46,348 nucleotides of DNA from Candidatus Cloacimonadota bacterium (GTDB lineage: Bacteria > Cloacimonadota > Cloacimonadia > Cloacimonadales > JAMOQM01). The notes beneath the pieces are model-generated. The model was not told the DNA's origin. It made no database searches and worked only from the letters and a program-made list of their open reading frames with translations. The DNA is taken from the NCBI GenBank assembly GCA_027064005.1, contig JAMOQM010000067.1, positions 1-46,348 on the forward strand, read 5' to 3'. Of this stretch, positions 1 through 46,348 are shown piece by piece; the stretch's first letter is position 1; every line of letters begins with the position of its first letter. The position numbers were made by a program, and so were the translations under genes.

Positions 1-392
1 GAAATATTGTTATTGCTTGCGGTGGTGGTGGAATTCCCGTTTATTATAATGAAGACGGTACTTTAGAAGGTATTGATGCTGTGATTGATAAAGACTTTGC
101 TTCAGCGTTAATGGCATTACAAATCGGTGCTGAAAAATTGGTTATTTTAACCGGAGTTGATAAAGTTGCTATCAATTTTAATACCCCAAATCAAATTGAT
201 CTTGATGAATTAACAATTTCTGATGCAGAAAAATATTTAGCGGAAGGTCAATTCCCAAAAGGAAGTATGGGACCAAAAATTAAAGCGGCTAAATTATTTA
301 TTGAAAATGGTGGAACAGAGGTTTTAATTACTTCTATTGATAGAATTGTGGAAGCTTTCGAAGGTAAAACAGGAACAATTATCCATAAATAA
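1..392 (+). CDS. arcC: Carbamate kinase, C-terminal part (5' end outside window)
   Basis: Carbamate kinase transfers phosphate from carbamoyl phosphate to ADP, the ATP-yielding last step of arginine or ureide fermentation in the cytoplasm. The reading frame is open from base 3 and carries about 130 residues, the C-terminal part of a protein usually near 310 residues long. Visible family motifs are IACGGGGIPV at the left edge, then GIDAVIDKD, LVILTGVDKV and the C-terminal FPKGSMGPKIKAA stretch, all characteristic of the amino-acid kinase fold of ArcC. The gene ends in TAA and is followed by a terminator hairpin, so it is last in its transcript. The true start and its operon partners lie outside the window. 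The identification is secure. Confidence 0.95.
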   Translation, partial: NIVIACGGGGIPVYYNEDGTLEGIDAVIDKDFASALMALQIGAEKLVILTGVDKVAINFNTPNQIDLDELTISDAEKYLAEGQFPKGSMGPKIKAAKLFIENGGTEVLITSIDRIVEAFEGKTGTIIHK

Positions 393-409
393 TTTTTTCA
401 AAAGAAAAA

Positions 410-433
410 AAAGCGAGGCAATTGTCTCGCTTT
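410..433. terminator. Bidirectional rho-independent terminator
   Basis: A 10-bp stem (AAAGCGAGGC / GTCTCGCTTT, one G-T pair) closes on an AATT loop, with A-rich sequence on the left and T-rich sequence on the right. It therefore has a U-tract in both directions. It lies between the converging carbamate kinase gene (+) and the chemoreceptor gene (-) and probably ends both transcripts. Confidence 0.85.
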
Positions 434-445
434 AATTTTAGACTT

Positions 446-2443
446 TTATACTTTGAATTTTTTAATTTGAGAACTAATTTTTTTAGATAATTCTTTGAGT
501 TTTTTTGTTGTATCAAAGGTTTCTTTAGCTCGCACATTTTCTTCTTCGGAATTTAATTTTACTGAAGAAATATCGTCTTTAATCTGAATAATTTGATCCA
601 TTGAGATACCGGCATTTTTTGCAATATTACTAATATCATTGTTTATTGTCAGAATTTTGTCCGAAACATCTTGTGATAATTGAGAGGATATTCCTGTATC
701 ATTAGCGATATTGTCAGTATTTTTTGCTGTTTGATAGGAAAATTTTTTCACCTGATTAACCAGAGAATTATTTTCTTGGGAGAGGGTATTAATTTCTTCT
801 GATTTGGAAGATACGTTATTTAAGGTCATTGTAACTTCATTAACAACTTGGCTCTGTTCCTCAATGTTATGAGAAATCATTTCAGTATTTTCATTTATTT
901 GATTAATTATTTCAGCAATTTGTTCCATTGATTCTTTAGATTTCAAAGCACTCTCTTGCAAAACTTGAATTTGACTGGTAATTTTTTCTGTTGCATTAGA
1001 CGTGTCTTGGGCCAAACTTTTAATTTCATTTGCCACAACAGTAAAACCTTTACCGGCAGCTCCGGCTGATGCTGCTTCGATAGTTGCATTCAAAGCTAAC
1101 AGATTGGTTTGATCTGAAATATGATCAATTAAATTAACAATTTTATGGGTTTCTTTTGCATAAATTTCCATTTCTTCCATTAATTTAGAAGCCTCAATTG
1201 CTTTCTGATTTGCCACGTTAGCGATTTTTGAAGAATTTACCGAGTTATTATTAATTTCTTGAATAGAACTGCTTAATTCTTCCATTTCAACAGCAGAAGT
1301 ATTGATTTCAGACGTGATTGAATTTATATGGGAACTGATGTCTTCCATATTATTTGAAACAACTTCGATTGAATCTACAACATTATTTACTTGAGAAGAA
1401 ACGTCTCCGGTTGCATTAGAAATATTTACTAAGGAATTTAATAGTTCTGTTGTGGAATTGGTTACTTTATTTAATTCGTTGGAAGAAGTATCGGTAGAAT
1501 TTGAGATATTTTCAAAATTTTCTACAGCTTTAATTGATATTTCGGCAGAGTCCTCAGCTTTTTTCAAAATATTTTTAGATGAAACTGACATTTTTTGAGA
1601 GATATCGTCAAATTGTTTAGATAATTGAATCAATCCCTCATTTGAATTAATCAAATCAATTACAATCGTTTTTATTTTAATGATGAATTCGTTTATTCCT
1701 TCAGCCAAAACACCTAATTCATCATTTGATTCAATAGGGATTGTTTTGGTTAAATCTCCTTCGCCTTGGGCAATATCATTAACCATATCTACAATATTTT
1801 TTAGAGGTTGAACTAATAATTTATTCGAAAAATAGTAACTGGCTGAAAATGACAAAAGTATGATAACGAAAAATAAAATAATTATTAGTTTCGTATTTTT
1901 TTGAGAAGCAATTTGTTGCTGTTTAATGTTCATTTTAACTGAAGTTACAATATTAGATAATAACTTATCGATTTTAGTTTGAAGCATTTTCTGAGATTGA
2001 AAGATTTTTTTTGATTCGGTCATAGTTTCTTGACTTTCATCGCCGGAAGCAATTTTTCTAAAGATAGTTTCAGCATTTTTACTGTAGGATTTGTATTGAG
2101 AATTAATATCATTCAAAAGAGAATTTAAATTTGATTGCTTATTTAAATGAAGCATCTCAGATAAATTTTCGTTAATATTGTCTCCGATTTTTATTGCTTT
2201 ATCAACCGATTCATCATCTCCCATAAAAATGGCATCTTCAAACATTTTTTTTTGTTTATCAAATTCCGATTTTAGGTTTGATGCTTTTAAAGAAAGGGGA
2301 AAACTTACCTCTCTTAAGAGAGATAAGTTTTCAGAAAGATTATTATTTGAATGATAACTAATTATAGTTGATACTAAATAACCAACAATTGTTATGCTGA
2401 TTAAAAGTAGTATTTTTAGCTTGATGGGTAAATTTCTTATCAT
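446..2443 (-). CDS. Methyl-accepting chemotaxis protein with HAMP domain
   Basis: This 665-residue transmembrane chemoreceptor passes a ligand signal to CheA/CheW. A first membrane helix lies at about residues 8-30. A periplasmic, mostly helical sensor segment of about 150 residues follows (four-helix-bundle size, no Cache signature seen). The second membrane helix is near residues 183-207, then a HAMP linker containing [20 protein letters not shown]. The rest is a long coiled coil, with the conserved signalling hairpin tip [20 protein letters not shown] and then [15 protein letters not shown]. No CheB/CheR-docking pentapeptide is visible at the C-terminus. The gene starts 8 bases after the binding-protein gene and its AGGAA ribosome site overlaps that gene's stop, suggesting translational coupling. 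Its natural partner is likely the upstream binding protein, but this is inference. Confidence 0.95.
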
Positions 2444-2451
2444 AATAATTC

Positions 2452-2865
2452 CTATTTTAAAGTAATTTCTTTTAAATTTCCTATCTTTGAATTTCCGGAA
2501 ACAAAACCAATTGCATGCGGATTTTGTGAGATAAATTTAATGACATCTTTATCAGAATTAAATTCTTTAGGAGGATTTCCGGTTCCCGTAAAGACAGCTC
2601 TTTTCCAGAATGAATTGAATTGCGAACTGTTTTTATGAACTGCTTGTTTGAGGAATTTTCCAAAAACAGGTGATTTTTTCAGTACTATTGGAACAATTGT
2701 TGAACCGTTTCCCCAAGCTTTTTTCTTTCCGGTATAGATTTTTTTAATGTCTGATTTACTTAATGTTGAGATCGAATTTGTTTTATTAACAACTATTTTG
2801 AAATCTTGGGCAAATGCTAAGATAAATATTGATGATATTATGATGGATAGTATTATTTTTTTCAT
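2452..2865 (-). CDS. Short periplasmic phosphate-type substrate-binding protein (PstS-like domain)
   Basis: The product is 137 residues, of which the first ~19 form a signal peptide ending in FILAFA, so it is exported. The mature part has motifs of the PstS-like periplasmic binding family: an N-terminal strand FKIVVN, then [37 protein letters not shown] and a C-terminal HAIGFVSG. True PstS proteins are more than twice this length, so this is the single-domain short type often found next to porins and sensory proteins rather than a full ABC-transporter receptor. No ABC permease or ATPase is nearby. It has a good AAGGAG ribosome site, follows the porin gene by 13 bases and precedes the chemoreceptor by 8. 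Ligand phosphate or another oxyanion is a family-based guess. Confidence 0.8.
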
Positions 2866-2878
2866 GATGTTCTCCTTA

Positions 2879-4153
2879 TTAGAAATTAAATGAAATTTTT
2901 GCTAAGTAATAATTCCAATTTTTACTTAGATCATTTTCAGGAACATTTTCTAAAACTTCTGAGGAACTCAAGAATACGCCGTCAACAGAATGTGCTTCAG
3001 CTTTAATTGACCAATTAAAAGAAATGTCATATTTTAAAGTCAAGCCATAATCATATCTGTGTTTTTGCCAATCGGGAATCATATCGGTGATGTCTGTAAT
3101 TGGTTGTCCAACAGCTAATAAAGATTTTTCGTTAACTAATTCTGAAGAAGAATATGAAGCTGTTGCAGACATTTTTTCCATAAATTGATAAGTTAAGTTT
3201 GTGTAAAACATTCTGTCCTTTCTATCAAAAATTTTACCAATATTATTATTTACGACAGAAATTTGATTTGTTTGTTCGCCATATTCACTTGCCAATGTGA
3301 AAGGCCCAACAATATATTCCAAAGAACCTAAATATCTATGAGGAATTTTCATGTCAGCTTCAAGTATTAACGGTAAAACTGTGCCGTCCGGAGTTTGAAG
3401 ATTTACTCTTGGTGTTGTAAGTTTAGCGTTAATTTTATAGTATGAACCACCTAATCTTAATGATGAAATGGGTGTGTTCCAAAATACTGTTCCACCATAA
3501 AAATCATTTACTCTTAAATTAACACTGTTTACAGAAGCATTAATATCTCCGGTTAATTGGTATAAAAATGAATTCGCAACTTTTTTATAAATTTTTAAAG
3601 GTATATCTGATTGGTCAAAATTCATGTTTCCGATAAAAGCATTGTAATCCATATCACCGGCATTTCCTAACGGTACGTTTCCATAAATATCCCCACCTTG
3701 GAAAGCTACTAAAAAACTGCGATATTGTTCATCATAAATGCTTTGTGAAAGATAAACTGTTGGGCGTAAAAAATCAATATCTCTGATTTCATTATAAAGT
3801 CCCATCGGTGTCTTAATTTTACCAAATCTAAAACCGAGCCAGTCTTTATAGTGATAATCAGCAAAAGCCCAGTCAAGTTTTGTTGTGTTATTTCCGGCAT
3901 CGCCAAAATCGCGTGAAAGGAATTGCATTCCTAATGATAATTTTGATGATAAATGGGTCGAGAAAGTTATTCCTGCTTCGTTGATTTCAGATGAACCGTT
4001 TTTTGAATCCGGTACAAGATAGTCATTTCCTGATGAATAGATATAGCCTTGGCTTACAAATCCGTGAACAGATAGAGCATTTCCCATATCAATTCCGAAT
4101 AAAGTTGTTATCCCCATAACAACTAAAATAATTGCGAGTAACTGTTTTTTCAT
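2879..4153 (-). CDS. Outer-membrane porin, beta-barrel
   Basis: A signal peptide (MKKQLLAIILVVMGITTLFG) precedes an approximately 400-residue protein of alternating hydrophobic strands rich in aromatic residues and ending in phenylalanine (KISFNF), as expected for a barrel inserted by BamA. The segment GFRFGKIKTPMGLYNE, followed by LRPTVYLSQSIYDEQYR, resembles the OprO/OprP and DcaP-like porin group. I chose the ATG at 4153 rather than one 24 bases upstream because GGAGG (4158-4163 on the complementary strand) sits just before it and a typical signal peptide starts there. It is followed closely by the PstS-like protein and the chemoreceptor, which fits a solute uptake and sensing operon. Substrate is unknown. 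Confidence 0.85.
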   Translation of the reverse strand: MKKQLLAIILVVMGITTLFGIDMGNALSVHGFVSQGYIYSSGNDYLVPDSKNGSSEINEAGITFSTHLSSKLSLGMQFLSRDFGDAGNNTTKLDWAFADYHYKDWLGFRFGKIKTPMGLYNEIRDIDFLRPTVYLSQSIYDEQYRSFLVAFQGGDIYGNVPLGNAGDMDYNAFIGNMNFDQSDIPLKIYKKVANSFLYQLTGDINASVNSVNLRVNDFYGGTVFWNTPISSLRLGGSYYKINAKLTTPRVNLQTPDGTVLPLILEADMKIPHRYLGSLEYIVGPFTLASEYGEQTNQISVVNNNIGKIFDRKDRMFYTNLTYQFMEKMSATASYSSSELVNEKSLLAVGQPITDITDMIPDWQKHRYDYGLTLKYDISFNWSIKAEAHSVDGVFLSSSEVLENVPENDLSKNWNYYLAKISFNF

Positions 4154-4195
4154 TATTACCTCCATGAAAAATTTCAAGTTTTTTTACTTATTATC

Positions 4196-4223
4196 AATAT
4201 ATTAAATTATCTTTTTTTAACAA
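4196..4223 (-). promoter_or_regulatory. Possible promoter for the porin operon
   Basis: On the minus strand a TTGTTA (-35-like) and TATATT (-10-like) are 16 bases apart in the end of the methyltransferase gene and the gap before the porin. This would transcribe porin, binding protein and chemoreceptor separately from the methyltransferase. It is a consensus match only, in AT-rich DNA where chance matches are frequent. Confidence 0.35.
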
Positions 4224-5373
4224 GTTTTTTTTTAAATTCGGCAAAAATAATTTGATGAATATCATTCATTTTTAGGATAAACATTGTTGTTTTCGTGTTT
4301 CCTTTTAATTTTATTTTTTTTCTAAATTCTTCTACGGATTCGGAAAATCCGCGAGTTTTGATATCCAAGATTCCAATTTTATTTTCTTTAAGATAGCGTT
4401 TTAGTTTTTTCAAATTGTAGTTAAAAAAAGTTGTTACTTCATAAGTTTTTACAAAATCATTTTGAAGCAAATTTTGAGAAGTTAAGAGAGCCAAATGTTT
4501 ATCGATTAATTTGCAATCTAAAATATGACCAAGATGTTTAACCAATCCGGCTCTAATAATTGCCGAGTCAGGTTCAAATAAAAATTTGTCTATTTGTGAA
4601 ATACCAATATCATCATTTTCAGAATCATTTATCTCTAAATTTTGCGGTAATAATATCGCCTTTTTTAAAATTGATTCCGTCGCCAAATCTCCAAAACACA
4701 GCAAAATTTCTTTCAATTCTCCATTTTCCGAGATAAATTCAAAAGTGTGATTTCCCGGGATTTTCATAGATTTATAATCAATTACCGGTGAAAGTTTTAT
4801 TGCTATATTGGGATATTTAGCAAGCATTTTAAAAATATCGGATATTGGAGGAGAGTAACTTTCCGGCTCAATAATTCGTTTTGCACCGTCTCTTCTATCC
4901 GGATCAATAAAAATTGCCTCCACATCTTCATTAAAGTCCTGTGCTTTTTCATTAAGGAAAGTGATATTAGTTTTATCTCGGTTGTTCCATTTTGTGCATT
5001 CAAGAGTTTTTTTATCCAAATCTACAGCATAAATTTTTTCTTTATTTTTTGATAAGTTTTGTAAATCAGAACCGATTCCACAGCAAATATCTGCTAAAGA
5101 TTTATATTTTGAAAATTTCATAGCGTGATATTCCGATAAACATTTGGATGATGATTGCTGAATTCCCTTCTCAGTAAGTAAAAGATTTTCCGGATGAGAA
5201 AATTTTTTGGTAGCTTTTTGACGAAGTTTTTTTTGAGTTAAAATTTCTTTTACAGGAAAATTGGGGTATTTTGAATTTATTTTCTGAATTTCATTAATGT
5301 TATTCAAATCGGTTTTTAAGATTTCTTGGTAAATTTCCGGATTCTTTTCTATAAAGGTTATTATCTTTTTCAT
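4207..5373 (-). CDS. Class I SAM-dependent methyltransferase with C-terminal THUMP-like domain
   Basis: The 388-residue protein has a helical N-terminal region (about 1-75), a Rossmann-type methyltransferase core and a C-terminal ~100-residue domain. The SAM-binding motif I is LADICCGIGSD (near residues 93-103) and the catalytic-loop motif is FIDPDRRDGAKR. DPDRR here is typical of the bacterial and archaeal methyltransferases that carry the THUMP-like domain. The substrate is probably an RNA or small metabolite and is not established. The frame could begin 36 or 15 bases upstream, but AAGAGA precedes the ATG at 5373 and a KKIITFIEK start is plausible. It lies upstream of the porin operon in the same direction with a 53-base gap. 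Confidence 0.85.
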   Translation of the reverse strand: MKKIITFIEKNPEIYQEILKTDLNNINEIQKINSKYPNFPVKEILTQKKLRQKATKKFSHPENLLLTEKGIQQSSSKCLSEYHAMKFSKYKSLADICCGIGSDLQNLSKNKEKIYAVDLDKKTLECTKWNNRDKTNITFLNEKAQDFNEDVEAIFIDPDRRDGAKRIIEPESYSPPISDIFKMLAKYPNIAIKLSPVIDYKSMKIPGNHTFEFISENGELKEILLCFGDLATESILKKAILLPQNLEINDSENDDIGISQIDKFLFEPDSAIIRAGLVKHLGHILDCKLIDKHLALLTSQNLLQNDFVKTYEVTTFFNYNLKKLKRYLKENKIGILDIKTRGFSESVEEFRKKIKLKGNTKTTMFILKMNDIHQIIFAEFKKKLVKKR

Positions 5374-5441
5374 TATATTTTCTCTTAGATTCATTTTAAT
5401 TACAAACACGTATCCGTTTAAATATGGTCAAGAAATAAAAA

Positions 5442-5466
5442 AGTCCAACCAAAAAATGATTGGACT
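5442..5466 (-). terminator. Rho-independent terminator after the secreted-protein gene
   Basis: Read on the minus strand, AGTCCAA and TTGGACT form a 7-bp stem around an 11-base loop and are followed directly by TTTTTT. It lies about 30 bases past the stop of the 1082-residue secreted protein and separates that transcript from the methyltransferase gene. Confidence 0.85.
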
Positions 5467-5497
5467 AAATTAATTCCGGATTAAGAATTTCTTTTGA

Positions 5498-8400
5498 TTA
5501 TTTTAAGAGCAGACATTTTTTGATAGAATAAGTTTTTCCGTCAACAGAGAATCTGTAAAAATAAACTCCGGCTGAAATTGATTTTCCAATTTTATTTTTT
5601 GCATCCCATCTTTGGAGATGATGACCTGATGATTTTGTCTCATTAACCAAAGTTTTTACTCGTTCACCTTTGATATTGTAAATTGTGATATTTACAAATC
5701 CCGGCTTTTTCAATTGATAACTAATTGTAGTTCCCGTTCCGCGACTGTTTCCGGAAGTACTAAAAGGATTCGGATAATTTCCGTTTAATTGAGTCGAAAT
5801 AACAACATTATTGTTTTCATTGCCAACAGGATTTATTGTGTAATTTGTCTCAAATACCTCACTGTTTCCCATATTTTCTTTAATCGCAATTGCTTTTAAA
5901 ACAATAGTTTCTGAAATTATTAAAGAATCGGAATAAATTGCAGATTGTGCATTCGGTATTGTCCCATCTAAAGTATAATGAATATTTGCTCCGAGAGTCG
6001 GAGAAGTTAAATGAATAGTTTGTGGTCCGTTATATTCACCGGTTTCAAGGTCAGAAGTTGGTGCTTGGACGGAAGTAATATGTCCTGTTTCATAAATTCC
6101 AAAATTATCAATGTAAAACATTTTTGCGCCGTTATCGACAGTTGATTCTCCGTAAAATCCAATTTGGATAACTCCTGAATAATCTGATAAATCAATTGTA
6201 TGATGTGATGATAAATTTGATTCCTGATTCTGAGAATTCCATTCATAAAGAACATTTTCCGAAGACCAAGTTTGACCATTATCTGTAGAAATGACCACAC
6301 AAACTTTATCATCGGAAGATAATTGAGCCGGTTCATTTGTATAAGTTTGAGTGAGTGCGGCATCTAATTCTATCTGATAATTTGCGGTGTTTCCTAAATC
6401 AATCGGCGGAGTAATCAACCAATGTTTAAGGTAAGCTCCACTTAAAAGTATGTTTGCCGCTTTATTAATCGGTTCTGTTTCTACATTTGCAAAATCATCT
6501 GTTGACCAACATTCGTTAACTTCTTCCAAATTCGAGTTTGTTTCCAAAATTCCTTTATATATTTTCCAGTTTTCAGGGAAGAAACCGCCTTCCGGAGTAT
6601 TATCGAATGTTTGAACAAATTCCGGAGTAAGAGTTGCATTAATACCTGTTCCTGATAAATTTAAAGTTGCAGAAGTATTATTAGCGTCCTGAACAGTAAT
6701 TGTGCCGGTAATATCACCTTCCGTTTGAGGTGTATAATTTACGTAAACCACGACACTGTCGTTACCGGATATTTCAATAGGCAAGGTTATTGGCGACAAA
6801 ACAAATTCATCGGAATCAGAAATTATCGAATTAATATTTAAAACATTTATGCCAATATTTTTGATGGTAAAACTATCTATTTTACTTTGAGTAAACATTA
6901 CTCCCCCAAAATTAATTTCAGATTTATTCAAACCGATAATCGGTTGGGTAGGAGCAAGTTCAATCTGAATATCATCGACATATAATGCTGCCATATCAGC
7001 ATCACTATTAACATGCCAGCCAAAAACATATCGACCTGTTTCTTGAGGAGCAAAATTAATCTCAACATTTTCATAAGAAGTGAAATTGATATTTTGATTT
7101 GTAAATAATTGGGTTTGCATATTTTGAGAACCGGCAATCCTTCCAACATAAAATTCCATTTTTTCCGGGAACATTGTTGAATTTGCCCGATAATTAAAAG
7201 AGATATTATATTGAACATTCGCTTGCATATTTACAGGTGCCAAGAAAAACCAATCATCAGCAGGATTATCACTATTGTAGGCATATTTCAGACAATTCGG
7301 TTCGGTATTTGCTCCACCGTTATTAATAAACCAAGTTTTGTCATCATTATTTGTGTTTTCAATAATTGCTCCTTCCGGTAAAGCAGGAGCTTCCAATTCA
7401 TCAAAATTTTCGACAAAAGGAAAATTACTAATGGAATATCCTGTTGGTGTTGCAGTTGCAACATTTGATGCTTCACTTTCATAAATATTATCTATCATCG
7501 CTGTAACTTTGTAAAAATATTGTTGGTCAGGGATAATATCATAATCAGTGTAATTCATATCATTAGTTGTTGCAATAAGTGTGAAATCGGAATTTTCAGA
7601 TTCTGATCGATAGATTTTGTAATTATTAATTACATTTGTGAATCCTACTACGGAAATATCATCTAAACTTAAAACCACGTTACTTATTGAACAATATTTA
7701 AAAGCGATGTGGATTGAGTTTCCAATATAATCTGTGAGAGGAATAGTTATTTTCCGCCAAATATCTTTATCATTTAATTCGAAATCTGCAATTTCAGTAA
7801 AATCGTTTATTTCAGTTCCGGAAGTAGATACTAAAATTTTTAGATGCTCAGGATCAATTGATAAGCCTGCCCCAATAGGATTTGCCCAAAAATTCAATTC
7901 GCCATCCACAAAATTTGATGCTTCCGTAAAATCAATTTCAGGTGAGATTAACCAATCGTTATTTTGAACACCATTCAAATTTGCAATAGCACTGATTGAA
8001 TTTTCAGGAGAATGAGAAGATACATTTGCTCTGTCCCAATTTGTAACAGTCCACGCAAAAGCTTCATTTGGATGAGGAAAATGATAGTGTTGGTCAATAT
8101 ATTCAATGGTAATGCCTTGATCTTGATCTATCATTGTCCAATTGGGAATAACAAGGTCAGCATCATAAGCAGTGTCAAAATTTTCATCTAAAACTGTCTG
8201 TGACAAACCTTCTTTTGTCCAATTTAATTCAACTTTATTATCTAAACCGGAAGTTGCATTTAAAGTAATATTAAGATCAGGAACCTGACCGCCACCGCCA
8301 TTTGGAATTGTAATATTACCGGAAATTGTATTTGGTGCTGCTCCCGCTCCGTCTCCATTGATAAAAAACGGGATTTCCATATCGGAAGTGAAATCAGAAG

Positions 8401-8746
8401 AAATTGTTACATTTACGGTAAAATTTGCATCGTCACCTTGTAACCCCCATCCTGAATGACCGGTAATAGAACCCCAACTTGCCGGAATTCCATCTCCATT
8501 TTCTCCGTTATATTCCAAATCACCGGCATTGCCAGCTGAATTAACTATAACTCCTTCCGGAAAATCAAGAGAGATGCCATCAATAAATTCATAATCCTCA
8601 CTATAATAGCTTAAAGTGAAATTAAGATCAACTGTGGAATTTGATAAATATTCCGTTGTGGTTGTGGTGATAGTAGATCCCGTGATATCTGCAAATGCAA
8701 AAGTTGCGGAAACTGCAAGAATGAGTAGTAATAAAATTTTTTTCAT
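5498..8746 (-). CDS. Large secreted multidomain protein with type IX-style C-terminal sorting domain
   Basis: The 1082-residue protein begins with a signal peptide (about residues 1-19, ending FAFA). Regions I can recognise are an N-terminal beta domain (20-155); a choice-of-anchor J/cleaved-adhesin-like domain (about 185-370, with NDWLISPEIDF and LDDISVVGF); a fibronectin III-like unit (about 375-435, NYKIYRSESEN); a second anchor-J-like domain (about 445-600, YVDDIQIEL); a choice-of-anchor D/ASPM-Hydin-like domain (about 605-700, INFGGVMFTQS); a third anchor-J-like domain (about 710-890, HWLITPPIDLG and YIDNFGIYE); and a chitobiase C-terminal-like repeat (about 900-970, IHYTLDGTIPN). The last ~95 residues (NGNYPNPFS, ISYQLKKPGFVNITIYN, SAGVYFYRFSVDGK) are the FlgD-like sorting domain of FCB bacteria. 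No catalytic domain was seen, so adhesion or matrix binding is likely. Its ribosome site overlaps the end of the TetR gene. Confidence 0.9.
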   Translation of the reverse strand: MKKILLLLILAVSATFAFADITGSTITTTTTEYLSNSTVDLNFTLSYYSEDYEFIDGISLDFPEGVIVNSAGNAGDLEYNGENGDGIPASWGSITGHSGWGLQGDDANFTVNVTISSDFTSDMEIPFFINGDGAGAAPNTISGNITIPNGGGGQVPDLNITLNATSGLDNKVELNWTKEGLSQTVLDENFDTAYDADLVIPNWTMIDQDQGITIEYIDQHYHFPHPNEAFAWTVTNWDRANVSSHSPENSISAIANLNGVQNNDWLISPEIDFTEASNFVDGELNFWANPIGAGLSIDPEHLKILVSTSGTEINDFTEIADFELNDKDIWRKITIPLTDYIGNSIHIAFKYCSISNVVLSLDDISVVGFTNVINNYKIYRSESENSDFTLIATTNDMNYTDYDIIPDQQYFYKVTAMIDNIYESEASNVATATPTGYSISNFPFVENFDELEAPALPEGAIIENTNNDDKTWFINNGGANTEPNCLKYAYNSDNPADDWFFLAPVNMQANVQYNISFNYRANSTMFPEKMEFYVGRIAGSQNMQTQLFTNQNINFTSYENVEINFAPQETGRYVFGWHVNSDADMAALYVDDIQIELAPTQPIIGLNKSEINFGGVMFTQSKIDSFTIKNIGINVLNINSIISDSDEFVLSPITLPIEISGNDSVVVYVNYTPQTEGDITGTITVQDANNTSATLNLSGTGINATLTPEFVQTFDNTPEGGFFPENWKIYKGILETNSNLEEVNECWSTDDFANVETEPINKAANILLSGAYLKHWLITPPIDLGNTANYQIELDAALTQTYTNEPAQLSSDDKVCVVISTDNGQTWSSENVLYEWNSQNQESNLSSHHTIDLSDYSGVIQIGFYGESTVDNGAKMFYIDNFGIYETGHITSVQAPTSDLETGEYNGPQTIHLTSPTLGANIHYTLDGTIPNAQSAIYSDSLIISETIVLKAIAIKENMGNSEVFETNYTINPVGNENNNVVISTQLNGNYPNPFSTSGNSRGTGTTISYQLKKPGFVNITIYNIKGERVKTLVNETKSSGHHLQRWDAKNKIGKSISAGVYFYRFSVDGKTYSIKKCLLLK

Positions 8747-8757
8747 GTCTTTCTCCT

Positions 8758-9366
8758 TTATTTGTTTTGAATTGGAAACATTTGATGAAATAAAGTTGTC
8801 ATCTTTACCTCAATTTCTCCAATATCTTTATAATTGTTAAAAAACCCAACCAACATTGTACCCTCAACAATTGATGTGATTGTAAAAGCTAAGATTTGGG
8901 GATCATATTCTGAAGGGACTAACCCGTTTTTCTGAGCTTCACTTATTTTTTCTTTTATTTTTTTTTCTGTAGATTTGTAGCTGTCGGAAATGATTCTTTT
9001 TATCTTGGGATTTTTTCGGGCCGAATCTATCAATAATTCAAAAATAGCTCCGGATGCTTCTTCCGTTTGTTTTTCGATTAGAGTATCGCTAAAATTTTTC
9101 AGATCTGAAAATGAACTAAAAAAACGCGAAACAAGTTCATGAAATGTGTTGCAGTTTGAGTATTGATTGTTACTCCATTCTTCCATTTTTTGGAAAAATA
9201 AAATCAATACATTTTCAAACAGTTCCTCTTTATTCTTGAAATAATAGTATGTAGATGGCTTTGAAATTCCAACCTCTTTCGCAATACTATTTAAGGACGT
9301 TTGGTCGTATCCTAATCGTAGGAATTGTTTAAGTCCGACTTTTAATATCATGTCCTTTGTATTCAT
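8758..9366 (-). CDS. TetR-family transcriptional repressor
   Basis: The 202-residue protein has the classic N-terminal DNA-binding domain of TetR regulators, with FLRLGYDQTSLNSIAKEVGI and then SKPSTYYYFKNKEELF (helix-turn-helix at roughly residues 24-45). The rest is a helical ligand-binding and dimer domain with no conserved signature, as usual in the family. GGAGAT lies before the ATG at 9366. A perfect palindrome sits 20-41 bases upstream and is the likely operator, implying autoregulation. The gene is followed after 11 bases by the large secreted protein, so the two are probably co-transcribed and co-repressed. The effector is unknown. Confidence 0.93.
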   Translation of the reverse strand: MNTKDMILKVGLKQFLRLGYDQTSLNSIAKEVGISKPSTYYYFKNKEELFENVLILFFQKMEEWSNNQYSNCNTFHELVSRFFSSFSDLKNFSDTLIEKQTEEASGAIFELLIDSARKNPKIKRIISDSYKSTEKKIKEKISEAQKNGLVPSEYDPQILAFTITSIVEGTMLVGFFNNYKDIGEIEVKMTTLFHQMFPIQNK

Positions 9367-9385
9367 TAAATCTCCTATTTATCTA

Positions 9386-9407
9386 TTTTACCTAACGGTA
9401 GGTAAAA
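9386..9407. promoter_or_regulatory. TetR-type operator palindrome
   Basis: TTTTACCTA and TAGGTAAAA are perfect 9-base inverted arms around the spacer ACGG. The size, the symmetry and the place just upstream of the tetR start fit an operator for this repressor. A TTGACA on the minus strand (9429-9434) lies beyond it and could be the -35 element, so a bound dimer would cover the core promoter or the transcript start. No good -10 hexamer could be fixed. Confidence 0.75.
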
Positions 9408-9989
9408 AAAATTTCTGAACATCTTTTTTGTCAAATTTATTATTTTAGATTTGGCATTTACCCTGAAATTTTGCATGAATGTAAATTAGGATTTATCAAT
9501 CTAAAAAAGTAGGGAGTAGGTGTAATAATAGGGGAGTTATAAGAAATTACCGTTTAAGAATATCAGGGCTGAAAAAATACTATTGGAAATATTTCGAAAA
9601 ATTTCGAAAGTATGCCAGATTTCATTTTTTTTTGACACTATTTTTCAGAAATTTAGATGAATTTTAAGTGATCTTGGAGACCTTCCGGTAGAAATAAACG
9701 AAGCGAAAAAATGTCAGTTCGCTTTCGGCTAAAAACTTTGCAACTCACTTATTGGAATAAGGAGAAAATTTGAGAAAAATTAAATTTTTTTTAGGGAAAA
9801 GTATTCTAACAATAGAAATATAACATGGAAATAAGGTAAACAATAAAATACATTTTAGGTTATTGCCTACCTTGAAAGTGGATGCGGGTATAGATGTTAT
9901 GCCCAACATAATATTATAAATCCTAGTATAAATAAGTTTACTAAAAATATAGAATAATTTATCTGGAGTAAATAAATTAGTAATTAAGA
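9408..9989. other. Intergenic stretch, no supported gene
   Basis: About 580 bases between the tetR operator and the broken nuclease gene. Reading frames are short and interrupted on both strands. The only structure seen is an AAGCGAA / TTCGCTT inverted repeat at 9701-9724 with a 10-base loop. A 110-residue minus-strand frame overlapping 9745-10077 covers the antisense of the nuclease remnant and has no recognisable features. The stretch may hold eroded coding sequence, but I cannot identify any. Confidence 0.4.
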
Positions 9990-11019
9990 GGTTATATAAA
10001 TTTAATTGTTGATTTAGATAAACATCTCTTAAATGAAATTTCTCAGTTAATTGAGCAAACAAGAATGAAAATAGCAACTCAAGCTAATAGTGCATTAACC
10101 ATACTATTTTGGGAAGTTGGATAAAAAATAAATGTGCATATTTTAAATAATAAGAGAGCCGAATATGGTAAACAGATTGTTGTTACATTGTCACGAGAAT
10201 TAGTTAAAAAATTTGGTCGCAATTTTGAGGAAAAAAACCTTCGAAGAATGCAACAATTTGCAGAGCAATTTATGGATTTTGAAATTGTCGTTACATTGTC
10301 ACGACATTTAAGTTGGTCTCACATTTTAGCGTTGCTTCCATTAAAAAGCAAGCAGGCAAAAATATTCTACGCTGAAAAATCAGCCTCTGAGTTGTGGAGT
10401 GTAAGAGAACTTCGTAAACAAATTTCCCGTAAAATCTATGAACGAGCACAAATTGCTAATTCGCAATTATCAAAAAATCAACAAAATATTCATCACATTT
10501 TCAAAGATCCATACTTGTTGGATTTTCTAGATGTAAAAGATGATTATTTAGAAAATGATTTGGAAACGGCAATTCTTAAAGACCTTGAACAATTTATTCT
10601 TAAATTGGGAAATGGTTTCACATTTGTTGAAAGGCAGAAAAGAATGATTATTGACGGAGAAGATTTTTATTTAGATTTGTTATTTTTTCATAGAAAATTG
10701 AAACGATTAGTAGCAATTGAGCTAAAAATAGATAAATTTAAAGCTGCATATAAAGGACAAATGGAATTGTATTTGAAATGGTTAGATAAATATGATCGCC
10801 AAGAAAATGAAAAAACCAATTGGATTGATTTTATGTGCAGAAACAAGTAGAGAACAAGTTGAATTATTAGAAATGCACAAAGACGGAATGATGGTAGCTG
10901 AATATTGGACTGAATTACCACCTAAAGAAGAATTTGAGAAGAAATTGCATTTTGCTCTTATTGAAGCAAAAGAAAGAATCGAACGAAGAAAAATGATGAT
11001 TGAGGATTCACTTAATTAA
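9984..11019 (+). pseudogene. Broken YhcG/DUF1016-type PDDEXK nuclease gene
   Basis: Joined frames give an almost full-length DUF1016 (YhcG) protein, a family with an N-terminal helical domain and a C-terminal PD-(D/E)XK nuclease-like domain, often near restriction and defence loci. Family landmarks are ISQLIEQTRMKIATQANSAL and LFWEVG, NKRAEYGKQIVVTLSRELV, HLSWSHILALLPL, FKDPYLLDFL, IDGEDFYLDLLFFHRKLKRL with VAIELKIDKFKAAYKGQM, then PIGLILCAETSREQVELLEM. Three defects are visible: no ATG in the 5' frame, which is open only from 9984; a TAA at 10122-10124 inside the conserved WEVGK(K/R)IN segment; and a one-base shift at the A-run 10810-10815 separating ...RQENEK from PIGLIL.... The piece from the GTG/ATG region at 10134 could still be translated but lacks the N-terminal domain and the last ~65 residues. 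Confidence 0.85.
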
Positions 11020-11299
11020 TTTTGAGAATGGGCTTAACATAGCAATATACAAAGCCGGTTGAAACTTTTTATTAAAGCTATTTTGTTTTATAAAAGTTTA
11101 GTGGTTTTTGAAAGCTAAAATGGTAATTTTGGCTTCGTGGCAGCTGCGAAACTATTACGTGAAATACAACCTGGCATCCCCCCGAAATTTTTCAAACAAC
11201 ATAAGTTAACTTATATATATTAAAGGAAATAAATTACATTTATCTGAGTCTCCTATAAATTTGTAAATCACAAAAAGCCAAAAGCAAATTGGAGAGTAG

Positions 11300-11318
11300 A
11301 ACAATCCGCCGGATTGTT
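11300..11318. repeat. Small palindrome, REP-like
   Basis: AACAATCC and GGATTGTT form a perfect 8-bp stem around GCC. There is no U-tract long enough to call it a confident terminator. It lies 35 bases from a larger palindrome and may belong to the same repeat unit. Confidence 0.5.
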
Positions 11319-11352
11319 TATTTAATTCTTCAATCGGTTAAAATCTTTTTTG

Positions 11353-11387
11353 ATAGTAGAGATGCCCAATTTGGGCGTCTCTACTAT
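11353..11387. repeat. 35-base palindrome, REP-like element
   Basis: A 15-bp stem (ATAGTAGAGATGCCC with GGGCGTCTCTACTAT, one T-G pair) closes on AATTT. Palindromes of the form GTAGAGACGCCC...GGGCGTCTCTAC recur between genes of many FCB and cyanobacterial genomes, so this is likely a dispersed repeat. It could also act as a terminator since TTT follows. Copy number cannot be judged from this window. Confidence 0.6.
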
Positions 11388-11485
11388 TTCAAAAATTTCG
11401 GCGGAAGAACAATTTTCCGATAAAGCAATTGACAGAATGATTGTATTTCAAAATATATTTTTTAATTAATTAAGGAGTTTTATTT

Positions 11486-12553
11486 GTGATATATAATTAT
11501 TTAATCGCCTTTTTGGCGTCATTCTTTTTGGTGTCCTTTCTTACGCCTTTGATTATCAAATTAGCTTTTAAAATCGGTTTTTTAGATAATCCGAATTATA
11601 GGAAAGTGCATAAAAAAGCGACTCCGGTTCTTGGCGGATTGGGAGTTTTTTTAGGATTTTCATTAATGCTTATTTTTGATATTTCTATTTCAAAGGGAGA
11701 GCTTTTTAACAGAAATATATTAGGGTTTATTTTAGGGGCATTAATTATTGTTATTGTCGGAATGATTGATGATCGTTTCGGAATGAAGCCAAAGCCAAAA
11801 TTATTAGGGCAATTATTTGCCTGTATGGCATTTATTTATTTTAACAATCTTATGACTATTTTCGGGCCGATTTATTTTACATTACCGATTCTCATTTTTT
11901 GGATGATTGGATTAATGAATGCGTTTAATTTCTTAGATAATATGGATGGAATTTTATCGGGAATGGCAGGAATTCTTGCTTTGGGATTTTACGGAATTAC
12001 TTTTGTTTCCAAAACCCAAATGATGATGAATCAGGCACATTTTATAGCGTTGTTATCTTTAACTTTTTCCGGAGCTGTTTTGGGATTTTTACCATATAAT
12101 TTTAATCCTGCAAAAATATTTCTCGGTGATTCGGGAAGTATGTTTATCGGATATTTTCTTGGTTCAATGGGAATTCTTTCGGGTCGGTTCGCTTCATTAA
12201 GGATGAACAGCAATTTATTTTATTTATTGCCTGTTTTACTTTTAAGTTACGCGATTTTTGACATTTCTTTAGTAAGTTATACAAGAAAAAGAGATGGACG
12301 AAAAGTTACGGAAGGTGGCAAAGATCATTCGACTCATAGAATTGGTAATGCCATTGAATCAACCAAACTTACGGCAATATTTATCTACATTATTAATGCT
12401 ATCATCGTTTTGATAACAATTTTGGTTTATCAGGCAAAATCAGTGCCTTTATTATTAGCTATTACATTGACCTTCATTTTATTCTTTTTATTCTTTGGAA
12501 AGAAGCTGAACGAAATACCGGTCATTATTACTAAAAATCAATTAAAAAAATGA
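11486..12553 (+). CDS. Polyprenyl-phosphate sugar-1-phosphate transferase, WecA/TagO/MraY type
   Basis: The 355-residue polytopic membrane protein (about ten or eleven helices) belongs to the family that moves a sugar-1-phosphate, usually GlcNAc or MurNAc-pentapeptide, from a UDP-sugar to undecaprenyl phosphate at the inner membrane face. Visible catalytic motifs are IDDRFGM (about 95-101), NAFNFLDNMDG (145-155, with the metal-site aspartates in DNMDG), GDSGSMFIGY (about 214) and the His loop GGKDHSTHRI. Early PNYRKVHKKATPVLGG is also typical. MraY is unlikely because there is no cell-wall gene cluster here, so initiation of a surface polysaccharide or O-antigen is more likely. It starts with GTG behind AAGGAG at an 8-base spacing. 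Its last codons overlap the next gene by 4 bases (ATGA). Confidence 0.92.
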   Translation: MIYNYLIAFLASFFLVSFLTPLIIKLAFKIGFLDNPNYRKVHKKATPVLGGLGVFLGFSLMLIFDISISKGELFNRNILGFILGALIIVIVGMIDDRFGMKPKPKLLGQLFACMAFIYFNNLMTIFGPIYFTLPILIFWMIGLMNAFNFLDNMDGILSGMAGILALGFYGITFVSKTQMMMNQAHFIALLSLTFSGAVLGFLPYNFNPAKIFLGDSGSMFIGYFLGSMGILSGRFASLRMNSNLFYLLPVLLLSYAIFDISLVSYTRKRDGRKVTEGGKDHSTHRIGNAIESTKLTAIFIYIINAIIVLITILVYQAKSVPLLLAITLTFILFFLFFGKKLNEIPVIITKNQLKK

Positions 12554-13275
12554 AAATCAGAGTTTTAGGAATTGCCAGCGGTTTACCGGAATTGGGATTA
12601 CATCATTCCGCATTTTATGTTGAGACAAAAGATAGAAATATTTTAATAGATGCGGGAGAAGGGATTTCTCAACAGATTCTGAAATTCAAATTAGATAAAA
12701 ATGTCATTGATGAAATTTATATTTCTCATTTACATCCTGACCATTTTTCAGGAATTTTTATGCTGATTCAAATGCTGTATCTTCAAAAAAGAACAAAAGA
12801 TTTATATGTCTATCTTCCGGAAGAAGTTGAAAAAGTTAAAGAAATGTTTAATACAATGTATATTTTCCAAGAAAAACTTTCTTATAAAATATTCTTTTTA
12901 AAAATGAGAAAAAACGATAATATCATTCCAATCGAAAACACGCATTTAAAAACTTACCGGAAATTTACCGCAAAAGTAAATCATAAAAATCCTCTAATTT
13001 CTTTCAGTTATATTATTAATGAAGATAAAAAGAAAATCATATTCACTTCTGATATCGCTTCTACAGAACATTTAACAAATCATATCTCACAAACCGGAAT
13101 AATTTTTATTGACGCATTTCACCCAAAATCTAAAGAAATAATTAGACTCTCCGATTCTTTTGAAGGGGATATTTTCTTAACTCATTCTTTGAGTGAAGAA
13201 TTAAAATTGGAACTAATACAAAATAAAAGGAAAAATATTTTTAATGCTAACGAAAAAGACGAAATTATTTTTTAG
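12550..13275 (+). CDS. MBL-fold metallo-hydrolase, RNase Z-like
   Basis: The 241-residue cytoplasmic protein has the metallo-beta-lactamase metal-binding motif ISHLHPDHFSGI (His60, His62, Asp64, His65) preceded by NILIDAGEGISQQIL. The latter is the arrangement seen in RNase Z and related hydrolases such as arylsulfatase-like AtsA. Further ligands are probably in FTSDIAS and in LTHS near the C-terminus. The expected exosite arm of true RNase Z was not recognised, so a tRNA 3'-processing role is only possible. Start and stop overlap its neighbours: 4 bases with the transferase and 32 with the TPR lipoprotein. Confidence 0.85.
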   Translation: MKIRVLGIASGLPELGLHHSAFYVETKDRNILIDAGEGISQQILKFKLDKNVIDEIYISHLHPDHFSGIFMLIQMLYLQKRTKDLYVYLPEEVEKVKEMFNTMYIFQEKLSYKIFFLKMRKNDNIIPIENTHLKTYRKFTAKVNHKNPLISFSYIINEDKKKIIFTSDIASTEHLTNHISQTGIIFIDAFHPKSKEIIRLSDSFEGDIFLTHSLSEELKLELIQNKRKNIFNANEKDEIIF

Positions 13276-14653
13276 TATTGCCATAGTTTTAATCTTATCA
13301 AGCTGCACTCTTGAAAGATATTCTTTGGCACACAGTCAGTTAAAAAACAAAAAATACGCTCTGGCTATTAATAATTATGATAAATATATTAAGATTTCCA
13401 AAAACGGTGCCTTAAAAACACGAGCAAAAATGGAAAGAGCCGAAGCCTATTATCAGACAGGATTAAAAGCATTTAAGCTTAAAAAATGGGATATCGCCGC
13501 CAGATTTTTCTTTTTGGCAAACATCAAAAAAGCAAATAATATCCTCGATAATTGCTATTGGAATTTAGCAAAAGATGAGCTTAAAAAAGGAAATAAAGAA
13601 AAAGCGTTAGAATATTATAACATCATAGTAAAACATTTTCCTAATTCAGATAAAATGGCTGATGTACTTTTGACAAGAATCAAAATTAATTTTGAAAAAG
13701 ACAATTGTGAAACAAAAATTTGGGAAGATTATAAAGCTCTTTGTAATGGTAATTATGATAAATCGAAACAGAAAGAAGCTCAAATTTATGCTGATAAAAT
13801 TTTACCATCTTTAATAAGTTCCGCTCAATATATTGCCGACAATGTTTCTTCGGAAAAAGCTGTGGAACAATTTGAAAATTTGCGAAAATACCCTTCAAAG
13901 TATCAAAAAGAAATTTCTAATCGAATTGCTAATATCTATTTGAAATTGGCAGAAGAAAAAATATCTGAAGAAAATTATATTAAAGCGGATGAATTCTTTA
14001 ATTTGGCAATCCGAAACAACCCTAAATTAGAAGGGAAAGTTAAGGTTAAACTCAACAGTCTCGTAAATCTTTTCATTAAAAAAGGAGATCAACTTCTCAA
14101 AGAAAGAAATATCAAATTGGCATTAAAAAATTACAATAAAGTATTTGAGATAATCCCGAATAATTCAAAAGCAATTAGTGCTATTGAAAAAGCTAAAACT
14201 AAAGAAAAAAATATTGTTTCCGCCGACAGTCTTTTTAAAATAGCTAAAAATTTTGAAAATAATAAGAAATATGCGAAAGCATTAAAAATTTATAAACAAG
14301 CATATAAATTGGATTCTTTAGATAAAACCAAACACCGTATTTTCATCGTTTCCAATATTTTAAAAGCTAAAAAAGATCCTGTTGGATTCGCAAGACAAAT
14401 CATTTTAAATTATAAAAATAACATCTTTGAAAGAAAAACACAACAAATTATTTCTGAAATGAAACAAAAATACCCCGACGAAGTCAAAGTAGGAAAGTTA
14501 AAATTCTTCCTTTCGGTCGGTGAATATAATTATGAAGTTAGATACGATATTACAACGCCAAACGAAAATTATTTCTTGATTTGGCAAATTGATTTATCAA
14601 CACAAGATGTTATTCCTTTGAATAAATTAACAGAAAAAATATTTGGGAAGTAG
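13244..14653 (+). CDS. TPR-containing lipoprotein
   Basis: The 469-residue protein has a lipoprotein signal peptide with the lipobox LSSC (Cys21) and so is probably membrane-anchored, facing the periplasm. The mature part is helical and full of tetratricopeptide-like units, for example KKYALAINNYDKYIKI, KGNKEKALEYYNIIVKHFPN, IKLALKNYNKVFEIIPNNSK and KKYAKALKIYKQAYKLD. The last ~60 residues change to a beta-rich segment (EVKVGKLKFFLSVGEYNYEV) that is not TPR. Such proteins scaffold envelope assemblies, but no specific partner can be named. The ATG at 13244 lies inside the end of the hydrolase gene and is preceded by AAAAGG. Confidence 0.85.
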   Translation: MLTKKTKLFFSIAIVLILSSCTLERYSLAHSQLKNKKYALAINNYDKYIKISKNGALKTRAKMERAEAYYQTGLKAFKLKKWDIAARFFFLANIKKANNILDNCYWNLAKDELKKGNKEKALEYYNIIVKHFPNSDKMADVLLTRIKINFEKDNCETKIWEDYKALCNGNYDKSKQKEAQIYADKILPSLISSAQYIADNVSSEKAVEQFENLRKYPSKYQKEISNRIANIYLKLAEEKISEENYIKADEFFNLAIRNNPKLEGKVKVKLNSLVNLFIKKGDQLLKERNIKLALKNYNKVFEIIPNNSKAISAIEKAKTKEKNIVSADSLFKIAKNFENNKKYAKALKIYKQAYKLDSLDKTKHRIFIVSNILKAKKDPVGFARQIILNYKNNIFERKTQQIISEMKQKYPDEVKVGKLKFFLSVGEYNYEVRYDITTPNENYFLIWQIDLSTQDVIPLNKLTEKIFGK

Positions 14654-14659
14654 AAATTT

Positions 14660-15232
14660 ATGAAGAATTTAATCCTTATCATCCTAACCGTTTTTGCAAT
14701 AAATATCTCTGCCAAAGATTTCAATATTATGGATTTTTCCCGCCCCGATAAATATGGCTGGGAAACTTTTGAGAAAAGAGAAAAAGCAGTGGAAGACCTT
14801 TCGGAAAGACAAAAGTTATTACAACTTTATGAAATGGAAAAACAAGATATTTACGGGAATGTTATCAAATCGCTTGTTATCCCTGGTTGGGGACAATATC
14901 ACGCGAAAAACTATTCTAAAGGTCAGATTTTTTTGGGGATGGAAACCGTTATGTTACTGACTTCCTACTATTTATATCAACAATCAATGAACAAATACGA
15001 CAGATATAAACAGGCAACTCAAATTGACGAGATTAATAAACTTTATGATGAGGCTGCTCGTCCGTATCGTTTTGCTCAAACATTTTTAGGAGCATATTTG
15101 GCTATTTTAATTTATAATTGTTACGATAGTGTTGAAACGACAAATGATTATAATGCCAAAGTTTGGAATAGAATTGAGAATAAATCTTTAAAAATATCGG
15201 TTACTCCGACAGGCTTAACTTTGAGGTTTTAA
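14660..15232 (+). CDS. DUF5683-like membrane protein
   Basis: The 190-residue protein has an N-terminal signal sequence (MKNLILIILTVFAINISA). A central SLVIPGWGQYHAKNYSKGQ segment is followed by two hydrophobic helices (about 90-110 and 140-160). That motif is the hallmark of DUF5683-type proteins of FCB bacteria, whose role is unknown. It is sandwiched between two lipoproteins, 6 bases after one and overlapping the next by a single base, so the three are probably translated together and may form an envelope complex. Confidence 0.75.
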   Translation: MKNLILIILTVFAINISAKDFNIMDFSRPDKYGWETFEKREKAVEDLSERQKLLQLYEMEKQDIYGNVIKSLVIPGWGQYHAKNYSKGQIFLGMETVMLLTSYYLYQQSMNKYDRYKQATQIDEINKLYDEAARPYRFAQTFLGAYLAILIYNCYDSVETTNDYNAKVWNRIENKSLKISVTPTGLTLRF

Positions 15233-15624
15233 TGAAAAAAATAATTTTTATCACAGCGATGATTTTATCATTATTGGGATGCTCTTTATCCCATAAAAAT
15301 CCCTTGGATTCATCAAACGTAGAAATTCCTAAAAGTGTTATCGGAATAGAATTATTTTCCTCATCTCCTCAATCTCCGGAAAAATATGTGGAAATACATT
15401 GGGAAAAACTAACTAATGTTGAAGGATATTATATTTATAGAGCTATGATTTTTGACGGTCAATATGAAAAAATAGCTACAATTCCTAATTCTCAAGGTAA
15501 TAATATGATTTTCCGCGACAACAATGTTTTCTCCAACAATTTTTATTATTATAAAATGTCTGCTTATAATTCTCAAGGTTTGGAAGGACATTTATCAGGA
15601 TTTTTACGAATCTTTGTTGAATAA
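15232..15624 (+). CDS. Small lipoprotein with a fibronectin III-like domain
   Basis: The 130-residue protein begins with a lipoprotein signal peptide (lipobox LLGC, Cys17). The remainder looks like one fibronectin III-like beta-sandwich: VEIHWEKLTNVEGYYIYRA, then YEKIATIP and the closing FYYYKMSAYNSQG. The start ATG shares its A with the stop of the preceding gene (TAATG), indicating coupled translation. Function is unknown; likely an envelope-anchored binding or scaffold protein. Confidence 0.75.
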   Translation: MKKIIFITAMILSLLGCSLSHKNPLDSSNVEIPKSVIGIELFSSSPQSPEKYVEIHWEKLTNVEGYYIYRAMIFDGQYEKIATIPNSQGNNMIFRDNNVFSNNFYYYKMSAYNSQGLEGHLSGFLRIFVE

Positions 15625-15627
15625 TCT

Positions 15628-17802
15628 ATGATATCACTCAATTCTTTAAATCCTCAGCAAAAAGAAATTGTTCAAACTACGGAAGGTCCGGTATTGGTTT
15701 TAGCCGGAGCGGGAAGTGGTAAAACACGCTCAATAATCTTTCGAACAGCATATTTAATTTTAGAGAAAAAGGTAAATCCTTACAATATTTTAATCGTTAC
15801 TTTTACAAATAAAGCCGCAAAAGAATTGCAATATCGATTGCGAACGGAATTTTCGGTTTACAATCACAAAATGTGGGTTGGAACTTTCCATTCCATTTGT
15901 GTAAGAATTTTACGCCGTGAAAGTGAATTTCTAAAAGTAAACTCGTCTTTTACAATTTATGATTCCGGAGACAAACAGCAAATACTGAAAAAAATCATAA
16001 AAAAACTTAATATTGAAACTAAAACTTTTCCGGTAAATAAAGTTGCTTCCATCATCAGCAAACAAAAGAATTCTCTAATTTCCGCCGAAGAATTTTTCAA
16101 ATTTAATGATGAAAATTTTTACACCAAAACCATCTCTAAAATATATTTTGAATATCAAAAAATTCTCATTCAAAACAACGCTCTTGATTTCGATGATTTA
16201 TTGATGCAAACCGATGTCCTGCTTTATAATCACCAAGAGATTAGAGAAAAATACGCCCATATTTTCCAATATATAATGATTGACGAATATCAAGACACAA
16301 ATTTTGCCCAATTCAAATTTGTTAATTTACTCTCAACCGGTACAAAAAATATCTGCGTTGTTGGTGATGATGATCAGGCAATTTACAGCTGGCGTGGTGC
16401 CGATATCCGCAATATTCTCCAATTTGAAAAAGATTATAAAAACGTAAAAAAAATATTTTTGAAACAAAACTATCGCTCGACAAATTCCATTCTTGATTTG
16501 GCAAATTCTTTGATCACACATAATAAACAAAGGCACGCAAAAGAATTATGGAGCGATAAAGAAAAAGGCGAAATTCCCCGTTTGGCAACTCTTGATAATG
16601 AATATGAAGAAGCGGATTTTGTCATTGATGAAGTTAAAAATTTGGTCAAAGAATACAAATCTGATTTCAACGATATTGCTATTTTGTATCGCACCAATTC
16701 TCAATCGCGAGTTTTGGAAAATCAATTTATAAAAGAAGGGCTTCCCTATCGTATTATCGGTGGAGTGAATTTTCTGCAAAGAAAAGAAATTAAGGACGTT
16801 TTAAGTTATTTGCGAATTTTAGATAATCCGGACGATAACGAGAGTTTTTTACGCATAATTAATTTTCCTAAAAGAGGAATTGGCAAAGTTACAATTGGGA
16901 AAATTATCGAATATTCCATTATGGAAGGTTTGAGTTTATTCAATTATTTTATGCAATCGGATTTATCAAAGTATTTTTCGAAAACTATTTTCAGCAGATT
17001 TGATAAGTTAAAGAAACAATTCAATACTTGGATTAGTTTAGCGGATTCTTTGGATTTGTTAGTCGATAAAATTGTTTCCGATTTGGATTTGGTTCAAATA
17101 TATGAGAATAGTAAAGATCCGAAAGATATTTCGCGAGCGGAAAATATTAAAGAATTTGTTTTATCAGCAAAAGAATTTAAAGATAAATACTTTGAAGAAA
17201 ATGACGTAAATCCTAAGCTTTCCGACTATTTACAAAACGTTTCCTTACAAACGGATTATTCAGAAGAAAATACAGATAGCAACTCGGTTAACCTTCTAAC
17301 GATTCATAATTCAAAAGGTCTTGAATTTAAGCACGTTATTATTGTTGGTTTAGAAGATGGATTGCTTCCGCATAAATTATCAATTACCGCCGAAAATAAA
17401 GAATTCCAAATTGAAGAAGAAAGAAGACTTCTTTATGTGGCAATGACCAGAGCGAAATTGACACTTGCACTTTCTTACGGAAGATGGAGGCATACTTTTG
17501 ACGGTTATTTCCCATCCCTTCCAAGCAGATTTTTGGGAGAATTGGACAGCGATAAAATTCAAAGCACAAAAAACCAGTTTTATGAAATCCAAACTCCAAG
17601 AACAACTCAAAAGAAAATTAAGAAAAAAGTTGTTTTGGAAAGTTATAAACATTTTAAAATCGGTCAACACGTAACTCACAATAATTTTGGAAAAGGTATT
17701 ATTTTAAATGTTGAAGGTACTGATGAAAAAGCTAAGTTGACAATATCTTTCCAATCCGGAAAATTGAAAAAAATATTAGGTTCTTTTATTAAATTAATTT
17801 AG
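15628..17802 (+). CDS. pcrA: UvrD/PcrA-type superfamily 1 DNA helicase
   Basis: The 724-residue 3'-5' helicase acts in nucleotide excision and mismatch repair and in removing proteins from DNA. All helicase motifs can be read in order: Q-motif LNPQQKEIV, Walker A AGAGSGKT (about 27-34), TFTNKAAKEL, WVGTFHSICVRIL, Walker B DEYQDTNFAQF, GDDDQAIYSWRGA (motif III), LKQNYRSTNSIL (motif IV), LLTIHNSKGLEF (motif V) and YVAMTRAK (motif VI). The C-terminus HVTHNNFGKGIIL matches the PcrA tail that binds RNA polymerase in other bacteria. Length is normal for PcrA/UvrD. It follows the small lipoprotein gene by 3 bases. PcrA and UvrD naming is interchangeable here. Confidence 0.96.
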   Translation: MISLNSLNPQQKEIVQTTEGPVLVLAGAGSGKTRSIIFRTAYLILEKKVNPYNILIVTFTNKAAKELQYRLRTEFSVYNHKMWVGTFHSICVRILRRESEFLKVNSSFTIYDSGDKQQILKKIIKKLNIETKTFPVNKVASIISKQKNSLISAEEFFKFNDENFYTKTISKIYFEYQKILIQNNALDFDDLLMQTDVLLYNHQEIREKYAHIFQYIMIDEYQDTNFAQFKFVNLLSTGTKNICVVGDDDQAIYSWRGADIRNILQFEKDYKNVKKIFLKQNYRSTNSILDLANSLITHNKQRHAKELWSDKEKGEIPRLATLDNEYEEADFVIDEVKNLVKEYKSDFNDIAILYRTNSQSRVLENQFIKEGLPYRIIGGVNFLQRKEIKDVLSYLRILDNPDDNESFLRIINFPKRGIGKVTIGKIIEYSIMEGLSLFNYFMQSDLSKYFSKTIFSRFDKLKKQFNTWISLADSLDLLVDKIVSDLDLVQIYENSKDPKDISRAENIKEFVLSAKEFKDKYFEENDVNPKLSDYLQNVSLQTDYSEENTDSNSVNLLTIHNSKGLEFKHVIIVGLEDGLLPHKLSITAENKEFQIEEERRLLYVAMTRAKLTLALSYGRWRHTFDGYFPSLPSRFLGELDSDKIQSTKNQFYEIQTPRTTQKKIKKKVVLESYKHFKIGQHVTHNNFGKGIILNVEGTDEKAKLTISFQSGKLKKILGSFIKLI

Positions 17803-17810
17803 GAGGAAGA

Positions 17811-18761
17811 ATGAAGAAGTTTTTGATAATGATGAATCTGTTGCTGATAATTTCATTATGCCACGCTACAAAATATGCCGGTGAAATATTTCAATTAGGA
17901 GCCGGAGTCAGAAATTTTGCTTTAGGAAATGTTGGATTAACCGATGAAAATACTTCCGCAGCAGCATATTGGAACCCTTCCCTTTTGAGCAAATCCGATA
18001 AAATGAATATTGAGATTATGCATGATGAAGAATTCTCCGGTTTGATGAAATATGACACAATTTCAGCCACTTTCGGAAACTCTAACCGCTATTCTTTTGT
18101 ATTATCCAGAATAGGAATTGATAAAAACGCCAGAACAAAATTGAATGATTACACGCAAGGTGTTTCGGAAGACAATCAACCTTACGTTTCAGAATATTTC
18201 ACCAATTCCGATTACATAATGTATTTTGGCATTATGAGAACATTTTTCAATAAAATCGACTTGGGATTTAGTCCAAAAATAGCTTATCGCTCTCTTGCCG
18301 GAAATAGCGGATATGGGTTCGGACTCGATATTTCTTCTCATAAAAAAATTTCTTCTAAATTATTATTAGGGATAAAAATAAGAGATTTAATCCCAACACA
18401 AATTATTTGGGAAAACGGAACTCACGAAAATGTAACTCCTTCTTTAGATTTAGAAACTCGTTACTCTTTAAATTTTCCAATTATCAATAAAAAAAGTAAT
18501 TTATATTTTAGAATGGAATCTTTCAGCGAAAACCGAGATTATTCATCAACTTTGCATTTGAATAATCAATTCAGTGCAGATTTTCACACAGGTTTAGAAA
18601 TAAAATTCAACAAATATTTGAATATCTATTCCGGATATGATGTTGATAATTTCACTGCCGGCTTATCTGTAAAAATAAATAAATACAATATAAATTACGG
18701 ATTCAAACAAAACACGGAATTAGATAATTGTCACAGAATTTCAATAGGAATTAAATTATAG
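17811..18761 (+). CDS. PorV/PorQ-family outer-membrane protein
   Basis: The 316-residue protein has a signal peptide (about 1-19) and then the landmark AGEIFQLGAGVRNFALGNVG with SAAAYWNPSLLS, the N-terminal signature of the PorV/PorQ branch of FadL-like barrels. PorV shuttles type IX cargo to the surface in Bacteroidota. The rest alternates polar and hydrophobic residues as in a beta-barrel and ends in GIKL. AGGAGG lies just before its ATG. It sits between pcrA and dxr with tiny gaps. It is plausible, not shown, that this or the other PorV-like gene at 23712 serves the secreted protein at 5498-8746. Confidence 0.8.
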   Translation: MKKFLIMMNLLLIISLCHATKYAGEIFQLGAGVRNFALGNVGLTDENTSAAAYWNPSLLSKSDKMNIEIMHDEEFSGLMKYDTISATFGNSNRYSFVLSRIGIDKNARTKLNDYTQGVSEDNQPYVSEYFTNSDYIMYFGIMRTFFNKIDLGFSPKIAYRSLAGNSGYGFGLDISSHKKISSKLLLGIKIRDLIPTQIIWENGTHENVTPSLDLETRYSLNFPIINKKSNLYFRMESFSENRDYSSTLHLNNQFSADFHTGLEIKFNKYLNIYSGYDVDNFTAGLSVKINKYNINYGFKQNTELDNCHRISIGIKL

Positions 18762-18762
18762 A

Positions 18763-19905
18763 ATGAAAAAAATCTTTATACTTGGAATAACAGGATCTAT
18801 CGGACAATCAACAGTTGAAGTCGTGAGAACTCATCCTGATAAATTTACAATTGTTGGAGCATCTGCTCATAGAAATATTAATAAATTGCTAAAATTGGCA
18901 AAAGAATTTCAGATTAAAAATCTCGTTATTACTTCAAAACTTAAAAAAAACGAACTCCCGAATGATATCAAAATTCACATTGGAGAAGAAGCATTAATAG
19001 ACTTTGTTCGTAATTCGGATTATGATATTTTATTAAATGCAATTACCGGATCCGCAGGATTAAAATCCTCGATAGAAACATTAAAACGAGGGAAAAATCT
19101 TGCTCTGGCAAACAAAGAATCTTTGGTAATGGCGGGGCATCTTGTCAAAAAAATCCAATCTGAAACAGGGGCAAAACTTTTGCCGGTTGACAGCGAGCAC
19201 AGTGCGATTTTTCAAATACTTCATAATGAAAATAATAAGGAAGTTAACAATCTTATTTTAACTGCTTCCGGCGGACCTTTCAAAAATCTCGATAAAAAAG
19301 AATTTTCTAAGATAACTTTAGCTGATACTTTAAAACATCCAACTTGGAAAATGGGAAGTAAAATAACGATTGATTCATCAACATTAATGAACAAAGGTTT
19401 GGAAGTTATTGAAGCTCATTGGCTTTACGGTATTGATTATGATCATATTCAGGCTGTAATTCATCCGCAATCAATTATTCATTCAATGGTGGAATTTATT
19501 GACGGTTCTATTTTTGCTCAAATGAGTGAACCGACAATGCGATTACCGATTCTTTACGCTCTTACTTATCCAAAGAGGATTAAATCAAATATTGTCTCAA
19601 CAAATATGTTAAAAATGCGAGATTTAACGTTTATGGAAATTTCAACCGACAAATATCCTCTTTTTAAATTGGCAAACGAGGTGGGAAAAGCCGGAGGAAT
19701 TTTACCGACAATTATGAATGCTGTTAATGAAATAGCGGTGCAACTTTTTATAGATGGTAAAATAACCTATCTTGATATTCCCAAAATGGTAATAAATTAT
19801 GTTGAGCAGTCTGAAAATATAGTTAATCCGGATCTTAATTCAATCTTAGAAATTAATACATTGACACATAAAGAGGCATATTTAAAATTTAGGAGATTTA
19901 TTTGA
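18763..19905 (+). CDS. dxr: 1-deoxy-D-xylulose 5-phosphate reductoisomerase
   Basis: DXR converts DXP to 2-C-methyl-D-erythritol 4-phosphate with NADPH, the committed step of the MEP isoprenoid pathway. The 380-residue length is normal. Visible motifs are the NADPH-binding GITGSIGQSTVEVV at the N-terminus, ALANKESLVMAG, the metal-site LPVDSEHSAIFQ, the flexible-loop LTASGGPF, WKMGSKITIDSSTLMNKGLE and VIHPQSIIHSMVEF. It starts one base after the PorV-like gene stop. The usual downstream rseP is absent here; a sensor kinase follows after 64 bases. Confidence 0.97.
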   Translation: MKKIFILGITGSIGQSTVEVVRTHPDKFTIVGASAHRNINKLLKLAKEFQIKNLVITSKLKKNELPNDIKIHIGEEALIDFVRNSDYDILLNAITGSAGLKSSIETLKRGKNLALANKESLVMAGHLVKKIQSETGAKLLPVDSEHSAIFQILHNENNKEVNNLILTASGGPFKNLDKKEFSKITLADTLKHPTWKMGSKITIDSSTLMNKGLEVIEAHWLYGIDYDHIQAVIHPQSIIHSMVEFIDGSIFAQMSEPTMRLPILYALTYPKRIKSNIVSTNMLKMRDLTFMEISTDKYPLFKLANEVGKAGGILPTIMNAVNEIAVQLFIDGKITYLDIPKMVINYVEQSENIVNPDLNSILEINTLTHKEAYLKFRRFI

Positions 19906-19969
19906 TGATTTTTTAATGTAGTAATTTGCTTTTAAATTTTTAACAGCTTTAATTCTTTGGAGTTGTATT

Positions 19970-22723
19970 ATGAAACCGATAAAACACTTTCTTTCGGATT
20001 TGAAATTTTTTGTCGCACCAATAATTGTAATTATTTTATTATCAATTGCTTTTGTTAAAATAGGAATACATATACATACAGTTCAAAGAAACTTCCCTCA
20101 ACAGCAAATTTCTCTAAACAACAATCAGAAATTAATTCAAAAAGACACAGTTAGGGTTAATTTATCAAAATGGAAAGCAACCAGAAAAAAGATTTTCCTA
20201 CAAATAATATCTATCTTTTTAATCGCAATGGCAGGTGTTTTAATCTTCCTATATTTTCTCTTTAAATTAAAAAAAAAGCTGATGGCTGATAATAAATACA
20301 TCTTAAAATGTCTGAGAAATGAAAATAATCTCGGTAAAAATATTGACTTAAGCAAATTACATTTTACGGAATTTAAAACTATTGCCGAACACTTCAATAC
20401 CCTCTATAATAAGAATTCCATATCGTATATTCAATTAATTAAAAGCCAAAGAAATCTTGAAAATATATTAAATACAATGTCTGATGGTATTTTCATTCAT
20501 GATGAAAACGGAACAATTATTGAGGTAAATAACTCAACACTAAAAATGTATGGATTAAAAAATAAACAAGATTTGAAAATTTATTCAACATTAAAATCAC
20601 TTTCATCTGTAAAAAATGATCTTTCCAAAATATACGAATATTGCTCAATAGCTATTCAAGGTAAAAGCATCCAATTTGAATGGATTGGAAGAAATATTAA
20701 AAAAAATATTGATTTCCCGATATTGGTTAATCTTACAAAAATAATCTATAAAAACAAACATGTTCTTTTAGCCAGTGTACGCGATATTAGTAAATTAATT
20801 AAAGCAAGAAAAAAATTAAAAGATAAAAATCAATTGTATCAAACAACATTGGAAAATATTTCAGATTGTGTGATAAGGACAAATTTGAATTTTGAAATTG
20901 AATTTATCAATAAAGCAACCGAGAGACTTATTAATAAACCTTTAGAAAAAGTTAAAGGTAAAAGGATAGATTTAACTTTAAAAATTATTGATGCTAATAC
21001 TCATCAAAGTGTTTCCCAAGATTTGGAAAAATTGGTCGGTTTGGGAAAAAATTGTAAAAAAATGGATTTAGTGGTTGTTGATTGGAAAGGAAAGGAAATA
21101 AATGCAGATATTTCATTTACGGTGATTTACGACTCTAATAAAATAGCTTATAGTATTTTATTTGTAATTAAAGACGTAACCGAAAAAGTAAATTATTTAG
21201 CAGAAATATCTAAAAATAGAAATCTCGAATCTCTGGGATTATTAGCCGGCGGAATTGCACATGGATTTAACAATATTCTGACAGGAGTTTTTGGCAATAT
21301 CTCTTTGGCTCGCTACTATTTAAATGGTAGCAATAACAAAGCTGAAAACTACCTGACTTTAGCCGAAAATGCAATGACAAAGGCAAAATATCTATCCACA
21401 AAATTACTTACTTTTGCCGAAGGAGATAAGAATACGATAGAAACAATTAATATCAATAATTTAATTCTTCAAATTGTAAATAATCTTACGAATCATTTTT
21501 CCACAGAAATCATATATTACAAAAATCCAAATTTATGGACAATCTCAGCCGATAAAGATCAGATTGAACAAGCAATAGTTAATGTAATAGAAAATGCTTG
21601 TGAATCAATGAATAATAAAGGAAAAGTTAAGATAAAAACTGCTAATTATGATAATTCTCATAATGCTGAACCGAAATTAGATCCTATACAATATATTAAA
21701 ATTGAAGTTGAAGATCGCGGTAAAGGAATTAAAGAATCACATATTCCTAAAATTTTTGATCCGTATTTCACAACTAAATTCTTAGGAAGAGGATTAGGAC
21801 TTTCTATTGCTTTTTCTGTAGTAACAAAACATTCAGGGAAAATTTTTGTAAATTCAAAAGAACTTTTTGGGACAAAAATTACCATTTATTTGCCTACTTC
21901 AAAAATTAGTAAAGAAAAAATACAAAAAGAAATAAATCGGATTTCTCAGCATAATATACTATTATTAGATGAATACGAAAGTATTTTGAAAATTAATAAA
22001 GAAATTTTTGAAGATGCCGGATATAACCTAATTGTCGCGGAAACCCCCGAAGAATTGATTCATCTGTATGAACTCCGAACTGAAATTATTGACAAATTTG
22101 ATGTAATAATAATTGGTTTGAAAATTGCCAAAGAAATTGAAATTACAGATATTATAAACAAAGTTCGTAATCTAAATGAGGATGTAAAAATCCTTTTAAC
22201 AGCGGCTGAATATAATGCTGAAGAAGTTAAAAGATATAAAAAAAATGGAGTCCATGAGATTATTTTTGATTCTTATAGTACAGAAAAAATAATCGAAATA
22301 ATCAATAGGCAAACAATAAAGGAGAATCTGGAAATGGGAAAAGTGAAAGTTTTTAAAACCTGCTCATTTTGTGGGAAAAAATGGAAAACTCGCGAAGAAT
22401 TTCTTTCTGACAAAAAAGTTAAACTTGTCGGATATCAAATTAATTATATTGATATCGAAAAAGGACTTTTCCTTTTTAACCATTCTTGCAACACAACAAT
22501 TGCCATTGAAGTGGAAGAATTTATGGACTTATACAAAGGAGTCAAATACACGGAAAATAAAATGAATAAAGATGGATGCCCGGGATATTGTCTTGATGAG
22601 AAAGAGCTTCAAGATTGTGGAAATACTTGTTATTACAATCAAGTTAGAAAACTGATGCTGGTAATTTTAGATTATAATAAAAAAGATTCTCAAGAAAATA
22701 ATCAAAAGGGCAAAATCTTGTGA
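19970..22723 (+). CDS. Hybrid sensor histidine kinase: 2 TM, 2 PAS, HisKA-HATPase, degenerate receiver, Cys-rich domain
   Basis: The 917-residue membrane kinase has helices at about 13-35 and 74-98 enclosing a short ~40-residue periplasmic loop. A first PAS domain follows (about 160-280, MSDGIFIHDENGTIIEVNNS) and a second (about 288-410). The HisKA domain has the phospho-acceptor in GGIAHGFNNILTG (His431). The ATPase domain shows NVIENACES, EDRGKGI and GRGLGLSIAFSV. A receiver-like domain (about 661-780) lacks the phospho-acceptor Asp (FDVIIIGLKI) and the usual Lys. The C-terminal 110 residues (about 793-905) hold CSFCGKKWKTREEFLSD, NHSC, GCPGYCLDE and DCGNTCYYNQVRKL, seven cysteines in a metal- or redox-type pattern. 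The next gene is a second copy of this last domain. The kinase probably senses a redox or intracellular cue. No separate response regulator lies nearby. Confidence 0.93.
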   Translation: MKPIKHFLSDLKFFVAPIIVIILLSIAFVKIGIHIHTVQRNFPQQQISLNNNQKLIQKDTVRVNLSKWKATRKKIFLQIISIFLIAMAGVLIFLYFLFKLKKKLMADNKYILKCLRNENNLGKNIDLSKLHFTEFKTIAEHFNTLYNKNSISYIQLIKSQRNLENILNTMSDGIFIHDENGTIIEVNNSTLKMYGLKNKQDLKIYSTLKSLSSVKNDLSKIYEYCSIAIQGKSIQFEWIGRNIKKNIDFPILVNLTKIIYKNKHVLLASVRDISKLIKARKKLKDKNQLYQTTLENISDCVIRTNLNFEIEFINKATERLINKPLEKVKGKRIDLTLKIIDANTHQSVSQDLEKLVGLGKNCKKMDLVVVDWKGKEINADISFTVIYDSNKIAYSILFVIKDVTEKVNYLAEISKNRNLESLGLLAGGIAHGFNNILTGVFGNISLARYYLNGSNNKAENYLTLAENAMTKAKYLSTKLLTFAEGDKNTIETININNLILQIVNNLTNHFSTEIIYYKNPNLWTISADKDQIEQAIVNVIENACESMNNKGKVKIKTANYDNSHNAEPKLDPIQYIKIEVEDRGKGIKESHIPKIFDPYFTTKFLGRGLGLSIAFSVVTKHSGKIFVNSKELFGTKITIYLPTSKISKEKIQKEINRISQHNILLLDEYESILKINKEIFEDAGYNLIVAETPEELIHLYELRTEIIDKFDVIIIGLKIAKEIEITDIINKVRNLNEDVKILLTAAEYNAEEVKRYKKNGVHEIIFDSYSTEKIIEIINRQTIKENLEMGKVKVFKTCSFCGKKWKTREEFLSDKKVKLVGYQINYIDIEKGLFLFNHSCNTTIAIEVEEFMDLYKGVKYTENKMNKDGCPGYCLDEKELQDCGNTCYYNQVRKLMLVILDYNKKDSQENNQKGKIL

Positions 22724-23076
22724 GTATAAATAATGGCTACAGAATTTGCTCATTTTGTGAAAAAAAATGGAAAACTCGTGAAGAATTTCTTTCTGACAAA
22801 GACGTTAAACTCACCGGATATCAAATTAATTATGTTGATCTCGAAAAAGGACTTTTCCTTTTCAACCATTCTTGCAATACAACAATCGCCATAAAAATCG
22901 AAGAATTTATGGATTTATATAAAGGTCCCAAATACACGGAAAGTAAAATAGGTAAAGAAGGATGTCAGGGATATTGTTTAGATGAAAACAACCTTGAAGA
23001 TTGCGGAAATAATTGTTATTACAATCAAGTTAGAAAACTGATGAAAATTATTTTGGAATATTCCACCAAAAAATAG
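22720..23076 (+). CDS. Free-standing Cys-rich domain protein, paralogue of the kinase C-terminus
   Basis: The 118-residue protein is nearly the same, residue for residue, as the C-terminal domain of the kinase just upstream. It has CSFCEKKWKTREEFLSD, YQINYVDLEKGLFLFNHSC, NTTIAIKIEEFMDLYKG, GCQGYCLDE and DCGNNCYYNQVRKLM. All seven cysteines and the His next to the third are kept. The GTG start overlaps the kinase stop by 4 bases and AAGGG lies upstream, so it is translated with the kinase. I know unnamed proteins of this pattern next to histidine kinases in anaerobic bacteria but no assigned function. A metal- or cluster-binding partner of the kinase is an inference. Confidence 0.85.
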   Translation: MSINNGYRICSFCEKKWKTREEFLSDKDVKLTGYQINYVDLEKGLFLFNHSCNTTIAIKIEEFMDLYKGPKYTESKIGKEGCQGYCLDENNLEDCGNNCYYNQVRKLMKIILEYSTKK

Positions 23077-23271
23077 GAGGAAAATCATCTTAAATTTGTC
23101 AGTGCTTATTTCTCTGCTCCAAGAAATATCGGATTTTCAGCTCTTAAAAAATTACCATTATAGAAGATTAAATTAAAAATATAGAAATGACATTTTTCCA
23201 AAAATTTATAGTTGGTTCAAAATCATTTTCAAAAAACTTGACTTATTTTGAATATTTAAAAGAAGACAGAT

Positions 23272-23712
23272 ATGGAAATAAATAAAAATTTAGTCGTAAT
23301 TAAAGAAAATAATAAAGAAGATAAATTCTCTCTTCTTGATGAATTGTGCGATTTACTTTATAAGAATAAAATTATCTCGTCTAAAGAGAATTTCTTTGAA
23401 AGTGTTAAAAGTCGAGAAGAAGATATGTCAACCGGATTTGGTTACGGTTTGGCAATTCCACACGGAAGGTCAAATGAAGTTAACACTTTTGATTTTGCAA
23501 TTATGTTAATTCAAAATGGCGTTGATTATAATGCAATTGACGGTAAACCGGTAAACATTATATTTTTAGCAGCAATACCTTCTAAAGAAGGGAAATTATA
23601 TCAAACCAAACTTTCCCGAATATCTTCCTTTTTTAGAGATAAAAATAATAGAGACGAAATATTTAATGTGAAAGATAAAACAGAGTTAATCAAAATTTTA
23701 GAGAGGATTTAA
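23272..23712 (+). CDS. PTS EIIA-like domain protein, PtsN/fructose type
   Basis: The 146-residue protein is a single EIIA domain of the fructose/nitrogen type. Its phospho-acceptor histidine is visible in GLAIPHGRSNEV (His64), with DFAIMLIQNGVDYNAIDGKPV and NIIFLAAIP after it. No EIIB or EIIC sugar permease gene is nearby, so a regulatory role like PtsN is more likely than sugar uptake. The upstream 195-base gap has no convincing promoter or gene. Its stop overlaps the start of the PorV-like gene by one base, an unusual pairing that suggests co-expression only. Confidence 0.87.
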   Translation: MEINKNLVVIKENNKEDKFSLLDELCDLLYKNKIISSKENFFESVKSREEDMSTGFGYGLAIPHGRSNEVNTFDFAIMLIQNGVDYNAIDGKPVNIIFLAAIPSKEGKLYQTKLSRISSFFRDKNNRDEIFNVKDKTELIKILERI

Positions 23713-24638
23713 TGAAAAAGAGTATTTTACTAGCCATAATTGTTCTAATGAGTTTAAACGTATTTGCAATTAGCAAAGATGCAGGTGTCGCATCTTTTTC
23801 ATTTCTAAAAATAAAATATTCTGCAAAAGCAGCTGCAATGGGAAACGCTTTTACCGGAATGGTTTCTAACGGAGAAGTTGTATTATACAATCCTGCCTCC
23901 TTATTTTATACCAATGAAAATACAATTACTACCACTTATAATAACTACATTGATGGGTTCAACGGTGGATCATCGGTTTATACCTTTCCGCTAAATAAAA
24001 AGCGAGTGGCTATTTTTACTCAATTTCTCACCAGTGATGATATTGATAAAACCATTGTTGACCAATATGGAAATTACGCCGGGAAAGACGGAACTTTTAC
24101 ATCTTCAGATATTTTAATCGGCTGTTCCTATTCCAGTGATTTTTCTCCGGTTGTTAAATTAGGCGGAAATCTTAAATATCTTTATGAATCTATTGACGGT
24201 AACAATGAACACATCCTTGTTGGTGATGTCGCCATGATTCATCAAACTCCAAATCCTTTATTAAAAGTTGGAGCATCAATTCAAAATATTAAAATAACTT
24301 CTTCAAATTCGGAAAAAGCACCTATTGTTTTAAATGCGGGTTTATCATATCATCCCAATAAAAAAAGCTATTATAATTTTGACGTTTATCGACCATATTA
24401 CGGAGATTTGTCTGTGAGAGTCGGTACGGAATATATGGTTAATAATTTTTTATTTTTGCGAGGTGGTTATAAAACTAACGCTTCCGATTGGGATCTTGGT
24501 GGCGATATGTCTTTTTCATCAGGATTATCTTTTGGCTTCGGAACTTCTTGGAAAAAATTCATATTGGATTATGCGGCGGTTTCTTACGGAGATTTAGGTT
24601 TTACCAATCAGGTTTCGATAAGCTATAAATTACAATAA
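23712..24638 (+). CDS. PorV/PorQ-family outer-membrane protein (second copy type)
   Basis: The 308-residue exported protein has a signal peptide (MKKSILLAIIVLMSLNVFA). It then carries the PorV/PorQ-like signature GVASFSFLKIKYSAKAAAMG, NAFTGMVSNG and LYNPASLFY. The remaining sequence alternates as a beta-barrel, with LKLGGNLKYLYES-type strands and a last strand VSISYKLQ. It differs clearly from the copy at 17811, so the two are not recent duplicates. Its start overlaps the PTS IIA stop (TAATG). Role in type IX secretion or lipid/hydrophobe transport cannot be decided from sequence. Confidence 0.78.
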   Translation: MKKSILLAIIVLMSLNVFAISKDAGVASFSFLKIKYSAKAAAMGNAFTGMVSNGEVVLYNPASLFYTNENTITTTYNNYIDGFNGGSSVYTFPLNKKRVAIFTQFLTSDDIDKTIVDQYGNYAGKDGTFTSSDILIGCSYSSDFSPVVKLGGNLKYLYESIDGNNEHILVGDVAMIHQTPNPLLKVGASIQNIKITSSNSEKAPIVLNAGLSYHPNKKSYYNFDVYRPYYGDLSVRVGTEYMVNNFLFLRGGYKTNASDWDLGGDMSFSSGLSFGFGTSWKKFILDYAAVSYGDLGFTNQVSISYKLQ

Positions 24639-24657
24639 AAAGCAATCAGAGGTTTTA

Positions 24658-25851
24658 ATGAATGCGAGAGAAATAAAGTTAGATAATATAAACGATACTA
24701 TTGCCATATTAAAAGAAATCGGCGTTTCCTCAAAAGGTGTCGGAGCAATGAGTAAAAAAGGTACTTCATTTAATATCCTAATCCAAGATGTTGTAACCGG
24801 AGCTGCAAATATTTTGAAACAAGAAATGCTTGCACTTGGTGCGGATTTAGCAATGTCAAGCGGAATAGTTGAAGGGAATAAGAAAAATACCGATGTCTTA
24901 TTGTTAGGTTCACGTGATAAAATTGAAAAATTGTGTGAAAAATTAAACAACTATCATAGTTTTTACCTTCCACAAATTAAGCTCGAAATTGAACAAGTTT
25001 TATATCCGACCAAAAAAGATAGTTTCAAAATTGGTAATCAAAGTTTAGATTTATCTTCAACAAAAATTATGGGGATTCTAAATGTAACTCCCGATTCCTT
25101 TTCAGACGGAATGAAATACTTTGATGAAGATAAAGCGGTTCAACATTGTTTAGAGATGATAAACGACGGTGCAGACATCATTGATATTGGCGGAGAATCT
25201 TCCAGACCGGGAGCTGAACCTGTTTCTTTAGAAGATGAAATTGCGCGTGTTATTCCTATCATAAAAGCAATTAGAAAAGTTTCGGACATCCCGATTTCTG
25301 TTGATACCTACAAATCTGAAGTTGCCGAAAAAGCAATCCTGGCCGGAGCATCTATTATTAATGATATTTCAGGCTTGAGATTTGATGAAAAAATGGTCGA
25401 AATTCTGCGTAAATATCCTACAATCCCAATCATTATTATGCATATGAAAGGTACTCCCAAAGATATGCAAAAAAATCCAACGTATAAAAATGTTATTACG
25501 GAATTGCTTGAGTTTTTTAATGAAAGAATTTCTTTTTGCAGATCACACCTAATCCCTAAAAGTCGCATAATTATTGATCCGGGTATCGGTTTTGGGAAAA
25601 GATTGGAAGATAATCTTAAAATTGTTAAAAACATCTATCAATTCAAATCACTGGATGTTCCGGTTTTGTTAGGAACTTCTCGCAAATCTTTTATCGGTCA
25701 AATTTATAATTCTCTCCCCGAAGAACGAGAAGCCGGAACTTTAGCAACAACAGCAATTGCTTTTCAAAATGAGATAGAATTTGTTCGCGTTCACGATGTT
25801 AAAGCAAATAAGCAATTAATAGAGACATTAACCGCTATAAATAATAAATGA
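24658..25851 (+). CDS. folP: Dihydropteroate synthase with N-terminal extension
   Basis: DHPS joins p-aminobenzoate to dihydropterin pyrophosphate in folate synthesis. The catalytic TIM barrel begins near residue 135 with IMGILNVTPDSFSDG and continues with GADIIDIGGESSRPGAEPV, ISVDTYKSEVAEKAI, IINDISGLRF, IIIMHMKGTP, IIIDPGIGFGK and LLGTSRKSFIG. The first ~125 residues form a separate alpha/beta region (KTSFNILIQDV-like strands, DVLLLGSRDKIEKL) absent from E. coli FolP, though similar extensions occur in some anaerobes. There is no stop or frameshift. It overlaps the cyclase gene by 4 bases. Confidence 0.95.
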   Translation: MNAREIKLDNINDTIAILKEIGVSSKGVGAMSKKGTSFNILIQDVVTGAANILKQEMLALGADLAMSSGIVEGNKKNTDVLLLGSRDKIEKLCEKLNNYHSFYLPQIKLEIEQVLYPTKKDSFKIGNQSLDLSSTKIMGILNVTPDSFSDGMKYFDEDKAVQHCLEMINDGADIIDIGGESSRPGAEPVSLEDEIARVIPIIKAIRKVSDIPISVDTYKSEVAEKAILAGASIINDISGLRFDEKMVEILRKYPTIPIIIMHMKGTPKDMQKNPTYKNVITELLEFFNERISFCRSHLIPKSRIIIDPGIGFGKRLEDNLKIVKNIYQFKSLDVPVLLGTSRKSFIGQIYNSLPEEREAGTLATTAIAFQNEIEFVRVHDVKANKQLIETLTAINNK

Positions 25852-26594
25852 ATTTTTTGATTCCTCACATAAAAGATTTAATTGATATAACCTTAATCGG
25901 ATTTGTTATTTATAAAATAATTAGCAGTATTCGTAATCGCGAAACTTATCAAATTCTTGCCGGTTTAATCGTTATTGTAGGATTATATTCTTTATCGGTA
26001 GTTTTCCAATTAAGAATGACAACTTCAATTTTAAAAAGTGTGAAAAACTATTGGATGCTTGCCTTCATTATTTTGTTTCAACCGGAATTGAGGAGTTTTC
26101 TTTCAAAAGCTTGGACAGGTAATTTTAAATATTTTTCAAAAAATAAATATAAAAAAAATGATTACTCACAACTTTTAAATGCTATCAGCACGATGTCTTT
26201 TCGTAAAACAGGTGTGTTGATTATTTTTGAAAAAAACAATTCTTTGGATAAATATATCGAAACCGGAGAAATAATCGATTCTGTCATCTCGACTAAATTA
26301 TTGCTTACCATATTTAATAAAAATACCATTTTGCATGACGGAGCTGTTATTATTCGAGATAAGAGAATTTATGCTGTGAAAGTGGTTTTGCCACTAAGTA
26401 AAAATGTAAAGTACACTAAAACATTCGGAACAAGACATTTGGCTGCAATCGGAATTACGGAAGAAACGGATGCTTTTTCAATTGTTTGCTCTGAAGAAAC
26501 AGGTGAAATTTCTTTTCAAATTGAAGGTAAAATATTTCTAAACTTATCATTAGAAGAATTATATCAGAGAATCGTGGATGCAGAAAAAGAATAG
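25848..26594 (+). CDS. cdaA: Diadenylate cyclase, CdaA type
   Basis: CdaA makes cyclic di-AMP from two ATP at the membrane. The 248-residue protein has an N-terminal set of about three hydrophobic helices (about 1-65) and a C-terminal DAC domain (about 95-230). Motif DGA is at 164-166 in ILHDGAVIIRD, and the second motif reads GTRHLAAIGITEETDAF. The family consensus at that place is RHR, so the third residue is Leu198 here. SEETGEISF follows as expected. It follows folP with ATGA overlap, as in many bacteria where folP and cdaA are neighbours. The substitution could change activity, but the rest of the active site looks intact. Confidence 0.93.
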   Translation: MNFLIPHIKDLIDITLIGFVIYKIISSIRNRETYQILAGLIVIVGLYSLSVVFQLRMTTSILKSVKNYWMLAFIILFQPELRSFLSKAWTGNFKYFSKNKYKKNDYSQLLNAISTMSFRKTGVLIIFEKNNSLDKYIETGEIIDSVISTKLLLTIFNKNTILHDGAVIIRDKRIYAVKVVLPLSKNVKYTKTFGTRHLAAIGITEETDAFSIVCSEETGEISFQIEGKIFLNLSLEELYQRIVDAEKE

Positions 26595-27204
26595 ACCGTT
26601 AATTATTGCCATAACCGGTGGAATAGCTTCCGGGAAATCTACTTTTTCAAAACTGATTGAAGAAAAAGGATATCGAGTTTATTATACGGATAAAATTGGT
26701 CATGATGTTCTTGAACTGGATTCCATAAAAAAACAAATTAGGGAAAATATCGGTGCTGAAGCTTTCACAAATAACAAAATTGATCGTAAAAAATTAGGAG
26801 AAATTGTCTTTTCTGACAAACAAAAATTAGCGATTCTCAATCAAATATCTCATACAAAAATTAGAGAGCAAATAAATTCCATCATCGCCGAATCTAACGA
26901 GAAAATCATTTTTTTTGAAATACCTCTTTTGATTGAATCTAATCTTCAAGAATCTTTTCATTACAATATTTTGATTACAACAGATGAAAATATTCGTACC
27001 AATAGATTAATTAATCGCGATAAGATTACAAAAGAAAAAGCTTTGAGAATTATTAAAAACCAAATGAGTGATGAAATAAAAAAAGAATATGTTGATTTAA
27101 TTATTGATAATTCCTTTTCTAAAAAATTTCTTGAAGCCCAAACAAATATTTTCCGGCAAATGATAAATCTAATTCCCAAAAGAAAAACAAAAAAATTAAA
27201 TTAA
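26578..27204 (+). CDS. coaE: Dephospho-CoA kinase
   Basis: CoaE phosphorylates dephospho-CoA, the last step of CoA synthesis. The 208-residue protein shows the P-loop ITGGIASGKSTFS at the N-terminus, YYTDKIGHDVLE for the substrate site, IIFFEIPLLIES and a basic lid near TNRLINRDKITKEKAL. Length is normal. It overlaps the cyclase gene by 17 bases with a weak ribosome site, so it likely depends on translation of cdaA. It is the last gene before the promoter region of rpmF. Confidence 0.95.
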   Translation: MQKKNRPLIIAITGGIASGKSTFSKLIEEKGYRVYYTDKIGHDVLELDSIKKQIRENIGAEAFTNNKIDRKKLGEIVFSDKQKLAILNQISHTKIREQINSIIAESNEKIIFFEIPLLIESNLQESFHYNILITTDENIRTNRLINRDKITKEKALRIIKNQMSDEIKKEYVDLIIDNSFSKKFLEAQTNIFRQMINLIPKRKTKKLN

Positions 27205-27308
27205 AATTGCTTTTTTTAGAATATTCTGAGGCATATTTTCAAAAATCTTGACAATTACCTTGTTGATATATTTTGTGCTTGATAATGAATTTTATAATAT
27301 AAAATAAC

Positions 27309-27327
27309 GCATATCTTATTGATATGC
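27309..27327 (+). promoter_or_regulatory. Hairpin in the rpmF leader; promoter elements upstream
   Basis: GCATATC and GATATGC form a 7-bp stem around TTATT, 33 bases before the rpmF start. Upstream the gap contains TTGACA (27248-27253) and TATAAT (27293-27298), but they are too far apart to be one promoter, so which pairs with what is unclear. A transcription start for rpmF-plsX-fab near here is likely because the gap is the largest in this region (155 bases). Confidence 0.4.
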
Positions 27328-27359
27328 TGACTGTTGTGAATAAAGTTAAGGAGTTAAAA

Positions 27360-27539
27360 ATGGCAGTACCAAAAAGAAAAACATCAAAATCTCGTCGGGA
27401 TAAAAGAAGAACTCATTATAAAGCTGAGATGCCGACTGTTTCTGTTTGTTCTAATTGTGGCGCACCGATAAGACCACACCACATTTGTGATAAATGCGGA
27501 TACTATAATAAAAAACAAGTTGTTGATATTAAAGAATAA
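27360..27539 (+). CDS. rpmF: 50S ribosomal protein L32
   Basis: The 59-residue protein begins MAVPKRKTSKSRRDKRRTHY, the unmistakable basic N-terminus of L32, followed by a zinc-ribbon with CSNCGAP and CDKCGYY (four cysteines, so the zinc-binding form). I start it at the ATG at 27360, behind AAGGAG, rather than at an in-frame ATG 36 bases upstream, which would add a non-homologous MLTVVNKVKELK. It shares one base with plsX (TAATG). The rpmF-plsX-fab order is a conserved bacterial cluster. Confidence 0.97.
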   Translation: MAVPKRKTSKSRRDKRRTHYKAEMPTVSVCSNCGAPIRPHHICDKCGYYNKKQVVDIKE

Positions 27540-28534
27540 TGAAAATTGTTTTAGACGCTTTTGGCAGCGATAATGCACCTTATCCTGAAATTGAAGGTGC
27601 AGTATTAGCTTTAAAAAATAATTATTGCGATTCAATAGTTCTTGTCGGTAAAAAAGATATAATTTCTAAAGAATTGGAAAAATATTTTTATGACAAAAAC
27701 AGATTGGAAATATTTGATGCATCTGAAGTTATCACTATGGAAGATAGTGCATCGGCTGCCGTGCGATCTAAAAAAGATTCCTCATTAGTCAAAGGACTTG
27801 AATTATGTAAACAAGGCAAAGGAGACGCTTTCGTAAGTCTCGGAAATACCGGAGCTGTAATGGCTGCTTCTTTATTTGCCTATGGAAGAATAAGAAATGT
27901 TAAAAGACCCGCTATTGCGATTACTCTTCCGACAAAAGAGAAACCGCAAATTGTTCTTGATGTCGGGGCTAATGTTGATTGTTCTGTAGAAAATCTTGTC
28001 CAATTCGCCGAATTAGGAAGTTTGTATTCCAAATTTCTTTTTGACATTGATGCACCAAAAGTCGCTTTGTTAAATATCGGTGAAGAAAATAAGAAAGGAA
28101 ATATTCTTTCCAAAGCAACTCATAAAGAATTGTCTGAAAGCAATACGATCAACTTTGTTGGAAATATTGAAGGGAAAGATCTTTTGAAAGGTATAGTTGA
28201 TGTTGTTGTTTGCGATGGTTTTGTAGGAAACGTGATGTTAAAAACTATCGAAGGAGCAGCAATTTCGATTTTTGAGATAATGAAAGAACAGTTTAAAAAA
28301 GATTGGATTGCCAAAATCGGTGCTTTACTTTCTTATCCTGTATTTTCATATTTGAAGAAAAAACTAGATCACTCTGAATATGGGGGAGCACTACTAGTCG
28401 GGTTAAACGGTATCACTATAATCGGACATGGGCGATCTAATGCAAAAGCTGTCAAAAATGCAATTAAGTTTGCGGATAAAATAGCTGCATCAGATTATCT
28501 GACTCATGCCAAAGAACACTTCAAAAGGAATTAA
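27539..28534 (+). CDS. plsX: Phosphate acyltransferase PlsX
   Basis: PlsX makes acyl-phosphate from acyl-ACP, feeding the PlsY glycerol-phosphate acyltransferase at the membrane. The 331-residue protein has the N-terminal DAFGSDNAPYPEIEGAV, then DSASAAVRSKKDSSLVKGLE, FVSLGNTGAVMAASLF, DVGANVDC and VVCDGFVGNVMLKTIEGAA, all typical of PlsX. The family more often has DAMGGD at the start; the F and S here are conservative. It is coupled to rpmF by a one-base overlap and is followed 2 bases later by fabH. Confidence 0.96.
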   Translation: MKIVLDAFGSDNAPYPEIEGAVLALKNNYCDSIVLVGKKDIISKELEKYFYDKNRLEIFDASEVITMEDSASAAVRSKKDSSLVKGLELCKQGKGDAFVSLGNTGAVMAASLFAYGRIRNVKRPAIAITLPTKEKPQIVLDVGANVDCSVENLVQFAELGSLYSKFLFDIDAPKVALLNIGEENKKGNILSKATHKELSESNTINFVGNIEGKDLLKGIVDVVVCDGFVGNVMLKTIEGAAISIFEIMKEQFKKDWIAKIGALLSYPVFSYLKKKLDHSEYGGALLVGLNGITIIGHGRSNAKAVKNAIKFADKIAASDYLTHAKEHFKRN

Positions 28535-28536
28535 TT

Positions 28537-29532
28537 ATGAGAACAAAATGGGAAGCTAAAATTGCCGGGACAGGACATTATGTTCCTGAAAAAGTACTAA
28601 CAAATTCCGATTTAGAAAAAATTGTCGATACCTCAGACGAGTGGATTAGATCGATGACCGGAATGGTTGAAAGACGTGTTGCTTCAAAAGATCAAGCTAG
28701 CTCCGATTTAGCTTACGAAGCCTCAATAAAAGCAATGGAAATGGCCGGAGTTAAAGGAAAAGATATTGGAATGGTTATCTGTGGAACAGTTACACCTGAC
28801 CATATGTTTCCAACTACCGCCTGCATACTTCAAAATAAAATTGGAGCCAGAGGTTGTCCTGCATTTGATATGTCTGCAGGATGTACCGGTTTCATTTATG
28901 GAGCGGATATTGCTCGCCAATATGTAGAAAATGGGATTGCTGATAACATCTTGGTTGTTGGTGTAGAAACTCTTACAAAAATTATCAATTGGAAAGACAG
29001 AAATACCTGCGTATTATTTGGTGATGGAGCCGGAGCGGCAATTATTTCAAGGACTCAATCTACTGATATTTCCAAAATTATAGATTCGGAAATTATGGCT
29101 GACGGAGCTTTCGGCGATTTATTAATTATGGAAGCGGGTGGTTCAAGAATGCCGGCATCGGAAGAAACGGTAAGAGAAAATTTGCATACAATCCAAATGC
29201 AAGGAAATAAGGTGTTTAAACACGCTGTAAAATCCATGGCTTTGGTTTGCGAAAAAGTTCTAAAAAGAAATAATATGGATAGTCATTCAATTGATTGGGT
29301 AGTTCCACATCAAGCTAACGTCCGAATTATTGATTCTTTAGCAAAAAGATTAAAAGTAGATAAAGACAAAGTAATTATTAATATAGAAAAATACGGAAAT
29401 ACTTCCGCAAGTACTATTCCAATTGCCATTGATGAAGCAATTAGAGCAAACAAAATCCGAAAAGGTGATATTGTTTTGATGACTGCTTTTGGTGCCGGCT
29501 TAACTTACGGTGCTTATTTAGTTCGAATTTAG
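28537..29532 (+). CDS. fabH: 3-oxoacyl-ACP synthase III (KAS III)
   Basis: FabH starts fatty acid synthesis by condensing acetyl-CoA (or a branched primer) with malonyl-ACP. The 331-residue protein contains the full catalytic triad: Cys116 in DMSAGCTGFIYG, His258 in VVPHQANVRI and Asn288 in EKYGNTSAS. LFGDGAGAAI and the C-terminal MTAFGAGLTYGA are also typical. Length is normal. AAGGAA precedes its ATG. No second ketoacyl synthase III is present in the window. Confidence 0.97.
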   Translation: MRTKWEAKIAGTGHYVPEKVLTNSDLEKIVDTSDEWIRSMTGMVERRVASKDQASSDLAYEASIKAMEMAGVKGKDIGMVICGTVTPDHMFPTTACILQNKIGARGCPAFDMSAGCTGFIYGADIARQYVENGIADNILVVGVETLTKIINWKDRNTCVLFGDGAGAAIISRTQSTDISKIIDSEIMADGAFGDLLIMEAGGSRMPASEETVRENLHTIQMQGNKVFKHAVKSMALVCEKVLKRNNMDSHSIDWVVPHQANVRIIDSLAKRLKVDKDKVIINIEKYGNTSASTIPIAIDEAIRANKIRKGDIVLMTAFGAGLTYGAYLVRI

Positions 29533-29541
29533 GAGGATTAA

Positions 29542-30498
29542 ATGAGTTTTCAAGGGAAAAAAGTTGCTTTCTTGTTTCCCGGACAAGGAGCACAATACAT
29601 TGGAATGGCAAATGATTTTATTGAATCAAATCAAAGTTTTGAAGATGTGTTAGTTAATTTTGATAAATCAAATAACACTAATCTTCTAAATATAATTAAA
29701 GAAGGTCCTGAAGAAAAATTAAAGGACACAAAATATACTCAACCGGCAATATTATTTCACAGTATCGTTGCCCTAAAAACACTTCAAAGTAAAATAGATA
29801 TTAGTGCTGATTATGTTGCAGGACATTCATTAGGTGAATTTTCGGCATTAGTTGCAAATAATGTTTTAGATTTTCAAGATGCACTTTATTTAGTTCATAA
29901 ACGTGGTCAATTTATGATTGAAGCAAACGGTGACAAACCATTTGGAATGGCGGCAATTATCGGATTATCTTCTGAGGAAGTAAAAGATATTTGTAACGAA
30001 GCTTCCAAAACCGACATTGTTATTGCAGCTAATTATAACACCCCGATTCAAACCGTAATTTCCGGTTCTAAAGCCGGTGTTGATAAAGCTTGTGAAATTG
30101 CAAAAGAAAGAAAAGCAAAACGCGTAATTCCTTTAATTGTCGGTGGACCTTTTCACTCACCATTGATTGAAAAAGCCGCTACATTATTAGAAGAAGAAAT
30201 GGCTAAAATAAATTTCAAAAGCACAAAAATACCTGTTATCGCAAATGTAGATGCTAAACCGCATTCAGATTCAAAACAAATCAAACAAAATCTTAAAGAT
30301 CAGGTTGTCTCTTCTGTTTTATGGGTTGATTCTATGAAATATCTCATAAATGAAAATGTTGATATCTTTATTGAATTTGGTCCAAAAGGCGTTTTAGCCG
30401 GAATGATGAGAAAAATCGATCGTAAGAAAAAAGTTCTTACAATTGACACACTTGATGATGTTGAAAAAGTGGTTGAGGAGTTAAAAAAATATGAATAG
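29542..30498 (+). CDS. fabD: Malonyl-CoA:ACP transacylase
   Basis: FabD loads malonyl groups on ACP for chain extension. The 318-residue protein shows FLFPGQGAQYIGM at the N-terminus, the nucleophile Ser96 in AGHSLGEFSAL, HKRGQFMIEA and VGGPFHSPL with the catalytic His. FIEFGPKGVLAGMM is near the C-terminus. Length is normal. AGGAGG precedes its start and it overlaps fabG by 8 bases. Confidence 0.97.
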   Translation: MSFQGKKVAFLFPGQGAQYIGMANDFIESNQSFEDVLVNFDKSNNTNLLNIIKEGPEEKLKDTKYTQPAILFHSIVALKTLQSKIDISADYVAGHSLGEFSALVANNVLDFQDALYLVHKRGQFMIEANGDKPFGMAAIIGLSSEEVKDICNEASKTDIVIAANYNTPIQTVISGSKAGVDKACEIAKERKAKRVIPLIVGGPFHSPLIEKAATLLEEEMAKINFKSTKIPVIANVDAKPHSDSKQIKQNLKDQVVSSVLWVDSMKYLINENVDIFIEFGPKGVLAGMMRKIDRKKKVLTIDTLDDVEKVVEELKKYE

Positions 30499-31237
30499 AC
30501 TAAAAGATAAAGTTGCCGTAATAACCGGAAGTGCCAGAGGAATTGGATTTGTTATCGCAAAAGTTTTTGCTGAAGAAGGTGCAAAAGTTGTTATCCTTGA
30601 TATGAATCAAGAAAGTGTAGATAACGCAGTAAAAAAAATTGCGGAAATTAATCCTGAAGTTTCAGGATTTGTAGCAAATGTTACAGACCCGGAAATGGTG
30701 GCAAATACTGTAAAAGAAATTATTAAGACTTATAAAAAAATCGATGTTTTAGTTAATAATGCCGGAATTACAAAAGACGGTTTATTAATGAAAATGAAAG
30801 AATCCGATTGGGATGCAGTTATCAATGTTAACTTAAAAGGAACTTTTTTATGTACTCAAAAAGTTATCAGATATATGCTTAAACAACGTTCAGGTTCAAT
30901 AATAAATATCTCCTCGGTTATTGGAATAATGGGAAATGCCGGACAAGCAAATTATGCTGCATCAAAAGGTGGAATAATTGCCTTAACCAAATCCTCCGCA
31001 AAAGAATTTGCCTCAAGAAGTATTAGAGTTAATGCGGTTGCCCCGGGATTTATTGAAACTGAAATGACTGCAAAATTACCGGAAAATGTAATTGAAGAAT
31101 ATGCAAAATCCATCCCTTTAAATAGAATGGGTAAACCACGCGATGTTGCTAATCTTTGCCTTTTCTTGGCATCTGATGATTCAAACTACATAACCGGACA
31201 AGTAATTAAAGTTGATGGTGGTTTAGTCAACGGCTAA
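30491..31237 (+). CDS. fabG: 3-oxoacyl-ACP reductase
   Basis: FabG reduces 3-ketoacyl-ACP with NADPH. The 248-residue short-chain dehydrogenase has the cofactor motif VITGSARGIGFVIA, VNNAGITKDGLLMKM and catalytic NISSVIG with Tyr155 and Lys159 in YAASKGG. RVNAVAPGFIETEMT and the C-terminal YITGQVIKVDGGLV complete the pattern. Length and context (fabD before, acpP after) identify it as the fatty acid enzyme rather than another member of this large family. Confidence 0.96.
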   Translation: MNRLKDKVAVITGSARGIGFVIAKVFAEEGAKVVILDMNQESVDNAVKKIAEINPEVSGFVANVTDPEMVANTVKEIIKTYKKIDVLVNNAGITKDGLLMKMKESDWDAVINVNLKGTFLCTQKVIRYMLKQRSGSIINISSVIGIMGNAGQANYAASKGGIIALTKSSAKEFASRSIRVNAVAPGFIETEMTAKLPENVIEEYAKSIPLNRMGKPRDVANLCLFLASDDSNYITGQVIKVDGGLVNG

Positions 31238-31293
31238 ATCATACAAAAATAAACTGAATAAAATAGAAAATATCTATCCCCAAGGAGGAAAAA

Positions 31294-31530
31294 ATGGATA
31301 TAGCTGCAGAAGTAAAAAAAATAGTAGTTGCAGAACTTGGTGTTGACGAAGCTGAAGTAACAAACGAAGCACGTTTTATTGAAGATCTTGGTGCTGATTC
31401 TCTTGATACAGTAGAATTAATCATGAAATTCGAAGAAAAATTCGACCTTGATATTCCGGACGAAGACGCTGAAGGAATGACAACTGTTGGTGATGTAGTT
31501 GCGTATGTAAAGGCTAAACTCGCTAACTAA
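31294..31530 (+). CDS. acpP: Acyl carrier protein
   Basis: The 78-residue acidic protein carries the growing acyl chain. The phosphopantetheine site is Ser36 in [14 protein letters not shown], and the C-terminus [11 protein letters not shown] is typical. A very strong AAGGAGGAAAA ribosome site sits 5 bases upstream, fitting the high amount of ACP needed. A GC-richer hairpin follows directly after the gene. Confidence 0.97.
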
Positions 31531-31540
31531 TTTTTTTAAT

Positions 31541-31563
31541 GGTTGTGCGTATATCGCACAACC
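31541..31563 (+). terminator. Hairpin after acpP: partial terminator or mRNA stabiliser
   Basis: GGTTGTGCG and CGCACAACC form a perfect 9-bp stem around TATAT, 10 bases past the acpP stop. Downstream it is followed by GCTAATTAATTTTT, not a continuous U-tract, so it would stop transcription only in part or protect the acpP 3' end while allowing fabF expression. Placement between a very abundant and a less abundant product supports that reading. Confidence 0.6.
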
Positions 31564-31588
31564 GCTAATTAATTTTTATGAGGTTAAA

Positions 31589-32827
31589 ATGAATAAAAGA
31601 AGAGTAGTTGTAACCGGAATTGGCACAATAAATCCCATCGGTAAAAACGTAAATGAAACTTGGAAAAATTTAATTGCCGGGAAAAACGGGATTGGGCTAA
31701 TTACAAGATTTGATACGACCCAATTCACAAGCAAAATTGCCGGGGAAATCAAAGATTATGATCCATTACAACATTTTAAGACAAAAGAATTAAAAAAAAT
31801 AGATTTATATGCTCAATACGCATTAATTGCAGCAACTGAAGCAATAGAAGATTCAGGATTGGATAAATACAATTTTGACCCGTTCTCATTTGGTTCAATT
31901 ATTGGTTCGGGCATTGGTGGAATGTTAACATTTGAAGAAGAGACTTTTAAATTTTTCAAAAAAGGTGCCAGACGCATTAGTCCTTTTTTCATTCCAAAAA
32001 TGATTTCTAATATAGGTGCAGCTCAAATCTCCATTAAATACGGATTAAGAGGACCTAACTATAATATTTCTTCCGCCTGTGCTTCTGCAAATCATGCAAT
32101 TGGGACATCGTTTAGATTTATTCAAGCCGGTGATGCCGATATTATGATTACCGGTGGTGCGGAAGCTTCTGTTACGCAAATGTCTTTGGGCGGATTTTGT
32201 TCCATGAAAGCATTGAGTACGCGAAATGATGATCCCGGTAAAGCATGTCGTCCTTTTGATAAAGAAAGAGATGGTTTTATCATGGCTGAAGGAGCAGGAA
32301 TTCTTGTTTTGGAAGAACTTGAACATGCTAGAAAACGCGGTGCCAAAATCTATGCGGAATTGGTTGGTTTTGGGGCAACAGGAGATGCTTATCATATTAC
32401 AGCACCGGATTCGGAAGGAATTTCGGGAGTATATGCAATAGAGAAAGCAATGAAAGAAGCAGGTGTAAAAAAAGATGAAGTTGATTATTTTAACGCTCAC
32501 GGAACATCTACTCCTTTGAATGATAAAATTGAAACAACTATTCTTAAAAAAGTATTTGGTGAACACGCAAAAAATATTTCCGTAAATTCTACAAAATCAA
32601 TGATTGGTCATTCACTCGGAGCTGCTGCCGGAATTGAAGCAATTGCCTGTGTAAAAACTATCACCGATAGCATAGTTCATCCAACAATAAATTATGAAAA
32701 TCCTGATCCTGAATGTGATTTGGATTACACTCCAAATAAAGCGGTTAAACGAGATGTTAAAATTGCGTTAAGCAATTCTCTTGGATTTGGCGGACATAAC
32801 GGAGTTTTGATTTTTAAAAAATATTAA
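31589..32827 (+). CDS. fabF: 3-oxoacyl-ACP synthase II (KAS II)
   Basis: FabF carries out the chain-extending condensation of acyl-ACP with malonyl-ACP. The 412-residue protein has VVVTGIGTINPIG at the start, the catalytic triad Cys164 (NISSACASANHAIG), His304 (NAHGTSTPLND) and His341 (MIGHSLGAAAG), and NSLGFGGHNGVL at the C-terminus. Length is normal. GAGG precedes the start. A strong terminator follows, so it ends the rpmF-fab transcript. Confidence 0.97.
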   Translation: MNKRRVVVTGIGTINPIGKNVNETWKNLIAGKNGIGLITRFDTTQFTSKIAGEIKDYDPLQHFKTKELKKIDLYAQYALIAATEAIEDSGLDKYNFDPFSFGSIIGSGIGGMLTFEEETFKFFKKGARRISPFFIPKMISNIGAAQISIKYGLRGPNYNISSACASANHAIGTSFRFIQAGDADIMITGGAEASVTQMSLGGFCSMKALSTRNDDPGKACRPFDKERDGFIMAEGAGILVLEELEHARKRGAKIYAELVGFGATGDAYHITAPDSEGISGVYAIEKAMKEAGVKKDEVDYFNAHGTSTPLNDKIETTILKKVFGEHAKNISVNSTKSMIGHSLGAAAGIEAIACVKTITDSIVHPTINYENPDPECDLDYTPNKAVKRDVKIALSNSLGFGGHNGVLIFKKY

Positions 32828-32830
32828 TCT

Positions 32831-32855
32831 AAAGGGCTGAAAAAGCCCTTTTTTT
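32831..32855 (+). terminator. Rho-independent terminator after fabF
   Basis: AAAGGGCT and AGCCCTTT form an 8-bp stem around GAAAA, and the T-run continues to base 32855. It follows the fabF stop by a few bases. The rnc start lies 15 bases further on, so rnc needs readthrough or its own promoter. Confidence 0.9.
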
Positions 32856-32869
32856 CTAGAAGGTGATTT

Positions 32870-33643
32870 GTGAGACAAATTTTGAAATCTATTCTGCAAT
32901 ATTTTAAAGATTCAAAAGAAAAGCACTCTGAAACCCAAAATGATTGGGATGAAAAGATTATTAATTTTACGGAAAGTATTAATTATAAATTTCAGAATAT
33001 TTCTCTTTTGAAAGCTGCCTTAACACATAGTTCTTTTATCAAAAGAACAGTTAATGTTTCTGCTATTTCTCCTTTTGAGAGAATGGAATTTTTGGGTGAT
33101 TCAATTTTAGGTTTGGTTGTTGCCGAACGTCTTTTTACCGATTATCCCGAAAAACAGGAAGGCCATTTATCAAAAATGAAGTCAAAACTAGTATCTGAAA
33201 AATTTCTTTATTTAAAAGCAAAAAAAATTGAATTAGGAAAATACATTTTAATGAGTGATGATGAAGAAAGAAGCGGAGGTCGCGAAAGAGCGTCAATCGT
33301 TTCAGATATGATGGAATCATTAATCTGTGCCTTGTATCTTGATGGTGGTTATGAAGCTTCTAAAAATTTCATTTGTAATTTTATAATGAACAACTATAAA
33401 GTTGATATTCAAAATGATAATTTAAAAAATTATAAAAGCATCTTACAAGAATATTGCCAATCTAAATACCAAAAACCTCCTGATTATGAGACTATAAGTG
33501 AAGAAGGTCCGGAACATTTGAAAAAATTCCGTGTCATAGTTTTAATTAACAAAGTTAAACATCAAACCGGAGTGGGAAGAACCAAAAAAGCTGCTCAACA
33601 AGAAGCGGCAAAAAATACTTTGAAGGAATTAAATATTTTGTAA
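32870..33643 (+). CDS. rnc: Ribonuclease III
   Basis: RNase III cuts double-stranded RNA in rRNA and mRNA processing. The 257-residue protein has an N-terminal extension of ~25 residues and then the endonuclease domain with ERMEFLGDSILGLVVAE (catalytic acidic residues). ERSGGRERASIVSDMMESLI holds the second acidic pair. A C-terminal double-stranded RNA-binding domain follows (about 185-255, YKSILQEYCQSKYQKPPDY and GVGRTKKAAQQEAAKNTL). It starts with GTG behind AGAAGG. Its stop shares a base with the next gene (TAATG). Confidence 0.96.
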   Translation: MRQILKSILQYFKDSKEKHSETQNDWDEKIINFTESINYKFQNISLLKAALTHSSFIKRTVNVSAISPFERMEFLGDSILGLVVAERLFTDYPEKQEGHLSKMKSKLVSEKFLYLKAKKIELGKYILMSDDEERSGGRERASIVSDMMESLICALYLDGGYEASKNFICNFIMNNYKVDIQNDNLKNYKSILQEYCQSKYQKPPDYETISEEGPEHLKKFRVIVLINKVKHQTGVGRTKKAAQQEAAKNTLKELNIL

Positions 33644-34593
33644 TGCGAATATTTCCAATTTTCATTACAAATCAAGGCTGTCCTTTTAAATGTGTTTATT
33701 GTAATCAAAAAGCAATAACTCACGATTATAAAATTGATTGGGAAAAAATAATTTCCGATGTAAATAACTTTACCAATTTCAACCAATGTGTCTCAGAAAA
33801 CGAAATTGCATTTTTCGGAGGGACATTTACCGCCCTTCCGGAAAATATTCAACAAATGTACTTTGATAAATTTTCTGAATTTTTACCTAAAATTCGAGGA
33901 TTCAGATTATCTACCAGACCTGATTGTATCAATGATAAAATATTACAATTTCTAAAAAAGAATAAGGTTAGCACGATTGAATTGGGTGTACAAAGTTTAG
34001 ATGATTCCGTCCTCAAAAAATCTAAACGCGGTTATGTCTCTTCCAAAGTAATTTCTTCTTCAAAGTTAATCAAACAATATGGATTTGATTTAGGAATTCA
34101 ATTAATGCCGGGTTTGCCGGGATCATCAAAAAAAACAATCTTAGAATCTGCTGAAAAAACCAGCCGAATAAAACCTGACTTTGTTAGAATTTATCCGACA
34201 ATTGTTATCAAAAATACTGAGTTGGAAAATTGGTACAATGACGGACTCTTTACTCCACTTACATTAGATGAAGCAATCAGTATTTCCACCGAAATGATAA
34301 GATTGTTTGATAAAAAAAATATAAAAGTAATAAAAATAGGACTGCATTCTGAAATAGAGAAAGAAGAAATTATCATCGGTCCTTTTCATCAAGCATTTGG
34401 AGAATTAGTTAAAGGTGAACTATTATTAGATTCGATAATTAAAGAATATGAAAAGAATAATTTCTTCAAAATAGATAAAAAAGATATCTCACTCATTGTT
34501 GGCCACAAAAAAAGATTATTAAATAAAATTAAAAAACTGCTCGGACAAGATAAAGTAAAAATACTTATTGACAATGTAATCAAAGAAATTTAA
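33643..34593 (+). CDS. Radical SAM protein, Elp3/HemN-like
   Basis: The 316-residue protein has the radical SAM cluster motif CPFKCVYC (Cys13, Cys17, Cys20) at the very N-terminus. IAFFGGTFTALP, a GGE-like SAM-binding strand, then LSTRPDCI, STIELGVQSLDD and IQLMPGLPGSS follow. This layout matches the Elp3-like radical SAM proteins often found next to rnc in anaerobes. Their substrate is unknown, and they lack the Elp3 acetyltransferase domain, as does this one. It is coupled to rnc by a one-base overlap. Confidence 0.9.
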   Translation: MRIFPIFITNQGCPFKCVYCNQKAITHDYKIDWEKIISDVNNFTNFNQCVSENEIAFFGGTFTALPENIQQMYFDKFSEFLPKIRGFRLSTRPDCINDKILQFLKKNKVSTIELGVQSLDDSVLKKSKRGYVSSKVISSSKLIKQYGFDLGIQLMPGLPGSSKKTILESAEKTSRIKPDFVRIYPTIVIKNTELENWYNDGLFTPLTLDEAISISTEMIRLFDKKNIKVIKIGLHSEIEKEEIIIGPFHQAFGELVKGELLLDSIIKEYEKNNFFKIDKKDISLIVGHKKRLLNKIKKLLGQDKVKILIDNVIKEI

Positions 34594-34614
34594 ATTTTGT
34601 TCAAGGAGATTATA

Positions 34615-36147
34615 ATGAAAAAAAATTTAATTATTTTATTTATACTTGCCGCCATAATTATTTCATGCCAAATGCCTGAAAAATTTTCCGGAGTACATTA
34701 CGGTTTGCCAATGGCTTTACCAATGATGAACCAAGATTATTTTATTAAAGATTTGATAGATTCAACTAATTTCATAGAAAACAACGATTCAATTTTTTTC
34801 ACGTATTCTACCGATTTAAAAAGTTATCATATCGATACCCAAATGAATATCAATGAAAAAAGTACTGATGAAATCCCTATTATTTCAAATATAGATACAA
34901 CTGCAACAATGTCTCTGAGTGAAACAGGAATTTGGGATGATGATATTAAAATTACTTACGGAATTGTTGATAGTTGGACGCTTCAAATCGATCCGGAAGC
35001 ATTTCACGTTAATAATGAAGTTCCTCTTCAAAAATTAACTTTAACTTTTGACGACGTTTATACTCCGAACGGAGAAGATAATCTTAGCTTGGAAATTACA
35101 GATTTTAGCCAAATCAATCAATTTAATTTAGACGGTTACATTATTGGAAATCCTACCAACACTACTTATATTGATACTTTGACTTTCCACGTGGCAACAG
35201 AAACAACATTGCCGGAAAATGTCATACTTCCTGTTGGACAATTCAGAATGTTTTTTAACGGGCATATTTATTTTGATGAATTGAACGGAACATTGTTTAA
35301 TAAAGTTTTGGATGGCGACGATCAGGAAACCAATATAGACATTGATTATCCGGAAAATATTGCGAATGCCATTGATTTGGCTGATGCAAAATTAAAAATC
35401 GGAATCTGGAATACAATGGGATTCGATGTAACTTTGTTTGGGAAATTAACCGGTTATAATGATACTACCGGCGATTCTTTATCATTAACATTTAACGATG
35501 ATGATCAAATAACTTTTGCTGCTGCAACCACAAAATATGATTCTGTTTATTCAGAAGTAACAATTGAAGATTCAGTAGCCGCTCTCATAAATATTATGCC
35601 CAATCGTATGAAAATGACTAATATTAAATTTTATGTCGGAAGATATTCTTATGATGTTGGATATGCTTATAAAGGTGCCGGAGCTCACGGGAGTTCAACC
35701 GCTCTTGTACCATTCAATTTTGTTTTTCATAATGAACCAATTAAACCGGATACTTTAATAGAAATTGATATCTCCGATGATAATCAGGATTTGATTGATG
35801 AACAAATTAACTCCGCAGCCTTAAAACTTAATTTAACAAATAATATTCCGGTTGGCGGCACAGTTAATATCTACTTTTCTCCGGAGAAATCCGATGTTTT
35901 TACATCTCCAACTTTATCATTTTTAAATAAAGAAATTAATCCGGGAGTTAATGCTCAAGCTGGGTATTCAGAAGTAAATTTTGATTTGACTAAAACCGAC
36001 TTAAATAGCTTTTTACATTCTAAAATTTATTGCGGTTTAATATTTAATTTTCATAATTCTAATGGTGCGGTCATTATTCATCCTCAAGATCATTTAAATG
36101 TTAAAGGTCGAATAGATGTCCTTTTTGATGTTAATACGGAGGATTAA
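34615..36147 (+). CDS. Uncharacterised lipoprotein, 510 residues
   Basis: A lipoprotein signal peptide ends in the lipobox IISC (Cys18). The remaining ~490 residues are beta-rich with many acidic residues and no catalytic motif I know. Repeated strand-turn patterns suggest several beta-sandwich units (for example LQKLTLTFDDVYTPNGED and LKLNLTNNIPVGGTVNIYF). I start it at the ATG at 34615, behind AAGGAG, rather than 18 bases upstream. The ribosome site of the following barrel gene lies in its last codons, so the two are coupled and may act together at the outer membrane. Function is unknown. Confidence 0.75.
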   Translation: MKKNLIILFILAAIIISCQMPEKFSGVHYGLPMALPMMNQDYFIKDLIDSTNFIENNDSIFFTYSTDLKSYHIDTQMNINEKSTDEIPIISNIDTTATMSLSETGIWDDDIKITYGIVDSWTLQIDPEAFHVNNEVPLQKLTLTFDDVYTPNGEDNLSLEITDFSQINQFNLDGYIIGNPTNTTYIDTLTFHVATETTLPENVILPVGQFRMFFNGHIYFDELNGTLFNKVLDGDDQETNIDIDYPENIANAIDLADAKLKIGIWNTMGFDVTLFGKLTGYNDTTGDSLSLTFNDDDQITFAAATTKYDSVYSEVTIEDSVAALINIMPNRMKMTNIKFYVGRYSYDVGYAYKGAGAHGSSTALVPFNFVFHNEPIKPDTLIEIDISDDNQDLIDEQINSAALKLNLTNNIPVGGTVNIYFSPEKSDVFTSPTLSFLNKEINPGVNAQAGYSEVNFDLTKTDLNSFLHSKIYCGLIFNFHNSNGAVIIHPQDHLNVKGRIDVLFDVNTED

Positions 36148-36148
36148 A

Positions 36149-37423
36149 ATGAGAAAAATAACAATTATATTCAGTATTCTCATATTATTTTGTTCCTTAA
36201 ATGCATTCACAAATGCGGCATCAATGGCTTTAGCAGATAGTTACTCTCTTCGAGCAAACGGGATTGAAGCCGGTTATTGGAATCCGGCAAATTTATATGA
36301 CAATCAAAATAAAGGATATGAATTATATCTATTAAATACCGGAATATCCCTCTCCGGTAATTTACTTTCGGTCGGACTCTATAATGAAATAAACGGCGAT
36401 ACATTAACAATCGCAAAAAGAAAAGATATTTTGAGCAGATTTGATAATTCCTTACAAGTTAATGCAAATTTTCACTATTCACTTTTGGGATATTCTTATA
36501 ATCAACATTCAATTTCAGTAGGGATAACAACAATCGCTTTAGGGAAAATTTCAAAAAAATACCTTGATTTGCTTTTACTTGGGAACTCTGAAACCTACGA
36601 TAAAACTTATACTTTTACGAAAGAAAACAATTCTGCTCGAGCATTGAGTTATGCAGATTTAACCTATGCTGCCAGCACAAAAACATTGTCAGACATTATT
36701 CCGAGTTTGGATTATGTAAAATGGTTGCCCGACGTCAAAATAGGATATTCTTTTAGTGCGTTAATTGGAATTTCTGAAGCTGATGTCATTAAATATGATA
36801 GTCATTTTTCAACAAACGATTCCACGGGAATTCATTTAGATCAATCAATAAAAGGCAGATATGCTTTGGGTGGATATGGGACTAAAATGAAGTTAGGATT
36901 GGAATCTGAAGTTTATAAAAATCTCAAAGTGGGACTTACCTTTGATAATTTAATCGGATTTGTGAAATGGATAGGTAAAACAAAAGCAGCAGAATTTAAT
37001 GCATCAACCGATAGTATTTTTATTGCCGATTTAGATGATAATTTTATTACTCAAAGTGATACAACTTATTCAATAGGAAGTTATGAAACAACATTGCCGG
37101 TAATATTTCATTTCGGAGCATTATATAACTATGACAAAGCATCCTTTTCTTTAGATTGGGAACAAAACCTCGGTTCGGATGCAATATACTCAAATCAACC
37201 GGAAGTTTCTCTTGGTTCACAATATTATATTCGGCCATATCTTCCTTTAAGATTTGGATTTGGATTTGGTAACATAGATCGGGATCATAAATTTACTTAC
37301 GGAATTGGTTATGAAGGAAATAAATTCACTTTCAATATTGGTTTGGAATCGGTATCTCAAGTATTTCCTAACTCTGATTCAAAAAATGTATCATTTGGAA
37401 TTACGTCGAAATTAAAGTGGTAG
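36149..37423 (+). CDS. Outer-membrane beta-barrel, DUF5723-like
   Basis: The 424-residue exported protein begins MRKITIIFSILILFCSLNAF and continues with AASMALADSYSLRANGIEA and GYWNPANLYDN, an N-terminal signature shared by FCB barrel proteins related to FadL and PorV. Alternating strands run to the end, closing VSFGITSKLKW with a C-terminal aromatic. I start it at 36149, one base after the preceding stop and behind GGAGG, not at an upstream in-frame ATG inside the lipoprotein gene. It is probably the membrane partner of the lipoprotein before it. Confidence 0.78.
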   Translation: MRKITIIFSILILFCSLNAFTNAASMALADSYSLRANGIEAGYWNPANLYDNQNKGYELYLLNTGISLSGNLLSVGLYNEINGDTLTIAKRKDILSRFDNSLQVNANFHYSLLGYSYNQHSISVGITTIALGKISKKYLDLLLLGNSETYDKTYTFTKENNSARALSYADLTYAASTKTLSDIIPSLDYVKWLPDVKIGYSFSALIGISEADVIKYDSHFSTNDSTGIHLDQSIKGRYALGGYGTKMKLGLESEVYKNLKVGLTFDNLIGFVKWIGKTKAAEFNASTDSIFIADLDDNFITQSDTTYSIGSYETTLPVIFHFGALYNYDKASFSLDWEQNLGSDAIYSNQPEVSLGSQYYIRPYLPLRFGFGFGNIDRDHKFTYGIGYEGNKFTFNIGLESVSQVFPNSDSKNVSFGITSKLKW

Positions 37424-37424
37424 A

Positions 37425-39395
37425 ATGGTAATTTCATCAATAATATTTATCGTATTAGCTTTATTATTATCTTATCTTTATTATCGAAAGACAACGCCGA
37501 ATATTAGTTTTTCAAAAAAAATATTTCTTATTTCATTAAGGACAATAACTTATTTTGTCCTTTTTTTGTTGATTTACAGCCCGATTTACAACAATATCAG
37601 AAAAAAGAAAATCCCCGAAAATATAATAATTTTGAACGATGATTCAAATAGTGTTAATTTAAAAAAGTTAAACAAACAAACAATTTTGCGAGATAGTTTA
37701 ATTAAAAAAATATCAGATAGAGGATATTCAATAAAAAGCTTTGATTTTTCCGACGGACTTAAAGGAAATCCCAAAAACACCCTTCTTATCAAAACTTTAC
37801 AACAATTAAAAAACAAACATTTATTAAAGTATTCAAAATCTATAATTTTAAATTCGGACGGATATTTTCACGATTCCGATTTAACAACTTTGCAGAATTT
37901 TCCAATCCCGATATTTCCTATTCTAAGAATTAAAAATTCTCCTTTGCCGGATCTTAAAATTGAAGACTTAAAAATCAATGATGAAGTTTTTCGAGATGAA
38001 AAAACGCCTATAAAGATTAAGATAAAATCCACTCATTTTTCAGGAAAAGCAGAGGCAATAATAAATTATGATTCTAAAGAAATTAGAAAAAACATTTTTT
38101 TGGATTCTTTAAAAATTAATGAGATTAACCTAAATGCCAAATTTTCCAAAATTGGAATTCAAAAAATATCGATAGAAATTAGGGGAAACAATTTAAAAAA
38201 AGAAATCAATTTTTACAATAACCAATTGATTAGGAATATAGTAGTAAAAAATAATAGAAACAAAGTTATCGTTGTGAGTGATGAATTAAATTGGGATGCA
38301 GCTTATATTATAAAATCTATTTCAGGTGAAAAACGCTGGAAATCTAAATTTTATCTTTTTAGAAACGGAAATTTCTATTTATCTCAAAAGCGTAAATCAC
38401 TCCCGAAAATGCTTGAAACAGCAAATCTTTTGGTAATTGTCCAAACTCACAAATTGCAATTTACAAAACAGCAAATTACCTTAATTACAAATTTTGTAAA
38501 AAATGGCGGCGGTTTACTTTTTCAAGGAAAATTTAATCCTGAACTGAAAAAGATTTTACCGATCAAAACTTTCTATTCTCAGGAAAATATTGATATTATG
38601 ACTTGGACGAATAATATTGCGGACTATTCCATTTATTCCAATTTAAAAAATGCGGATATTCCACCCATTTCATTTTGGGAAATTGAGCCTAAAATTAATG
38701 TTAAAATTTTAGCAAGATCAAATAATTATCCCACCATAATTTCATCAAAATATGCAAATGGAAAAATTCTGTATCTCAATTGTCTAAATTTGTGGAAATG
38801 GGAATTATCAGGTAAAAATCAATCATATTTTAATTTTATGAATCACACCATTAAATGGCTTGGTTCAAAAAATTCTAAATTATTTGAAGCAACATTACCA
38901 AAATATGACTTCGATTTGAATGAATCTATTCAAATTGGCTTGGAAGCTGTTGATCAAAACCTTAATCCGAGAGAAAATATTGAAGCAAAAATCAGCGTAT
39001 TTAATTCTAAAAAGAAATTAGTATTTTCTGATTTTTTCACAAAGAAAAACCAACTCTGGAAAATTCAAATACCTTCATTACCAAAAGATTCCTACCACTT
39101 TGAAGTAATTGAAGAAAAAACAGGCTTACGCTCCAAAGGCGATTTTGTGGTAAATGATAATAATTTAGAATATAAAGATGTTAATTGGAATGAATCTGCT
39201 CTTCAATATATATCAGAAATTACAAATGGAAAAATTATTAGAAAAGTATCCGATTTAGATTTGACAAAACCTCACATTAGTGAGGAAACATCTCTCATCG
39301 AAATATATTTATATAAAAAATGGTATTTTTTCTTAATTTTTATTTTCACTTTTACTCTTGAATTATTTATCAGAAAAAGGAACGGTTTACTTTGA
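37425..39395 (+). CDS. Membrane protein with VWA-like and glutamine-amidotransferase-like regions
   Basis: The 656-residue protein has two N-terminal membrane helices (about 2-19 and 33-53) and one at the C-terminus (about 630-650), so the large middle part probably lies in the periplasm. A VWA-like region starts at IPENIIILNDDSNS, where DDSNS (72-76) fits the DxSxS metal-site pattern, and contains IILNSDGYF. A beta-sandwich region follows (about 175-270). A segment like the class I amidotransferase fold comes next (ANLLVIVQTHKLQ, LITNFVKNGGGLLFQGKF) without a catalytic Cys. This architecture recurs in FCB membrane proteins of the Bat/VWA kind with unknown function. It starts one base after the barrel gene. 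Confidence 0.65.
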   Translation: MVISSIIFIVLALLLSYLYYRKTTPNISFSKKIFLISLRTITYFVLFLLIYSPIYNNIRKKKIPENIIILNDDSNSVNLKKLNKQTILRDSLIKKISDRGYSIKSFDFSDGLKGNPKNTLLIKTLQQLKNKHLLKYSKSIILNSDGYFHDSDLTTLQNFPIPIFPILRIKNSPLPDLKIEDLKINDEVFRDEKTPIKIKIKSTHFSGKAEAIINYDSKEIRKNIFLDSLKINEINLNAKFSKIGIQKISIEIRGNNLKKEINFYNNQLIRNIVVKNNRNKVIVVSDELNWDAAYIIKSISGEKRWKSKFYLFRNGNFYLSQKRKSLPKMLETANLLVIVQTHKLQFTKQQITLITNFVKNGGGLLFQGKFNPELKKILPIKTFYSQENIDIMTWTNNIADYSIYSNLKNADIPPISFWEIEPKINVKILARSNNYPTIISSKYANGKILYLNCLNLWKWELSGKNQSYFNFMNHTIKWLGSKNSKLFEATLPKYDFDLNESIQIGLEAVDQNLNPRENIEAKISVFNSKKKLVFSDFFTKKNQLWKIQIPSLPKDSYHFEVIEEKTGLRSKGDFVVNDNNLEYKDVNWNESALQYISEITNGKIIRKVSDLDLTKPHISEETSLIEIYLYKKWYFFLIFIFTFTLELFIRKRNGLL

Positions 39396-40945
39396 GAAAA
39401 TACCTTGCAAAAAACATCGCCGTCGATGTTAATTCAAATCTTGATTTTAAAAAAATATTAAACAAAAAATTTAGATTTCCAAAAGATGTTAAATATGAAA
39501 TATCAATATTGAGAAAATCGATTGATGCGAGAAAGAAAAATAGATTAAAATGGAATTTTACCTTAATTTTAGAAACAAATAATGTCCTGAAAACTCAAAA
39601 CGATTTAACGGAATATCCTGCAAAAGATTTTACTCTAACTCCTTCCCAAAAAATCAAATCTAAAAATCCCTTTATTATCGGAGCTGGTCCGGCCGGATTA
39701 TTTGCAGCCTTAATTTTAGTTGAAAACGGATTTGAACCATATATTTTTGAAAAAGGCGAACCGATTGATAACCGAATTAAAACCGTAAATGATTTTTGGC
39801 AAAAAGGAATTCTCAACCCAAAATCCAATGTTCAATTTGGAGAAGGTGGAGCCGGTGCGTTTTCAGATGGAAAATTAACAGCAAGAAGCAGAAATGTTTA
39901 TGCTGAAAAAGTTTTCCGATATTTAATTAAATTCGGGGCAGATCCTTCCATAATTTACGAAGCTCTCCCTCATCTCGGTACGGATGGATTGCACAAAATA
40001 GTGATAAATATCCGCAAATATCTTATCTCAAAAGGAACAAAATTCTTTTGGAATCATGAATTGGATGATATTCAGCTTAAAGGAAATAAAATTGATTTCG
40101 TAAAAATAAATCGGGTAAAATATTCTCCGGAATTGATATTTTTAGCTATTGGAAATGCTGCCAGAAATACCTTTAAACTTCTTTCTGAGAACGGAATAGC
40201 CATTCAATCAAAGCCATTTTCAGTAGGATTTAGAATTGAGCATAAAAGAGAATTTATCAATAAAGAACTATATGGAGCAAAAACCGATTTTTCTAAAGTC
40301 GGAGAAGCAAGTTATCGTTTAACATCTAAAATCGGGAATCGAGGAGTTTACTCATTTTGTATGTGTCCGGGGGGATTTGTTGTGGCAGCTTCATCTGAAA
40401 AAAAATCCGTGGTTGTGAATGGAATGAGTTATTTGAAGCGAGATAATGAATTTTCTAACTCCGCAATTGTTTGCAGTGTAGGAGAAACTGATTTTGGTAA
40501 CCAACCTTTTTCAGGGATAGAATTTCAAAAAAAATGGGAAAATCGTGCTTTTAATTTTGAATTCCCCTATTTTGCCCCGTCTCAAAAAGTTGCAGATTTT
40601 ATGAATAATAATATTACCCAAAAACTGCCGAAAAGTTCATACAAACCCGGTATTTATTCTCATAATCTTAATGAATTTTACACAAAACAAATTATTGATT
40701 CTCTCAAAATCGGCTTAAAAAATTTTGATAAAAAAATACCGGGATTTATTAAAAACGGTAATTTACTTGGAGTAGAAACCAGAACTTCATCTCCAATCAG
40801 AATTGTTAGAGATAAAGAAAATTTGAATTCCTTATCTGCCAAGAATTTGTTTCCAATTGGAGAAGGTGCAGGATATGCCGGTGGGATTATCAGCAGTGCT
40901 TCGGATGGAGTAAAAGCTGCTTCAAAATTTTTATTCTCCAAATAA
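39392..40945 (+). CDS. FAD-dependent dehydrogenase, COG2509 type
   Basis: The 517-residue protein has an N-terminal ~85-residue alpha/beta domain and then a dinucleotide-binding Rossmann motif FIIGAGPAGLFAALIL (about 95-110). GEPIDNRIKTVNDFWQKG, NVQFGEGGAGAFSDGKLT and the C-terminal FAD motif LFPIGEGAGYAGGIISSASD with GVKAA follow. This is the pattern of the uncharacterised FAD-dependent dehydrogenases of COG2509, predicted oxidoreductases of unknown substrate. It starts with TTG, sharing 4 bases with the previous gene, and is followed by the AhpD-GAF fusion after 36 bases. Confidence 0.9.
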   Translation: MRKYLAKNIAVDVNSNLDFKKILNKKFRFPKDVKYEISILRKSIDARKKNRLKWNFTLILETNNVLKTQNDLTEYPAKDFTLTPSQKIKSKNPFIIGAGPAGLFAALILVENGFEPYIFEKGEPIDNRIKTVNDFWQKGILNPKSNVQFGEGGAGAFSDGKLTARSRNVYAEKVFRYLIKFGADPSIIYEALPHLGTDGLHKIVINIRKYLISKGTKFFWNHELDDIQLKGNKIDFVKINRVKYSPELIFLAIGNAARNTFKLLSENGIAIQSKPFSVGFRIEHKREFINKELYGAKTDFSKVGEASYRLTSKIGNRGVYSFCMCPGGFVVAASSEKKSVVVNGMSYLKRDNEFSNSAIVCSVGETDFGNQPFSGIEFQKKWENRAFNFEFPYFAPSQKVADFMNNNITQKLPKSSYKPGIYSHNLNEFYTKQIIDSLKIGLKNFDKKIPGFIKNGNLLGVETRTSSPIRIVRDKENLNSLSAKNLFPIGEGAGYAGGIISSASDGVKAASKFLFSK

Positions 40946-40981
40946 GAAATAATTCAACAAATCTTAAATAAAGGAGCCAAA

Positions 40982-41797
40982 ATGGAAAATGATGCTTTTT
41001 TAAAAGAAAGGTTAAAACTTGATGAACAAGTGATGGGAATTGCTGATAAAAATATCAAACGATTTTACAATTTGGATTCTACTGTCTATAAAAACGGTGT
41101 TTTATCCGCTTTAACAAAAGAGATGTTAGGACTTGTTTCTTCCTTGGTTTTACGGTGTGAAGACTGCATCCGATACCATATCAATCAATGTTTTAATTTA
41201 GGTATAAGCGATGAGGAATTGTCCGAAATTTTTTCGGTAGGTTTAATTGTGGGTGGTTCAATAGTTATTCCTCATTTACGAAAAGCGACCGGAACTTGGA
41301 ATGAGTTGAAAGTAAATGCCAAAAACAATTTTGACAAAAAATCGACCTTAACATTTTTACAAAACCAAATTGATATTATCACCAAATCATCTGATTCAAA
41401 AGAAAAAAAAATGCAAGAAATTGTAGTTTTATTGGATAGATTTATTCCTTATTATGATTGGACAGGATTTTATCTGTCTGATTCTGAACAAAAAAAATTG
41501 GTGCTTGGAAAATTTGTCGGTGAACCAACCGATCATAAAATTATCCCGTTTGGAAAAGGAATTTGCGGTCAATCTGCCGAAACAAAAGAAGTTACTTTAG
41601 TTGATGATGTTTTAGCTGAAGAAAATTATCTTGTTTGCTCGCTCAAAGTTAAATCAGAAATTGTTGTACCAATTTTATCAGATACAAATATTTTTTTAGG
41701 AGAGTTGGATATTGATTCTCATAAAAAAGAAGCATTTACACAAGAAGATGAAATTTTTTTGAAAGAAATTTGTCAAAAAATAGCAAAAATATTCTAA
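40982..41797 (+). CDS. AhpD-like CxxC domain fused to an fRMsr-like GAF domain
   Basis: The 271-residue soluble protein has two parts. Residues 1-115 form a carboxymuconolactone decarboxylase/AhpD-like helical domain with LRCEDCIRYH (Cys59, Cys62, His66), the redox CxxC...H motif of AhpD. Residues 120-271 form a GAF domain of the free methionine-(R)-sulfoxide reductase kind: YYDWTGFYL, IPFGKGICGQSA (Cys195), NYLVCSLKVKSEIVVPIL (Cys219) and LGELDIDSHKKEAF. The 24-residue Cys195-Cys219 spacing equals that of two redox cysteines of E. coli fRMsr; the third is replaced by His185. A likely job is reduction of free methionine-R-sulfoxide with the AhpD part passing electrons; this is inference. AAAGGAG precedes the start. 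Confidence 0.85.
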   Translation: MENDAFLKERLKLDEQVMGIADKNIKRFYNLDSTVYKNGVLSALTKEMLGLVSSLVLRCEDCIRYHINQCFNLGISDEELSEIFSVGLIVGGSIVIPHLRKATGTWNELKVNAKNNFDKKSTLTFLQNQIDIITKSSDSKEKKMQEIVVLLDRFIPYYDWTGFYLSDSEQKKLVLGKFVGEPTDHKIIPFGKGICGQSAETKEVTLVDDVLAEENYLVCSLKVKSEIVVPILSDTNIFLGELDIDSHKKEAFTQEDEIFLKEICQKIAKIF

Positions 41798-41846
41798 TTA
41801 TTTAGAAGGTGATAAAAACTAAAAAATATAGCTAAGGAAGTATGTG

Positions 41847-41940
41847 ATGAAGCGAGGCACATGAAATTTATAATTCATAATAAAATTTTGTTGTTTTTGT
41901 ACTATTAATTGTTGTCAGTTGTTCGAAGAAATAAGAATTG
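41847..41940 (+). pseudogene. Truncated duplicate of the start of the lipoprotein gene at 42516
   Basis: Bases 41819-41940 repeat the ribosome site, start and signal-peptide coding part of the gene at 42516, including GCTAAGG(A/G)(A/G)GTATGTGATG and AAGCGAGGCAC, then TTTATAATTCATAATAAAA and ATTAATTGTTGTCAGTTG. Relative to the intact copy a 4-base deletion after GGCAC and loss of one G in the TTTTTGG run shift the frame, giving an early TAA. Similarity stops at 41940, just before hairpin repeats begin. It is a dead fragment. Confidence 0.85.
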
Positions 41941-42380
41941 TATGCAGGAGAGAGATTCCGCCCGATAAATCGGGAATTGAGGATCTGTATTTTTAGAATG
42001 GTTTTCTTTTTTTTTTGTCATCCTTCCCGACGAATCGGGAGATTGGGGATCTGTATTACGAGAATGGTTTTCTTTTTTTGTCATCCTCAACTCGATTGGG
42101 GATCTGTATTACGATGATAGTGTGCAAAAGAGAGATTCCTCCCGATGCTCGGGGGGAATGACAAAGGAGGGGAAAGGAAAAAAGAAGATTCCCGCTTTCG
42201 TGAGAATGACAAAATGGACGGGAATAACAACGGAAATGAGAATGACAAAATGGCCGGGAATGGCAATTTCCTTCTCTTAATTCTCCGAGACTATTCATTA
42301 AACAATTCCTTTTTAGCACCAATTCCCACGAGTATAAAAGTAAAAAAGTGAACGCAAATTTCAGAGGGAGCAAAAAAATA
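41941..42380. repeat. Repeat-rich non-coding stretch
   Basis: It contains the same hairpin family as the window's right end. A first hairpin (CCCGATAAATCGGG) lies near 41961-41974. Units beginning TGTCATCC start at 42016 and 42079, each with a GATCTGTAT...TGGTTTTC spacer and T-run. ATTCCTCCCGA / TCGGGGGGAAT forms a hairpin near 42135-42160. Two 36-base direct repeats starting GAGAATGACAAAATGG lie at 42202 and 42238. Open frames here on either strand are by-products of the repeats. The stretch from about 42274 shows nothing recognisable. Confidence 0.7.
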
Positions 42381-42381
42381 T

Positions 42382-42410
42382 TTGACAACTTATTATCAAA
42401 AAAACATATT
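42382..42410 (+). promoter_or_regulatory. Promoter candidate for the beta-propeller lipoprotein
   Basis: TTGACA and CATATT are separated by 17 bases, a good vegetative-type promoter, placed about 105 bases before the start codon. It lies between the repeat stretch and the gene and is not part of the truncated copy at 41819-41940. Confidence 0.5.
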
Positions 42411-42515
42411 AATTTTATTAAATTTAAGGGGGAGGGACGATTTTGTGTCATTATTGTTTTGGAAAAAATTTTAAATATACGGGTAATCCTAAAAAAATAG
42501 CTAAGGAGGTATGTG

Positions 42516-43613
42516 ATGAAGCGAGGCACAATTATGAGATTTATAATTCATAATAAAACTTTGTTGTTTTTGGTACTATTAATTGTTGTCAGTTGTTCGA
42601 AGAAACAAGAATTATTACAGTCGGATTTATATCTGACCCAAAAAACAATAATAAATCCTTTTGAAAACGGATTAAAAACAATAACAAATTATAATGTAAA
42701 AAACAATAAAATATATATCAAAGATAGTATAGAAAATACAGTTTTTGTCTATAGTTTGGATGGTAATTTTATTAGTAAATTTGGTAAAAAAGGTAAGGGA
42801 CCCGGAGAATTAAGCTATTTATCATCTTTTTCTATTCTAAGGAAAAACTATCTCTTATTAGATACTGTTAAGAGGAAGTTTATTGAATATAATAAAAATT
42901 ACAATTATGTAAAAGAATATAATTTTCCTCCGGATATCAATATAGAATATGCCGAATTTTATGATTATGATTCATTTATTTATTCATTTATTTTGCAAAA
43001 ACAATATAAAGAAAATACTTTACGAGATTCTTATTCTCTCTATAAATTTTCTTTAAATTATCAAAATCCTGAGAAAATATTTGATATTTATTCGTATTCT
43101 TCCCAACCAAGGACTTATGATCGATTTCATAATAAACTTGTTTGGGCAATAAGTACCGAAAATAATCGAGTGGCAACTTGTTTGTCCGGTAATTATAGTA
43201 ATTTCAATATAGAAATTCGTAACTTAGAAGGTGAAAAATTAAATCACTTGGATTATAAATTTAAACCTATTAAATTTTCTAAAGAATCTATTAATAGAAT
43301 CAAAGAAAAATATAAATTTGTCAAATCTCATTACCATATAAATAAATTTGGGGAAATACCAAAATATTATAACTCGGTTAATTTTATGGAGTATGATGAA
43401 AAAGGTAATTTATGGGTGTTTAGTTATACTGATGAATATTTTCGTGCGGTTTTTACAATATTTGACAAATCATTAAAGGAAATCGGTAAGATATTTATTT
43501 CAACTCATGCTAATTATTTTAGGATATGTGACAATTCTTTAGTTTTGATCGATTCGCGAGATAAAGACAATCAGAGATTAATTGTATATAAGATTAATTA
43601 TAAAGATAAATAA
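42516..43613 (+). CDS. Lipoprotein with 6-bladed beta-propeller-like repeats
   Basis: The 365-residue protein has a long N-region and a hydrophobic stretch ending in the lipobox VVSC (Cys27). The mature part has blade-like units, notably VFVYSLDGNFISKFGKKGKG followed by PGEL, a signature of 6-bladed propeller lipoproteins common in Bacteroidota and relatives. Later blades are YNYVKEYNFP, FNIEIRNLEGEKLNHLDYKF and AVFTIFDKSLKEIGKIF. I favour the ATG at 42516, 6 bases after AAGGAGG; a GTG at 42513 and an ATG at 42534 are also possible. A dead partial copy lies 670 bases upstream. No enzyme motif was seen, and the ligand or partner is unknown. Confidence 0.78.
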   Translation: MKRGTIMRFIIHNKTLLFLVLLIVVSCSKKQELLQSDLYLTQKTIINPFENGLKTITNYNVKNNKIYIKDSIENTVFVYSLDGNFISKFGKKGKGPGELSYLSSFSILRKNYLLLDTVKRKFIEYNKNYNYVKEYNFPPDINIEYAEFYDYDSFIYSFILQKQYKENTLRDSYSLYKFSLNYQNPEKIFDIYSYSSQPRTYDRFHNKLVWAISTENNRVATCLSGNYSNFNIEIRNLEGEKLNHLDYKFKPIKFSKESINRIKEKYKFVKSHYHINKFGEIPKYYNSVNFMEYDEKGNLWVFSYTDEYFRAVFTIFDKSLKEIGKIFISTHANYFRICDNSLVLIDSRDKDNQRLIVYKINYKDK

Positions 43614-43621
43614 ATTTGCAA

Positions 43622-46015
43622 ATGTTTTCCTTAATCACTGACATCGGATCTACTACCACAAAATCATATTTATGTGATAAAAGCGGTAAAGTATTAAGCA
43701 TTGCCAAAGTTCCCACGACAGTTGAGAAGCCTTTTGAAGATGTGTCTATCGGTTTTTTTAATGCCTTAAAAGAGATTGAAAAATCAAAAAACATAATCCT
43801 TTTTTCCGACGGTAAATTTTCCCCGGCTGTTGATGTCTATTTTACAAGTTCTGCAGGTGGAGGTTTACAAGTTACAGTTGTTGGATTAACCGAGCTATAT
43901 TCTGCAAAGATTGGAACAAAAGCAGCACTTGGTTCCGGAGCAATAATAAGTAATATCATTTGCGGAGGTGATAATAGAAGCGAACAGAAAAAAATAGCGG
44001 AGTTAAAGAAATCTTCTCCTGACTTAATTCTTTTTGCCGGAGGTGCGGATTCCGAATTTATTAGTATTGTTTGTAGAATGGCTAAGTTTATCGAAGAAGC
44101 AGATGTGAAAAATAAATTTAAGAAAAGCAATACGCCGATAATTTTTAGCGGTAATATTTATGCAATTCCAGATGTGAAAAAAATATTAAAAAACTATCCT
44201 CTCTTTATTGAAGAAAATATCTGTAATAACTTCAAATACAGAGGTGAAAATCTTCAAAAAAGAGTATTGGAGATTTTTCAAAAACATGTAATGCACGATG
44301 CTCCCGGATATCCGAAAATTGTAGAACTTACGAGAAATAAAATCCTTCCCACTCCCATAGCCGTAAGCAAAGCAATGAGTTTATTAGGAAAAGAAAAAAA
44401 TATCCTGCTTTTTGATATTGGTGGAGCAACAACTGATGTTTATACTTTTTATAACGGTAAATTTTTTCGTTCCGTATCAGCCAATATCGGAATGAGTTAC
44501 AGTATTGTAAATACTCTTTTGGAATGTGGAATCGACAACATAAAAAAATATCTGACAGCGAACATTAAAGATAATGAAATTTTAAATTATATTGGCCATA
44601 AATACTTAAATCCAACTCAATTACCGAACAATAAAAAGGAAGAATTAATAGAAGTCTCAATTGCCATAAATGCCATAAACAAGGCAATAGAAAACCATTT
44701 TAAGCTTTATAAAAAAGAATTTGACGAGATATTATCACAAAGACCTTGGTTAGATATTTTTCTGCAACGAAATAAAGAAATGGAATTTGATATTGTTATC
44801 GGTTCGGGAGGAATAATATCCAATAATAATGTTTTTTGTAGAAAAATGATTTTTGCAAATATAAACATAAAGCATTCAAAATCTCTTTTTGATAAAGATT
44901 TCCTTTTCCCTCATATTGGAATAACAAGCGATAAGGATAAAGATTTTGCGATGAGTTTGTTAAAAAACTCATTACATGAAATTGACTTTAAGGGAAATAT
45001 TTCACAAAAAATATTTTTGGGTAATTTGTCGCATAATGAATCCTTATTTGAAAATAATCCAAAAGTAACGATAAATATAGTTCCCGAAGCAATTGGAAAA
45101 ATAAATAAAAGAAAAGTAAAATCGGGTGAGATAATTTTTGAAACAAGCAGAAAAGTATTTAAAAAATACTATATTTCATTACCGGTTAATGATGACTTTG
45201 AATTAATCTATCAAACATCCAAAAAGAAATTGAAAGAAAAGGACTTAATTTTATCTTTTAAGAAGCATATTTATTATTTTAAATTTTATGCTCCATTTGA
45301 TTGTGAGATTATAGAAATTAATAAATATCAAATAGTTATTTCGGAATTGAGAACCCTCGATGAAATTGAAAATTATCCTTTGGCAAAAAGCAGATTTGAA
45401 TTAAAAGAATTGAAAAAAATAATAAATCAACCAACAAAACATTATAAAGATAAGCTTGTTAACGGAATTTTCTATTACAATGATATTCTCTTATCTTCAC
45501 AAGTTTACAAACGGTTTATTTTATCTCCAATGACTGGAACAATAACAAAATTTAATTTTGATGATTTAACAATATCAATGAAACGTCTGATAGAACGAAC
45601 CAAAATAACAACTTTTGCGAGTGGGGAAATCACTGAAATAAATGACGATACAATTAAAATAAAAACAATCGGGACAAAAGTAAAATGCAAGTTTGGATTT
45701 GGGAAATCTCAGTTTGCTACTATCGGAAAAAATGCAACCTTTATAAGAAATGAATCTGATTTCAATTCTTTTATGGAAAGTAGTTTTTCAATAGCAATTA
45801 GCTTTAATTTACCGTACAAAAAGTTTTTGATTCTCTCCGAAAAAGAAAATAAATCAATAATCATTATTAATGATTTTGCAGAATTTATTGTTTCGGATTT
45901 GTTTGAGGATATAATTGAAAAATTAATGAAAAATAGAATATACTGCTCTGTTAAAACACGAATGAAATCAGGAGTGGAAAGACCGTTTATTTATTATGAA
46001 AATAAAAATGAATAA
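43622..46015 (+). CDS. MutL/GlmL-like ASKHA ATPase, long form
   Basis: The protein has about 797 residues. The first ~440 match the MutL/GlmL family, ASKHA ATPases encoded with adenosylcobalamin-dependent mutases such as glutamate mutase and ornithine or lysine aminomutases, thought to repair or reactivate the enzyme. Motifs are SLITDIGSTTTKSYL (phosphate 1), FTSSAGGGLQVTVVGLTELY, LILFAGGADSEFIS, PIIFSGN, KNILLFDIGGATTDVYTF (phosphate 2) and VIGSGGIISNN. A further ~350 residues, beta-rich and including LILSFKKHIYYFKFYAPFDC, extend beyond usual GlmL length. No mutase gene lies in the window. The frame also allows a TTG 6 bases upstream; the ribosome site is weak. The ribosome-site weakness and the 8-base gap suggest coupling to the lipoprotein gene. 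Confidence 0.85.
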   Translation: MFSLITDIGSTTTKSYLCDKSGKVLSIAKVPTTVEKPFEDVSIGFFNALKEIEKSKNIILFSDGKFSPAVDVYFTSSAGGGLQVTVVGLTELYSAKIGTKAALGSGAIISNIICGGDNRSEQKKIAELKKSSPDLILFAGGADSEFISIVCRMAKFIEEADVKNKFKKSNTPIIFSGNIYAIPDVKKILKNYPLFIEENICNNFKYRGENLQKRVLEIFQKHVMHDAPGYPKIVELTRNKILPTPIAVSKAMSLLGKEKNILLFDIGGATTDVYTFYNGKFFRSVSANIGMSYSIVNTLLECGIDNIKKYLTANIKDNEILNYIGHKYLNPTQLPNNKKEELIEVSIAINAINKAIENHFKLYKKEFDEILSQRPWLDIFLQRNKEMEFDIVIGSGGIISNNNVFCRKMIFANINIKHSKSLFDKDFLFPHIGITSDKDKDFAMSLLKNSLHEIDFKGNISQKIFLGNLSHNESLFENNPKVTINIVPEAIGKINKRKVKSGEIIFETSRKVFKKYYISLPVNDDFELIYQTSKKKLKEKDLILSFKKHIYYFKFYAPFDCEIIEINKYQIVISELRTLDEIENYPLAKSRFELKELKKIINQPTKHYKDKLVNGIFYYNDILLSSQVYKRFILSPMTGTITKFNFDDLTISMKRLIERTKITTFASGEITEINDDTIKIKTIGTKVKCKFGFGKSQFATIGKNATFIRNESDFNSFMESSFSIAISFNLPYKKFLILSEKENKSIIIINDFAEFIVSDLFEDIIEKLMKNRIYCSVKTRMKSGVERPFIYYENKNE

Positions 46016-46097
46016 AAAAATGCTAAAATTTTTCATAACTTATTTCAAAAAATATTTGCCTTCATTATTGGTTGGCATCATCTCTATTTTCTTTCCT

Positions 46098-46348
46098 TGT
46101 CATCCTTCCCGATAAATCGGGAATTGAGGATCTGAATTTTTAGAATGGTTTTCTTTTTTTTTGTCATCCTCAACTCGATTGGGGATCTGTATTACGAGAA
46201 TGGTTTTCTTTTTTTTGTCATCCTCAACTCGATTGAGGATCTGTATTACGATGATAGTTTTCTTTTTTTGTCATCCTCAACTCGATTGAGGATCTGTATT
46301 ACGATGATAGTTTTCTTTTTTTGTCATCCTCAACTCGATTGGGGATCT
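46098..46348. repeat. Tandem ~53-base hairpin repeats, continuing past the window
   Basis: Units begin TGTCATCCT at 46098, 46162, 46216, 46269 and 46322, giving spacings of 64, 54, 53 and 53 bases. The typical unit holds a hairpin (ATCCTCAA CTCGA TTGAGGAT, or TTGGGGAT with G-T pairs), then CTGTATTACGA(T/G)(G/A)AT(A/G)G, then TTTTCTTTTTT. The first unit instead has TTCCCGATAAATCGGGA. Imperfect older copies lie at 41950-42131. The array resembles the widespread GTCATCCT...GGATCT intergenic repeats, and the last unit is cut by the window edge. Bases 46016-46097 between the MutL-like gene and the array show nothing else. Confidence 0.88.

Follow-up and report, generated by a model that had tools for sequence, protein, structure and literature searches.

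The closest described relative of the catalytic part of the protein considered here is Ta0848 (PDB 4mmn), a type II free methionine-(R)-sulfoxide reductase (fRMsr) from Thermoplasma; in this enzyme Cys84 acts as the nucleophile, Cys60, though needed, forms no disulfide with Cys84, and a separate thiol has been proposed to resolve the sulfenic acid (PMC6211008). Thioredoxin is accepted by the Thermoplasma enzyme in vitro (PMC6211008); the re-reduction of two-cysteine fRMsrs is only partly known. Among the known dithiol donors of cysteine enzymes is AhpD, which is itself reduced by lipoyl proteins and passes electrons on to AhpC; in C. glutamicum OsmC is an acceptor too. AhpD also has a weak peroxidase activity of its own (PMC8945050). 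Methionine sulfoxide reductases joined to an electron supply have been described in two forms. PilB from Neisseria (Trx-like - MsrA - MsrB) carries its own dithiol donor, by which MsrB is reduced intramolecularly (PMC6210582), and an archaeal fusion of MsrB with a ThyX-like flavin domain has a proposed built-in electron supply (PMC6211008). A link between CMD/AhpD proteins and fRMsr was not found in the literature searched.

The window, meaning the whole stretch of DNA that was analysed (46,348 nucleotides from a Candidatus Cloacimonadota bacterium, contig JAMOQM010000067.1), encodes a protein, P0001, in which these two families are joined (Table 1). The sequence-only reading had placed an AhpD-type CxxC domain and an fRMsr-like GAF domain in one protein, and this is borne out by Pfam, by sequence matches in the PDB and by Foldseek. 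The same uninterrupted two-domain protein (274 aa, 49-53% identity to P0001) is encoded in two further genomes, G008 and G020, which rules out an assembly artefact as its source; the fusion is confirmed. The AlphaFold2 model of P0001, built from 32 window and locus proteins, has a mean pLDDT of 93.8 and a pTM of 0.73, with helices assigned by DSSP at residues 77-115, 119-135 and 140-154. No signal peptide is apparent in P0001, and Pfam and Foldseek find CMD and GAF only, with no thioredoxin-fold donor, MsrA or MsrB domain.

The N-terminal part of P0001 matches PF02627 (CMD) over residues 28-102 (E 5.7e-12, 45.9 bits against a Pfam cut-off of 23), and residues 1-116 match TM1620 from Thermotoga maritima (1vke/1p8c) in a PDB sequence search (E 6e-34), with 52-57% identity to the TM1620 chains across the domain by Foldseek against the PDB. 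TM1620 has the same CxxC...His arrangement but is a stand-alone protein, whereas the CMD of P0001 is fused to an fRMsr; we know of no tested function for TM1620. The redox motif picked out earlier from the sequence, Cys59-x2-Cys62...His66, was confirmed as Cys59-Glu-Asp-Cys62 with His66, with Glu47 lying upstream; this quartet is identical in 52/52 aligned homologues, and M. tuberculosis AhpD has the same spacing. With a fold match above the cut-off and the Glu, CxxC and His all present, the domain is assigned to the CMD/AhpD-like family; equivalence to full-length AhpD is no part of this claim. AhpD from M. tuberculosis and C. glutamicum is a CMD-fold, lipoyl-dependent CxxC electron donor to a cysteine enzyme (PMC8945050), however its acceptors are the peroxidases AhpC and OsmC, while the acceptor proposed for P0001 is a sulfoxide reductase, fused or adjacent.

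The C-terminal part matches the GAF_2 and GAF families of Pfam over residues 162-268 (E 8e-8 and 6e-7); the best PDB sequence match for residues ~142-270 is Ta0848 (E about 2e-21 to 6e-21), followed by yeast YKL069W and by the Neisseria, Staphylococcus and E. coli (YebR) proteins, all fRMsr-type GAFs. Foldseek against the PDB also places fRMsrs first, with 4mmn superposing at 0.9-1.0 Å over 131 columns at 39% identity. P0001 and 4mmn have the motif FVGE-x-TDH in common, its TDH replacing the third cysteine, and both essential cysteines are in register; Ta0848 differs in that its chain of 149 residues stands alone and lacks a donor domain, whereas P0001 has the N-terminal CMD dithiol domain. 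Cys195 and Cys219, which the sequence-only reading had likened to an fRMsr pair, do stand 24 residues apart and align with the 4mmn cysteines; both are kept in 45/45 aligned GAFs. Position 185 is His in 40 of these and Cys in five, the five being three-cysteine type I enzymes from the window's own phylum (L027-L031). The substitution of His185 for the third fRMsr cysteine was thus seen correctly, but it is a type II hallmark, present in 40/40 type II relatives, and its interpretation as a peculiarity of P0001 is ruled out. Type I enzymes have three conserved cysteines with an intrachain disulfide between the catalytic and resolving residues; P0001 has His185 at the third site, and by every sequence feature tested its GAF domain is classed as a type II fRMsr. 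A Cys195-Cys219 disulfide, earlier suggested as the resolving step, is contradicted by the characterised type II enzyme; since the equivalent Thermoplasma pair forms no disulfide and a separate thiol is proposed, such a bond is unlikely in P0001, and needing a separate thiol is a property of the class (PMC6211008).

Table 1. Features of the CMD/AhpD - type II fRMsr fusion, its upstream neighbour and the adjacent gene pairs of other genomes (window positions unless a locus is named)
Feature	Location	Strand	Basis or remark
CMD/AhpD - type II fRMsr fusion, P0001	40982..41797	+	uninterrupted ORF, 271 codons; full-length homologues in G008, G020
N-terminal CMD/AhpD-like domain, TM1620 type, residues 1-116	40982..41329	+	PF02627, 1vke/1p8c, Foldseek
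Glu47, CMD active-site residue	41120..41122	+	52/52 homologues
Cys59-Glu-Asp-Cys62, redox CxxC	41156..41167	+	both Cys in 52/52 CMD homologues
His66 of CxxC-x3-His motif	41177..41179	+	52/52 homologues
Helical connector, residues ~112-156	41315..41449	+	between domains; takes in N-terminal helices of fRMsr domain
C-terminal type II fRMsr GAF, residues 117-271 (homology from ~142)	41330..41794	+	4mmn sequence and fold
His185, site of type I third Cys	41534..41536	+	His 40/40 type II, Cys 5/5 type I
Cys195, matching Ta Cys60; needed, not resolving	41564..41566	+	45/45; 4mmn alignment
Cys219, matching Ta Cys84; predicted catalytic nucleophile	41636..41638	+	45/45; 4mmn alignment; role from PMC6211008
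FAD-dependent protein	39392..40945	+	PF21688, E 4e-66; 36 bp upstream of fusion
G113 pair, window's phylum	L052: CMD 3784-4137, GAF 4127-4597		adjacent, same strand
G112 pair, window's phylum	L053		CMD adjacent before type II gene, same strand
G125, G376 and G366 pairs	L081, L082 and L083		CMD adjacent before type II gene, same strand
G182 pair	L080		CMD before type II gene, ~160 bp apart, same strand
G364 pair	L098		CMD before type II gene, 8-bp overlap, same strand
G387 pair	L110		CMD adjacent before type II gene, same strand

From its sequence, P0001 is considered a real redox module of two parts, conserved in other genomes, in which a CMD domain has been added to a type II fRMsr. It is reasonably probable that the CMD serves the reductase as a built-in dithiol donor. 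Free Met-R-sulfoxide would bind in the GAF pocket and be attacked by Cys219, releasing methionine and leaving Cys219 as a sulfenic acid. As P0001 lacks the third cysteine found in type I enzymes, a thiol from the CxxC of the CMD (Cys59/Cys62), on the same or a neighbouring chain, is proposed to resolve the sulfenic acid; a mixed disulfide would form, then a CMD disulfide. The latter would be re-reduced by a donor in the cell, which could be thioredoxin or a dihydrolipoyl protein and possibly the neighbouring flavoprotein. Catalysis and direct thiol transfer between the domains are what we infer here; homology argues for the Cys219 step, and resolution by the CMD is suggested by the lack of a resolving cysteine in the class together with a recurrent linkage specific to type II. 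The design resembles that of PilB, however the PilB donor has the thioredoxin fold and its MsrA and MsrB act in the periplasm on proteins, while P0001 combines a CMD fold with an fRMsr for free methionine sulfoxide, both parts coming from other families; P0001 is not a thioredoxin-Msr fusion, yet it may work like PilB. The archaeal MsrB fusion differs in its flavin-based donor, its MsrB and its unrelated domains. The CMD - type II fRMsr pairing is not categorically new.

Full-length fusions were found in three genomes of two families (G000, G008 and G020) among about 125 genomes searched in the window's phylum, and separate CMD and type II genes lie adjacent, CMD first and on the same strand, in eight genomes; the gene ends overlap in all adjacent pairs but that of G182. 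By its open-frame figure G182 seemed to hold a fusion outside the window's phylum, but its two genes are separated by a stop codon and ~160 bp and are counted as adjacent. The phyla of G182, G376/G387, G366 and G125 (their phylum listings taking in 1, 3, 7 and 1 genomes) exclude one another and G364, so the linked cases, fused and adjacent, span six phyla. Two-domain matches were absent from the plasmids searched, and the scan of genome contigs gave one relative, from WOR-3 (L002), whose GAF has no CMD. The sequence-only reading had offered fusion homologues without the CxxC or the GAF cysteines as grounds for refutation; it was not refuted, as none of these residues varies among the aligned sequences.

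Both a type II GAF and a TM1620-like CMD are encoded in 17 genomes; the two are linked in 11 (3 fused, 8 adjacent; 10/16 if G364, whose CMD was recognised only via its neighbour, is left out) and unlinked in six (G198, G316, G317, G339, G380 and G382). Amongst genomes of the window's phylum with a type I GAF and a CMD, linkage is seen in 0/9, all nine GAFs having three cysteines; the contrast with type II gives a Fisher p of 0.0024, uncorrected for relatedness, for a type I comparison confined to one phylum and with draft contigs that can break links. Linked proteins are scattered in the CMD tree, with 7 label changes and rejection of a single clade (AU p 0.035); in the GAF tree the data are compatible with a single clade of the three fusions (AU p 0.55). 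At the thresholds used, at least 22 of 40 type II genomes have no such CMD, so other donors must serve there and a CMD partner is not obligatory. The idea that the AhpD part donates electrons to the fRMsr nonetheless gains support, and is strengthened by the recurrent pairing of separate genes in other phyla. A wider proposal, that type II fRMsrs in several bacterial phyla have TM1620-type CMD proteins as their dedicated electron donors, the two forming a module for recycling methionine sulfoxide with the missing resolving thiol supplied in trans or fused in cis, is put forward tentatively and may well not hold.

Gene order in one family (f13) is conserved as rsmI-like, tRNA nucleotidyltransferase-like, DUF3795, reductase and ROK-like kinase, names that apart from DUF3795 we assign by reading; within f13, G112 and G113 alone have the CMD placed after DUF3795 and before the reductase. 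A 65-residue CMD remnant lacking the CxxC adjoins the reductase in G226 (L091). A second, longer CMD protein (sestrin-like, PF02627) precedes the CMD - fRMsr pair at L081 6159-7569 (G125) and L091 5921-7353 (G226). Other type II GAFs have different surroundings; that of L002 570-1865 (WOR-3 bacterium 4484_100) is followed by C-terminal repeats and membrane segments (weak DUF4013), and those of L084 7411-8397 (G316) and L085 6895-7842 (G174) are fused to another N-terminal domain of ~160 residues. The L084 and L085 N-terminal parts look alike and have no confident Pfam match; this domain is possibly another partner of type II fRMsr. At L086 6718-7617 (G317) the type II fRMsr gene starts right after the end of an OsmC-family gene, OsmC being itself reportedly reduced by AhpD in C. 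glutamicum (PMC8945050).

Searches of the window's genome, which is rated 100% complete, detected no MsrA and no MsrB; two clear and three weaker thioredoxin matches are present, and no second fRMsr or second TM1620-like CMD was found at E 1e-3. The FAD-dependent protein noted beforehand does lie directly upstream of the fusion; the fusions of G008 and G020 have no such neighbour, although a distant relative stands beside the G178 gene. Other genes, which we take to encode a Nif3-like protein and a cation-efflux transporter, stand upstream of the G008 and G020 fusions, with a SpoU-type methylase downstream. At L094 4983-6888 (G178) a member of the FAD family (26% identity) directly precedes a type II fRMsr gene that stands alone, an arrangement like that of the window; two such cases out of roughly forty amount to no more than a lead, and the upstream protein as an electron source for P0001, although we infer it as a candidate, is possible but unproven. 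Elsewhere in the window, the gap after the fusion (42056-42529), when read on the minus strand, gives recurring CHS-x-FCHS/HESGN words and is probably an intergenic repeat, not a gene. A 799-aa GlmL/MutL-family protein (43616-46015; PF13941 E 2e-81, residues 6-453) has a C-terminal extension of ~345 residues beyond the family coverage. A 656-aa protein (37425-39395), whose two ends carry hydrophobic segments and whose Pfam hits all fall below threshold, abuts a PorV-like gene on its upstream side and the FAD-dependent gene on its downstream side.

The main rival to the donor reading is that P0001 unites two independent oxidative-stress activities, the CMD acting as an AhpD-like peroxidase or as a reductase of AhpC/OsmC and the GAF as a thioredoxin-dependent fRMsr, with the linkage reflecting co-expression only. 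This is considered unlikely, though well short of negligible; AhpD is itself a weak peroxidase besides serving AhpC and OsmC (PMC8945050), and an OsmC gene stands before one type II gene (L086). The use of thioredoxin by a type II enzyme in vitro (PMC6211008), the thioredoxins of this genome and the six genomes that keep the genes apart all count against the donor reading. Shared stress expression, however, would be expected equally for type I, yet none of the nine type I genomes with a CMD is linked, linkage being specific to the class that lacks the third cysteine; co-expression explains the adjacency but not this contrast.

Many GAF domains are sensors, and the GAF of P0001 could be a redox or ligand sensor derived from an fRMsr, with the CMD as peroxide-reactive input or output. 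In two proteins (L084, L085) a type II GAF follows another N-terminal domain, and in a third (L002) it is attached to a membrane segment, however P0001 keeps all residues essential in the characterised enzyme along with close fold agreement (0.9-1.0 Å), Pfam detects no signalling domain in it, whether a kinase, a DNA-binding domain or another, and a genome without MsrA and MsrB has the more need of an enzyme; the peroxide-sensing variant raised by the sequence-only reading is graded weak, and a sensor is highly improbable. The six chains held in crystals of the TM1620 homologue (1vke, 1p8c) are compatible with a ring assembly, but a CMD that is mainly an oligomerisation scaffold with incidental cysteines has just as slim a chance, the redox quartet being invariant in 52/52 homologues and the separate CMD of eight genomes being able to scaffold only by binding.

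If the CMD is the thiol that has been proposed for the Thermoplasma enzyme, as the donor reading holds, TM1620-type CMD proteins would gain a function and AhpD-like donors would extend beyond peroxidases; P0001 would also provide a compact two-domain protein on which the resolution of the sulfenic acid is directly measurable. Because its genome appears to have neither MsrA nor MsrB, P0001 may be the main thiol-based route by which this bacterium recovers oxidised methionine.
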